Shown here: positions 1-64,000 of the stretch, piece by piece
How the letters are laid out: every line of letters begins with the position of its first letter
How positions within the stretch are numbered: the first letter of the stretch is position 1
From: Pagrus major
Taxonomy: Eukaryota > Chordata > Actinopteri > Spariformes > Sparidae
Assembly: GCF_040436345.1 (NCBI RefSeq)
Contig: NC_133221.1
Coordinates: 32,671,589-32,735,588, forward strand
Length of the DNA: 64,000 nucleotides
Direction of reading: 5' to 3'
Notes under the pieces: model-generated
The model's input: the letters and a program-made list of their open reading frames with translations, nothing else
The model's database searches: none
Told to the model about the DNA's origin: nothing
Translations under genes and position numbers: made by a program

Positions 1-593
1 GAGTCAAGATCTTGAGTTTTTTGCCCCAGGGGGCATTCAGAGAACGTCAGGGGGCACTGGAAGCAAGGCTCTTGAAGGGGGGGCGTTTGCAAGTTTACAC
101 CAGAAATTCACGAGACGAGTGGAAACTTGAAACTACTTGCAAGAATGTGGTCTGCACCTTTTATAAAGCATTCCTGTTTACACCAGTATGCCAAGAAGAG
201 ACAGCGTATCGTTTCATAGTGTGGCCAGAGCCGTCACACGGCTGAACTTTGGTTTAAAATTAACTTAGTCATACATTGTTATGCTGACAAACTCAAATAC
301 TAGAAAATGCCACAGATACTCAAAGTTACATGTGACTGGGAATTACGGACCAAGACAAGGGATTACCAAAACAATATAAGTTTATTTATTTAACACAAGG
401 TATAAAAAAAAACAATCACTATGTCTGAAAGACATTAAACACGAAAACAACTGTAGAAGAGTGTGATAAGATTATGTAACATGTACTTTGATTAAAAATG
501 GTGGGAGAGTGCTGCAAGATGAGCGGCCATGGTCGCAGATAGCGGGGGAAACAATTATAATAGGATAGAGTACTCACCAGGCTTCCGTGCCCT

Positions 594-621
594 ACACACA
601 CACACACACACACACACACAC
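594..621. repeat. (CA)n microsatellite
   Basis: About 14 CA units, followed by a run of 10 A shortly downstream. Confidence 0.95.
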
Positions 622-1807
622 GGCAAGCCCAAAAAAAAAAGGAATAAAGTAAATCGTGAAGGGCATGCAAAAATAATCAAACACACGATTGGGGGGGTGT
701 GAAGCACAGGTAAGGGACTCTAATCACCAAACTCTTCCACCATCTGTGCGACCACGCTCACCGCCGGCCCGACAGCACTCAGACACAGGGAATATGCAAA
801 GAAAGAGATAAAAATGACTGTTACACGTCACTCAACTACAGTTACTCCTCTAAAACAAAACACACCACAACAGAAAGCAAAAGGGGACTAAACAAAATCA
901 CCTAATGTAATAAACAAACATACTAAAACGAAATAATGAAAGAAACCTAACAACAAAAAGGAAACAAATGAAATTAAAACTGCAAGCATGATGAACGGGC
1001 CCTCGCAGTCCACGCGCGTTGGGGCATGCTGCTGTCAGGGCTTGTTCATGCAACAACTTCCATTGAGGAATCAAAAGTGAAGGCAGTCAAGCTGTATGAT
1101 ATGAAAGAATTATGCATCAAAATGTCTAAAAACAACTAGACAATTGTTATACAATTTGTTGAGCTGTGTATTTACATTATCCCAAATGTTTCCAACAATG
1201 TTCAAATCAGAGAAATCCATACATTTATTCAAGCTGCTGGTGCATTTCATAAGGTCGCCACCACTACTTTTACGGTGAATTTATGGTGAATACGAATTTA
1301 CAGACTTCAAAACATGACCTCATCTGTGAACATTTGTGCCTGAGTCACATCAGATGGATTGTAATCAGCAGTAGTGGTTGTTTAATGGTTAATACATCAA
1401 CAATTAAGTGAATTTGATGGCAGGAACATTTGTGTTTATTTGTGTTCATCTGCCTCAAACAGCCAGCTTAGAATACACTAGCCTTAATTGTGTCTGTCTG
1501 TGTGGTTAAATTCAGGACAACTCTCAGTGATATCAGGAGCCTACTCCCTGGGGAGTCTGCCCCTCTCCACTCTGAAATGTTACCTTCATGAAGAATACAT
1601 TTCCCATCCAGCTCCAGGCAGCAGTCAACATTACAGAACATAAAAACCAAAAACGGACAGCTTTGCGGGTCACCTCCACAGTACATTAGTACTGTGGAGT
1701 ACATTGCTACACACCTTGTGTCTATTACAAATATGGGTGCAATTATCATGTGCAATTGTCCTCCTTGGTCATATCTAGAAGTGAAAAGCAAATAGTATAT
1801 ATAGTTT

Positions 1808-1848
1808 TATTATTATTAATATTATTATTATTATTATTATTATTATTG
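1808..1848. repeat. (ATT)n microsatellite
   Basis: Trinucleotide run with one interruption near its start. It directly precedes the retroelement tail at 1858. Confidence 0.9.
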
Positions 1849-1857
1849 TTGTCAGTA

Positions 1858-2150
1858 CTGCACTACAATGCAGTACTGAGTTCCCTCCCCAGACAGCTTA
1901 ACAACCATTCACACCTATTCTAGCAACCGCATGAAGGCCGGTTAAGTCAACGACTCACAAGTGGCCCTAACGACTCTGAAACTCAGAGCTCACACGTGTC
2001 CTTAACGACTCTGTAAGGACACTCCCACACAGAGTTTAAAAGCCTGCAGCTCCCCTCCAGTTAGTTAGAACTGAAGAAGCCTCTTGGATGAGAGGTGAAA
2101 CGTCTTCAAGAAACTGAAACAAGTCCAGTTGACTACGATACAGCACTAAT
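1858..2150. mobile_element. Fragment of a fish retroelement tail
   Basis: Contains CAGTTAGTTAGAACTGAAG followed by CCTCTTGGATGAGAGG and GAAACGTCTTCAAG, a segment familiar from many teleost genomes. The part GAGTTCCCTCCCCAGACAGC recurs at about 52391, with the following ACAACCATTCACACCT, showing that it is dispersed. The exact family was not identified. Confidence 0.6.
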
Positions 2151-2214
2151 TATTATTATTTATTATTTTACATGACTGTTTTGAGTGTGCAGACAAAAGT
2201 GTTGTCTGTCTTGA

Positions 2215-2955
2215 GGAATACACATCTTCAGTGACATCATATATCAGCAATATGTTGATGATGTGGTGATCACTAAGACAGTAAGATCATTCCCCAAGCA
2301 AAGGGCCTGAGAGGTAAATGGAGAGGTGTGGGCTCTATCCAGAGCCAAAAAAGCTGCCTTTCGGTCAAGTGACAAGGAAGCATACAATACCGCCAGATCA
2401 AGACATCTGGAGGCAAGCTGGCATCAAGGAAGCAAAGAGGAGACATTAGCAGACACTGGAAAGGGACCTCAACACCAACAGCAGTAAAGATATGTGGCAG
2501 GCAATTCAAAATATCACAGGCTACAAAAGCAGGACCGCGCCCATCATGTGTGAGGCCACACTGCTGGATGAGCTGAACACACTTTATTATTGCATTGATC
2601 TCCTCAACAAAGACTCAGCTGTAAAGTCTACTCCACCTCCAGAGGACCAGCCACTGTCAGTAACCACAGCGGATGTGAAAAAAAGTTCTGTGTGGCTTTG
2701 CCATCCTTCCTGCACCACTGACATAAGGGGACAGATCCACCATCATTCTACTGAACTGTGTGACTGTGAGACAGTCACACAAGTCACACAGTCAATGTGG
2801 TCAGCTTTTACAGAGGAGCAATAGAAAACATCCTGACTGGAAACGTCACAACCTGGCATGGACAAGACACAGCCCAGGACAGGAAGGCACTACAGCAGGT
2901 GATTAAAACCACCCAGAACATCACTGGTTCCATCTACAGAGCATCAGTAGCCCCA
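2215..2955 (+). pseudogene. Non-LTR retrotransposon ORF2 remnant
   Basis: In shifting frames the plus strand gives pieces typical of fish LINE ORF2: EEYTSSVTSYISN, RAKKAAFRSSDKEAY, DMWQAIQNITGYKSR, then near the C-terminus DRKALQQVIKTTQNITGS. Several stops and frameshifts break it, and the central reverse transcriptase motifs are absent. It is an old, internally deleted copy, ending where the following MITE begins. Confidence 0.75.
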
Positions 2956-2961
2956 TTCACA

Positions 2962-3936
2962 CTGCCCTTTCAGTGCAGGAATCATGCGCCGATTCTCCGC
3001 ATCAACGTCAGTGTTAAAGTTACAGATGCGGAGAGGGGGGACAGTTTTGCTGCGGCTCTGATCCGCCTCTGGAGATAGTATCAGAGCCGCAGCAGAGGTG
3101 AGCCGGCGTCTGTGTGAATGGATAAGCTGGAGGCGTGGATCAGGGGTGTGTCGGTCTGATGGTGTTCAGTCTGACAGCTAAACAGATCCTTCACTCAACA
3201 ACAAAAAAGACAAATTACCCACAAAGCAACTTTACGGGACCAAACAACAGTAATGTGGTAACCGGTAGTGTCTTTGGCAACTTATATGAGAAAAAAAAAT
3301 CTGCAGTTATACGTGGAGAAGCCTCTGTCATCCTGTCTGTCCTCCTGTCTGTCCTACTGACTCTTCGTCACATTTCTGCCCGAAAAATACCGTCTGTCCC
3401 TGGCAAAAAACTTTAACTCACCAAGTGTTTGTCTCCGTCCACTATAGTGTTGTCTTGAAAAAAATCACAGTGACGCCAGCCCTTCTGATCGAGACTTCAG
3501 TGAACTTTCCCCAAGAAAACAGCATCCCTCCCCGCAAGTGAGAGAGTCAGACAGCGTCCTGTTTACTGATGGTGATTATGTAATTATGTAATTTAGAGCG
3601 GAAAAATGTAACTTTGTCACTTTCCAGGATGTATGGTGGGTCAGGATCTCAATCACAACACATTATAACAGCATCCATATGATTATAAACAGTCAGCGGG
3701 TACATGTTTAAATTAACAGGTGGACACCGGGGGAAACACGTTGAAAAAACCACACAGATCTCAACGTCATGATCTGTATCATCACGCTTCTTTTGGATCT
3801 GCAGCGCCTGCTTGCTGTATGAATTGACACACTGGTGCAGCTTTACACTGGAGCTGCTTGGTTCTGTGTGAACAAACAAATGCAGAGAATTGGCGAGCCT
3901 TTGCTGCAGAGATAATGCGCTGTGTGAAAAGGGCTA
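2962..3936. mobile_element. Nonautonomous DNA element (MITE) with CTGCCCTTT/CTAGCCCTTTTCACAC ends
   Basis: The left end reads CTGCCCTTTCAGTGCAGG, and the right end on the opposite strand reads CTAGCCCTTTTCACACAGCG. A partial inverted copy lies at 50450-51055 and end fragments at about 52862-53040 and 56252-56511, so it is a family. No transposase is present. The superfamily was not assigned; target duplications are not clear. Confidence 0.7.
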
Positions 3937-3999
3937 GTGACATCAGTGAAGTGAGATGTCTGCACAGAGACCAAAGGATACTAAAAGACAACACCCTCC

Positions 4000-5619
4000 C
4001 AGGGGCGGGTCCAGAGAATTTTCTGGTGGGGGGCACAGTGGGTAACAACAATTAATCTGGGGGGGCCGCCCAAAAGTAACAAAAATGAAGGCTGCCTGAT
4101 TGCCCACTTCAATATTTATATTGTACAGTTACACACTGTTTATGTTTTCATCTTGCTTTTCTTGACCACATCAAATCTGCTGGGTGTACTCTTACCAAGT
4201 GGTTACACACAGAACACCAGGATGTTTGCTGTACAGAGTTAGTCAGAAGTTAGTGCTTCTAGCTCTGTACAGTGAACATAGCAGTGTTCTGTGTAGTAAT
4301 CAGTTTTAAGCACCACTTAAATTCTTACAATGTAACAACAATATCCTATAATAATAAAAAGAAATAAAATAAAAATGTAAAATAGAATTAAAAAAAATAG
4401 AATAAAAAGCTCAGTGTTCTGTGTAGTTATCAGTTTTAATAAGACTCAGCACAATCATCACAATGAAATTTAGAACAGTAACAACAATATCTTAACATCA
4501 GTAGTGCTCAGCTTTGTACAGTAAACATATGAGTGCAGTAATCAGTTGTAAGCACCACTTAAATTTTCACAATGAAACAACAATATCCTATACTCTTAAT
4601 CAGTAGTTATGCTGAGTCTGTGCAATAGAAATCTCAGTGTTCTGTGTAGTTAACAGTTTTATGAAGATTAAGCACCATCACCACAATGAAATTTAGAACA
4701 CTAACAGCAATATTTATACTTAACATCAGTAGTGCTCAGCTTTGTACAGTAAACATATGAGTTCACTTCAGTAATCAGTTTTAAGCAGAGTAGGTACCAC
4801 CTACCACTAACAATAAGAACATTAACCATGTTCTACACTCTAAATCAGCACTTAGTGCTTCTACCTTGGGGACCTTTCAGTGTAGCAAAAGTAGGATGAA
4901 CTGGGAGGTTCCTGTTGCTGCTGGAGCTGCTGCAGCTGTCATCTGATTCAGCATGGTCATCACCAGGGTCAGTCCTCTCCCTTTGTGCATCTGAAAGTAT
5001 TGATTGACACAGTCAACACTTCATTAATTCTATTTTTAATTGAACATACATGATTTAATTTTATTTTTAATAAAGCATACATGATTATTTTTTATAATAT
5101 ATAGCATGAATTGCAGATATTTAACAAATACACAATTTTAAGTGCATAGTGCGAGTTTTATACTGTGATTAAAAAGGAGGTATTTAAAAGGAGGTATTTA
5201 AATTCCTTCATTCACTGAATAACTGTAAAATTGTGCAGAACACCACATTACACATTTTAAAGCTTTTCCCTAATACCTGCATTTTCACCTGGAGGTCCAT
5301 GAGTGCTGGTCTGGCCCTGGAAATTTTAGTCTGTGTAAGCTGCCTGGCTGCACTCAGCTTGACTCCGACTCTCACACTCCTGCTGGTCACCTGCACTTTC
5401 CATGCTAAATTTCTTCTTAGTGAAGAAATTGGAGATGTCTCCCTGCCTCCATTTCATACTGTAGTCTACATTAAAAACGTGTCCACAAATACAATGAAAC
5501 GCAACATGTTATTTGCACTGTACCAACATCACACAATGATATGATACTCTGTTGTTGACTGCAATCAGATTGCAGGGGGGGCGGGTGCCCCCCGTGCCAC
5601 CATGGAAGCCCTGCCTCTG
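4000..5619 (-). mobile_element. hAT-type element, 1620 bp, perfect 8-bp target duplication
   Basis: Direct repeat CACCCTCC flanks it at 3992-3999 and 5620-5627. Ends are CAGGGGCGGGTCCAGAG on the left and, reversed, CAGAGGCAGGGCTTCC on the right, forming imperfect inverted repeats. On the minus strand 5290-5460 reads MKWRQGDISNFFTKKKF, like the N-terminus of fish hAT/ZMYM-type transposases, followed by one stop codon; 4860-4990 reads an acidic Ser-rich stretch in frame (DDHAESDDSCSSSSSN). It is therefore a deletion derivative holding the 5' transposase exons. The 8-bp duplication is the hAT hallmark. Confidence 0.88.
4200..4870. repeat. Degenerate internal duplications of the hAT element
   Basis: Sequences such as CAGTGTTCTGTGTAGTTA with CAGTTTTA, ACAATGAAATTTAGAACA, and CAGTAGTGCTCAGCTTTGTAC each occur two to four times at intervals of about 130-260 bp. 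This indicates past tandem duplication inside the element. Confidence 0.75.
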
Positions 5620-5627
5620 CACCCTCC

Positions 5628-6659
5628 CCATCTGTTCAACCTACTGCCAACTGACATAAGATACCAAACCATGTCTGTTATGCCAAAAAGTATATTGTGT
5701 CAACATGTTATAGTGTCTTCTGTCATTATGCTGCTTTGAACAGTCATGTAGAATAAAAGAGTGCCAGCAGACCTGGGACCAGCTGACCTACAGCCTCTTA
5801 ACATAACGTGCATGAATTTATAAAATAATAGATTAATTAAAGTAGAGGTGCGACACTGACACTTAAAGGACTGACCAGATTTTTCAACTCCTGATTATAC
5901 AGTTAAATAGCGCACATTTTTGAAATTCTAATATTATATATACATATACTGTATACATACATACAAAATATAGGCCTATTTTTTTAGAAAATAATTACAG
6001 AGGCCCGGACCTCGGTGAACTCATAACTGTCTATGGCCATGTATATGACATATCTGCTTGCTAAAGTTAGCTTGGTAGCTAGTTAGCCAGCTATAGTTTG
6101 TCAGTACAGTCAGTGTAATAATCTTAGCAGAGTGAAAGGTAAGCGTCAGCTTCTGTCTGCAGCTAAGCAGACAACCATGCGGTGGTTTGAGGCTGAGACC
6201 AGAGTTGAGTGTTTACTTAATGTTATATTGTTAGCTAGGTGGTGAGATGCAATACTGGAAAGTGTATAAACAACATGTCCATATTTTACTCTCCTCTGAC
6301 ATCTCACTCATGCTTTGTTAGTACAGTAGTAACATACAAGACTAAAAGGTAAGCTGTAAGCTTCAGAGCATCTTTCTGCAGCTCAGCAGAAGACATTGCA
6401 GTGATGTTTTGAGTCAGCTGAGCATTAATTTCACACTACGTTGGTAACCCAATTTGTGAGAGGCAATGCTGGAGAGTATTTGAGACGAACGGGAGAGAAA
6501 TGGTTAGGCTCACCTACGTATATAGGTCTGCACAGGAGATTGAATTGGAAAGGCACGGGTGTTTGTGTTAATGAGACCCAGGTGGTTTCATTAGATAGGC
6601 TCAGGTGGCAAATTAGCAAGGGAGAGTGGCGTGGTCTAGTTCCTGAACTTTAGTTATAA
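5628..6659. other. No gene recognised
   Basis: AT-rich unique-looking sequence. The region 6100-6420 holds two loosely similar segments (GTAAGC...CTTCTGTCTGCAGCT and GTAAGC...CTTTCTGCAGCTCAGCAG), suggesting an old duplication. Short open frames on both strands at 6431-6653 have no recognised similarity. Confidence 0.5.
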
Positions 6660-6880
6660 TAACTTCATTAGTGGTGGAATGTAACTAAGTACAGTTACCC
6701 AAGTAGGCTTCTTTACTTTAGCACAATTTACAGGTACTTGTATATTACTTGAGCATTTCAATGGAATTTTCTGCAACTTTTTCCACTCCACTGCACTTCA
6801 GAGGAAAATATTGTACTTTTTACTCCACTGCATTAATTATTTCACAGCTATAGCTACTAGTTACTTTTTAGATAAATATT
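6660..6880. mobile_element. Common teleost dispersed repeat (GTGGAATGTAACTAAGTAC type)
   Basis: GTGGAATGTAACTAAGTAC followed by TACTTGTATATTACTTGAG, CTCCACTGCACTTCAGAGG and TACTTTTTACTCCACTGCA matches a repeat abundant in spiny-rayed fish. It is diverged and ends are not defined. Confidence 0.65.
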
Positions 6881-6964
6881 TTTATGTACAATATATGATC
6901 AGTTAAAATTATGCAGCAAATTGAAATCCTGTGGTGGTCCTGTGCCTTTTTCCAAGTCCACAAA

Positions 6965-7440
6965 ATACATTTAGATGGGATGGATAAACTCCTGTGAACC
7001 TCCCCTCAACCCTGCAAGGCTAAAGTGCTGGTCCACTGTTCCACAGCCAAAACAGAATCTGCATTGCACCTCCTGGATTTGAGGTTTGATAATTGGACAG
7101 AACCTCCTATTCAGCGCCCTGCAATAAACTTTTCCCAAGGAGGCGGTGTGATACCCAGATAATTGGAGCACACCCTCCAGTCACCCTTTTTAAAAATGGC
7201 AACCACCACCCTGGTCTGAAAGTCCTTCTCCATGGCCCTCCCTAAAAACTACCCCACCCATGTCTTTACTTTGTCTACCACCAAATCTGCAGCCCCTCTG
7301 GCCGCCTGATACCTGTCTGCTGCTTCAGAAGACCCATGGGCTATAAAGTCAATCACTGCACAAACAATAGTTAAAATGGCATCCCAGAATATCTCAGGAC
7401 TATCTGGCTGGTGGCTTATGCCTCACTCAGTGTCTAACCC
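6965..7440 (-). pseudogene. Non-LTR reverse transcriptase remnant
   Basis: The minus strand reads, across frames, RVVVAIFKKGDWRVCSNY, GKVYCRALNRRFCPIIKPQIQE and CGTVDQHFSLAGL, corresponding to RT domain motifs 1-3 of a common fish LINE. It is frameshifted and lacks the YxDD box. A different LINE copy from that at 2215-2955. Confidence 0.75.
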
Positions 7441-8053
7441 TCATACTGGACCAGGGCCTGGATTATGCCTCAGAGAGCTGCATGCATAAATGAGTGTCAA
7501 GACTGCCCTAATTATAGTGATATGGAGCTAACCTATACTTACATCAACTCAGCTGACTCTCACACATACACTTACGGGCTGCCAACTGTGCCATAATTCA
7601 AGAATAGAAACTGTACTGGTTTTGTAGAATTTTCTTATGGGAAACCCAAAAAGGTCTTGAGAGGAGGATTTGAAGAGGACCAAGACATCACAACACATAC
7701 TTTGTAATTTGACCATATGCCCTCTAGACACTTAACAATTTGGAAACACAGAAGGACGAACCATGTTTTAGCACCTTGATGGGCACACATACACAAACAG
7801 ACATCTCATCTTAAATGGGTTCTCCAACAATTTAGAATATGAATACTCAGTTTAAATTGAACGCAGCAGAACCTGAATATCCTGACTTTTAGTCACAATA
7901 CAAGTCAATAACGTCCTTAAATAGACTTACCCTGCCTGAAAAATGCCCACATCTCTCAAAATATCAACCAAGTCTACAGCTACCTATGTGCCAGCAATTT
8001 GAGTTTGAGTTTGCTTTGAGTTTGAGTAAAAAAACAACAACTTCGTAACTGTT
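7441..8053. other. No gene recognised
   Basis: Unique-looking AT-rich DNA. Short open frames only; no repeat signature noticed. Confidence 0.5.
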
Positions 8054-8308
8054 GGTAAATGGTAAATGGTAAATGGACTTGCATTTCTATAGTGTTTTTC
8101 TAGTGTGTTGACCAATCAAGGCACTTTAAAACACTTGTCACATTCACCCATTCACACACTGATGGCAGAGGTTGCCATACAAGGTGCCGACCTACTCATC
8201 CGGAGCAATTTGGGGTTCTGTATCTTGCTCGAGGATACTTCAACAATTAAGCCAGCAACCTTCTGATTAATGGATGACCTGCTCTACCTCCTGAGTCATA
8301 GCCACCCC
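8054..8308 (-). mobile_element. tRNA-derived SINE copy, diverged
   Basis: On the plus strand it begins with three GGTAAAT tail units and ends at GCCACCCC; the body TTCACACACTGATGGCAGAGG matches the SINE at 37521-37772. The tRNA-like head with Pol III boxes lies at the high-coordinate end and is more damaged here (ATTAA in place of the box B core). Confidence 0.8.
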
Positions 8309-8999
8309 AAGTGGTACACACATAAAGCTTTTAATTACTTTCTGATATAACTGTACTGACGAGGTCCTAAACAAAGTCTAGTACTGGTTGCTAATACGGA
8401 GGATTTAGGTTTAGACGTGCGCCCAGTGCGTTCGAACATATCAAAACCGAGAGTTCTGTAAAGTTACAATTATCTCGCAGATTTATTTTCCATACAGCGG
8501 CAATAACGTTAACTCATAATACATGTAACAAAACAACAAACCGAATAGTTAACCACATCAAACCTCACAGGCACATAAGCGCAGTCGAAAAACTGTTTGC
8601 TTCCTAATTCAGCAACACCTGTGTTTTGGTTTCCCTAGGTTAAATGGCCTAATTGGGCTGACCCGAGGTCTGCTGAGCCACATAGCAAGTACAGCCCCCT
8701 GGTGGCATGGGGCACAATTACATGAAAATAAAGCAAAATGAATATGGCTCGTACAATAACCTCCAACCATTTAAAGATTTTTCAAAAAGTTTTTAATTTT
8801 GTATGAAGTACAACAAACTGATGTGTTTTGGTCTTTTATTATCTGTAACTTTATTAATAATCTATTTGATTATTAAAAAATATTTTAAAGTACTTATAGT
8901 TAAATAGTTTAATCTGTTTTTGCGCACGCAGTAACTCATTGTGGCGTGCGCTCATATGGCAAGCTTTTGTAACTTTTAATCGTTAGACTAGATATGTAC
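8309..8999. other. No gene recognised
   Basis: No coding or repeat signature stands out in this AT-rich stretch. Confidence 0.4.
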
Positions 9000-9600
9000 T
9001 GCAGATATCCGGAATTTATTTTTTCCTAATCGAAAAGAACGTATCAGATATCCACAATCACATTCTTCCTATCCACAATTGTCATTTTACATATTTGCAA
9101 CACCAGTCCTTCTAGAACAAATGATGTCACTTTTGCCATTCATGTCTATGGGGTTTCTCATTACAGATATCTACAATTCAGTTGCAGATATCTGCAATGT
9201 GAATTACGGATATCTGCATCTACATTATGTCTAGTTGTAATTTCAGTTTCAGATACCTTCAATTGATTTTTGCCTATCCATTATTCCTGTTTAAGTTATC
9301 TTTGATTTCCCTCAATTCAATATTTACATTGTCCTTTATAGATATCTTAAATGAGATTTTGACTAGTCAGAATGACGTTGTAGATATCTTGAACTAGAAT
9401 TACATGTGTGACTAGTCAAAAGGATGTTGTAGATATCTCAGACTAGAAATAGGAATAGTCATTATTTAATTGCAGATATCTATTATCAAGTTATAGATAT
9501 CTTGAATTTAATTTTGATCAGAGATATCTCAAATTGGAGATATCTTTAACTTTCATGCTGTCTAATCAAAATGTAATATCGATATTTTGAATTAGAGTTA
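9000..9600. repeat. GATATC-rich degenerate tandem repeat
   Basis: The palindrome GATATC (often AGATATCT) occurs more than ten times at intervals of about 20-60 bases, with linkers such as GACTAGTCA, AATGACGTTGTAGATATC and TTGCAGATATCTGC. The same pattern resumes at 10330-10450. The family is a familiar fish repeat but its class was not identified. Confidence 0.75.
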
Positions 9601-10330
9601 GAGAGGGAGGCAGGAATGGCAGTGTTGCCAGATTGTTGGGCTGGTTTTGGAATGCATTGTGCGAGGTGAAATGGGCTCGGTGGGGTGGACAGGATTTGGG
9701 CTGGTTAACCATGAATTGGGATAGTATTAATTAATTAATTATGAAAGTACAGCCAGTCACTCAGCACACCTTTTATATGACATGATTTTTATTTATTCTG
9801 TTGCGAGGAAATATGAGTTACCATCATTACCACCACCTAACCTTACCTAAAACACACTAGCTGGAGTGATTTTGCAAATCTGTATTTTTATAATAACAGA
9901 AACTGCTCTGGTTGCAACATTACAACATTAATTATATTGCTTTTTGATATCATGGCATGTCATGGGTTTGTCTGTAGCCTACTTGATGAGGATTCACAAT
10001 ACTATTGCTATTGTTTATAAATTAATTCGAGTTGTTTACTATTGAAAATATTAGGGTTTTTTTAAATTAATTTGGGCGGATTTTGAGCAATTATTGGGCC
10101 TTGAAAACACCAAACCAATCTGGCAACCCTGGGGGCTGGCCTGCTTAACAGTCTATGGTACTATGAATGGTACTATGGCAAGCCGTTTCGCTGTGATGTC
10201 AGAGCACACTGAGCACGAAGTTGGGCTAACGCTGCAGCCTGTGTATCACAGGAGACAAAACATTTACAATATGACGTAAATTTCTAACACAACTCTCCAG
10301 TAAACAAAGATCTTGTTCGACACAAATTCC
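9601..10330. other. Sequence interrupting the GATATC repeat
   Basis: About 0.7 kb without GATATC units divides the two blocks, suggesting an insertion. It contains TTAATTAATTAATTA near 9728 and no open frame of note. No terminal repeats or target duplication were found. Confidence 0.4.
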
Positions 10331-10450
10331 TTGATTTGATATCTCTAACTGTTGTTTTGACATGTCAAAATGAAGTCATAGATATCTTGAATAAAAATTT
10401 TGACAAGCCACAATGTTTTGGCGACTCGAAATGACATCGCTAATATACAG
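10331..10450. repeat. GATATC repeat, second block
   Basis: Units GATATCTCTAACTG, CATGTCAAAATGAAGTCATA and GATATCTTGAATAAAA continue the pattern of 9000-9600. Confidence 0.65.
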
Positions 10451-10600
10451 GTGGAGCTAAAAAAATTAGAATATCGTGCAAAAGTTCATTTATTTCAGTA
10501 ATTCAACTTAAAAGGTGAAACTAATATATTATATAGACTCAATACATGCAAAGCGAGGTATTTCAAGCCTTTATTTGTTATAATTTTGATTATAATTCTG
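10451..10600. mobile_element. Fragment of a dispersed vertebrate repeat
   Basis: GGTGGAGCTAAAAAAATTAGAATATCG, read with AAAGTTCATTTATTTCAG and GTGAAACTAATATATTATATAG, matches a repeat type seen in several fish genomes. Only about 150 bp remain and the class is not certain. Confidence 0.5.
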
Positions 10601-11282
10601 TCCTTGAAGGATGCAGCCCCTGAATTGGGACACAGGGCAGCCCCAGCCTATATCTGGCGGATGCCGGAGCACAACGCAGCAATTCAGCCGAATTCAGCAC
10701 AGAGCAGACAGGAAGTCAGACACGAAACAACAACATGACATCCGGTTAATTTTCCAAATAAAACACTCCGTGTTGATGCCAGCACAAAAACCTGAGGAGA
10801 CAAATACACGCACTTGTTCTAATCCTTCGGTTGGAAACAATTATTGTTGTGTTTATAACACATAAGTATAGCTGCGGTAGCGCATCATTCTTTAATTATC
10901 GCGGGAACTCCTCGTCCTGCCGGACGACGGAGTACAGATCAAAGCCGTACTGGAGCCGTTCTGCAACGCACATGCATCCAGTAGAATTCCCGGGTTTGTC
11001 CCGCCCACCGAGGATTCCGGGACCACGGGAGACTCGAGGAACCACGGGAGTAGATAGGACCGAGGAAATCTGTTTTAAGACAAATGAGACGTCCTTTCCG
11101 TCAGCTGCAGCCGTCATCAGAAACGGACGTCGCTGCACGTGATGCTACAGAGGATCAGCGCTGGATCAGCTGTCAGTTGGCTTTAACAGCTGTAGAGACG
11201 TTAGATGAATTTATGCCAAAAAAGATATTCTCTATAATTCTTTAAATTATAACAGAACTAAAAATTGTCGAGAGATTTAAAT
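10601..11282. other. No gene recognised; GC-richer block left of the transposon
   Basis: Higher in GC than its surroundings, with open frames on both strands (10831-11142 and 10896-11138) that have no recognised similarity. A repeat is suspected from the segment around 10740-10800 but not proven. Confidence 0.4.
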
Positions 11283-12830
11283 TGTCGTGCCAAAAAGTGA
11301 TCGTCTGCCAGAATCTGATTTGTGGCCGCGGGAGCGCGCACAGCAGCCCGTTGAGCGGTAGCGCTATTAAACGTCTGCTTTTCTTTGGATTAAACGGTCA
11401 TAATGTGCATATACACACACACTTACCACACATTATCACAACTGTGGCCAAAAGAAGTGTAGTTTGTAGCGAACTAAGGCATGGCAATTACGTGATAGAC
11501 ACGTCTCTACAGTATGTTTGATTTAACAGCCAGAGCACTATATATCAGAGTTTACGCCACACAGTGACGCCTCCTTTGTTAAGCTTTCCTCCGAGTCCAA
11601 GTTACAACGTGTTTTCAATAAAGTAATGGTCACTTTTGCAATGATCCTTCCTCTGCATTGTTTTTTACCTGATCTGGGCCCTATAGTATTTGCTTCCCAT
11701 GTTTGGATGTGTTTTGTGCCTAATATTGTTTATGCCTAAAATACAGTTTTCACCTGCCAAAAATTGATTGGAGCCCAAATGGTGATTTCTGCCTAAAAAT
11801 GACTTTATCTCAGTCAAGAGCTTCATAAAATAGACACTAAAGCTCACAGGACCATGTGGAACTCCTTTAAAGGACCATTACAACACAAAATGTGCTTTTT
11901 CACTTGCCAAAAATTGATTGGAGGCCAAATGCAGTTACTGAATGGTGATTTCTGCCTAAAAATGACTTTATCTCAGTCAAGAGCTTCATAATATAAACCC
12001 TCGAGCTCACAGGACCATGTGGAACTCTTTTAAAGGACCATTACAACACAAAATGTGCTTTTTCACCTGCCAAAAATTGATTGGAGGCCAAATGCAGTTA
12101 CTGAATGGTGATTTCTGGCTAAAAATGACTTGATCTCATTCAAGAGCTTCATAATATAGACACTAAAGCTCACAGGGCCATGTGGAACTCCTTTAAAGGA
12201 CCATTACAACACAAAATGTGCTTTTTCACCTGCCAAAAATTGATTGGAGGCCAAATGCAGTTACTGAATGGTGATTTCTGGCTAAAAATGACTTGATCTC
12301 ATTCAAGAGCTTCATAATATAAACCCTCGAGCTCACAGGACCATGTGGAACTCTTTTAAAGGACCATTACAACACAAAATGTGCTTTTTCACCTGCCAAA
12401 AATTGATTGGAGGCCAAATGCAGTTACTGAATGGTGATTTCTGCCTAAAAATGACTTGATCTCATTCAAGAGCTTCATAATATAAACCCTAGAGCTCACA
12501 GGACAGTGTGGAACCCTTTTAAAGGACCATTACAACATAAAATGGGCCTATTCACCTGCAAAAAAATGATTGGAGGCTATTAATTTGCTAATGAAAAGTG
12601 TTTTCTCGCCTAAAATGACTTTCTATTACTCAACAGAGCAATATTAAGATCATTATAGATTAACCATAGTACCCTCTGGAAATTGTGTAAAGGGCCAATG
12701 CATACAAAATGCAGTTTTTTACTTGCCAAAAATTGATTCCTGCTCCAAATGTTATACTTAAAATGGTTTTCTGCCACGATGTCTTCATGTAACTTTAGAG
12801 TCATATTTACCTGATTATATCTGCACACAT
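11283..12830. repeat. Left inverted terminal repeat with 163-bp tandem array
   Basis: About 410 bp of unique terminal sequence (11283-11690, an inverted match to 24008-24415) is followed by a tandem array. The marker GCAGTTACTG recurs at 11931, 12094, 12257 and 12420, spacing exactly 163 bp. A diverged unit precedes these, and decayed units run to about 12830. Units carry either CACTAAAGCTCAC or CCTCGAGCTCAC at the same place, giving two subtypes. Confidence 0.9.
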
Positions 12831-12950
12831 ATTATAATCTGCACGCATCAAAATCTGCACACATATACAATTTTGCACACATATGTGCACACATATACAA
12901 ATCTGCTAACACATCCAAATCTGCACACATTGTGCATCCAATGCGCACAA
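12831..12950. repeat. Irregular CTGCACACAT-type repeat
   Basis: CTGCACACAT, TTGCACACAT and GTGCACACAT recur seven or so times at about 15-25-base spacing between the left terminal array and the transposase promoter region. It is not clean enough to be a microsatellite and has no counterpart at the right side. Confidence 0.6.
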
Positions 12951-13284
12951 GTGACCCGTGCAGAATTTGATATAACTTTGTTGTAAAAATCAAGGTTTCC
13001 TCTAGGCTATGTCATTGAAAATAAAAGCCGCTACACCTTCAGAATGATTTTTTTTCTTCTAAATGTTAAAACAATGTAAAGCTTGTCTTCCACTACCAGC
13101 TCCATCTCTAAGGCTCTGTTAGTAATAAACACAAATAGGCTACAAATGTACATGTACAAATGTACACATTGGCCTCACAGTGACCTCCAATCAAGATTGA
13201 CACGTGGCTCGTGTATGCACTGTAATTAAAATGCCACAGCTCACGGCGTGAGCCCCCCACCCCCACCACCGTGATCTTGCGCGC

Positions 13285-13285
<1 letters not shown>

Positions 13286-13323
<38 letters not shown>
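13286..13323. repeat. 38-base poly-C tract upstream of the transposase start
   Basis: An uninterrupted run of 38 C lies 87 bases before the ATG at 13411; the minus strand is poly-G. It may be promoter or 5' UTR sequence of the transposase. Such tracts are unstable and assembly lengths are unreliable. Confidence 0.95.
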
Positions 13324-13325
<2 letters not shown>

Positions 13326-13410
13326 CGGTCACACCACTCTCGCCGCCAAGAAAAATCCAGGAGGAAACACCTGACATCTCGGAGTTTTATCTGTACAAGT
13401 TGTTGTCGCT

Positions 13411-16400
13411 ATGGATCCCACTCTGTTTGAGCAGATACTCGCTTTCAAAAAGGATGGAACTTTCCCGGTTGGTATGACAGTAACCCAAAAAAGTAATTTT
13501 CACCGAAAGACTAAGAACTTTGAAGTGCAAGGTGAGTATAATGTACCCTTTACATTGTGCATCATAAATAGTCCCATTTAAATACACCTGTTGACCCCCC
13601 CAAAATTTTAATGTTTAATTTTATTGTACATAGCCTACATTTTTAATTGAATTAAGTTTAGATTAAAAGATAAGACAGCATACTGTAGGCTATTGCTGCC
13701 AGTCAGGGGAAAAAATGGATTATACCATTATACCACATTATACCAGCGGCCTTAGACATCTGGGGGCCCGTTTCAATTTTTCATATGAGGCCCTACCCTG
13801 TTGAACATAAAATTATTTGCCAGCTATGGCACATAGCTGGCAAATAATTTTATGGTTCGCATCAGCTTTGTTTTATGGTTCGCTGATGCTTTAAACCTTG
13901 AAAGGACGTAATAAACGCACTATGCACTCCAGGTTTGCGCAACACATTGAGTGTTAGGCTAGCAGAAAAAACGAGGACTGAAGTTGGTTTTCGTCAAAAC
14001 AAAATCATTATGACATTTTCAGACATGAACAGGAATCTTAATCAGAAACTACAGGCTTTATCAATATTCTGAATTTAAATTGGCAACTAAAGTAATGAGA
14101 GCAAAGTGCTCAGCGCTATTTCAGCACCACGGTGCTGCGTTGCTGGAGCAGCCAGCTGTCTCCTCCATTATTACAGTAAAATCTGCCAATAATATCAAAT
14201 TTTAGTTGTGCTCTTGCTTTTATTTCTCTGGTAAGTTAGGACGTAGCCTACTCATAGATCGCCTGTTTGGAGGCATTTTAACCCCACGAAGAAAAAAGAA
14301 AAGAGGAGGAAAGTGATTGACAGACGTCAATCATCAGGTTGCGCACGTCAGGAGGAAAGCAGGAAAAACTAAAGGACATTAGAAACACTAAGAGAAGAGG
14401 AATAATACTGGGAGAAGGAAAACCAGGGTCTATTGATAGTTTGCGGGCCGTTTTCACGCTTTTATTGATATTTCCTGCCGCATTATTAATTAGGAGCGAG
14501 TAGTAGCCTCCGGTGGCATGATACACGCACTGGCAGCTGGGGGCCCACCTATAGGCGGCCTTACCTATGTTTCAACCGTTTCAATTGAAACGGGCCCCAG
14601 CCACCAGGGGGGCCCCAGCTGCCAGCCACCAAGTAAAAGACAGTACAATAATTCATCACCTAGGTTTCACCTTAACATACACACACAGGCCTACTGTACA
14701 TCCACCGCCACACACGCAAACAGCTCTGTCTACCGGTCACACACCCGTGATCCGCACTGATGCGCGTATCATGCCACACGCGATGGTACAGTAATCGCTC
14801 CTAGGCTGAAAACGGCCCGCAAACTATCAATAGACCCTGGTTTTCCTTCTCCCACTATTATTCCTTTTCTCTTAGTATTTCTAATGTCCTTTTGTTTTTC
14901 CTGCTTTCCTCCTGACGTGCGCTACCTGATGATTGACGTCTGTCAATCACTTTCCTCCTCTTTTCTTTTTTTCTTCGGGTTAAAATGCCTCTAAACAGAC
15001 GATCTGTCAGTACGTCCTAACTTAACAGAGAAATAAAACACAGCAAGAGCACAACTAAAATGTGACATTATTCTCAGTTTATTTACAGATTGTAATAATG
15101 GAGGAGACAGCTGTCTGTCTGCCTCCAGTGGCTGCTCCAGCAGCGCAGCACCGACAGCGTCTGTAGACGGCCGTCTGTCCGCATGTCTCGACCTTTCCTT
15201 GTCCGTGGTCGTGGTGCTGAAATAACGCGGAGCACTTTGCCCTCATTATTTTTTTATGTCAATTTAAATTCAGAATATTGTTAAAGCATGTAGTTTTTGA
15301 TGAAAACCAACTTCAGTCCTCGTTTTTTCTGTTAAGTCCTGGTTTCCTGCCCTGATAGTGATTTTACGCGTACCTGGGATGCATGGATAGTGCGTTTATT
15401 GCGTCCATTCAGGGAAGCATCAGCGACACATGGGCACATAGCTGGCAAATAATTTTATGTTTAACAGGATAGGGCCTCATATGAAATATTGAAACGGGCT
15501 GGGGCCCGTTTCAATTGAAACGGTTGAAACATAGGATTCCGTTTGTTTGCCTGGCGAGGCAGCAATGCCCTGCTGTAAAAAAATTGTACAATTTCTAAGT
15601 ATTATAGTGAAACTGATTCCAATATTATCACTTTCATTAATACTGGCTTACAACTCGGATGTTTTTGACTCATTACAGATGGACAGTTGTACTACTTGCG
15701 GTACAAAGGAACACCTCAAGCACTTAAGGCAAAAGTGGTATGTGGGCAAGAGGAGGCAAACACAGTGTTTGTAGACTTGCATGCAAGCAGTATGGGTGCA
15801 CACTGTGGCCAGAAGAAGACTCGGACTGCAATTTCAAAAAGATTTTACTGGCCTGGCATGTCAGAGGACATAAATCTGTGGGTCAGTATGAACTAATGTT
15901 TCCCATCACACAACATTCCCTTTATTTTAGAAATTGTCTGTTAATGCTACACTCTAAACATTTACATGGTGTAGAAATGAAAACGTGCTTTTATGGCATT
16001 GTAATACTTTGTTCATTGGTTGTTGTTATCAGGTGAAGCAGTGTACTGCATGCCAGGCCAGCAGTGCTGTCATTAAGCAGGAGGTGGAATACACACCAAT
16101 AAAGGTAAGAAAGAATTTTTGTTTTTGTTTCATCTTTTCCTTTTACACAAAAAATTATAATTAACAGTAATTTCACTGGAAATATGAAACACATTTAATG
16201 AGTTATATTGTCTTTGTTATAGGTCAGCACACCATTTGAGCTCATTGGGATGGACCTAATAGGAAAGCTTAAAACCACCACAGCAGACAACCAGTACATC
16301 TGTGTACTGATTGATTATATGACAAAGTGGCCCCAGGCATACGCCATCAAAAACAAATCAGCAGAAGAAGTCACCCAATGCATTTTAAAGTTTGTTTACC

Positions 16401-19400
16401 AGTTCGAATGTCCCAAGAGGATTTTAACAGATCAAGGCCGGGAGTTTGTTAATGAAGTATGTATGAAGAACTACATGAAATAAATATACATAACAAACAT
16501 CTAATGCAAACATAACTTTGGAAATGGCTTATTTTACTCTTAAATAAATGTTCAGATATCATAGTCATATCTTATTCCATCTATGCATTTTTTACATTTA
16601 CTGTCATTATTTATCCCTAATACAGATGAATCAAAAGGTCTGCGGAATTTTGGGGATCAAAAGAAGTCTTTGCTCACCCTATCATCCGCAGACCAATGGC
16701 CTTGTGGAAAGGATGAATGGGACCATCCAGAGGTATGTCTATTTTAACATGTAGAAATAATTTTGAACTTCATATTTAAAAAAAAAAAAACAAGCACATA
16801 TAGGACTTAAAAAGGAGTGCTCTATTATTTTTCTTTTTTTCTAGGGCACTGTCCAAATTGGTCAAGGAAAGGCCCGAAACTTGGGACACACATTTGGATG
16901 CTGTCATGTTTGGCCTGAGGACCAAATGCCAAATGACAACCAAATATTCCCCATACTATTTAATGTTTGGTAGAGAGGCGAGATACCCCTCCCAAATACC
17001 TGAACAGTACAGGGTGAGTTGCACTCTGTATAAACAAACTAAACTAACTATAGTCATAATGTAACATTACAACAACACTTTGTGTGTTAGTGCTTCAATT
17101 TAATTGTGAAATTTTTATAGGTGGATAGCAGTGTTGAGGACAACCTCTCTGTTGAGGAGGTTACAGAGGGCATCCTCAAACTGGATGATGCACTTCAGAG
17201 TGCCATTCAAAACACTAAACCTAAAAAAAAAACAAAAGGCAAAAAACCCACTCCTCAGTTAAAGGTGGGGATGAAAGTTATGAGGAAGAACGTGAGGAGC
17301 CAGCAGAGGAAAGGGGGTAAATTGGACCCCACTTACCTTGGACCCTACACGATTGTGGCCATACAAGGGAAAAGTGTGGACCTCCTGGACAGCCATGGAG
17401 TGACTGTACCTAAAATAAATACAGATCACTTGGTTGTTTTTACAGAGGAAAAACCAAGAGTTCCCCACAAACTCCCACCCACCACCCCCTCCTCGGCTGT
17501 CCCATCCACCACCTCCTCCTCTGCTGCTCCACCCACCACCCCCTCCTCGGCTGTCCCATCCACCACCCCCTCCTCGGCTGTCCCATCCACCACCTCCACC
17601 TCGGCTGTCCCATCCACCACCTCCTCCTCTGCTGCTCCACCCACCACCTCCACCTCTGCTGCTCCACCCACCACCCCCTCCTCGGCTGTCCCATCCACCA
17701 CCTCCTCCTCTGCTGCTCCACCCACCACCTCCACCTCTACTGTTCCACCCACCACCTCCTCCTCTGCTGCTCCACCCACCACCCCCTCCTCGGCTGTCCC
17801 ATCCACCACCCCCTCCTCGGCTGTCCCATCCACCACCTCCACCTCGGCTGTCCCATCCACCACCTCCTCCTCTACTGTTCCACCCACCACCTCCTCCTCT
17901 GCTGTCCCATCCACCACCTCCTCCTCGGCTGTCCCATCCACCACCTCCTCCTCTACTGTTCCACCCACCACCTCCTCCTCTGCTGCTCCACCCACCACCC
18001 CCTCCTCGGCTGTCCCATCCACCACCTCCACCTCGGCTGTCCCATCCACCACCTCCACCTCGGCTGTCCCATCCACCACCTCCTCCTCTACTGTTCCACC
18101 CACTACCTCCTCCTCTGCTGCTCCACCCACCACCCCCTCCTCGGCTGTCCCATCCACCACCTCCACCTCTGCTGCTCCACCCACCACCCCCTCTGCTGTC
18201 CCACCCACCTCATCCTCTGCTGTTCCACCCACCTCCTCCACCTCGGCTGTCCCATCCACCACCTCCTCCTCGGCTGTCCCATCCACCACCTCCTCCTCTA
18301 CTGTTCCACCCACCACCTCCTCCTCTGCTGCTCCACCCACCACCCCCTCCTCGGCTGTCCCATCCACCACCTCCACCTCGGCTGTCCCATCCACCACCTC
18401 CTCCTCTACTGTTCCACCCACTACCTCCTCCTCTGCTGCTCCATCCACCACCCCCTCCTCGGCTGTCCCATCCACCACCTCCACCTCGGCTGTCACCTCC
18501 TCCTCTACTGTTCCACCCACTACCTCCTCCTCTGCTGCTCCACCCACCACCCCCTCCTCGGCTGTCCCATCCACCACCTCCACCTCTGCTGCTCCACCCA
18601 CCACCCCCTCTGCTGTCCCACCCACCTCATCCTCTGCTGTTCCACCCACCTCCTCCTCATCGGCTGTCCCACCCACCACAACCTCCTCAGGGCAAAGGGC
18701 CTCTGCCCTTTCAGGTTAGCTGCCTGCCTCACATCCACAAACTCCTCAGCAAGCACCTTTTTGATAAATGTATTCACTTTTATTAACTTCACTTGCAGTT
18801 TTAAATGTTCAGGGTGAAAATTTTATGGGTGGGCTCCGGTCTGCTAAATATTTATAATCAGTCATAACAACTCAGAGGATTTCGCAAATAAAGATGACAG
18901 TAAAATACAGACATAAATTGTGAATTTAGTGATGAGTTAAAAGTTCTGCTGAATATTTTCCATCAGAAAACTTGAAATAGCCTGGAAGTCGAATACACAT
19001 CAGAGTAATCCAAATTTAAACAATTGTAATGTATTACACCCTTAATAGCCTATATCATGAATAGAAAAACAACATTTTTGTGTACAAAAACATGTTATTC
19101 AATAAGCTTAGCATTTGAGCAAATGTATTTTGTATCTCAAGTGTATTTTATAAGTCCTCACAGAATGTAATTCTACAACTTTAAAACTTACTTTTATAGA
19201 TGTGAAAGACGCATGGGAGGGGAAGAGGGATTATGTCCTCTTTTCCAAAATTGGCCCATATAAAATCTTCTTTGGGGATATTTACAACACTGGGCCACAA
19301 AGGGAGTTTGAAAGTGAGGTGAGGAGTTTTTTTTTCTTTTGAAATGGTTTCTGTATTGAGCATACCTTTAAGTTAGGCACAGTCATTTTTAATTATTTTT

Positions 19401-20388
19401 TTGACATGCAAAATATGTTTTGAACATTTTCTTTTTAAATTACAGGTTATCAATGCATATCTGACCCTGCTTGTCAAAAAATATAATGATGAGAACACAG
19501 ACAAGGCGTTTGTATTGGACTCATTTGAAATCACCCGCATTTGGGAGGGACAGAAACCCAAAGTTAAGGTAATAAACAATATTATCTCATGTTATTGCAA
19601 TAATTAATACACCAAAATATGCTACTGTATAATCACCAGAATTTTTTGATTTCTTATGTTATCTTGCAGATTGACCCACTGCTATACAATTTCATCGTGG
19701 GTGTTCAGTTTAATTAATAAGATTCAGATAAAAAGTTAAAATCAGTTAAAAAAGGATGTGATGTGTTTAATTTCATATATTTCATGATGCTTCATTTGAG
19801 TAAGTTAAAAATAAGTGAGTCAAATGGCAGTACCGCCATCTACTGGCCGATTTTGGTTCAGCGGCTAGGCTTTGTCAATCTTGAATAAAACCTTTATGCA
19901 GGAAGTGACAGAAAAGCAACAACAAAGAAGTTCAGAGCAGCACATTTGTCAGCTTCTAGCTATGACTAGCCACTCCAGCATACATCTTCGAGTTGCATCG
20001 TCGGTACGTGTTGTTTACATGTTAATTTACGGTTATATGCTTGAGCCTTATGTGGCAGAATATTACCGGTACATTGTGTACTTATTTGTGTTATGTGTTT
20101 ACATGTATTTAGCCTACTTTGAGTGAGCTATTTAGTTAGTCATGCTAGGCTTTGGTAAATGTTTATTTTATGGTTTATGCATCTCCATAAATGCAATATT
20201 CATGACTGTATTATTTTGTCTATCTCTTTTAGTTTCACACTTTACTTCATCAATAAAACTGGCAAAAGGAATACCCAGTGTGTTGTTTGGAGTGAAGAGT
20301 TTAGCTGCCTGTCAACACATGCATGCTACACATTGAGGACAGAACAGTGGGTATCGTAAACGAGGGTCATCACTGGATGCTGGTGGTA

Positions 20389-20425
<37 letters not shown>

Positions 20426-21955
20426 ATGGTGAATATGCAGTCTGCATAGTATTGATGAAGAACTTTAACGCTACTCTTACAGTATATTTATTAATTTTTA
20501 ACTCTATATTTAGGTGATAACTGTAGATTAACACGTGTCATATAATATAAACTGTGAAGATTAACATGTATCATAGAATATAATATATGTAGATTGACAC
20601 GTGTCATAGTGTGAATTCTTCTTTGACACTTTAAGTACATTAGGTTAAAAATCATAGACAGCAAAGTAAAATCTGTGTATAAGAGTGAAGTAGACATAAA
20701 TACATTTTACTTGCGACACAGTGCTGTATTCCAATAAAAATGTGGTTTGAAACTGTAAGAAACTTTGCATATTTTGGTGTTATCAAATTTTTAATGACAG
20801 TGATGCAATGGACATTTAAAATGTTCATTGTATTAAATGACTTTTCAAGTAACGTTGCACCAATTTTTACTACATATGATATGTATTTGTCTTTTAGATC
20901 ATTCATGAGACACAGGGGGCTAAATCCCTCAAGATGGGCATGTGAGACCATGCCCCACCCAATCCAAAATGATGCAACGTCCTGTGGGGCCTATGCATTG
21001 AAGGTATACAGTATGATTAAGCATACTATAAGAATTTGAATGTTTAATCACAAGCAGCAAAACCTCTTGGGTCATCAAAATAGCAAGTTTAATTGATAAT
21101 GTGCACATGGCTATTGATGATTTGATGTAGTCAATCTAGAAACATTTACTAGAGACGTCTGAAAGTTGTGTACAACTCACATTAACTCCATCATTGATTA
21201 GATGTTATAAACTCTGAACTTTGCCTTAAGTGTTTGATGTTACACAAAAACATGTTTAATAACCATGCATGGATGCAAAGGCAGTCAAATTTTACATGCA
21301 TGGGTTGCTTTAATTAATTAAAATTACACAAAGATTAAAGCTAATGTTGATGTTGGGCATTGTACAGTTCAATGAAATTCAAATAATTATTTTAGGATTA
21401 CTGTTCCTTCCCATGATAAATACATTCTTGCATCTTTTATTCACAGTTTGCTGAGTGCATCTTGGGTGGACTGCCCTTGCAGTTTGACAACTCCACTACA
21501 GGTGTCAACCATATAAGAGAGGGCATTGCAGTCTTTCTTCATGAGAACACAGGTTATTCTTTTTTCTTACATTTTAAAATTAAGATATATTAGGCTCATT
21601 TGCTCTGACAAACATTACTCATAGTTAAGAAAATTATGTTTATTCCATGTTTTTGCAGATGACTTGTCAAACCTCTGTCACATCTGTGGGGAGCTGGATG
21701 GGGACACCAATTGGGTAACTGCTTATGTTTTCTTTGTCCTTCTTAAGCTTTTTTTGTTTTTTTTGGCTAAACATCATTTCAAATTTCATGAGAAAATGAA
21801 TACACAAAGCAAAAAACATTTTAGTGTTTAATATTGTAAATGTCTAATAATTTCAGATTGGCTGTGACATGTGCCCACGGTGGTACCATAGCACATGTAC
21901 AAAGAAGCCAGGCAGAGGAAAAAAGAAGACATTTGTTTGTGCAGCATGCCAGTAG
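13411..21955 (+). CDS. Ginger-like transposase: integrase + Ser/Thr/Pro-rich linker + Ulp1 protease + PHD finger (spliced)
   Basis: Exons I could join in phase: 13411-13531, 15679-15881, 16033-16104, 16223-16456, 16626-16732, 16845-17013, 17121-18714, 19200-19318, 19446-19568 (914 codons, all GT-AG). They continue less certainly with 19670-19700, 20348-20385, 20898-21003, 21447-21552, 21659-21714 and 21857-21955 (TAG stop). Domain order: zinc-binding HX6H...CX2C (DLHASSMGAHCG, QCTACQ); rve core with D (GMDLIG), D (TDQGREF) and E (GLVERMN), the last two 35 residues apart; SPYYLMFGR; a C-terminal integrase SH3-like segment (KLDPTYLGPYTI); a roughly 400-residue low-complexity repeat; a C48 protease region; a PHD finger. 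ATG 13411 is chosen because the exon reads openly to a GTGAGT donor and continues into the zinc domain. The protease part may be broken (see findings). Confidence 0.82.
13779..15512. mobile_element. Foldback element nested in transposase intron 1
   Basis: Two inverted arms of about 0.75 kb (13779-14535 and 14747-15512) share GGGCCCGTTTCAAT at their outer ends, then ATGAGGCCCTA, TTGCCAGCTATG, AACGAGGACTGAAG and GGGTCTATTGATAG in mirrored order. The spacer (14536-14746) contains another copy of the end motif CCGTTTCAATTGAAACGG. It lies wholly within the intron between 13531 and 15679, so the host coding sequence is untouched. No transposase is encoded. The class was not identified. Confidence 0.85.
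16223..17013 (+). other. Integrase catalytic core exons (D-35-E)
   Basis: Three exons (16223-16456, 16626-16732, 16845-17013) encode the RNase H-fold strand-transfer core. The first Asp is in GMDLIG, the second in ILTDQGREF, and the Glu in NGLVERMN; with the intron removed, exactly 35 residues separate the second Asp and the Glu. YHPQTNGLVER is typical of gypsy-type integrases. The segment after the core reads TTKYSPYYLMFGREARYP, close to the YPYY-type motif of Ginger and gypsy integrases. All catalytic residues are present and the frame is open, so the core may be functional. Confidence 0.9.
17470..18690 (+). repeat. Coding minisatellite: Ser/Thr/Pro/Ala repeat of the transposase
   Basis: About 1.2 kb built from a degenerate 27- to 30-base unit, CCACCACCTCCTCCTCTGCTG-like. 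In the transposase frame it reads as variants of PTTSSSAVPSTT, a mucin-like disordered linker between the integrase C-terminus and the protease exons. The frame stays open throughout. Other frames also stay open (for example runs of HPPPPP) because of the repeat composition; those are shadows. Copy number is probably polymorphic. Confidence 0.9.
19200..21552 (+). other. Ulp1/C48 SUMO-protease-like exons
   Basis: Exon 19446-19568 encodes a region ending FVLDSFEITRIWEG, like the N-terminal part of Ulp1 domains. 20348-20385 carries VNEGHHWMLV, with the catalytic His followed by Trp. 20898-21003 carries PIQNDATSCGAYALK, with the oxyanion Gln and the catalytic Cys in SCG. 21447-21552 continues FAECILGG. 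The expected exon with the catalytic Asp, usually a DPLG-like motif after the HW box, is not seen; that interval holds a (TG)n run at 20393-20422. The phases of the exons before and after (0 and 2) also do not match, consistent with a missing exon. Confidence 0.7.
20393..20422. repeat. (TG)n microsatellite
   Basis: About 15 TG dinucleotides directly downstream of the exon coding for the protease HW box, in the interval where the catalytic Asp exon would be expected. Confidence 0.95.
21659..21955 (+). other. PHD finger exons at transposase C-terminus
   Basis: Two exons (21659-21714 and 21857-21955) join after TNW to give Cys4-His-Cys3 spacing: CHIC, CDMC, YHSTC and CAAC, followed by Q and TAG. 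PHD fingers commonly bind histone H3 tails, so this may bias target-site choice or chromatin contact; that is inference. The aromatic Trp before GCDMC and the RWYH motif are typical of methyl-lysine readers. Confidence 0.85.
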
Positions 21956-22235
21956 CAAGGGTAGCTACTGGCTGGTAACCCCAATTGTATATAGTTGAAT
22001 TTTGTTATATTTTTTATTGTCTAATGTATATAGTAGTATTTTTGTAGCATGCTGTTAAGACATTTAATGACAGTTCATAGTTCATAGTTAATGTATGTAG
22101 CCTAAGTATGTATATGTATGTAAAAAATAATAATATTTTGTGATGACATGTTTGGAGTGGCTTACTTATTTTAAGATGCTGTTTCTATGGTCATAGGGTA
22201 GGAATATTGTTTTATTGAAGACATTCTTCAGATGA

Positions 22236-24415
22236 TTTTAAGTATCAGATTTGAATGAGATCAAGTCATTTTTAGGCAGAAATCACCATTCAGTAACTGC
22301 ATTTGGCCTCCAATCAATTTTTGGCAGGTGAAAAAGCACATTTTGTGTTGTAATGGTCCTTTAAAGGAGTTCCACATGGCCCTGTGAGCTTTAGTGTCTA
22401 TTTTATGAAGCTCTTGGATGAGATCAAGTCATTTTTAGGCAGAAATCACCATTCAGTAACTGCATTTGGCCTCCAATCAATTTTTGGCAGGTGAAAAAGC
22501 ACATTTTGTGTTGTAATGGTCCTTTAAAAGAGTTCCACATGGTCCTGTGAGCTCGAGGGTTTATATTATGAAGCTCTTGAATGAGATCAAGTCATTTTTA
22601 GCCAGAAATCACCATTCAGTAACTGCATTTGGCCTCCAATCAATTTTTGGCAGGTGAAAAAGCACATTTTGTGTTGTAATGGTCCTTTAAAAGAGTTCCA
22701 CATGGTCCTGTGAGCTCGAGGGTTTATATTATGAAGCTCTTGAATGAGATCAAGTCATTTTTAGCCAGAAATCACCATTCAGTAACTGCATTTGGCCTCC
22801 AATCAATTTTTGGCAGGTGAAAAAGCACATTTTGTGTTGTAATGGTCCTTTAAAGGAGTTCCACATGGCCCTGTGAGCTTTAGTGTCTATATTATGAAGC
22901 TCTTGAATGAGATCAAGTCATTTTTAGCCAGAAATCACCATTCAGTAACTGCATTTGGCCTCCAATCAATTTTTGGCAGGTGAAAAAGCACATTTTGTGT
23001 TGTAATGGTCCTTTAAAGGAGTTCCACATGGTCCTGTGAGCTTTAGTGTCTATATTATGAAGCTCTTGAATGAGATCAAGTCATTTTTAGGCAGAAATCA
23101 CCATTCAGTAACTGCATTTGGCCTCCAATCAATTTTTGGCAGGTGAAAAAGCACATTTTGTGTTGTAATGGTCCTTTAAAAGAGTTCCACATGGTCCTGT
23201 GAGCTCGAGGGTTTATATTATGAAGCTCTTGAATGAGATCAAGTCATTTTTAGCCAGAAATCACCATTCAGTAACTGCATTTGGCCTCCAATCAATTTTT
23301 GGCAGGTGAAAAAGCACATTTTGTGTTGTAATGGTCCTTTAAAAGAGTTCCACATGGCCCTGTGAGCTTTAGTGTCTATATTATGAAGCTCTTGAATGAG
23401 ATCAAGTCATTTTTAGCCAGAAATCACCATTCAGTAACTGCATTTGGCCTCCAATCAATTTTTGGCAGGTGAAAAAGCACATTTTGTGTTGTAATGGTCC
23501 TTTAAAAGAGTTCCACATGGTCCTGTGAGCTCGAGGGTTTATATTATGAAGCTCTTGGATGAGATCAAGTCATTTTTAGCCAGAAATCACCATTCAGTAA
23601 CTGCATTTGGCCTCCAATCAATTTTTGGCAGGTGAAAAAGCACATTTTGTGTTGTAATGGTCCTTTAAAAGAGTTCCACATGGTCCTGTGAGCTCGAGGG
23701 TTTATATTATGAAGCTCTTGGATGAGATCAAGTCATTTTTAGCCAGAAATCACCATTCAGTAACTGCATTTGGCCTCCAATCAATTTTTGGCAGGTGAAA
23801 AAGCACATTTTGTGTTGTAATGGTCCTTTAAAGGAGTTCCACACTGTCCTGTGAGCCTTAGAATTTATATTATGAAGCTCTTGAATGAGATCAAGTCATT
23901 TTTAGGCAGAAATCACCATTTGGGCTCCAATCAATTTTTGGCAGGTGAAAACTGTATTTTAGGCATAAACAATATTAGGCACAAAACACATCCAAACATG
24001 GGAAGCAAATACTATAGGGCCCAGATCAGGTAAAAAACAATGCAGAGGAAGGATCATTGCAAAAGTGACCATTACTTTATTGAAAACACGTTGTAACTTG
24101 GACTCGGAGGAAAGCTTAACAAAGGAGGCGTCACTGTGTGGCGTAAACTCTGATATATAGTGCTCTGGCTGTTAAATCAAACATACTGTAGAGACGTGTC
24201 TATCACGTAATTGCCATGCCTTAGTTCGCTACAAACTACACTTCTTTTGGCCACAGTTGTGATAATGTGTGGTAAGTGTGTGTGTATATGCACATTATGA
24301 CCGTTTAATCCAAAGAAAAGCAGACGTTTAATAGCGCTACCGCTCAACGGGCTGCTGTGCGCGCTCCCTCGGCCACAAATCAGATTCTGGCAGACGATCA
24401 CTTTTTGGCACGACA
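22236..24415. repeat. Right inverted terminal repeat with expanded 163-bp tandem array
   Basis: Inverted counterpart of the left end. The marker CAGTAACTGC recurs at 22291 and then every 163 bp to 23758 (ten copies), followed by an outer diverged unit lacking part of the marker (about 23880-23965) and the unique terminal block. The array is more than twice as long as on the left. The units are nearly identical to each other and to the left ones, implying recent expansion or gene conversion. Confidence 0.92.
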
Positions 24416-26640
24416 CCTGTACGTGGTCTGAAGATAGAGCGTCATGGCAAGCTTTGTCTTTTTCCGGGGGAGTCGCCGGCTCAGCCTAAGGGCTGAATGC
24501 CAATCATATTTACTGATTAAAACATGTAATACTGAACAGTTACAAGGAGGAAAACAACAGAGGCGAAATAAAAAGACGAGGAGGAAAGGTCCGATTCGTT
24601 ACCTAGCAACCAGAAGATTCTTTGTAGCAACATAATGTCTGTTACACTAACGGAAGACAACGCAACACATTTCTATTTCTAAATAAAAGCATTTGTTATT
24701 GTAACCTATTACTATAATTATTAATCTATTGTCAGAGAAAAATATTTACAACAATATGTAGGCTAATGTTTCCATACTATCACATTTATTTTTGTCTGTA
24801 TATGCCTACCGGTATGTGAATCGGGCGCGATCGCGCGCGTGCGTGCGTGCGAGCGAGCGAGCGAGCGAGAGAAAGAAAGGAGACACCGGGCGTTCACCAG
24901 CAAAAACTGAACGGTTAGAAATGAAAAGAGGGAAATCACAGAATACAGAATATGTCCAGGAGACTCATCAGGACGTGATGTAGGAAGGATCATGTTACCC
25001 TGGGTTCAAAGATGAGCCAGAACTCCAGTATAAAGTTTTAAGACAACACTTGTTTCTTTATTTATACAAAAGTTATATTTAAATCTATTTATTTATTGGC
25101 ACATGTAAAAGGAGCAATAATGATTAAAACATCTCCTCTAATGATCAGGATACAGCCGGCCTGGCTCCCTCGGGCTTACTGCGAGTGAGAGAGGGGATAG
25201 ACAAAACAGTGATTTATAACATTACACACACGCACCTGGCAGTTACTATAACACGGCACCTCTATAGAGCAACCAAACACTGCACACGCTCAAATGCAAC
25301 TCCTGCCGGTGTACACAGCAAACCCCTAAGCCCCTCGAGTTAAGGCAGACTGAGCACGCTTGGAGATGGAAGCCGACTTAACATGGTCAATAGGTGGGAG
25401 AGTGGTAAAACAAACAAAACAAAACAAAAACAAACAAACAAACAAAATAAATGATGGCCCAGCTGAACAGCTCCGCTCTGTGTAACTTAACACGAGGCCA
25501 TCAAGGAGCACAATCCTGCTCCGCGGTAGCTGCTCAACTGAACACATCAACTAAACCACAAAGAAGAGGAAAAAGGAACAGCAGTCAGGCCATGCACAGC
25601 TGTTCCTCATGCACCTACAACACAAAACAAATACTGCTCACAAACAAACATTTAGCAAGCAAGCCATGCAACATACAAGCTATAAAACATCCATCATGCA
25701 ATATTCCAATACAGACAACACATGGAATAAAATTAATTATGTTACCATACGACTGTCACAGGGTGCACACACACCGATCTGACCGACCCTTGTTGGCTCG
25801 CTTCCCTCCTGTAACTGTTTCAGTGACAACAAAAATGCAATATGGTCAGCATCAACATATTCACACACGCATATGCTGGGGAAACAGTGGACACTTTATT
25901 ATGCCTAGCAATCAACATACCTCCTGTTCACCAGCTCATTCCTACCCAGGAGCCCAACCTGCTCCGTGTTTCAGTGTATGCGCTGGGCACTTGTTGTGCA
26001 GTTTTAACATACAGGAACGGCACCTAACAACTTGAAACACACAACCACACAAATGTACTAATGTCGTGTGCCTCTACATATATTCACAATTTGCCAATTC
26101 TCAGTATGGTCTGAAAACTCTAAAAACTTACGATCGGCAGTGCCCTCACACAATCCTCCTCACCAGCCTGCAGCAAATCAGCCGGTGAGGACCTCAGACA
26201 GACAGCTGCCTTTCTGCCTGATTAGGGCCTCCTTAAATCTGCCTGTCCGAATTTATAACCCCGCCTCCCTCCAGCGGCTACAATCAGATGGTGGCTCAGG
26301 TAGCGATGAGGAAAATATATATGGCTGCACATCTGTCAGCTGCACTGTAAGCAGGTGTAGCCTACACCATGCAGACATTTCTCAAACTTTATTTTGGAGG
26401 CTCAGGACAGACTAGATCAATGCTCCCCAATTCTCATTATGGAGCATTGCGAGGCACCTTCGCGCTGCAGGACATCTCTGATCTCCGAGTGTCTTCCCAC
26501 TCTCAAAAGGTTCGCAGATTAGATCTGCATAAGGCTGAAGTGCGGTCATTCTACTTGGAGAGTCTGCGATTTCAACTTTCCGGCTCACTTCCTACCCCTC
26601 TGACTCCGCAAAAATCTCCCAGCATTCCCCGAATTTTCAG
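24416..26640. other. No gene recognised
   Basis: Contains a CGTG/CGAG low-complexity run (24826-24868), an AAACA-rich run (about 25410-25447) and a 194-codon open frame (25451-26035) whose composition (Ser, His, Gln, Cys) and lack of any domain suggest chance. TATA-like TTATAACCCCGCC near 26252 could belong to an old LTR or promoter, but no paired repeat was found. Confidence 0.45.
24826..24868. repeat. GCGC/GCGT/GCGA low-complexity run
   Basis: Alternating purine-pyrimidine CGCGCGTGCGTGCGTGCG followed by (AGCG)n and a GAAAG tail; possible Z-DNA-forming tract. Confidence 0.85.
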
Positions 26641-26870
26641 AATATCAAAATAACAAAACAATACAAATCAAAAACTTCATTTTCACGTTATTCTGTTTTT
26701 GTTTTAAAACAGAATAACAGGCACAAAATGTGGTTTTGTGTTATTCTGTTTTTCCTGTTTTTTCGTTCTGGGTTTAAAAGAGAAAAACAGAAAAACAAAC
26801 TTGTTTTTCCGTTTTTTTTATTTGGTTTTGAAACGAAAAAACGAAAGAACGTTGGGTACACGGATTATGT
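26640..26870. repeat. AT-rich inverted-repeat element
   Basis: GTTATTCTGTTTTTGTTTTAAAACAGAATAAC (interrupted) forms a hairpin at about 26689-26720, followed by GTGTTATTCTG and runs resembling TTTTCGTTCTGGGTTTAAAAG and GTTTTGAAACGAAAAAACG. The latter resembles a palindromic fish repeat. No coding content. Confidence 0.6.
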
Positions 26871-27922
26871 AGGCTAGGCCTAATGATTTCCTCATTAATA
26901 ACATGTATTATTTCACCCACCAGCAGCTCACCTGATATTATCATTGTGATTATTATATAATCACAATGTTTAGTCATAGGCCTACCTGTGATCCGCGCAT
27001 CATCACCGGGAAAGAATCAAATTCATGCGAAATGAAAAGCCATAATATGTGTGAAGCAGTGTCCTCAATGTGTGCTGTAAGCCCAAGTGCCGTATAGCTC
27101 TGAATATTCATTTAGCCACATTTGGCTACTGCTGACAGATTACTGGTTGTTATATAGACTATTAACAGAGGATGTGCGATGACTTTGCAGCCGATTCGTG
27201 TTGAAGATGATGAAGTTTTGAGGAGGAGGCCACCCCGCATAGGCAGACCACTGTTGCCTTGCACTTATTGTGGACGGGACACGGCCTACAGCTAACTATG
27301 TTAACAATATTGAATGGTAAGGGATTTATTAACTCTAGATAAGGGGTTCCTTAGCAAGACAAAAATGACACATGAAATTGTATTTCAGAAAATCCTTTGA
27401 CAGACTATAGCCTACTTTCTTTTTCAATTGAGTGATAAAACGTTACTGAATGGGAAACTGAGTGAGTACATGGATATTTGTTCAGTTAAAGTCAAAAATA
27501 GGAAATGAGAAAATGAGCCATGCACTGCATACATGAATACCAGAGGATGACACTGTGATTTCAATGTAAATTTGTTTTATTTTAAACCACAATGTATATT
27601 AACAGAAACTTTCATAATGAAAAACTGTCTGAAACATGTAAGAGGGGCACCTGAAGCCAAAAAATAATACATTAAAAATTAAAAATCATGTTAAAATTGG
27701 AAATACCACAAATGTTAACCTCATGATGGCACCACAGGAGAAGTCAGGGGATCACCAAAGTCAGTAGGATTAATTCTCTGTGGAGAAAAATGAATGTCTG
27801 CAAAGTTTTGTCACTTACTTCAATCTGAAACTGACCTGCATGCGTAGAAATTGGTGGCGTTCCCCCTCTTAATACTTTAAAAACACACAGGAAACTGATT
27901 TACATATTCAACATGTCATCAC
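26871..27922. other. No gene recognised
   Basis: AT-rich sequence between the inverted-repeat element and the possible distal polyadenylation site of tm9sf4. Nothing structured was seen apart from ATAATCACAATG near 26957 mirroring CATTGTGATTAT at 26942. Confidence 0.4.
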
Positions 27923-30903
27923 TTTATTGTTTTGTCATTGTACATTTTGTAATTGAACATTCTGTAAAAGAAACACAGAAAAGTAACAGATACACGTTCC
28001 TTTGACAGTCATCTGAGCATCATGCTTTTGGCTAAAACGATGACAGGATCATTACAGAGAGCGCCACAAACAGCAAAACGCAACAAATACAAAGCCACTT
28101 TCTATTATTTACATTGTAAACCCCTGGATCATAGACACATACACTCAGAACTCGGGCCTCTAACTATAAAAAATCTCCCCTGCCATGTGCACTTCAGCAG
28201 CAGGAGGCGTTACTGTCCGTCTTTACAAAAGACAGCAGCCAAGTGTCAGAGCTCAGTAACTCTTTGACATGATACAGAGAGCAGAGGGTGGTGCATTTAA
28301 GTGCAGATGGTGTTTCAAAGTCTGATGGAATGGAAATAACTGAAAGAGTAATGGTCAATCCATGAATACACTCATTTGAATTGAGGCAACCTCTTGGGCT
28401 TTACTGAGCAGTCATGTCCTGTAGCAAGGGGAGGGTAACTTCAGTAATTTAGCTCATCTCATTCTCTTCAAGCAGCTCATTTATAGCTCAACAAGTGTTG
28501 GCTTAACTGGTTATAATGAAAGAAGGAGAGGGCACAGGAGGATGAATCATTCATTCATTCAAATGTTTTGTCCCTGGAGAATCAGGGTTGATCTAGGCGC
28601 CTGTCTCTCCTCTGTACAGCCCCGCACTGAAAAATCACCTTTACTTTGGTGCAAAAACAGCAATCACTAAAAACTGACCAGGTGAAGCACATCAGTTACT
28701 CAATCAAATGAGTAAAATGCAACTCCAATAAATATTCACCCAAAGGGCTTAAAGTACAGTGCTGGGTTCAGTTTCCTTTCCTCTTTGAGTATTTGTTTAG
28801 AAGGAGCTTGTGATCATTGCAGCTCTGTGTTGCTTGTTGGAATTCAGTCGTAAGAATATTCCAACATCTACTACTAAACTCTAATGTTATTGTACCAGTG
28901 GAACGTATCTGTCACAGGGAAGCAGAGAATGATAACTGTTCTGTGCTTGAGATACATAATATAGTTAGAGTGATATTGATCTGCCTATTTATTCTTTTCA
29001 AAGCAATGGTTTGCAATTTTGGTAAAGATGCTTATTTTCTTTCTCATTGAGTCATATGTATGCTAAATATGAAGGTACCTCCAGCAGCTGGTTAAATCAG
29101 CTAAGCATAAAGACAGCAAATAGTGAAAAACAGCTGGCAGCCTGGCTAGATTATGTAAACTTGCTGGATGTAGCTTCATATTTATCAGCAGGCAATGGGA
29201 GTGGTATCAATCTTATCATCTAACTCTTGGCAAAAAAGTGAATAAGTGTACTTCAATAAATGTCAAACTATTGCTTTAATGTCATGATCATGATGTAATT
29301 TGATTGAAATATATTGTGTAGTTTAGCTACAGTCAAAAGTGGTTTTCTGTGGGAATCCTTTAGCCCGAGTTGCTATAAAACAAAACAATTGAATCAGATA
29401 CCACCCATGTTCAAAATGCATTTTTAGTTTTTAACTGAAAAATCTCTAGAAACACAGAAAAATATTACCACATTTTTGTTTCCCAAAATACTGCATATCA
29501 TTTGACAAAAAGTGAAAAAACACAAGCTGTAATATGTATGGGCATCTGTAAAACACTGACTATACAGATATGATAACACTGTGGATTACAGTTAAATGCT
29601 CTGCCTCCCATGACACCCAAGCACTGTCAAGATGATATCTACCATGACTGGAAGAAACACAGAGGAGATCTTGCTTGCTTTAAAAAAAAAAAAATCACTT
29701 TTCATATTATACATAAAATGTATCATAAATCAGATTCAACCTTAAAGAAATGAGGCATCATTTCTCATCAAAAATGGGCCTTTTAAATAACCTTCACACA
29801 CAGCAACTTTGCCCTCTCCTTCCATTACTGCATAGTTCAGTAGGCGTTCAGCACTGCTAAGGCTACACTGACGGCATGGCTAATGAGCAGAAAAACATAC
29901 TTTTTATCTCAGTTCCTGCTGGAAAAGCTTCAACCACATCTGTTTGTGTTGTAGATTTACAATAATAAAAGGTTACTCCTCTTTGTTACTTCTTTCTTTA
30001 GTGTAGCTTTTCCTTTTATCCACCCCCAGTAGCTTCAATGCATTGGGGCATCAGGTTCATAGTCTAGTCAGACCTGTTCTGTATCATTTAGAGCAAATAG
30101 ACAAATATTTGGACATTAATAAGAGACACACTTTGGAAGGAGAAGCTCATGTTGATAAAGTTGTGGTTAACACCAGGACATGGACACTGGAGTAAAAAAT
30201 AATAGAATGTTTAATTTATCCTTTCTTGTGTTACAATGTAGAACTTCCCAGCATATTTTCCATTCATATCAGTTCAACACAACAAAGATAACACCATAAC
30301 CACAATTAAGACTCCCCAATCCTTCCCTGATCTACATCGTCTCCAAAATGAAAAAGTGATATTTTAAAACAGAGTATGTAAAGCGTAAAGACAGAATTTT
30401 TAAATCAGATGAAAACAGCTTCCCAGAAGATGACTGAAAGTAATTAAATCAGAGATAAATCTTGTGATGACAAAAATAAAAACCTGGATAAGTTAGACTC
30501 CTAACACAAATGAAAAGACAAAATGAAAATGTGCAGAAACCATCATTTGACAAGATTTGGCCCACCGTGTTGTGTGCAAGATGAAACAGCTGAGGACATT
30601 GACTGTCTCATCAGAGGAGAATTCCCTCTGGGTTTCTGTCCTGGAAGGAGGATGGGGGTAGAAGCAAGGAGGGAGAGGGAAAGAGAGAAACAGCTGGTTT
30701 AGCTCTGCCACCTTGCTGTTCTTCCCCATGAGGCCAGTGGGTGGGGCTTTTGCGCCGTAAAAAGCACCCCTCTCAGTTCCCTCGGCACACAAGTCAGTGC
30801 TTGTTGGACATGAAGAGTAAAAAATATATACATTAAAAAAACCAGAATGTGACCAAAAAACAAACAAACAAAAAACTATAGGAACAGCAGCATCAGTGAT
30901 GAC
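27923..30903 (-). other. tm9sf4: Probable 3' UTR of tm9sf4, end uncertain
   Basis: No coding exon is visible below the tm9sf4 stop codon at 30904-30906. Minus-strand polyadenylation hexamers are ATTAAA at 30210-30215 (a UTR of about 0.7 kb) and AATAAA at 27923-27928 (about 3 kb). Either, or both as alternative ends, is possible. The stretch is AT-rich and unique-looking, without a transposon I recognise. Confidence 0.35.
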
Positions 30904-33900
30904 TCAGTCGATCTTGACTGCAGCGTAGATTTTCCTGATGAACATGTAGGCTGCATAGAAGCCAATCGTGCCAGTTAGCAGCCAGAATGACAGGACCATC
31001 AGGGTTGTATAGCCGAAGTACAAGAGGGAAGGGATGAACTCCACAATGTCCAGCTGGAGAGAAATTAAGAGAAAAGAAATCTTTTTCACAATGCTGTCCA
31101 TGTTTTGTTGTTTTTTGTTTTTTTACATTTGTTGATTTTAGTTTCAAGGAACAGTTCATCATCTCCTCCCTTCATGCTGATGGAAAGTCAGGTGAAGTTT
31201 TGTAGTCCACAAAACATTTCTGGAGCTTCACAACAAAACAGCATTGCAGCGTTGTCCTAAACAACTGAAGTAGCTGGAGACTTGTTTTAAAATGGAAAAA
31301 ACAACAGGCAAAACATAAAGTGGCTCCATACAGCTTGTTCGCCGTAATCCAAATCTTCTGAAGCTCTGAGATCCTAAATTGGTTTGAAAAGATGTTATAT
31401 AAACCCTTTTTAAAACCAAAACTTTCAGGTCAACCGCTTGGTATGAGTGTAATTAGCATCTTTTAAAATTAACTTGGGATCTCAGGGCTTCCAGTAATTT
31501 GGACTTCTTCAAACAAGCTGTATGGAGCCATTTTATGTTTTTGTTGGGTTGTTTTTATTAAAACGGTCAAAAACATTCTAAAATATTTAGAATATAAATA
31601 AAATAAAAGGGTTTATAAAACATCTTTTCAAATCAATTTAGGATCTCAGAGCTTCAGAAGATTTGGATTACGGCGAACAAGCTGTATGGAGCCACATTAT
31701 GTTTTGCCTGTTGTTTTTTCCATTTTAAAACAAGTCTCCAGCTACTTCAGTTGTTTAGCAGAATGCTGCAACTCTGTTTTGCTGTAAAGCTCCAGAAATG
31801 TTTTGTGGACTACAAAACTTCACCTGACTTTCCATCAGAATGGGGGGAGGAGATAATCATTGAATTTTAATTTTTGTGGGGTGAACTTATCTAGGGATGC
31901 ACAATATGGATTTTTATTTCAACCAATACCGATAACCAATGGTTACCTTCTCAGCCTCTCTTGGCCAATTGTGATCAGACAGCTGATCATTTAAATTTTT
32001 TGTGTTCTAAAAATAACTTCCTGAACTGTAGTTTATTCACACCTGAGTGTAAGAAAGGCTCAGATGTAGTGATCAAAGGTGGATGATTTCATATTCCACA
32101 GCTCTTCCTACTATTATACTGGAGTGTGTACATGCTGTGCTTGTTAAGTCAATTAAAGACTTTTGACTTTGTATTATCCTTATTTATCAGCTAAAATTAC
32201 ACAAATATCAATAAATAGAAGACAGTTTCAATTTCCTAATATCGCCCATCTCTAAACTTATCCTTTAAGGGGTAGATACTCCTGCATGTTAGTCTTCACC
32301 TCTATGTAATTGGTTAACAAACCTGTTGTACCACTGACCTTCTGATCAGTGGACGACCCGGTCTACCTCCTGAACCACAGCCACCCAATTGGGAGTTACT
32401 ACAATTAGAAGCAACTTACTGAAGGGTTGAGTGTGGACAGGAGGGGCTGGGGATTGAATAGCCAACCTAGGCATTAGTGGACAACTCACTCTACCACTCT
32501 CAACATTACCTTTCAAAACTTAGCGCCCCCCAGTTATAATGCAGGTCAAACATTTGAAGTCTTGGGCCTAACTCAAAATAATGTCGATGACGTCATCAGT
32601 TATAATTATCATTAAAAGACAAAAAATGACGTGTATAATCATTCCAATGATTGTTACAATAGTATGTCCATTTAAAAAAGAACTAGAATCAAAAGAAGAG
32701 TTTGCTGTAGATATGTAAAATGTGTGAAACAGCATCTGGGCTTTTACCTTGTTGACAAAGTAGAAGACGGCATAAATGAGGACGTAGAACGCTGAGCCTC
32801 CTGAAACCAGGAAAGTTCTCCACCACCATCGGTAGTCCTGATGTTGACGAGAAACAAAGAAAACACAGCACATGAGTTGACTGTACAGATGGTGCAAATA
32901 CGGTTCAGGTACAGGTAACAGTGCTGTGTACTGCTGGATGATGATGGCAACAGCATTTATTTCTAACATCAGCATACTGGAAGAGACATCATTTAATATT
33001 GAGAACAAAACCTTTTATGTAACAAAACAGCATTCACGCTGAAATTGCTCATTAATTGTAACTGGAAACCCTTTCCATACTTGCTAGCTTTAAATTTTAA
33101 GTAGTAATGACATATTGGGTTGCCAGTTTTGGATTTTGGCAGGTGTATATTCTCCTTCAGCTTCCACACATCGGTATTTAGCTTTGAACCCTCTGAAACC
33201 TTTGAAACCTCAGCTTTTTCCTCCGTTTTCATTCCATTTATTTCCATGCCTTCAGCAGAGTGACTAAATGTGTTAGCTTGACATGACATACCGTACACTG
33301 TCACTTTCAGAATAATTTGGGCTATTCACAAATGCTGTTGATTTAAATGGAACTGAATAGTGACTTTCTCAAAGGGCCATAAATGTGCCTCCAGTGACTA
33401 ACAAAGCTGCAGCAGACCCCCTGTCTTGGCAGTAGAGGCTGACAGCTACCGCTCTCTGGGAATTTTTACTTCCTTGTGTTGTGGTGTTTCCCCATATACA
33501 TGCTGTCTTTTGCCAAAGCTATCCAGAATCATAATGTACCATTTGGGCTCACCTTTAAAATTCACAGATCCTAGCAGCCTTGCTTTTCGATATTAAATCT
33601 TGACGTCATTCTGTTCAGTTCCCCTAATTCCATCACCTATGTTGGTGCTTATACTGGCAAATAACACAGGCTATAATAACAAGCTGCTAGGAACCTTGGA
33701 GTAATATTTGATGCCAAGTCAAAAATGTTGTTGAATCTTGTTTCTTCCAGTTTAAGATAAGTTGGCTGATATACAGAAAGCTGTAAAACTTTTATCTATT
33801 CTCGACTTGATTATTGCAATGCACTGTGCTGTGCTCAGGGATCAGTCAGGGCTCCCTCCAACATCTCCAATTGGTTCAAAACGCTATCCCCTTGAAAAGA

Positions 33901-36900
33901 GCTGCAGAGCTTTTCGATCAAACATCTGCCATGCAAACAAAAGAGAATGGTAAATTGTAGTCTACACTATTAAATGAACTCACCTCTGCACAGAGCTGGA
34001 AATAAACCATGACGATACTGATCTGGGAGCAGGAAACCACCAAGATAATGAAGACCAAAAACAGGAAGCCGAAGAGGTAATAGAACTGATTCTCCCAGAT
34101 GGCCTACAGGTGGTGAAACACACACTGATGTTGACATTACTGTGCATATGAGGACCAAGGCACTGACTTCACATCAATGACTTCTCTTTAAATGTAACTG
34201 ATGAACAATTTTAAGGTATTCTATCTGTACTGAGTTACCAACTGGTAAAGATGAGTTGATTTGGCTTTGCATCGATCACAATGCATTCAGAGCAGAGCAG
34301 TTGGACTTACACTGAAAATGAAGAAGAGTTCGATGAACATGGCACCAAATGGTAGGATCCCAGCCATCAGGATTCTAGTGGAAAGAAAAGATTCTATAAG
34401 AAATAAAGAAAGCCTGCCTTAACTCGAAAGTTCAAATGCCACACTGTAGCCATCAACAATCCCAGTATCTGGCATAAGAGAGCAGATTGTTGGACCTGCT
34501 TAACACTCACCCTACAAACTTGTTCATGTACCAGCGCTGCTCTGGAACCTGCCGAGGGATCTGGTTGGTGCGTACTGGGTTATCATATGGCTGTTTGCGG
34601 AATCCAAAGTAATAGCCCAGGTACACCAAGGGCATGGAGATACCGAACCACATACATAGCAGGGCCATCATTGTGGTGAAGGGAACCTGAGGTGATGAAT
34701 GAATTAAGCAGGGACACAGAAAGAATTGTCAAGAGTTAAAAGAAAATGCTTAAAAGGAATAGTTCACTCTAAAACAAAATCCAGTCATTATCGTCTCACC
34801 CACATGCTGATGAGAAGTCCGGTGTAGTTTCTTATTCCTCAAAGTGCAGCTGGAGACCCGCGGGGGTACCCTCTGGCAGGAATAATCCATATAACGAGCG
34901 TAAGTGGCGCCCGAGACGAAAAGGTCCATAAAACTACACAAAAACTTTGTAATATTCCTCCATACTGCTCGTCCGCTGCAATCCAAGTGTCCTGAAGTGG
35001 CGACATCCAGAGTTTACTCGAAACGACGTCATTTAGTACATTTTTCTAGCCTAAACAGTCACTATGCTATATCTGCCTGGAGGCACGCTCCGCGTTCACG
35101 CAAGTCTCCCTCACAGCAGTTTGCACTACGGAAGCCGCGCCGGACAAGATGAACGAGACTCGCGATAGATACACACCGGTATTTACTTCCTGCTTTGAGC
35201 GACCGCACGACACACAAACACAAGAGGGATCTGCCTGCACTAGTGATTTGAAACTTTGAAACTCACAGCTGGATGTAAATACCGGTGTGTATCTATCGCG
35301 AGTCTCGTTCATCTTGTCCGGCGCGGCTTCCGTAGTGTAATCGGCTGTGAGTGTGCCTCCAGTCAGATATAGCATAGTGACTGTTTAGGCTAGAAAAATG
35401 TACTAAATGACGTCGTTTCGAGTAAACTCTGGATGTCGCCACTTCAGGACACTTGGATTGCAGCGGACGAGCAGTATGGAGGAATATTACAAAGTTTTTG
35501 TGTAGTTTTATGGACCTTTTCGTCTCGGGCACAATTGACGCCCGTTATATTGATTATTCCTGCAGGAGGGTACCCCCGCGGGTCTCCAGCTGCACTTTGA
35601 GGAATAAGAAACTACACCGGACTTCTCATCAGCATGAGGGTGAGTCAATAATGACTGAATTTCGTTCTAGAGTGAACTATTCCTTTAACAATCGATATGA
35701 CTGCACAGATAACCTAAAAATTAAAACATGAATTTCTGACTACACACAATTAGAGAACAATTCTGAAGGCAGAACTCCAAGGTTTTGGTCAATGTGAATA
35801 AACATTGTCCTTGGTACTACCAATGCACCTAGAATTTACCAGGTCTAATAATTTATTTTGTTTCAAAACTAGCCTATACTTTTTTAACAAACCCTGAACA
35901 TCACTATTACAATAAAGTAATTGGCCTTCTAGCATGCTGTTTCTGTATATGTTTTGAATGTATGCTGAATGCATACAATTTAGATTATGTGCATCTGAGT
36001 TGTGATACTCACTGCCCCAGAGGAGTGTTCGCCCCAGATGAAACAATTGAGGATGAAGCAGATTCCAAAAACCACTGCAGGATACAAAGTTGCTGTCTAC
36101 AGTGGAGACAAAACAAACAAAACAAGCCTTTCTGTCACTTCAACACCAATGTTACCAGAATCAGAATTCCTTTATTTGTCCCACAAATGGGGAAATTTCT
36201 GTGTCACAGCAGCCAAAGGACAGTAATATTACAATAAACAATAATAATAGTAAAAATAAACAATACAATAAAAAAGGTAAGAAATAGAAATAGGCTTGTA
36301 TATACATCGTATGTACATAATATTTACAATATGAACAGTGTAATTAAACAGTGTGGGCAGTGTATTGTTATTAATAAATAATAAATATGAGTATAAAAAT
36401 TGCCCAGTTAGTGCAAACCTAAATGAGAAATGAGTTATGTATACAGTTTTTATTGCACAGTGCACAGTGAGGTCTACTGGGAGCAGTGCTGGTTGTACAG
36501 TCTAACAGCAGGAAGGAAGGACCTGCTATACCTCTCCTTCACACACTTGGGCTGTATCAGTCTGTCACTGAAGGAGCTGCCCAGTGCTGTGATAGTGACC
36601 TGCAGGGGGTGGGACTCCTTCACCAGCAGCGATGACAGCTTGTCCATCATCCTGCTCTCTCCCACCACCTGCACTGGGTCAAGAGGGCATCCCAGGATGG
36701 AGCTGGCCTTCTTGATAAGTTTATCAAGTCTCATCCTATCTGCTGCTGAGATGCTGCTGCTCCAGCAGACTCCTTAGAAATGGCTGATGCCACCACAGAG
36801 TCATAGAAAGTCCTCAGGAGTGCCCCCTGCACTCCAAAGGACCTGAGCTTCCTCAACAGACGGAGTCTATATATACCGCTTTTCCTCCAAAATTAGGATC

Positions 36901-39900
36901 TACACAGGTTTTTTAAATGCAGGTCAACACGCTAAAAATCACCTATTGACCCCATTCCCACTTCCCGCAGGCAAGGCAACCTGTCTGTGATTTTTATCTC
37001 AAGTGTTAGGTTGTACATCACTGACGTCAAGTTTCACATCACGAATGCACCGGAAACAGTTGTAACAGAAGAGAATACAACAATAGACCCATTGTGAAAG
37101 AAGCGTCTGTAAAACGGTGGATAAACTCTTCTGAGCATCACAACCCCCGCGACATGACTCGCTTCACTGTCATAATTTAAGCCATTCAGTCCAATAACAT
37201 ATGGAAAGTCTAGAAGAGCCACACGATTACATTATTTTATCCCCATTCAAATTAGCTGGCTCGGTTGGTGATCCAGGTATTTTCATAGCCGGGAAGTCAA
37301 GCTCTTCTGGCTTCAAAACACCACTGAGCAGCTTTCATAGGAATGAACTGGGCTCCGCCTCCAACGCTGTGTCCAGTAATAAAACATCCTTGAATAGTCC
37401 CAAAGTCCTTCCTTATTGACGTGCCACCAACGGATGCTGATAACACGTCATCACTTTGTGATGTGGAATTTAGCGTGTTCACCCGAGTCTTACGTTTAGA
37501 TCAAAGCCAAGCCGAGCCGAGGTAAATGGTAAATGGACTTGGATTTCTATAGCGCTTTTCCAGCTCAAAGCCACTTTACAACTTGTCAGATTGACACATT
37601 CATACACTGATGGCAGAGGCTGCCATGCAAGGTGCCAACTGCTCATCAGGAGCAACTTGGGGTGAAGTATCTTGCTCAAGGACACTTCAGCATGCAGCTA
37701 GGAGGAGCCGGGATTCGAACCAGCGACCTTCCGATTACTGACCGACTCTACCTCCTTAGCTACAGCTGCCCCAGGTGGTAAACACTTGTGTCTACTACAG
37801 ATTTAATCACCCGGGCGTAAATGAATAGTGTACACATTCCCATTGCACACAAAAGCCTGATCTTAGCGGGTTTAAGTGGGATTTTTGACCAGTGGAAAAG
37901 GGGTATCAGCCTATTAAAAAACACTGGGTATGCAACATTGAAAAATAAGCAAAAATACTAACTCAGGTGTTAGGAGGGGAAATTCTTTTAACACTGAAGT
38001 TTTAACAGATTGTCTTACACAAAAAGCTCCTTTCTTCCATCGATGGCCCTTCAGTGTGCGGTACAGTCTGCCAGCAAAGTAGCCACCAAATACACTGGAG
38101 GAGAAACATCCACAGGAAAAAGCAGCGTGAAATCATAGAAATGCACAGGTTATTTCTTAATTCCTGAAATCTTTGGAATGAAGAACGAGGACTGAAAACA
38201 AATGCATGGTTAAAAAAGGGAGGGTTACCCGAGGTGAGAAAAAAAAGAAGTCAGCAAAATATTATATAACCCTGTAATGAAGGAAATTATATTAAATATC
38301 CTGAGATCAATAAGAGCCAGACATCAAATCAGTTTTATCTTACTGGCAGCAACAGAAAAGTAAGAAGATTACAGAAGATTAAGATTTGTGACCACTAAGA
38401 TTGGAAATTAGGCTTCATACAGACAGCTTTCATTTTAGTTTGGTAGTAATTATCTTAACAAGCATGCTGTGGTTGTGTTAGTTGAAACAACTACGGACAA
38501 AGCAGGTGAAAATATGGCTTTTCTACTTTTTACTTGAGTAAAATGTAAACTTTCACTTCATCTTACCATCCCCAAACAGCCTCTCTGTGCTGCTAATGCA
38601 TGTGTCTGTCTGTATGTATGTGGAAGCAGAAGCTAGGACGATCATAAATGACAGCAAAATGTGGTAGAAACCCTCACAATAGTTATTTTTTGCTATCAGG
38701 AAACCATGTAAATGAAAGGAGGGCAATGCCTGTACACTTACATCATGCTGCAGAAGATATTTTGGGGCAACTTGACTATCAAAGTCCACTAAAAGTGCTT
38801 GTTTTTGTCACTGACAGGCTGATGTTGTTATTCTAAGTGTCTGATTGACAAGTGACATTACGGAAACAATTCTTAGTAAGACAGACCTTTTTGTTAAACA
38901 ATAAGATCTGTTTTTGTAACCAGAAACACAAGTCTCATTTAAGGAGAAATCTCATTCTGAAATCCCGTGAGATGTGAGTTGTTGCAAAATGACAACTGTG
39001 CAGAGGTGAGTCAGACTTGGAGAGATAGGTTTGGAGTTTACTGCCAGCAAGAATTTTTTTTCCAAAGTTATGGCAGACTACTTAGCTGATTTTGACAATC
39101 TAGATGAGGAAACAACTGTAACAACTCACCTCGTGAGATTTCAGAGCGAGACTTCTCCGTGAAATAGACTTGTTTTTCTGATTACAAAAAGGATCTTATT
39201 TAACAAAAAGGCTTATCTCTGTAGGGAACCATTTCCATGATGCATCAGACACTTAAATTGACATCAGCCTGTCTGTGACAAAAACAAGCACTTTTAGTCA
39301 AACTAACTTTGCCAGTCAGAGTTGGCCCAAAGGATTATGTTGTGGCCATTGCAGTCATGTTGCTGCTGTTATCTGAGGCGAGCTACTTGACCAATTGCAA
39401 AACTTTCGGTAAAAGCAACATTATGTATCTTTTTTACCTTAAAATAACAGCTTTTGATGGTACAGTGTCTTGTAATAGGATAAATGGTGTCTCTGTCATA
39501 GCCACTCCACCCCCCCATCGCTTGTTTCTGCACTGTGTAACTTCAGTGAGAGGGTAGGATCACAGCGTTACATGTTTACTTCAACATACAAGTTTTCAAG
39601 ACATAACATTGTTATGACATAATGAGTTTTGTTTGTAGTTAGCATCTTCATTGGGTCTGACAAATTGTTACAGACCTGGGATTTGTATTGACCACAGTGG
39701 TGTTGCACTCCCTAACCCTAACCCTAACTGTGGGGGACACCATACTGCACAACATGTACATTTTGACAGAATGTTGCTTTAAGTATAAATCATTTACACA
39801 CCAAAACATGTAAATATAGGGCACAGGTTTAGAAATACCAGAATCCCCCCTCAATGACGATCAGAGAGATGATTACGGCTCTTACCCCATGAACATGAAG

Positions 39901-42900
39901 AGGAAGCAAGCAGTGGTCATCAAGGCTCCTCTACTGGACGGAGACAACATACCCAACATGGCTACAACTACGCACATGCACGCACGCACACACAAACACA
40001 GACAGACACACACACACAGAAACATCGTGTTACAATCCAGCTTACATATGGCCATAGAAAAGTGATTAATACAGGTAAAAATGCTACAAATCATTACAGA
40101 GCCCCTTTGAAAAATCTGCTGACCAGCCCATCCAATGCTTTCTAATTAGTGTTATACCTTGTCTGTTTAATCAGAATGAAATCATACCAAAAGTGATTTT
40201 AGACCACGACATTCTTATGAATATTAACTATGAATATTAACTCTTATCAAATAATTTCAATGACTAAAACTATAACCTTGATTTTGGCATCAAAATCAAA
40301 CATTTATGCGTGCATGTTACCGTTTAGAGCGTTATACTCCTTCAAAAGAACATCTAGCTGTTGTTCATGTCATGTGCTGCAGCTACATTTCACATTTGTT
40401 TTTGCACAGGCTCATCTTTGCTGCTTTATAGAGTGAGATCATGTGAATGAGAGCCCTGTCACATTGAGAACATTCCTTTGGCACGGTTTCGGATAAAGAG
40501 AATTGATGATTAAAAAACACTAACAAAAAAATAAATACACAAACTCACAGATGACAATGAGGACCATGCAAAAGAGCTGAATCCCTGAGCCCAGCAGAGA
40601 GCTGAGGATCATGGGATACTGAGGTGGCCTGAAGACATCACCATGGACATTCTTCCATCCTGACTCCTCCATGGTATCCTCCTGATAAGGGAGTAGAACA
40701 TTTTTTTGGGAATATAATAAACATTAAGAACCCAAAGCTAATTTCAGTAACACTTAAAGCAGTTACTTTGAAATCAAGTCAAATTGCTCAATACAGTCTA
40801 TCAAGACTCGCTAGAAGTAAGCCAACTGTCAGGTGTTTTGTCAGGTGTGTATTTTCTTACTATGTCATCCTCTCTGTTGTAATTAGCAATGTCCTTCCTC
40901 AAGGTCCTGATAATGATCATACTCAAAATACCTGGGAGAGAAAAATATATAGATTTAAACCACATTCACAAGCCTGAGTCCAGAGAAGTGTGAAGAAAGC
41001 AAAAGGCAACAATGTTGCAGAGCTCCAGACGTATTTTTTTCCCCCACTGTCCCGAAAAACTATTTCAAACGTCTTGATGTGAAAGTAAGCCGTCTCAAAA
41101 TTGAAGTGCTATTTCTTCACTTTGTTATTATTATCTATAGCTTTTAGTGAAAATGCATTAGCATTCTACTATTCCTACTTTAGTAGCCAAGATGAATTTA
41201 GTGTAAACTTGTTGTGCTGTCACATTAAAGCTTCATGTTTCTCTGGACTCTCGGGACGGACACGGCTTGGCCCTACTGTGGAGCAGGTCAATAAGGGCGC
41301 AGCTTGGTTTGACTCAGTGCAGGCAAAAGTGCTGGTGGAAAAACGGCATATGAGCTAACAGTATGAGCCAAGCATAGAGTCTTTATGTCCTCATTGTGTC
41401 TGTGTTTTTATTTCGATTAGTTTGTAACAGCCAGCAGCAGTGCTGATACAGTGGATTATGAACTGCATTTTCCCCAGTAAACACACCAACCTCTCTGGCT
41501 GTCACAGCTATGTCTCTGGGCTAGGGAGAGCCGATGTCCAACAAGGAGTAGCGCTGGAGGAGAAGAGACCCTGAGAGGAGCAGTAGCAGGCCTGGGGAAG
41601 GGACGCAACAGCTTGAGAGGTTGGTGTGTTTACCGTGGAAAGTCTGAGTATCTCTTTTCATCCCAAACACATTTAATATCCTCCCTGGGACGATGGGACA
41701 AAGTTAGTCTCTAGCCCCGCTATATTCAAATTTTACAAACTGCTCATTTTATACATAAAATATGCATTTGCTCCATGTGATTTCTGCCACGGGCTTAATT
41801 TACAGTACATTATTGTGTTGATATGGACACATGTAAGAGATGACAGCTGAGCTGAGCTGGATGTGTCAACAATTAGACATACCAGACAGGAAAAAGACGA
41901 CCACTACAGAGTTGACAATGGAGAACCAGTGAATCTGGACATCACTCATGGTCAGGTATGTGTCCCATCGAGACGCCCACTTCACCTCACTCTCCTGCAC
42001 AGAGGAGATAAGATGCTTAGCAGGCCTTCCTCAACATTGATTTAGCTTTGTTTAACCTCATATGCTACAGAAATAAAACTGCTGGGGAAAATGCCTGAAT
42101 TTTATCATGTAACCTTGTGAAACTGTTAGGGAGAAAAGGCAAGAAGAAAAATAAGGAAAATACAAACAGATTCAACAGTCATCAGCACGCATCTGTCTGT
42201 TTTTTTATCACTGCAGCTCTCATTAAGATTTAGGTTATTATACTGTTTAAAAGTAACAGGGTGGTGAAACTTTATTTCACACTATGATGATGACATTTTG
42301 AATTTAATCCAAGATTCACACACAAGCTGAACTGTGGGGGGAGATCCCTACAGATCATGGATCAAGTTTATAAACCAGGAACCAACATTAACTTACTGAG
42401 GCACTTGTCCTTTGGACATTTTTTTTAGCTTGCACTTGCACAGGTATGACAGTCAGTTGTCCTGGTAAAAAATAACAATACTATACTTTTGGGTCATTCC
42501 ATACCCAGAATTCAGAACTTTCCCAGTTTATGTCATGGATTTATGATTTAAATGTCATGTAAAAACTTCTCTTAAATTGATGGGACCTTTCAAAATCCTA
42601 TAGCTGTACTGTAATATCCTTCTGTGCTCAGAAGTTCTTTTAACTTAGCTAATATTATCTTATTATCTATTTAGATATATACACAGCTGTTAACAGTAGC
42701 TTACTAACACTTCTTGTCAGACAAAGTGGGGCTGCCTCTGGCAGACACTGCAGAACATAAAGGTAACCCCTTCCTCTTTATTGTAACACACCCAGTCAAG
42801 TTCATCTCTCCCGCTGTGGATGAATTTCTATTCTCTTTTTGACATGTACAGTGCAGTTATATTTAGTTTTACTTCTTCTTGGTGCTATGCTGACACTAGG

Positions 42901-45900
42901 CTGGGCTGCAGAGAGAGACAGTTAGTCCTAAGATGATAACATGGATAAAAACTAATTTACCATAATCATTTTGATATCAAACTAATCCTTGGTTAAATAC
43001 AGCAACTTTTTTTTAGGTTTTAGGAATTTATTCAGTTACACAGTGGTTTGACTCCATATTACAATATGTTTCAAGTCACTGAGAGCCCATGCAGCAGTCA
43101 CTGACCTCCCAGTTGACAGAGTAGGTGAAGAGGACTTCATTCTCCCTGGTTGGGTCAATCTCCTGGGGAGCGGAGCCACTTGCCTCGGGCAAGGTGCAAG
43201 TCCTCTCATTTTCAACAGCCTTCAGATCTGAAAATAAATAATTATACAGATTGAGTATTACAAAAAATGAGAGAAAACAATGTTTACATTACTGGCTACT
43301 TTGGAGGCAACATGTGTCTTAGTTCTATTCGAATACTATTTAATCACCATAAATCAGAAACATTATGCTACCTTAAGCAATTCAGAAAGATCGTGTTAAC
43401 ACCCACCATCTACTTTTACACTTTGGGGTATGACCTCAAATCGCACCACCCTGTAATTGTGAACTTCCCCCTGCTCCAGCTTTTCCTTGTGGAAGTAAAG
43501 AATGAAGGACAGGTGGTTGTGCAGATAAAACTGTTAGGGAGAAAAGACAAGAAGTAAGACAAGGAAAATACAAGAAGATTCAACAGCTATCAGCACGCAT
43601 CTGTCTTGTCTGTTTTTTTTTTCACTGCAACTCTCATTAAAATTTAGGTAATTATACTGTTTAAAACCAACAGGGCAGTAAAACTTTATTTCACACTACA
43701 ATGATTAAATTTTGAATTTAATCCAAGATTCACACACAAGCTGAACTGTGGGGCGCGATCCCTACAGATTATGGATCATTTACGATCCATTACATCACTT
43801 TAGTACTCTAGTTTGATCAGATTTGAGTGACAGTGACCTGGCAACATAAAGATCACCTTGTTACTGTCGACAAAGCCCAGTCTGTAGCCATGTTCAAACT
43901 GGATATCTTTCACCATGTCTTTCTTCGGCTCCTCATCCCCTCCAGCCTCTCTGTTGGGGTAAAACTCTAACCTGGTGGCAACTGGCAGGTTGTCTGCAAT
44001 ACTGAAAGGCACAGGAAGGTGTTCAGTTAGTTATACTTTGCATATTGAATGGACAAATATCAAACTGCTAAAGAACCAGTTTAATGAAGAGAGATGACTG
44101 GAAAAAAATATAACCTACAACTACATTATACTACAATGTACAAATAAAGAACTGCTTTGATCCTTTCTTTACAAATCAATTTAGACTTTTTTATATTATT
44201 TTTTAACTTATTGTTCCAGAATACTCAGAACAGAAACATTTCCGATCTCCTACTAGAAAAAAGTACAATTGAACGCCACTATAAGTCAGAATTCCAACTC
44301 ATAAACTCGTGGCAAATCGATTGACACACACTGTTAACAGTTCATTTTACAGCACTTTAATAGTTGGGAATTTATCTTAATATTCCATCCAATAGCCTAA
44401 TACAAACACTGTAGCCTACCCCCAGGTGATACCACAAAAAGCTGTGACTGGAATATTAAGATACATTTCCAGGGATATAAGTGCCATGCAATAAAATGTA
44501 AAAAGGTGTCCATTACCTCATGTTTACTTTACTCTATTTTGTTTTTTATGCTTTTTTTATTTATGCTGATTCAGCATTCACACTATTGTTCTTCTGTTAT
44601 TAGTGTGAATGCTGATTCAGCACACTACTGTTTTGTTTTTTTATATATCTTTTTGATATTATCATTCTTTCTCCCGTATGTTTTTCAAAAGGTATACCCT
44701 CCTACAAATTTTGAACTACAGAAACCATTCAACTATCAAACTGTTCAGCTCATTCAGGACATCAAGGCTATGACATTTGGTATTTCTATCTACTATACTT
44801 TTTTCAGCAGAATTTTCCCCATTCATCCTTATGGGGAACTTTTCAACTTTTCCTTCTGCTACTGCTTCAGCATGTGTTCAGCTACAGAGACCACACATGC
44901 CTATGACTTTTCATTTTTCTAACTTTTATAGAAATCTTCAAATCCTCTTCGAACCCACCCCACTTACAACCTCTGCTGCTCCTCCACACTTGAAGCTACA
45001 GACACCATTTCCAGCCCTTACAAGACTTTAAACTATTCAGCATGTATTTCAGCTTTTTAAAATCTTTACGGTTTTGAAATGATCAGTTTTAGTTTTATGG
45101 TTTTTTAGCTCGTGCTTGACATCATCGCTAGAGTGGAGAGCATCTGGAAAAACTTAAGAAAAAATTATCTTCAGCTTGACTTCTCATAGACAGTATATAC
45201 ATAGACATGTAGGAAATCTATTTGGCTTTCAGTTGATGGTCTTATTTCAGATGTATGACTTTTTTTAGACACTTTTGTCTGTAGATGCCCTAGAGTGACA
45301 AGCACTCCAGCAACTCCCCCATAAGCCAGAATGTTAATTTTGAGCCTAAATTTCTGGAGGAGAGCAGACGGTTCCAGTTTTGTCTTTCACTCTAGCTCCC
45401 TCATTTTTCACTCTACAGAAATAAAAAAGACATGCGATCGTCTACTTGTCCTCTCACTCGAAAGGTTAAAATATCACCAATAGCAGTAGTACTAGCAGCA
45501 GTTTTTTCTGCCGTCTATAAGTGGAGTTTTTTTTCGGTGTTCTCCACATCTCTCTCTCAATGACACAGAAATTTCCAGCCTTAGACTGATCCTCCAATCA
45601 TATTGTTCCTCTGTTCTGATTGGTGGACTGATGTTAAAATCTTTCCAGTGAGTTTAACTGTTAATAAAGTCAAACTTTGATCTGTTTCAGATTGCATTCG
45701 TCTGTCTCTTTCTGTCTCTGTTTCCCTCTCCCTCTATCTCTCTCATCATCAGTCAACTTCATCTCGTCTCTCTCTTCTTCCTTCTCCTGTCCTGGTCGAC
45801 TTGGCTCTGTTCCTTTGTTCTCCCCCATTCCCCCGTTCAGCTAGAGAAACCGCTCAGCTATCGAGATGTTCAGCTTTTTAGCCATTCTGCCTTTTCAACT

Positions 45901-48900
45901 ACTTCTACCAACACTACTACTTTACCACTACTACTACTTATTGTACTACTACGTAGTAGGGTTTTTCAACAGTGAAGTGCAATGCATTATAGTTTTATGC
46001 ATTTCAGGCAATCATCTTCCAGTATATTCAGCAGCTTTTTCAAAAGCACTTCAGCTGTCAGCATTCACACTGTATTTTCGTAGGAAATACAATTTTTCTA
46101 GTTAACTTTTGGCATAGTGCACCTGGAATGCTTGGTGCACCTTGAGTGCTCAGAGGTTGTAAGTTGGAAATTTCAAATGGGAAATTCTGACCTTTGACGT
46201 TGACTGGAACACTGCATTAAACTTATAGTAATAATATAATAAATATATAATATAATAGTATTATACTAGTCACTGAACAAAAAGTATTGCTTAAAGGTCC
46301 CATATTATGCTCATTTTGAGGTTCATACTTTTTTTTTGGGGGTGTCTACATGAAAATGTGTACGTGCTTTAATGTTGAAAAAACACATTCTTTTTCTCAT
46401 ACTGTCCATTGCTTTAGCACCCCTATTCACCCTAGGTCTGACTTAAGCAAAGCATAGTAACCATATTTAACGGTTTCTTCTGGTAATAACAGTGACATAG
46501 GAATGCTCACAGGTGAACATAATACTCCTCCTGGATTCGCTCAGCAACCAGCTTGCTTTCTTCTATGCTGAGTTTTTTCTTGTTGCAAACCATCTCACAT
46601 TTCTTGTCCTTGTTCATCTCAACATTGTAGCGGGTATTCACAATACGATCCCCACGTAACACTTCACCTACGAGAAATAATTATTAAAAATATATGAATA
46701 TACATAAAAAAATTTAAAAAATCACAAAAATTAAGTGAAAAATTCAGAGAAACTTCCCAGAATACATTTCACACATGTCCGCAGCTTACCTAGGTTCTCT
46801 CCCTTGTAGAAAACAGATTCTGGCTTACAGAAAGGCAGGGAGTAGTATTCATAGGGAAGCTGTGTACGCGAGCTGGTCAGCTTCACTGCCTGAAAAACAA
46901 ATGATCTGCTAACTGACTGAGTTACAGATCTTGTGATATGCAAAATATATATACAACTTGTGGAGTCCATGCCAGCTTAAGTGCATACTATCATTAAAGC
47001 AAAAGGGGGACGAGACATACCAAATACTAAGATACTCTAAAATATGGACATTTTTCAAAGATGGAAGTTGGATCGGTTCGATAGGCTCCATCATTAACAA
47101 CAGAGCAGAGCAGACACATATAGGCATAGAGAAATAGAGACATGGGGCGGGGCAGGCCGGTGTGCATGCAATAAAGACACCAGATGTGAAAAGAGACCTG
47201 AAGGGAAACACAAGGTGAGCAGATTAAAGTAGTTTGTGAGCAAATGCAAAAACAAGGTGGATAATTAAGTAGAATTATCATGCTGAAATAAGAAATAACC
47301 TACTAGAGATACAGTAATGGCCCCAGGGGCCATATTCATAAAGCATTCTAGTAGTAAAAGTTGCTCCAAGTGACGAAATTCTAAGAAAATTCTAATTATG
47401 ACATTTTCTAAGAATTTTACCTTAAAATTTGACTAGATCCTTGTAAAGCAGGGGTCTCAAACTGCCGGCCCCCGGGCTATTTTAGCCCCCACCCCCCCTC
47501 TCTTTTATAAGTTAATCACTACTCAAGTAACTTCTTCAGTAGGTACTTTTGTACTCTTACTCAAGTGCATTTTTATTTCTTGTTTTGATTAATCAATCAC
47601 AGCTTTTTACACAATGTGTCGTATCGCAACAGGGTCGACCCCGGGTCCTCACTCAGATAAAAGTTTCTGTCCCTTCCTTGCTCAGAGTTGCTCCAAGAAG
47701 TTTCCTTTAGGTTATCACTCTTAAGCTACGATTCCTTGCAGGACTTTTTTAAGAGCTAAATTAGAAGCTCTCTAAGACTGTTTTCTGAATGTTTGTGAAT
47801 TTGGGCCCAGGACCTTAATGATGTAAGAAAATGGGGCTAACTATTGAAAAACCATATCATGATGTTGAATTTGAGTAAATTTGAGTCTTACCTTAATATC
47901 TACTGTGTCACCATCATGGAAGTCCCGGGGAGCAACTCCAGGAACATAGAAGGGCCGGACCAGAGGCAACAACAGCAGCAAGGCCCACCACGTCCCCTGC
48001 AACACAGACACCAACAAATATTTTATCTCACAAACACTACATATTAAGTGTATATAATGAAATTTGAAAAATAACTAGAGACCGTCTTGTGACAGGATCA
48101 TGCCGTGAAGCCTGTCAACATGTTGACATTCTAACCTAAAGTATGCATATTCAATAGTCATTACTACATTATTACATGATTACTGGGTACTGATGAGTCA
48201 GACCACATCCTTCTTCGATCTCTGTCTTCATTTTGATTTTAACCGTAAACCTGTAATTTTTCATGACTGCATCAAAATGAATGTGGGTCAGCGTCGTAGA
48301 ATGGGGGGATATATGACTGCTTCCGCTACTTCCAACCACCCAGCAGCAGTAGGAAATAAAGATTCACCGATCGACCAGCCAGAGACCTGAAAAGGCCAGT
48401 TTTAGGCATGACCAGCCATGACCAGCGACCAGCTGGATCAGTGTCAGATTAGGTGTGAATCTTTACTGGCCTCACGATTCGGTTACGATTCAGCTGTCAA
48501 CGATTCGAATGCAAAAGTATTCTCAATGCATCTCAGTATATGGCATCCTCACTGATCTATATTACTGCACATGCCTACTTTTTCATCATTTAAATTCCCC
48601 TTTTATTCAGAAAGTCCTTCCAACAATCAAACTACAGCAGTCGGCAAAATAAAAGCTGCATCTTTTTTCAATATATAAACATTACAAAGACAAACCTTTT
48701 ATCCATCTGCAGTGCCTTACACGTTTGTTATAATCTACAATAATATTGTTTTCACATGGCAGCTTTAAGATAAGGCATTTATTGATTCTGCTGCACACTA
48801 ACATGATTAGTAATCATTTCTTGGGCAGAAGTCATGCTCAGCGGGGGTCTCATCCAGTTTGTGGTTCCCAGCAAGTTCATAAAATCTGACATGTGCCCCA

Positions 48901-51900
48901 AGATGTCTGTTTTAAAAAATACTCTGCCTCCCTCCGATATATCTCCTACATAAGTAACGTTACCCTAATGTCTGCCTTCAAGTCAAAGCATGGGAGCAAC
49001 TTCGCAGTGTAACTTTATTGTCCAGCTGAGGCCGGACAATCAACAATCATCATAAGCTGCAGACTCTCGATTATGCTGTCTCTGTATCGATGAAGAATCT
49101 TCCACGTCCACATCGCAATGCATCTTATGATCGAGAAATTTCCACACCTCTATGTCAGACAGGTGTGATTCTATGTCGATCATGTTTACACACATGCCAC
49201 CGAACCCTCAAGGGGACGACCAACCCAAACTGAAAGAGGGAAACAAAATATTCTTATGTCATTTACCTAATTTATGCGTACTTGTTTCATTTCAGCCTAG
49301 TGTGTAGAGTCTTTCTTGTGTTATGCTATCATTAATAGTTGTGCCTTCCAACACCTTTCTCAATTCCTCTAATGCCTGCCTGTGTGTGTTTCACTGCGGG
49401 TCCACACAGACAAGGAGCAGAGCAGAGATGGGGATGTTACTCGAGTTGACAACAAGGTGTGTTCTTAGATAGACCTGTTCACAGTAAGAGTCTTAAATAC
49501 ACAGCACAAATACTTATCAGGGGGAAATTAAATTCATTTAGACCATTTCACTAACAGGCCACTGAATAAAATAACTGTTAGATAGTAAGATATGCTCTGT
49601 CCTGTAACAGAGCACTTTATTAAGACTTGTTTGAGTGAGAGAGGGTCCTGTAACCTGGTACAGTTTTGGAGAAAATGTTGGAGTTATTTAATAGCCTATG
49701 TTTTATTACAAAAATACAAAGATGTGTGTAAGCTGTCAATTATAGTTCCTCGGTGCATCTCCAGTAGGAAATGTTTTTCAGCAAAAGCAGGAGAAGGAAA
49801 AAAACATAATAAAACAAGACACAGAAGACACTATGGCAAGTTCAAATGAGACAAAGGAGCTAGAGGACACACCAACTTTTCTCAAATTAGCTGTGTGGGT
49901 TATACGGCTATGGCACATGTTCGACCAAAGCAGTCACACCCTGGAGCCCTGCAGTCCCTTGGCTGCTGACTCAAAAACTTAATTTTGGACAGTTTTTACA
50001 CCTCACCAACAAACACGTTGTTTCTCTTCAGTAGGGATGAACCGATACCACTATTTTTCGGACCACGTACAAGTACTTAAATTTGGGTACTTGCCAATAC
50101 CAAATACCGATATGAGTACTTAATAATGCCATTAGACTTCTTACAATTACTTTGAAAATATGTTTTATTTTCATTAGATCTTCACTTTCTGACTGTAGCA
50201 AATTGTGGTTACTGACATTTTAACAGAGTAGGTTTTTTTCCACGTCTGTCAAGCGTCTATTGATCGCTGCATCTCAAGTTCCCAATCTTGCAAGATGGTG
50301 CCGCAGATGGCTGCCCCGGTACTTCGCTCTCTAGTACTTTTCCTGTTTTTGTTCATTTTTTCAGTTTTCTGCGACCCCTCACTGGTCACATTCACTAGGG
50401 AACCGGAAAGTTTTACAGAGATTCTTGTCGGAGGTGCAGCAGCTCTCTATGGGACCTACCATGCATCCTGGAAAGTGACAAAGTTACGTTTTCTGCTCTA
50501 AATTACATAATTTCATAATCACCATCAGTAAACAGGATGTTGTCTGACTTTCTCACTCGCGGGGAGGGATGCTGTTTTCTGGGGGAAAATTCACTGAAGT
50601 CTCGGTCGGGAGGGCTGACCGTCGCGGTGATTTTATTCAAGACAGTTACTACAACAACACAATAGTGGAAGGAGACAAACACATGGTGAGTTACAGTTTT
50701 TTGCCAGACGCTGTTTTTTGGGCAGAAATGTGACGACGAGTCGGTAGGACAGACAGGATGACTTCTACCAGTTACCACATTACTGTTGTTTGGTCCTGTA
50801 ACGTTGCTTTGTGGGTTGAAGTGTGGGACATTTCTCTTTTATTTGATGAGTGAAGGACCTGTTTAGTTATCAGACTGTGAACACCATCAGACCGACACAC
50901 CCCTGATCCGTGCTTTCGGCTTATCCATTCCTACAGACACTGGCTCGCCTCTGCTGCTCTGCTACTATCTCCGGAGGCGGATCAGAGCTGCAGCGAAATT
51001 TCCCCGTCTCTCCGCATCTGTAACTTGGCGCATGATTCCCGCACTCAAAGGGCAGTGTGAATGAGGCTCCTGACAAAGGAGATCAGGCTAGCTAAGAGGA
51101 TCTATACTGAGAAGCTAAGAAACAGCTTCTCAGCCAACGACCCTGCATCAGTTTGGAGAAGCCTGCAGGACATTACCAACTACAGGGGACCATTCCATCC
51201 TGTGGAAAACCCCAGACTGGCAGAAGACCTTAACACCTTCTACACCAGGTTTGAAAGGAACTCTTTCACACCACTCACCGACTTACCTGAAATTCTGCCA
51301 ATGTTTTTTAATGTAAAATACTGCACTCCTTACAATTGCATCTTCAATTATTTATTTTTCTTTTAGATTAATGTTTATTATACCAGTGGTCCCCAACCAC
51401 CAACGCACAGAAAGAATAAATAATCTATTTTATTTCCGTTTTATTGACGATCACACTCTGAAAGATGTTTTAATTTGAAAAAATGGATTCTCTTTTAATA
51501 ACGTCCATCTGTTCCTCTTGAAACGCACCTGTTTCAGTCACGTTATACCAAATAAAAGCCCACAAGCTAACTAAAATGAGTAAAAAGACAAACGTCTTTG
51601 GAGAGCTACTTTGCAAAGAGGAAAAGGCTCAATGATGAGACAGAAGAAGAGCCTACGACTGCCAAGAAAAAGAAAGCTACATTTAATAGAAATATCAAGA
51701 GTCATACTTAAAATACGGGTTTATCCCGACAGGTGATTCTGATGCACCAAGCCCTCTCTGCATAATATGTGGCGATAGGCTGTCAAATGAAGCATTGAAG
51801 CCTTCAAAATAACTTTGGCACATGGAGACCAAGCACCCTGCATTAATTGCATTATTGTAGACATCTTCATATGCAAATTCAACCCTAATATCCACATAAT

Positions 51901-54900
51901 TGATGATTATTTTTCAAAAATCCTATTGTGTTAGTATTTTTTGAAAGTACCAATAATCGTCCCTACAATATTGTTGCAGGCAGCATCAATATCGAGGCAT
52001 TTGGTCAAGAAATCTCATGATATTTTGTTTCCGAGTGCTAGCATTTATGAAGGGCTTTTGAGGAAATTTCAAAATATAAAGATATATTTCATGTATCGCA
52101 ATACAGCCAAAAACTATTGTCATATTATTTTAAAGTCACACCTCTCAGTCCTAATGGAAAGTGAAAATATTGATCAATATCATCATGTTCAATCAAAAAT
52201 CTTTATTTTGAAATTCCCATGGCACATCTGTGTCAACTTTTCTGAGCCCCTCCTTCCAAGGGATGGGTATCATTGGGATTTAAGAAGACAGATGGTTTGA
52301 AAGAGGCATATAAGAATCCATCTACGTCAAACCGGAATGACAATCTTTGAACAGAAGAGGTGGCCAACGACACTACTTATCACCCACCTAACGCTGTCCT
52401 GAGTTCCCTCCCCAGACAGCTTAACAACCATTCACACCTGGACTCATCTAGCCCTGACAAACCACATGAAGGCCGGTTAACCTGAAAGGCCAGTTGCCTA
52501 CAATATAGCACTTAGAATTAGGATTTTATTGATGCTACTACTCTGAATTGTTCTCCTTATCGGTTCTTAATCTGTATTTTTATCTTTTATTTGGCATTAC
52601 AAAATAATTGCTTTTTTTTAACAACAATATTGGAGAAAAAAATACATTCAAAGCAGGAATAGAACTGAATGTTTTAAATACATCTACGTTGTTTCTAGAG
52701 CAGCAAAATTAATATTCACAACAGCACAATACAACAAATCTAAATTGTCATTACAATAATATTCCTGAAAATCAAAATCTACATACCGTAAATACTGAGT
52801 GAAGTTTGGAAAGAATTCAGAACAAAGAGTTGGTCATCCTCCCTCTGTTGACATCATTCACCTGCCCTTTTCACACAGAGCTTCCGCAATTTCACTGCAA
52901 CGAAGGATCACTTTTACGCCACCTTTTGTTCACACTGAAGTAAGCAGCGCCGGCATAATGCTCCAGTGTGTCATTTCATAAAGCATGCCAGCTTTGCGGA
53001 ACCAAAAGAGGCGAAGGAGGGACGTAATAACAGAGAGCATGTCTCTCCCTGCAAAGCATGTCTGATTGACAGCAGCTGGGAGGGGAAGAGTGAGGGCTGA
53101 TTGTCACCTAGCTATTCGATCTTCTTGGATCAAAACTTTTTTTTTTTTTTAAATAGCCTCACGATACAGCGATTCTGCGATAATCGATATATTGCAAGAC
53201 AATCATATGATTGTCTTGCAATATACATCACAATATCTGTCTAACTGAAGAATACAAAATGCCTGTAAAAGGGAAAGTGCAGGATTTCTCAATTTATTCA
53301 CTTTAATTTGGTGTAAGTGCATAGTCTTAGCATGGTGCCTCTTTTACACACCGACTGTAAATTCTCATTTTTCACATGTGCCATCCCATAAACAGGCAAA
53401 AGACCAAACTGTTAGAAAACAGCACAGTTCTGTAGCAGAACAAGTTTTTCAGTCTGTAAAATTGTTAATTGCGCGTTAAAAAAATAACAACGCCAGTAAG
53501 AGGAATGTGCGCTAACACGTTATTATCGCATTGACATTGACAGAAATCATTAACAAATCTTGTGTTTGTAAACCTGTACACATTAATGGTTATGCTTTTT
53601 AGAAATTTAACAAAATTGACTTTATGTAAACTTTAACACATTTTAGTGCTTAAACTTTTTAAAGCATGACAAACTTGTTTGTCATGTATGGACTTTTTGT
53701 ATGGACTTTTTTTAATAGAAAAAAACTGTACCACTGCTATAAATCTACCTTGAGTAGACCATCGTCAAAATGTCCACAGGTGTCCCTGTGAGAGGAAATC
53801 TGTGGAGACTGAAACAGTTAGCGTGATGTGACTGTTTTCTTGTTACTGTGGCGTTGCTAAAGCTGAGCTAAGTAAGCTATAATGTAAATAGGGTTGGGTA
53901 CTGGACTCTGTACTTTTAAGAGTACCTACCCAATTACGTTAGTACTACCGAGTAGCAATTCATATTAAATCAATTGGTGCCAAATCTCCGTACCTGAGTG
54001 CGCATCTTTACAGTAACGTTAAATAAAGAGAGGGGCAGAATGAGACGTCTCCCCAAAACTCAGCCACTGACTGCATCTGAAATTCCTTACCAACATGCTG
54101 TTTAGTAGTAACAATACATTGATCCGGATTGATATATCGATTCAATGATCGCCGCCATCATTAAAATATGCCTTGAAAATCCCATGGCAAGTTGTGTCAA
54201 TGTCTGGAACCATTGATAAAATAATATTTCCACTGAAAAGTTCAGTAATAAAATTGTCAAATAATATTTTAGTAGCTTTCTGTGAGTTGATATGTAACTG
54301 ATTGTGTTAAATGGGCATATGATATCATCTCATATCAATCACAGGCCCCTGTATCGAATCAAATCGAAATCGTATCATGGCAGACTTTGTCATATCGGCA
54401 AATATCGTATAGTTGTCCAAAGAATCGATATAATATTGTATCGTGATGAAACTTATGATTTACACCCCTAATGTTTAGTTTACTAAAACAGTATGTTTAT
54501 TAGAATGTTTGAAATCTCAGTATCAAACAAACAATATGTGTACTACAAAGAAATATCAAAGCATCTATTTTTACAGAAACAATTTTGCGTATCAACTAAC
54601 ATCACTAAAAGTATTTTACAAAGGATATGTTTTATTTCACATAATTAACATAAAACCATATGTGTGTTCATATTTATAAGCATATAACAAGCAAGTATTC
54701 CATATGCTTTGGAAACTAAATTATAACAGCTGTCTTAACATAATTAACTCAATCTGCTGCTGTAGAGTGCCAAAGTCACACCCCTATGATAGTGAATGGA
54801 GAGATTGAATTATTTTTTGTGCCATGAATCACACATATGATGTTTGTCAATTTAAAAGTTAATTTTCCGCAAGAAAGCCGCAGTTTGTCATAATGTAAAA

Positions 54901-57900
54901 TATAATCTAGTTTAGTGTTAAACGCTCAGTGAATGTCTCGCTCAACACACATCATCAACACCAACATGGCCGCTAGGGGTGGGCGATATGGGCAAAAAAT
55001 AATATCTCGATATTTTGGGGGATTTTGGCGATAACGATAATCAGTCGATATCCTTTAAAATTGAAGAATATTTGTGTCCAGACCGATCCACTGAAAACGA
55101 CTGAAAACGCTGTAGTTCATATTCCAGGCCTATAGGTGGCGCTTGAAATTCACCAAAAACGGAGAAGAAGAGACGGCGCGAGCACAAAAAGCTTGCGCGC
55201 TGTAAACAAACAGACAGTAGACGGAGAAACCGAACCCAACAAGAAGAAGACGAAAATGGCTAGTGCAAGGAAACCAGAATCATTTGTGTGGACCGATAAT
55301 GAGGTCGAACTGATGCTGCGACTCACACTCGACTACAAGGCGAGTAAGTTGCAAGAAACACGAACACAAGCGCGTAGTCCGCCATTGTTGTTGTTGTTAT
55401 GAGACGTCGCGGGGTTCAGAGGTCGAAGGCAAGAGGTCGAGGGGTGGGGCGAAGCCTGCCATGCTGTAGAGAGCGCTGCTGCACCGTGTATTAAGTGGAT
55501 GTGAGGAGTTTCCGCGTTCGTTTCAATATTTTTGGCGAAGTAATTTAAATACTCGATAATGGAAATTTGCACATCGTCAAAAAAAAAAAATGACGATATT
55601 ATCGCCAACGATATATATCGCCCATCCCTAATGGCCGCTGCCTCGGCACAGAAAGGGGCACTTAAAAAGGATGAAAATCACAATAAATCTGGTCATACTG
55701 ACAACTGCAGTTATGTGAAAGGGATGTTCATCAGTTTTGTGAGCAAGCTAATATACAGAAGCAGCTCTACAATGTTTCAGTTACGGGTTTTGGTGACTGT
55801 TCAATGAGACGACATCACTAACGCAGCTGCTGGCTGTGTAGTCTTTATAATTATGTATTTTCACAGACCTATATTTCATTAGATTTATGACAAAATGCAA
55901 CTTTCTCAAATGTAAAAATTGAAGGTTAAATTGACAAACATAATATGTGTAATTCATGGCACAAATAAATAAATAATTTGTCTCTCTCCATTTATTACCA
56001 TACAAGGTTTTTCTGAAATAAGGTCCCATGGCACCAACCAGAAGGGGAGTGACTTCACCTCTCAGTAGCTTCAACACTGAGCCACTACAGGAGGCTCAAG
56101 GGATCAAAACACAAGTCCCAAATAGTGGTTTTCAGTCTCTACAGTGCGCATTTCACTCACATTTCCCCCCTAAAAAAATGTATGTGCGAACAGGGAAAAT
56201 GATTTCGGCGCAAAGGTCACAAGTTAACATCACAACCACAAGTTACCAGCCCTTTTCACACAGAGACGCCGCATTATCGCTGCAGCGGCGGTTCGCCAAT
56301 TCTCCGCCGTTGTTTGTTCACACAGAGCCGAGCAGCTCCGGCGTAAAAGACGAACCAGAGTATAATTCACACAGCAAGCCGGCGCCGCGGCTCCAAAAGA
56401 GGCGTGACGGTACACGTCATGATGATGACGTGTGTGTTTTTTTCAACGTGTTTCCCGGTGTCCTCCTGTTTGTCTAAACATGTACCTGCTGACTGTTTAT
56501 AATCATATGGATTAAGGGTGTCTCGATTCGAAATTAATTCACAATCTCGAACTTCGAATTATAAAATAGAATCGTCGATGCTGCCACGCCCCCATGTCAC
56601 GTCCGGTCGGCTTGCCAAGGGGAAAAAACACACACGCGTGTTGAAGTGCTGCGAGTCAACCTCCTCTAACTTAGCTACTAGCTAAGCCAGTAGCTATTAG
56701 CTACAGCCAGTCAAACGATAGCATGGTGTTACACCATTCCTGTTCGGCTCCCGGACCGTGGTCGGGAAGCACAGGGGAGATGATTTCCTCCAGGGCCGAA
56801 GTTTATGTTTACCATCGGGGTGAACCCCCTTTCACGTGTTAAGCTGGTCGGGAAATAATACCAGGGAGCTTTGCTGTATCTTGAGGAGCCGTCGCCTTTA
56901 TTCACAGCCAAACTGCAGCCTATATTGTACACTTTATTGCTGTCGCTACTACTGCTACTCCTTTCGCTTCTCCTTCCTCTCCCATTCATTCACTGTCCGC
57001 ACGTACGCACGCTCCCTCACTCTCTCTCGCCCACTCACACCTTACACACCTTATATATGTCCAACTATTCGGAAATAGTTTGTTAAGACACTTATTTGTT
57101 CACTTAATTGAGAAGACTATGGACATGGCTGTTTTATTTTTTGTTTGTTTTGTTGTGAACTTGAATCATCTTCTGTGAAGAAGACTGCAGTTACAAAAGA
57201 GAAACTAGATGGCAGGTTATTTTGTTTAAGTTTCCAATTGACTGAAGATGTAAGTTATTGTTACATTATGTTGTTAATAAATGTTTTAACTTTGACCATG
57301 TAGTGTGGTACATTGCAAACAGAGGTCAGATATTATATCGCGTAAAAGTCTAGTCTAAAAATGGCATAGCAACCAGTGCTTAAAAAAATAAATAAATGTA
57401 AAAATCGAGAATCGAATCAAACCGTGACCTTAGAATCGAAAATTGAATCGAATCGAAGATTTGGAGAATCGTGACACCCCTATTGATAACTATCATATAC
57501 CTCTTCAGAATGCATCCAGAAGAAAGTAAACTTTTACAAAGTCTTAATCCATAAAATTCTGTATTAGACACCTCGTTTTTTCCAGAGCTGATAGTTGCTT
57601 AGGAATGAGACATCACACTAGAGACAGATGGAAAGATTAACAAACCAGCGACCTTAAAGTGTAACTCTCACCAAAATGCAACCTAGGCTTTTTTTGTGAA
57701 TGTACCCGAGTCAAACCTTCGTGTAAAAGCATAATTACGACGAAAAAGCCACTTTTGAGATTTACCGTATTTTAGTTTTCGGGTCGATCCCCGAGTGCGG
57801 CGTAACATGGAGCTTTCCACCTTTACTCTCCTCCATGTTACGCCGCACTCGGGGATCGACTCTTCTCGACTGGCAGGACGGCGGCGAGCGGAGCAAGCGA

Positions 57901-60406
57901 CTGCTAACGTGAGTTGTTCAAAAACCTTCTTTTTAGTAAACTCTGTGTACACAAACAATGTTCTCAATGCTCGTGTTCATGTGTAGAGACCCTGGTGATA
58001 CTACGAGCAAAGTTTCATGTTATGTCGAGTCTTCTTAGTGTTTTAAAAATATTGAATTGCTACCATACAGTTGCCCCTAGCACGCAAATGAAAATGATTT
58101 TGACCCGAAAACTAAAATACGGTAAATCTTAAAAGTGGCTTTTTCGTCGTAATTATGCTTTTACACAAAGGTTTGACTTGGGTACATTCACAAAAAAAAC
58201 CTAGGTTGCATTTTGGCGAGAGTTGCACTTTAACTTCCACACGTCATAGCATTGTGCCTGAAAAGGGGAGAAAGTTAGCTTGTTCACTCGGGCTGTGCTA
58301 AAAAATCGATATGGCAATATATCGCAATATTTATTTTCGCAATATACTGCATCTGTTTCCAGCTCCAAAAATCAATCATTTGAAAAAAATTATTCACGTC
58401 TTAAATGGGTTGTGAATAGTCTACAACTTCCACTCCTGTAGAATTGCTGGGTGCCATTTCCAGCAGAATGAATTGGTCAGTCAGAGAAGCAGGAAGCAGC
58501 ATGGTGAACACCGCTGTCAATATAGGGTAAATTCACATGCAATAAGGTGGTGCGGTGAAACGCCGCAGGTTTGTGCGGTATATATGTCTATGGGTGTCAA
58601 CCCTGCTGATAAGTTTGCTGAAAGGTGAAGCTGATATCTTGTTATGCTACCAGCATGCTGGTCCTACTTGTGATCATTTGTCCTCATCGATAGATTAAAA
58701 ATAAAAGTAAACAACCAGGATGAGGCAGATCATTACTGTGTTTTAAACTGGGGCACAAAACCAAACCAAGTAATCACAAGTGAAACATCATGCTACACAG
58801 ATAAATGTCTGTTGCGTTCCCTCTGGAGCATTAAGCCATGCTAAATAATATGCACCGCTACTGACCCGTTCTGCTCTGTCTCGGAGTTGGTGGTGCACTG
58901 TGTCATAATTTGCGCCCCTATAGTGTGGTTAAGAACACCGGCTTCAGGCATATGGTTAACCCCATAGTGACAATAAGAAGTACTTGTGCATATGCACTTA
59001 TTTTCATTGGGCTACATTTCAGTGAACTATGCGGAATATTGCAATATGCATCATATCGCAATGTATCATGATGTAACCTCATCGTGACCCACATATCGTG
59101 ATGCATATCGTATCGTGAAGTCCTTGCCAATACCCAGCCCTATTGTTCACCCAGGCGTTGTGTTCAAATCACAGACAAGCTGAGCCAGAGACGATCAATA
59201 CCTGTGACTACTGCAGGTAGTCCCAGATTAGCAGGTCCAAATCGTTTTTTATGGACAGTCCGGAAGGGGTAAAAGACACACCTTCAAGAAGGTAGCCCTG
59301 TTGGATTGGAAATGCAAATCCCTGCTGGGCTGACATGCCTAGTGAACCCAAGCCAGCACAAACCCTATTTGACTGCAGGGGCTGTGTATTAAACTACATG
59401 GGTGACCTGTTCTACCTGCAGCAAAATTGCTATTCTCACAGCCCTCATGCAACTTTATAAAGTTTAAACAGTTATGGGAAGACGAATGGTGGGGAGAAAA
59501 CTGCAGTGTTGTGATATGCAAAGCTGACACAGACGTGCCTATCCTAAGAATCAAGGCTGTTCCTGCCAGGGTGCCTCTCCTAATTTCTAACTTGAATGGG
59601 TGGGTGTGGGGTGGCCAGTATACTTGCACTTATTACTTTGTAAGACAAAGTTTTAATCAGACAATTTCTTTGTCATTTCTTATTCCAATGTCTGAAAGCC
59701 TAATTATGATTGTATGCTTCAATAGTGAAAAATACATGAGCAAGTCCAAGGGAAGCGCATGCATGAGAGTAATGTCATGGCAGTGAAGGAAGTTAGCAAG
59801 CGTGCTTCTGACTAAAACAAGTTGTCAAACAGCACCAGCGCAGTTGAATAGCATCGACAGCCTTAGTTCACTTTATTTTTGTCTTGTCTAGCTGATCTGT
59901 TGCTGTCAACTTGACATATTTAGGCACTAACTACACAGACAACAACATCACACTGACGGTGCGGGACAGAGCTGCTAAAGGCTAATGTTAGCGTTAAGTC
60001 AAAGTTCGGACAGCGGATTTCTCTTGGCTGTACAGCAAATGACAGTGTAACAACCGAGTATATTAATATCTATATTCTGTTGGCGTCATTTAATAAACGA
60101 GAACAAATGAAAAAATATGTTTTATGCCACCGCTCACTGACAAGTCAAGCTAGGTATCGATAGTTGTTAGCTAGTAACATTACAGCATCAGTTAGCAAAA
60201 CCTTAACATCGACATTCAATCAACAGCGAGGTCCAGTAAATCCGTATCGTGTTCATGTTAAAATGCTGTTTATCGACTAAGGTAGACCTCTGCTCTGCCA
60301 CAATTACAGCGTTCTGTCCGAATTAATTTGAGAAGAGAACTGTGAGCGATGTGTAGTTTGTAGAAAAAGAGTTCGCTTTTCCACTTACCATAGCCGCGGC
60401 CGCCAT
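30904..60406 (-). CDS. tm9sf4: Transmembrane 9 superfamily member 4, complete, 18 coding exons
   Basis: Polytopic nonaspanin of Golgi and endosomal membranes; the family is linked to protein sorting, adhesion and phagocytosis. I placed exons (high to low coordinate) at 60389-60406, 47892-47996, 46790-46889, 46511-46667, 43857-44001, 43407-43530, 43106-43227, 41883-41994, 40861-40931, 40549-40681, 39886-39967, 38019-38094, 36013-36096, 34511-34686, 34311-34374, 33984-34103, 32748-32837 and 30904-31053. All have GT-AG borders and compatible phases; the sum is 1929 nt, 642 residues plus stop, equal to human TM9SF4 as I recall it. The start is MAAAAM, followed by a hydrophobic signal peptide (about residues 7-23), a lumenal domain (to about 278), a first membrane segment near 281-302 and a hydrophobic C-terminal half. 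The protein ends in KID, fitting the KxD/E Golgi-retention motif known for TM9 proteins. The ending KID rather than KVD, and neighbouring hck, separate it from tm9sf2. No frameshift or internal stop was seen. Confidence 0.97.
31150..31870. mobile_element. Foldback element in tm9sf4 intron 17
   Basis: The left arm (about 31165-31400) and right arm (about 31620-31860) are inverted copies: TCAGGTGAAGTTTTGTAGTCC, CTGAAGTAGCTGGAGACTTG, GCTTGTTCGCCGTAATCC and GAGATCCTAAATT all return in reverse order. The middle (31440-31560) holds a third, partial copy of the CAAGCTGTATGGAGCCA segment. Outer ends resemble GGAACAGTTCAT and GGGTGAACTT. Confidence 0.85.
32330..32520 (-). mobile_element. Two SINE head remnants
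   Basis: The segment ACCTTCTGATCAGTGGACGACC with CTACCTCCTGAACCACAGCCACCC (32337-32386) is the tRNA-like head of the SINE seen at 8054 and 37521. A second tRNA-like stretch (about 32450-32505) has a damaged box B, TTGAATAGCC. Both are fragments. Confidence 0.5.
34754..35684. mobile_element. TTAA-flanked foldback element in tm9sf4 intron 13
   Basis: TTAA lies at both borders (34750-34753 and 35685-35688). The ends read AAGGAATAGTTCACTCT and, reversed, AGGAATAGTTCACTCTAG. Two arms of about 410-430 bp (34754-35187 and 35275-35684) are inverted copies around a spacer of about 87 bp. TTAA target use with non-CCC ends suggests a Kolobok-type rather than piggyBac origin; that is inference. The element begins 67 bases beyond the 5' edge of exon 14 (34511-34686). 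Confidence 0.88.
36150..36890 (-). mobile_element. 5'-truncated LINE 3' end in tm9sf4 intron 12
   Basis: The minus strand encodes the C-terminal part of a LINE ORF2: [21 protein letters not shown] in one frame, then [34 protein letters not shown] and [19 protein letters not shown], ending at a stop near 36474. The 3' tail down to about 36150 ends in the GGGACAAATAAAGGAATTC-type terminus. It is antisense to nothing: the gene and LINE share the minus strand. Confidence 0.85.
37521..37772 (-). mobile_element. tRNA-derived SINE in tm9sf4 intron 12
   Basis: Read on the minus strand: box A TAGCTAAGGAGG (37751-37762), perfect box B GGTTCGAATCC (37711-37721), a conserved body with CAGTGTATGAATGTG, and a tail of CCATTTACC units at 37521. 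It is a better preserved sister of the copy at 8054-8308 and could retain Pol III promoter activity. Confidence 0.9.
38786..39303. mobile_element. Inverted-repeat element in tm9sf4 intron 11
   Basis: Arms of roughly 200 bp (38786-38985 and 39112-39303) mirror each other: ACTAAAAGTGCTTGTTTTTGTC, CAGGCTGATGT, AAGTGTCTGAT, CCTTTTTGTTAAA and ACAAGTCT. The spacer encodes a short open frame, [16 protein letters not shown] (from 39069), possibly the start of a lost transposase. No clear target duplication. Confidence 0.75.
42120..42364. repeat. Intragenic duplication, copy in tm9sf4 intron 7
   Basis: About 245 bp closely similar, in the same orientation, to 43528-43788. It starts AAACTGTTAGGGAGAAAA and ends at the ATGGATCA segment. 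The other copy begins exactly at exon 6. Confidence 0.9.
43528..43788. repeat. Intragenic duplication, copy at exon 6 acceptor and intron 5
   Basis: Covers the first three coding bases of exon 6 and about 257 bases of intron before it, including its AACAG acceptor and polypyrimidine region (on the minus strand). The homologous segment in intron 7 therefore carries a copy of the acceptor. Confidence 0.9.
44564..44622. repeat. Perfect 22-bp hairpin in tm9sf4 intron 4
   Basis: TGCTGATTCAGCATTCACAC... at 44564-44585 is exactly inverted at 44601-44622, separated by a 15-base loop. The element lies in AT-rich sequence with no other structure; the stem itself includes the palindrome TGCTGATTCAGCA. 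Confidence 0.9.
44690..46110. repeat. TTCAGC-rich teleost dispersed repeat region in intron 4
   Basis: Phrases like ACAGAAACCATTCAACTATC, CTGTTCAGCTCATTCAGGAC and CATCAAGGCTATGAC (44700-44780) and related ones near 45840-46060 (GAGAAACCGCTCAGCTATCG, TTCAGCTTTTTAGCC) match a repeat type familiar from fish genomes. A tract of TACT/ACTAC triplets lies at 45900-45955. Confidence 0.5.
46293..46445. mobile_element. MITE fragment beginning TTAAAGGTCCCATATTATGC
   Basis: The left end TTAAAGGTCCCATATTATGC followed by TTCATACTT and GTGCTTTAATGTTGAAAAAAC is a widespread fish MITE; the right end is missing or lies near CTTAAGC at 46442. TTAA at the border suggests a TTAA-target element. Confidence 0.55.
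48450..49152. mobile_element. hAT-like MITE in tm9sf4 intron 1
   Basis: Ends TAGGTGTGAATCTTTAC and, reversed, TAGAGGTGTGGAAATTTC. Flanked by TGTCAGAT (48442-48449) and TGTCAGAC (49153-49160), 7 of 8 bases identical, as expected for an aged hAT duplication. No coding content. Confidence 0.75.
50287..50449 (+). mobile_element. LINE 5' end fragment
   Basis: CAAGATGGTGCCGCAGATGGC opens an ORF reading [12 protein letters not shown] and [15 protein letters not shown], a leader familiar from the 5' ends of fish LINE copies. It is cut off where the inverted MITE starts at about 50450. Confidence 0.6.
50450..51055. mobile_element. Partial inverted copy of the MITE at 2962-3936
   Basis: Corresponds, reversed, to 2962-3640: AGTGACAAAGTTACG, ATCACCATCAGTAAACAGGA, ACCAGCAC... 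segments and the end GGGCAG (51050-51055). It lacks the other third of the element. Confidence 0.8.
51061..51300 (+). pseudogene. LINE ORF2 fragment after the MITE
   Basis: Reads [21 protein letters not shown], then [16 protein letters not shown] and [15 protein letters not shown], a region between endonuclease and RT of fish LINEs. Open for about 80 codons and then lost. With 50287-50449 it may be the same LINE interrupted by the MITE, but the intervening LINE sequence is missing. Confidence 0.7.
52391..52490. mobile_element. Second copy of the retroelement fragment at 1858
   Basis: CCTGAGTTCCCTCCCCAGACAGC, AACAACCATTCACACCT and ATGAAGGCCGGTTAA match 1876-1947, same orientation. Confidence 0.7.
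52862..53040. mobile_element. End fragment of the CTGCCCTTTTCACAC MITE family
   Basis: CTGCCCTTTTCACACAGAG with CCACCTTTTGTTCACACTGAAG and CAAAAGAGGCG matches the right terminal part of 2962-3936, reversed, and 56252-56511. Confidence 0.7.
53188..53225. repeat. Perfect 38-bp palindrome
   Basis: Two 19-base halves, TATATTGCAAGACAATCAT and its exact complement, meet with no spacer. It lies within a CGAT/ATCG-rich stretch that looks like the end of a hAT-like MITE. Confidence 0.92.
54974..55630. mobile_element. hAT-like MITE with perfect 8-bp duplication and a captured exon
   Basis: ATGGCCGC at 54966-54973 and 55631-55638 flanks ends TAGGGGTGGGCGATAT and, reversed, TAGGGATGGGCGATAT. Inside on the plus strand, 55136-55340 reads [20 protein letters not shown] and LRLTLDYKA, followed by an A|GTAAGT splice donor. 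This looks like the first exon of a host Myb/SANT-like protein taken up by the element. Confidence 0.88.
56252..56511. mobile_element. End fragment of the CTGCCCTTTTCACAC MITE family, interrupted
   Basis: GCCCTTTTCACACAGAGACGC, TGTTTGTTCACACAGAGCC, and GTTTATAATCATATGG align, reversed, with 3660-3936. The copy stops at the boundary of the next element, so that one inserted later. Confidence 0.75.
56512..57482. mobile_element. hAT-like MITE with GGGTGTC...GACACCCC ends
   Basis: Begins TTAAGGGTGTCTCGATTCG and ends, reversed, ATAGGGGTGTCACGATTC; AATCG-rich subterminal repeats lie at both ends. No target duplication was found. The interior holds a stretch with many pyrimidines (56930-57060) and no recognised ORF. 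Confidence 0.7.
57658..58229. mobile_element. TTAA-flanked DNA element with a long internal hairpin
   Basis: TTAA at 57654-57657 and 58230-58233. Ends read AGTGTAACTCTCACC and, reversed, AGTGCAACTCTCGCC, and continue as inverted repeats of about 130 bp (GCAACCTAGG, AAGCATAATTACGACG, TTAGTTTTCGGGTC). 57784-57812 and 57831-57859 form a second, perfect 29-bp stem. Confidence 0.88.
58288..59142. mobile_element. hAT-like MITE with perfect 8-bp duplication
   Basis: TTGTTCAC at 58280-58287 and 59143-59150 flanks ends TCGGGCTGTGCTA and, reversed, TAGGGCTGGGTATTGG. CAATATATCGCAATAT-like subterminal repeats are present at both sides, typical of a large fish family. Confidence 0.85.
59151..60388. other. 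Remaining 5' part of tm9sf4 intron 1, no feature seen
   Basis: Apart from open frames on both strands at 59339-59786 without recognised similarity, nothing structured was seen before the exon 1 donor. Confidence 0.45.
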
Positions 60407-60480
60407 TTTGAATACGTGTCATAAGTGACGTTGCGGAAGTACTGTGTTCTTTTTTTTCTTCTTCTGTTGTGTGTTTATTC
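60389..60480 (-). promoter_or_regulatory. tm9sf4: tm9sf4 exon 1 and core promoter with YY1, ETS and CRE-like motifs
   Basis: Read on the minus strand, the start codon lies in AAAATGGCGGC (60399-60409), which matches the YY1 site often found over the start of TATA-less housekeeping genes. Just upstream are ACTTCCG (60434-60440, ETS-type) and ACGTCA (60426-60431, CRE half site). No TATA box was seen. The coding part of exon 1 is only 18 nt, MAAAAM, followed by a GTAAGT donor. The motif set suggests broad constitutive expression; the true transcription start is not visible from sequence. Confidence 0.6.
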
Positions 60481-60559
60481 GACACACCCATAATGGTAAC
60501 ATGTTGACTTGTAATTTCTGACCTCCACAGTGTTGACTGGAACGACTACCAATAAAGTC

Positions 60560-61373
60560 TAAACAACAGACTAGTACTTGGTTTAATAAAGCGTTTTCCT
60601 ATCATCCTTTGAAATAATGTGAATTACCTGTTTAACTATCATACATGATATGATTTAATCATTATTTGGATTTGCCTTCACTTTAATAAAAGTCATGCCT
60701 AGGCCTACTAAAAAAACAATTTATCTTAATGTGTAAAAAAAATAAAGTTTTAAATATTGTTTGCTGTTATATAAATACACATTTTATTAGATACTTGTTT
60801 CAAAAACGGTTCATTTGAACATTTTCACCACACTTGCATTTAACCAAGCATCTAACAAAATAGGCAAATTGTGTTATATTGATTTTTTTTTTTTTTTTTT
60901 TTTTAAAGGACTTTGATTCATTATTGTCACAAATCACCTCTAAGCATTCCATAGAAAACGTCTCTGAGATATTGTTGCTCACAGTTCTATCTGAAAGGAT
61001 TACACCAGATCACGAAATGACAAAATTATGAAATCTTCACTTGAGAAGATTTGCTTTGAAATTCTAGGTTTTAGGTCCACATTACTATTTCTGACAGTAT
61101 GAGAAACACATTCAAATAGTATCAGAGAAAATAGCATTCATTAGTCCTTCTCTAAAAAAAACTATAGAAAATGCTTTTACTTTGGAAATGATCATTCCAT
61201 TAAAGATACATCGATGTTCAGAGCATAATTATTAGAACCAATAAATATTTTTTTCACACAGAAAAAAGGACAAATTATGTGAAAATCTGTATCCACTGTT
61301 TCATTTACTTCCCAAATACAAACCAACAGTTTGATGGGCCAAAAGATCAACAAGCATTATTAGATAATATTGC

Positions 61374-61419
<46 letters not shown>

Positions 61420-62683
61420 TGCTTTATTTTTGGAAAGGGACAGTGCACATTAATGAACATCGATATGATCATATAAAGACACAAACATTTTTGTGTACAT
61501 CAGTTTACTATAAATACATAGCATATGGCATATTTTAAATGACTGAAAAAGAAACAACAATTGCAAAAGGCACAATAAGGAAATAATGCTAAAACAAGCC
61601 ACAGCATAAAATTATCAATGGAATATAAATAGAGGACTTGCGCATAATCAGCCGCTGCAAGTCCACAGAACCAATTCTGCTTTCACAATGTGAAACACTG
61701 CATTTAACAGGAGGGAAGTGGACACTAACCCCTTTGTTTGCAGAATCAACACAGTGATATCCAAACTGAACACTGTCAGTATGTCACTGTGAACATCTAT
61801 GTTGCGGTTATACATTCCTTTGAAAGGATGCTCAATGTGTGCTGGAGCGTAACAACTAAACCCAGCCTTTTAAATGTGACTGCTTTCAGGTGGCCTGCAA
61901 TTGACTGTGACTATGGCTATGTATCTTTGTACTTGTGTAAAATAATATTTGTGTGTGATCCAGTCGTGTGTGAAACAGTCATGCTTGTGCTGCTTGTACT
62001 CAACAGAATGGCATCCTACATGCTGTACATGTTATGTAGAACACCAGCAAATGTGTTTGAAAATTATTTTAGGGACTGAATGGGCTTTATCTCACAATAC
62101 AGTGATCCACAAAATACATGCAATATGTAGGAAAACAAATGAATACTCTATAAAAGTACAAATAATGATAATGGTCAGCTTTGTGAAGGGCTGTCAAATA
62201 ATATCCTAAATTTGAACTAATTGAATTTTAAAAAGAAGTTCAACAGGGATAAAAAGCAGCAATACCACAACTCTGAATACACTGCATGATGGACAGGAGT
62301 CACACAGTGTCACTTTCACTGGTCAAAAATGACTAAAAATTTGTTGTGGTACAAGCTGAAATCAGCGAATAATTCACCACGTGGTCATGACAGCAGCAGA
62401 GAGTTCACAATCCAACTCGGCTGCAGAGTGATTTGCAGTTTGACAACATCTAAAAAGCCCCACTTGGGAATACTTCGGATTTCGTCAGTAGATGGCAAAG
62501 CTATAAGCTACAGTTAGCCTACATACCTTTCTACCACTAGCAACTTGAAGACTAACCTGTATAAAAATGAGGGCATCAAATGACATGACATGATCTTTGA
62601 GAGACAGTGCATTCTTAGTTCTCACTCTAGCACCAGTGAGCGGTCTACTGTCTTAAAATGAAGCTTTATGTCATAGGACCTTA
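60560..62683. other. hck-tm9sf4 intergenic region
   Basis: No coding exon recognised. It contains an AAT microsatellite and, beside it, TTTATTTTTGGAAAGGGACAGTGCACATT (about 61423-61450), a tail type seen at the 3' end of fish retroelements. Further AATAAA signals on the minus strand leave the hck transcript end open. Confidence 0.5.
61376..61417. repeat. (AAT)n microsatellite
   Basis: About 13 uninterrupted AAT units, just before the retroelement-like tail; probably its A-rich or simple-repeat terminus. Confidence 0.95.
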
Positions 62684-63209
62684 TTTATTTCTCTTACTTT
62701 GTTATATGTAGGTATGTATATCTGATCAGCAAAATGTATCTATACAAGTAATTAATTATGCCTCTTATGGACATAATGCACAAAAATATGAAAACATTTG
62801 AGTGATTCAAACTGTGTGCTTTTTAGAAGCAATAATTGAATGTTATTTCTGTTCAATTTTGATAACCATGGTTTTGGGAAGATAATATATTAAAGATAAA
62901 GATAAAGATATTGAGTACAGCTGATGCAGCTGTGGTCATGTGAGCTTACAGTATAACCAAGCCTTTAAAACATTATCAGACAGCATCTTTTTTGCAGTGC
63001 CCCTCACTAGCTCAACAGCTTTTCTTAATTTCTCTCCTGGGTTATATTATTTTGAAATGTTTCAACTCCTCAATTAATTTTGTACAGTTCCTTGAACTAT
63101 AATTTGTGTGAATGAGAAAGAGAGAAAATGATACAGACTCTGGCATTGCTGCCAGTAGAAACTGGACTTGCATTTAAGTATGAATGTACAGTGATGGAAT
63201 GTAAAAGTC
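62684..63209 (-). other. hck: Probable hck 3' UTR with polyadenylation signal
   Basis: Downstream of the hck stop, a minus-strand AATAAA lies at 62684-62689 inside a TTATTTATTT run (AU-rich on the transcript strand as AAATAAATAA). This would give a 3' UTR of about 0.5 kb. Further AATAAA copies lie nearer tm9sf4, so a longer UTR is possible. Confidence 0.35.
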
Positions 63210-63461
<252 letters not shown>

Positions 63462-64000
63462 TTAAACATAAATAAGAAATATTTCATAGGCTGGCATTAG
63501 ATGAATTCTGCTGATATGGCAATTTTGGCCAGCAGACAGAAATATCTTAACAACTGGATGGACTGCCATGAAACTGTGGAGATAATTTCTGACTTTGGTG
63601 ATCCTCTGACTTATCCTCCAATGTCATTATCATGGACAATAAAACTTTGGCTGTGCTGTATGCAACACAAAGACATACACATCATCACCCCTCCACCTGC
63701 CTGGTCTCTCATAGGCTGTTCGGACCTTGTATGATCATCTGTCCTGACTGATCTGATCACAAATGGACAGCTCTGAGTACAGGTGTGAATGTCCCAACGA
63801 CACTTTGAGGAGGCATTTGAGATCTGATCACTCAGACCACATTCAGAGGTGGTCTAGGCATATGTGACCACATTCTTTTAGCAGAGTGAACACACGTGTC
63901 CTAGGCTACATTGAAGGAACACCGAATCAACTGTTGTCCTCTGTGAGACAAGAAGAAGAAGAAGGAAAAGAAGCCACAACAACAGGCAGAATAGATTACA

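Follow-up and report, generated by a model that had tools for sequence, protein, structure and literature searches.

Structure, damage and insertion junctions of a 13-kb Ginger1-like transposon in Pagrus major

Ginger elements are relatives of retroviral integrases. According to their description by Bao, Kapitonov and Jurka in 2010 (PMC2836005), Ginger1 elements span 2.6–7 kb, carry terminal inverted repeats (TIRs) of 40–270 bp, produce CCGG or CCGT duplications and contain 0–4 introns. The way in which Ginger elements exit from the old site is stated to be unknown (PMC2836005). Ginger2/TDD elements are likewise integrase-type DNA transposons with TGTNR ends, and the integrase is interrupted by several introns, as in our element, both in Ginger1-5_HM and in vertebrate GIN1/GIN2, which differ in being fixed host genes. 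GIN2 is a domesticated gene of Ginger origin that occurs in fish, relics of Ginger1 are present in alligator, turtle, coelacanth and frog, and FishTEDB includes Ginger consensus sequences. In the part of the literature that was searched, neither altered CCGG duplications nor TIRs in the kilobase range were found described for Ginger elements.

The element considered here lies in a 64,000-nucleotide stretch of the Pagrus major genome (the window; C7:32671589–32735588 of a 786-Mb, 25-contig assembly), and its copy in the window is designated C7. The original prediction regarded the order in which integrase, Ulp1-type protease and PHD finger are fused, and the element size, as unusual, while granting that related Ginger elements carry such domains. 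The fusion is real but known, since the 2010 paper already lists it for Ginger1-9_HM from Hydra, which belongs to a group characterized by TGTNR termini and by duplication of CCGG or CCGT (PMC2836005). The two elements differ in scale: Ginger1-9_HM has 3,758 bp, a TIR of 120 bp and 2 introns (PMC2836005), against 13.1 kb, ~1.3–1.5 kb and ~14 introns. Besides these three features, 163-bp TIR repeats carrying the terminal motif and a linker coded by a minisatellite go beyond the 2010 description. A further difference from Ginger1-9_HM is that the 4-bp copies at the ends are altered, and the most surprising novelty is that junctions seem to retain bases absent from the target.

Terminal repeats and family assignment

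The boundaries proposed for the element, 11283 and 24415, proved correct, with termini TGTCG...CGACA. The left TIR (11283–12773, plus strand) consists of a unique outer segment of 495 nt followed by about five 163-bp tandem repeats (11778–12577), and the right one (22251–24415, minus strand) of approximately ten such repeats (22251–23920) and a unique outer segment of the same length (23921–24415). The arms are 97% complementary over 1295 nt without gaps and extend to ~1.49 kb if gaps are allowed, their outer segments being identical at 494 of 495 positions. One 163-bp unit (11941–12103) matched the terminal core TGCCAAAAAGTGATCG at 14 of 16 positions, a score reached by none of 2000 shuffles of this unit (three reached 13). 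With up to two mismatches the terminal pattern was registered at 34 genomic places, versus none for the reversed control.

Both ends begin with TGTCG, which agrees with the TGTNR ends of Ginger1, while the TIR of ~1.3–1.5 kb falls outside the published range of ~40–270 bp. Because of this discrepancy we call the element Ginger1-like rather than a strict member of the group. It is probably a DNA transposon of the cut-and-paste type that moved not long ago and has since been damaged. The predicted 13-kb size stands as a span, but it includes a 645-bp insert and a 1.77-kb foldback repeat in intron 1 (13762–15535, no strand assigned), the latter having 99.9–100% identity in both sister copies found on other contigs (C15 and C5). 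Further inverted repeats are nested inside the foldback repeat. No Rfam match at gathering score was found in the window.

Exon chain, number of products and damage to the window copy

All exons lie on the plus strand. Exon 1 (13411–13531) contains the start codon and, ahead of the zinc finger, a stretch showing F-P...F residues; exon 2 (15679–15881) supplies YY and the His-His pair of the H2C2 finger and exon 3 (16033–16104) its Cys-Cys pair. The motif published for this region of Ginger1, upstream of the zinc finger, is YPYY; exons 1–2 here read F-P...F...YY. The integrase core occupies exons 4 (16223–16456; D143, D202) and 5 (16626–16732; E238), and the remainder of the integrase exon 6 (16845–17013). 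Exon 7 (17121–18714) comprises the GPY motif region and a P/S/T-rich linker, with an in-frame stop directly behind its splice donor. The Ulp1-like protease starts in exon 8 (19200–19318, N-terminal part) and continues through exon 9 (19446–19568) and exon 10 (19670–20385), which is split by an insert at 19702–20346 so that the catalytic His region lies beyond it. Downstream follow an exon with Gln and the catalytic Cys in an SCG motif (20898–21003), an exon with the protease end (21447–21552) and two PHD exons (21659–21714 and 21857–21955), the second of which carries the stop codon.

The frame-consistent joining anticipated from the letters was confirmed for nine introns between 13411 and 19670, all of which have GT-AG ends and are in phase, including that from 18714 to 19200; the four exons at 20898–21955 are also in phase through to the stop, and the gene has ~14 introns in total. 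Signature residues expected from the first reading are in place as well: H75, H82, C112 and C115 for HHCC, D143, D202 and E238 with 35 residues between the last two for D-35-E, SCG, and the C4HC3 set of the PHD finger. Pfam recognized Integrase_H2C2 (1.6e-17), rve (2.5e-15), PHD (1e-7) and Peptidase_C48 (4.7e-5) in the window protein, although the first half of the protease taken alone gave no noteworthy match in Pfam or PDB. Among solved integrases the nearest was that of PFV (1e-27, residues 59–313 of the 421-residue query). An H2C2 finger, a DDE core and a GPY/F motif, here GPY in exon 7, are thus combined as in Ginger1, and so is the C-terminal Ulp1 domain (OTU in other cases) with the PHD finger that accompanies it in some elements, although the window copy has its protease disrupted. 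Folding the GPY region from its single sequence gave a model of low confidence (mean pLDDT 52), which was left unused. Searches in viral contigs and prokaryote genomes yielded no confirmed relatives; plasmids gave 17 records, all below 60% identity, with a Wolbachia plasmid protein as the best (29% over 94% of the query) and one of the eight listed annotated as IS481-like.

Reading phase thus supports the integrase, Ulp1 and PHD exons of this Ginger-type element as one putative chain. The idea of a single product holds in so far as the exons share a strand and a consistent phase; the chain of the window copy, however, never reaches a complete protease. The linker is coded by a 27-bp minisatellite (17473–18688, plus strand) of ~45 units, the 44 spacings of which are 27 (39 times), 24 (four times) and 18 bp (once). 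In C7 and C15 the exon-7 donor is followed by GTTAGC, giving an in-frame stop one codon on, so that a separate integrase product is possible. Two products, one with integrase and linker ending at this stop and the other, spliced or separate, with protease and PHD finger, would also agree with the relative C1, which reads ALSG-stop at the same place. We nevertheless consider such a division rather unlikely, since exon 7, 1594 nt long in C7 and 1420 nt in C15, has one and the same exit phase in these two copies, and in C1 a different minisatellite still preserves the open frame; moreover, the typical Ginger1 element is described as coding one protein (PMC2836005). In C5 exon 7 (1176 nt) is out of frame.

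The expectation of a complete protease on this chain failed in the window copy. Its reading is cut at 19701, just ahead of the catalytic His region, by the 645-bp insert (19702–20346, no strand assigned), which has ends TGTTC...GAACA, i.e. of the TG...CA type, and is bordered by the 5-bp duplication GTGGG (19697–19701 and 20347–20351). Both sister copies lack it and are continuous at this site, which represents the empty state. Among the matches listed there were 11 other full-length copies of the insert with 99–100% identity, eight of them forming four same-strand pairs ~6.6 kb apart, and on these grounds we identify it as a solo LTR of an LTR retrotransposon. The second lesion is an AT-rich filler of 88 bp with 33-bp repeats (20519–20606, no strand assigned), replacing the exon with the protease Asp. 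This exon, following that with His, reads LFLDPLGE in C15 and C5 and VFLDPLGE in the relatives C1 and C6; its absence as a feature of the whole family was therefore rejected. The His-Asp-Gln-Cys set, incomplete in the window copy, is present in C15. With the LTR splitting one protease exon and the filler replacing another, the window copy cannot make the whole protein.

Insertion junctions and empty sites

Flanks were read at 32 of the 34 places with the terminal pattern and at one more end of a distant relative, C11; after merging of plain duplicates 29 distinct flanks were left. They comprised CAGG (14), CCGG (7), CCAG (2), CACC (2) and single cases of CCGT, CAGT, ATTA and AAAT. An ordinary duplication of CAGG would put CCTG at the partner end, and CCTG was absent from all 29. 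A at position −5 was found in 10 of 14 CAGG flanks versus one of seven CCGG flanks, so that ACAGG behaves as a unit. Ten pairs of ends could be compared: a direct match was seen in two, which have CCGG at either end, and not in the other eight (C14 agrees at 2 bp only). Direct duplications were rejected for these eight, and targets were settled by empty sites.

For three insertions (C3, C15 and C22) the joined flanks aligned to repeats at other places without interruption, apart from a gap of 4 bp at the junction. CCGG occupied it in 7 of 8 paralogs fetched for C3 (eight junction-spanning matches were listed, two with 94% and six with 83–85% identity), in 11 of 12 for C15 (12 of 38 matches listed) and in all 10 for C22 (10 of 35 listed). 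In all three insertions the target was CCGG, the net gain was 4 bp, and the two 4-bp copies differed. The window copy, which has its left and right flanks from different repeat families, could be assessed from the right side only. CCTGT stands beside its right end (24416–24420, plus strand), and the 4-bp slot was CCTG in none of the eight paralogs fetched for this flank: four had CCGG and four CCAG, the closest of those fetched (L075, 98%) having CCGG, and all eight had A where position 24420 has T. If CCGG is taken as the target, six of the seven readable ends of these four insertions have A instead of C at −3 (CAGG toward the element), and of the five ends at which the target base at −5 was not A three acquired A. 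The left end of C3 shows unchanged CCGG, and that of C22 kept C at −5. Deamination of CCGG would give CTGG or CCAG, not CAGG, and was rejected as the source of the latter. It seems that flank bases travel with the element, or that the ends are altered at insertion.

Junctions that retain bases foreign to the target suggest that cutting takes place beyond the terminal repeats, and they make the question of exit testable. Quite possibly, in our tentative estimate, the element takes along 4–5 bases from its previous site, (A)CAGG, in the form of overhangs annealing to that of the CCGG target, the duplication at the new site being a donor-target hybrid. The integrase would bind the motif at the termini, of which the 163-bp repeats hold further occurrences, cut the element out and join it to a staggered CCGG target. 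The donor-flank overhang of 4–5 nt would stay on the element ends, pair with that of CCGG except for one base and be kept at many junctions; this would also explain the need for a CCGG-like target. The Ulp1 part may strip host proteins or the transposase of SUMO-like tags, and contact with chromatin may be the role of the PHD finger. Tn916-type elements carry along a few donor-flank bases as coupling sequences, which results in a mismatched junction; those elements are bacterial and use a tyrosine recombinase, so that the parallel with (A)CAGG carry-over can only be an analogy.

Alternatively, these bases could have passed from copy to copy through gene conversion once the insertions had taken place. 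The ends of the copies are nearly identical, and CAGG differs from CCGG by one base, within reach of a conversion tract. This explanation nonetheless appears improbable: conversion would be needed at six of the seven readable ends of the four insertions and at three of five ends would have had to extend to base −5, past the CCGG held in common.

The left flank of the window copy, AAAT, joins the middle of another repeat, where there is no CCGG, and this junction perhaps arose through an adjacent deletion. Long inverted repeats are difficult to assemble, and errors at the long palindromic repeat might account for both this odd junction and the 88-bp filler, the more so as different repeat families supply the left and the right flank. 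We consider assembly errors improbable, since the exact TGT terminus is kept at the left end and the filler is cleanly bordered by sequence common to the sisters. A lone end at L024:9486, with flank ATTA, is comparable to the left end of the window copy.

Sister copies, relatives and constraint

In the six of seven integrase exons that could be compared (378 codons) C7 and C15 differ by one nucleotide, and in shared exons C15 and C5 are each at most two bases per domain group off the window copy. The protease of C15 was recognized as Peptidase_C48 (4.1e-12) and as similar to SENP2 (2.6e-7 over residues 8–173 of 176). C15 is without exon 1 and contains ~9.5 kb of nested sequence; C5 is without exons 2–6, where it has an insert, and without the left outer end. 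Since each of the three near-identical copies carries damage, autonomy need not be assumed for any of them. Together they provide a natural experiment on whether movement requires the protease and PHD parts. Domestication of Ginger into a host gene, as with GIN1 and GIN2, has a practically negligible probability despite the intron-rich integrase gene, given the nearly perfect outer TIR identity, the near-identical copies on other contigs and the damaged coding sequence.

Against the ~70% identical relative C1, dN/dS was 0.14/0.85 in the integrase, for which 373 codons in six of seven exons could be compared and C1 has one stop. The protease halves gave 0.12/0.60 and 0.11/0.52, the PHD part 0.26/0.39. 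Fewer exons were comparable in C6, where protease exons gave 0.14/0.38 and 0.07/0.44, and in C11, with values of 0.17/0.76 in the integrase (one stop), 0.22/0.39 in the protease and 0.26/0.69 in the PHD part. Judged by these substitution rates, comparison with relatives shows the protein parts to be under constraint, which is weaker for the PHD part.

C11 (L025–L027, 20.4 kb), which is less closely related, has its integrase, protease and PHD exons arranged in the same sequence and is bordered by CCAG at either end; its catalytic-Cys exon was not found by tblastn. One place in the nested sequence of C15 (L009) shows weak similarity, 31% over 55 residues, to the zinc finger of the integrase. 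The insert within C5 (L013:745–2649) has an open frame that resembles a transposase of the pogo type ending in a PHD-like finger. In a short one of the C4 copies (L019, L033) the flanks on the two sides are inverted repeats of each other at 60 of 60 bases, and this flank recurs ~100 kb away, as a palindromic duplication or an assembly artefact.
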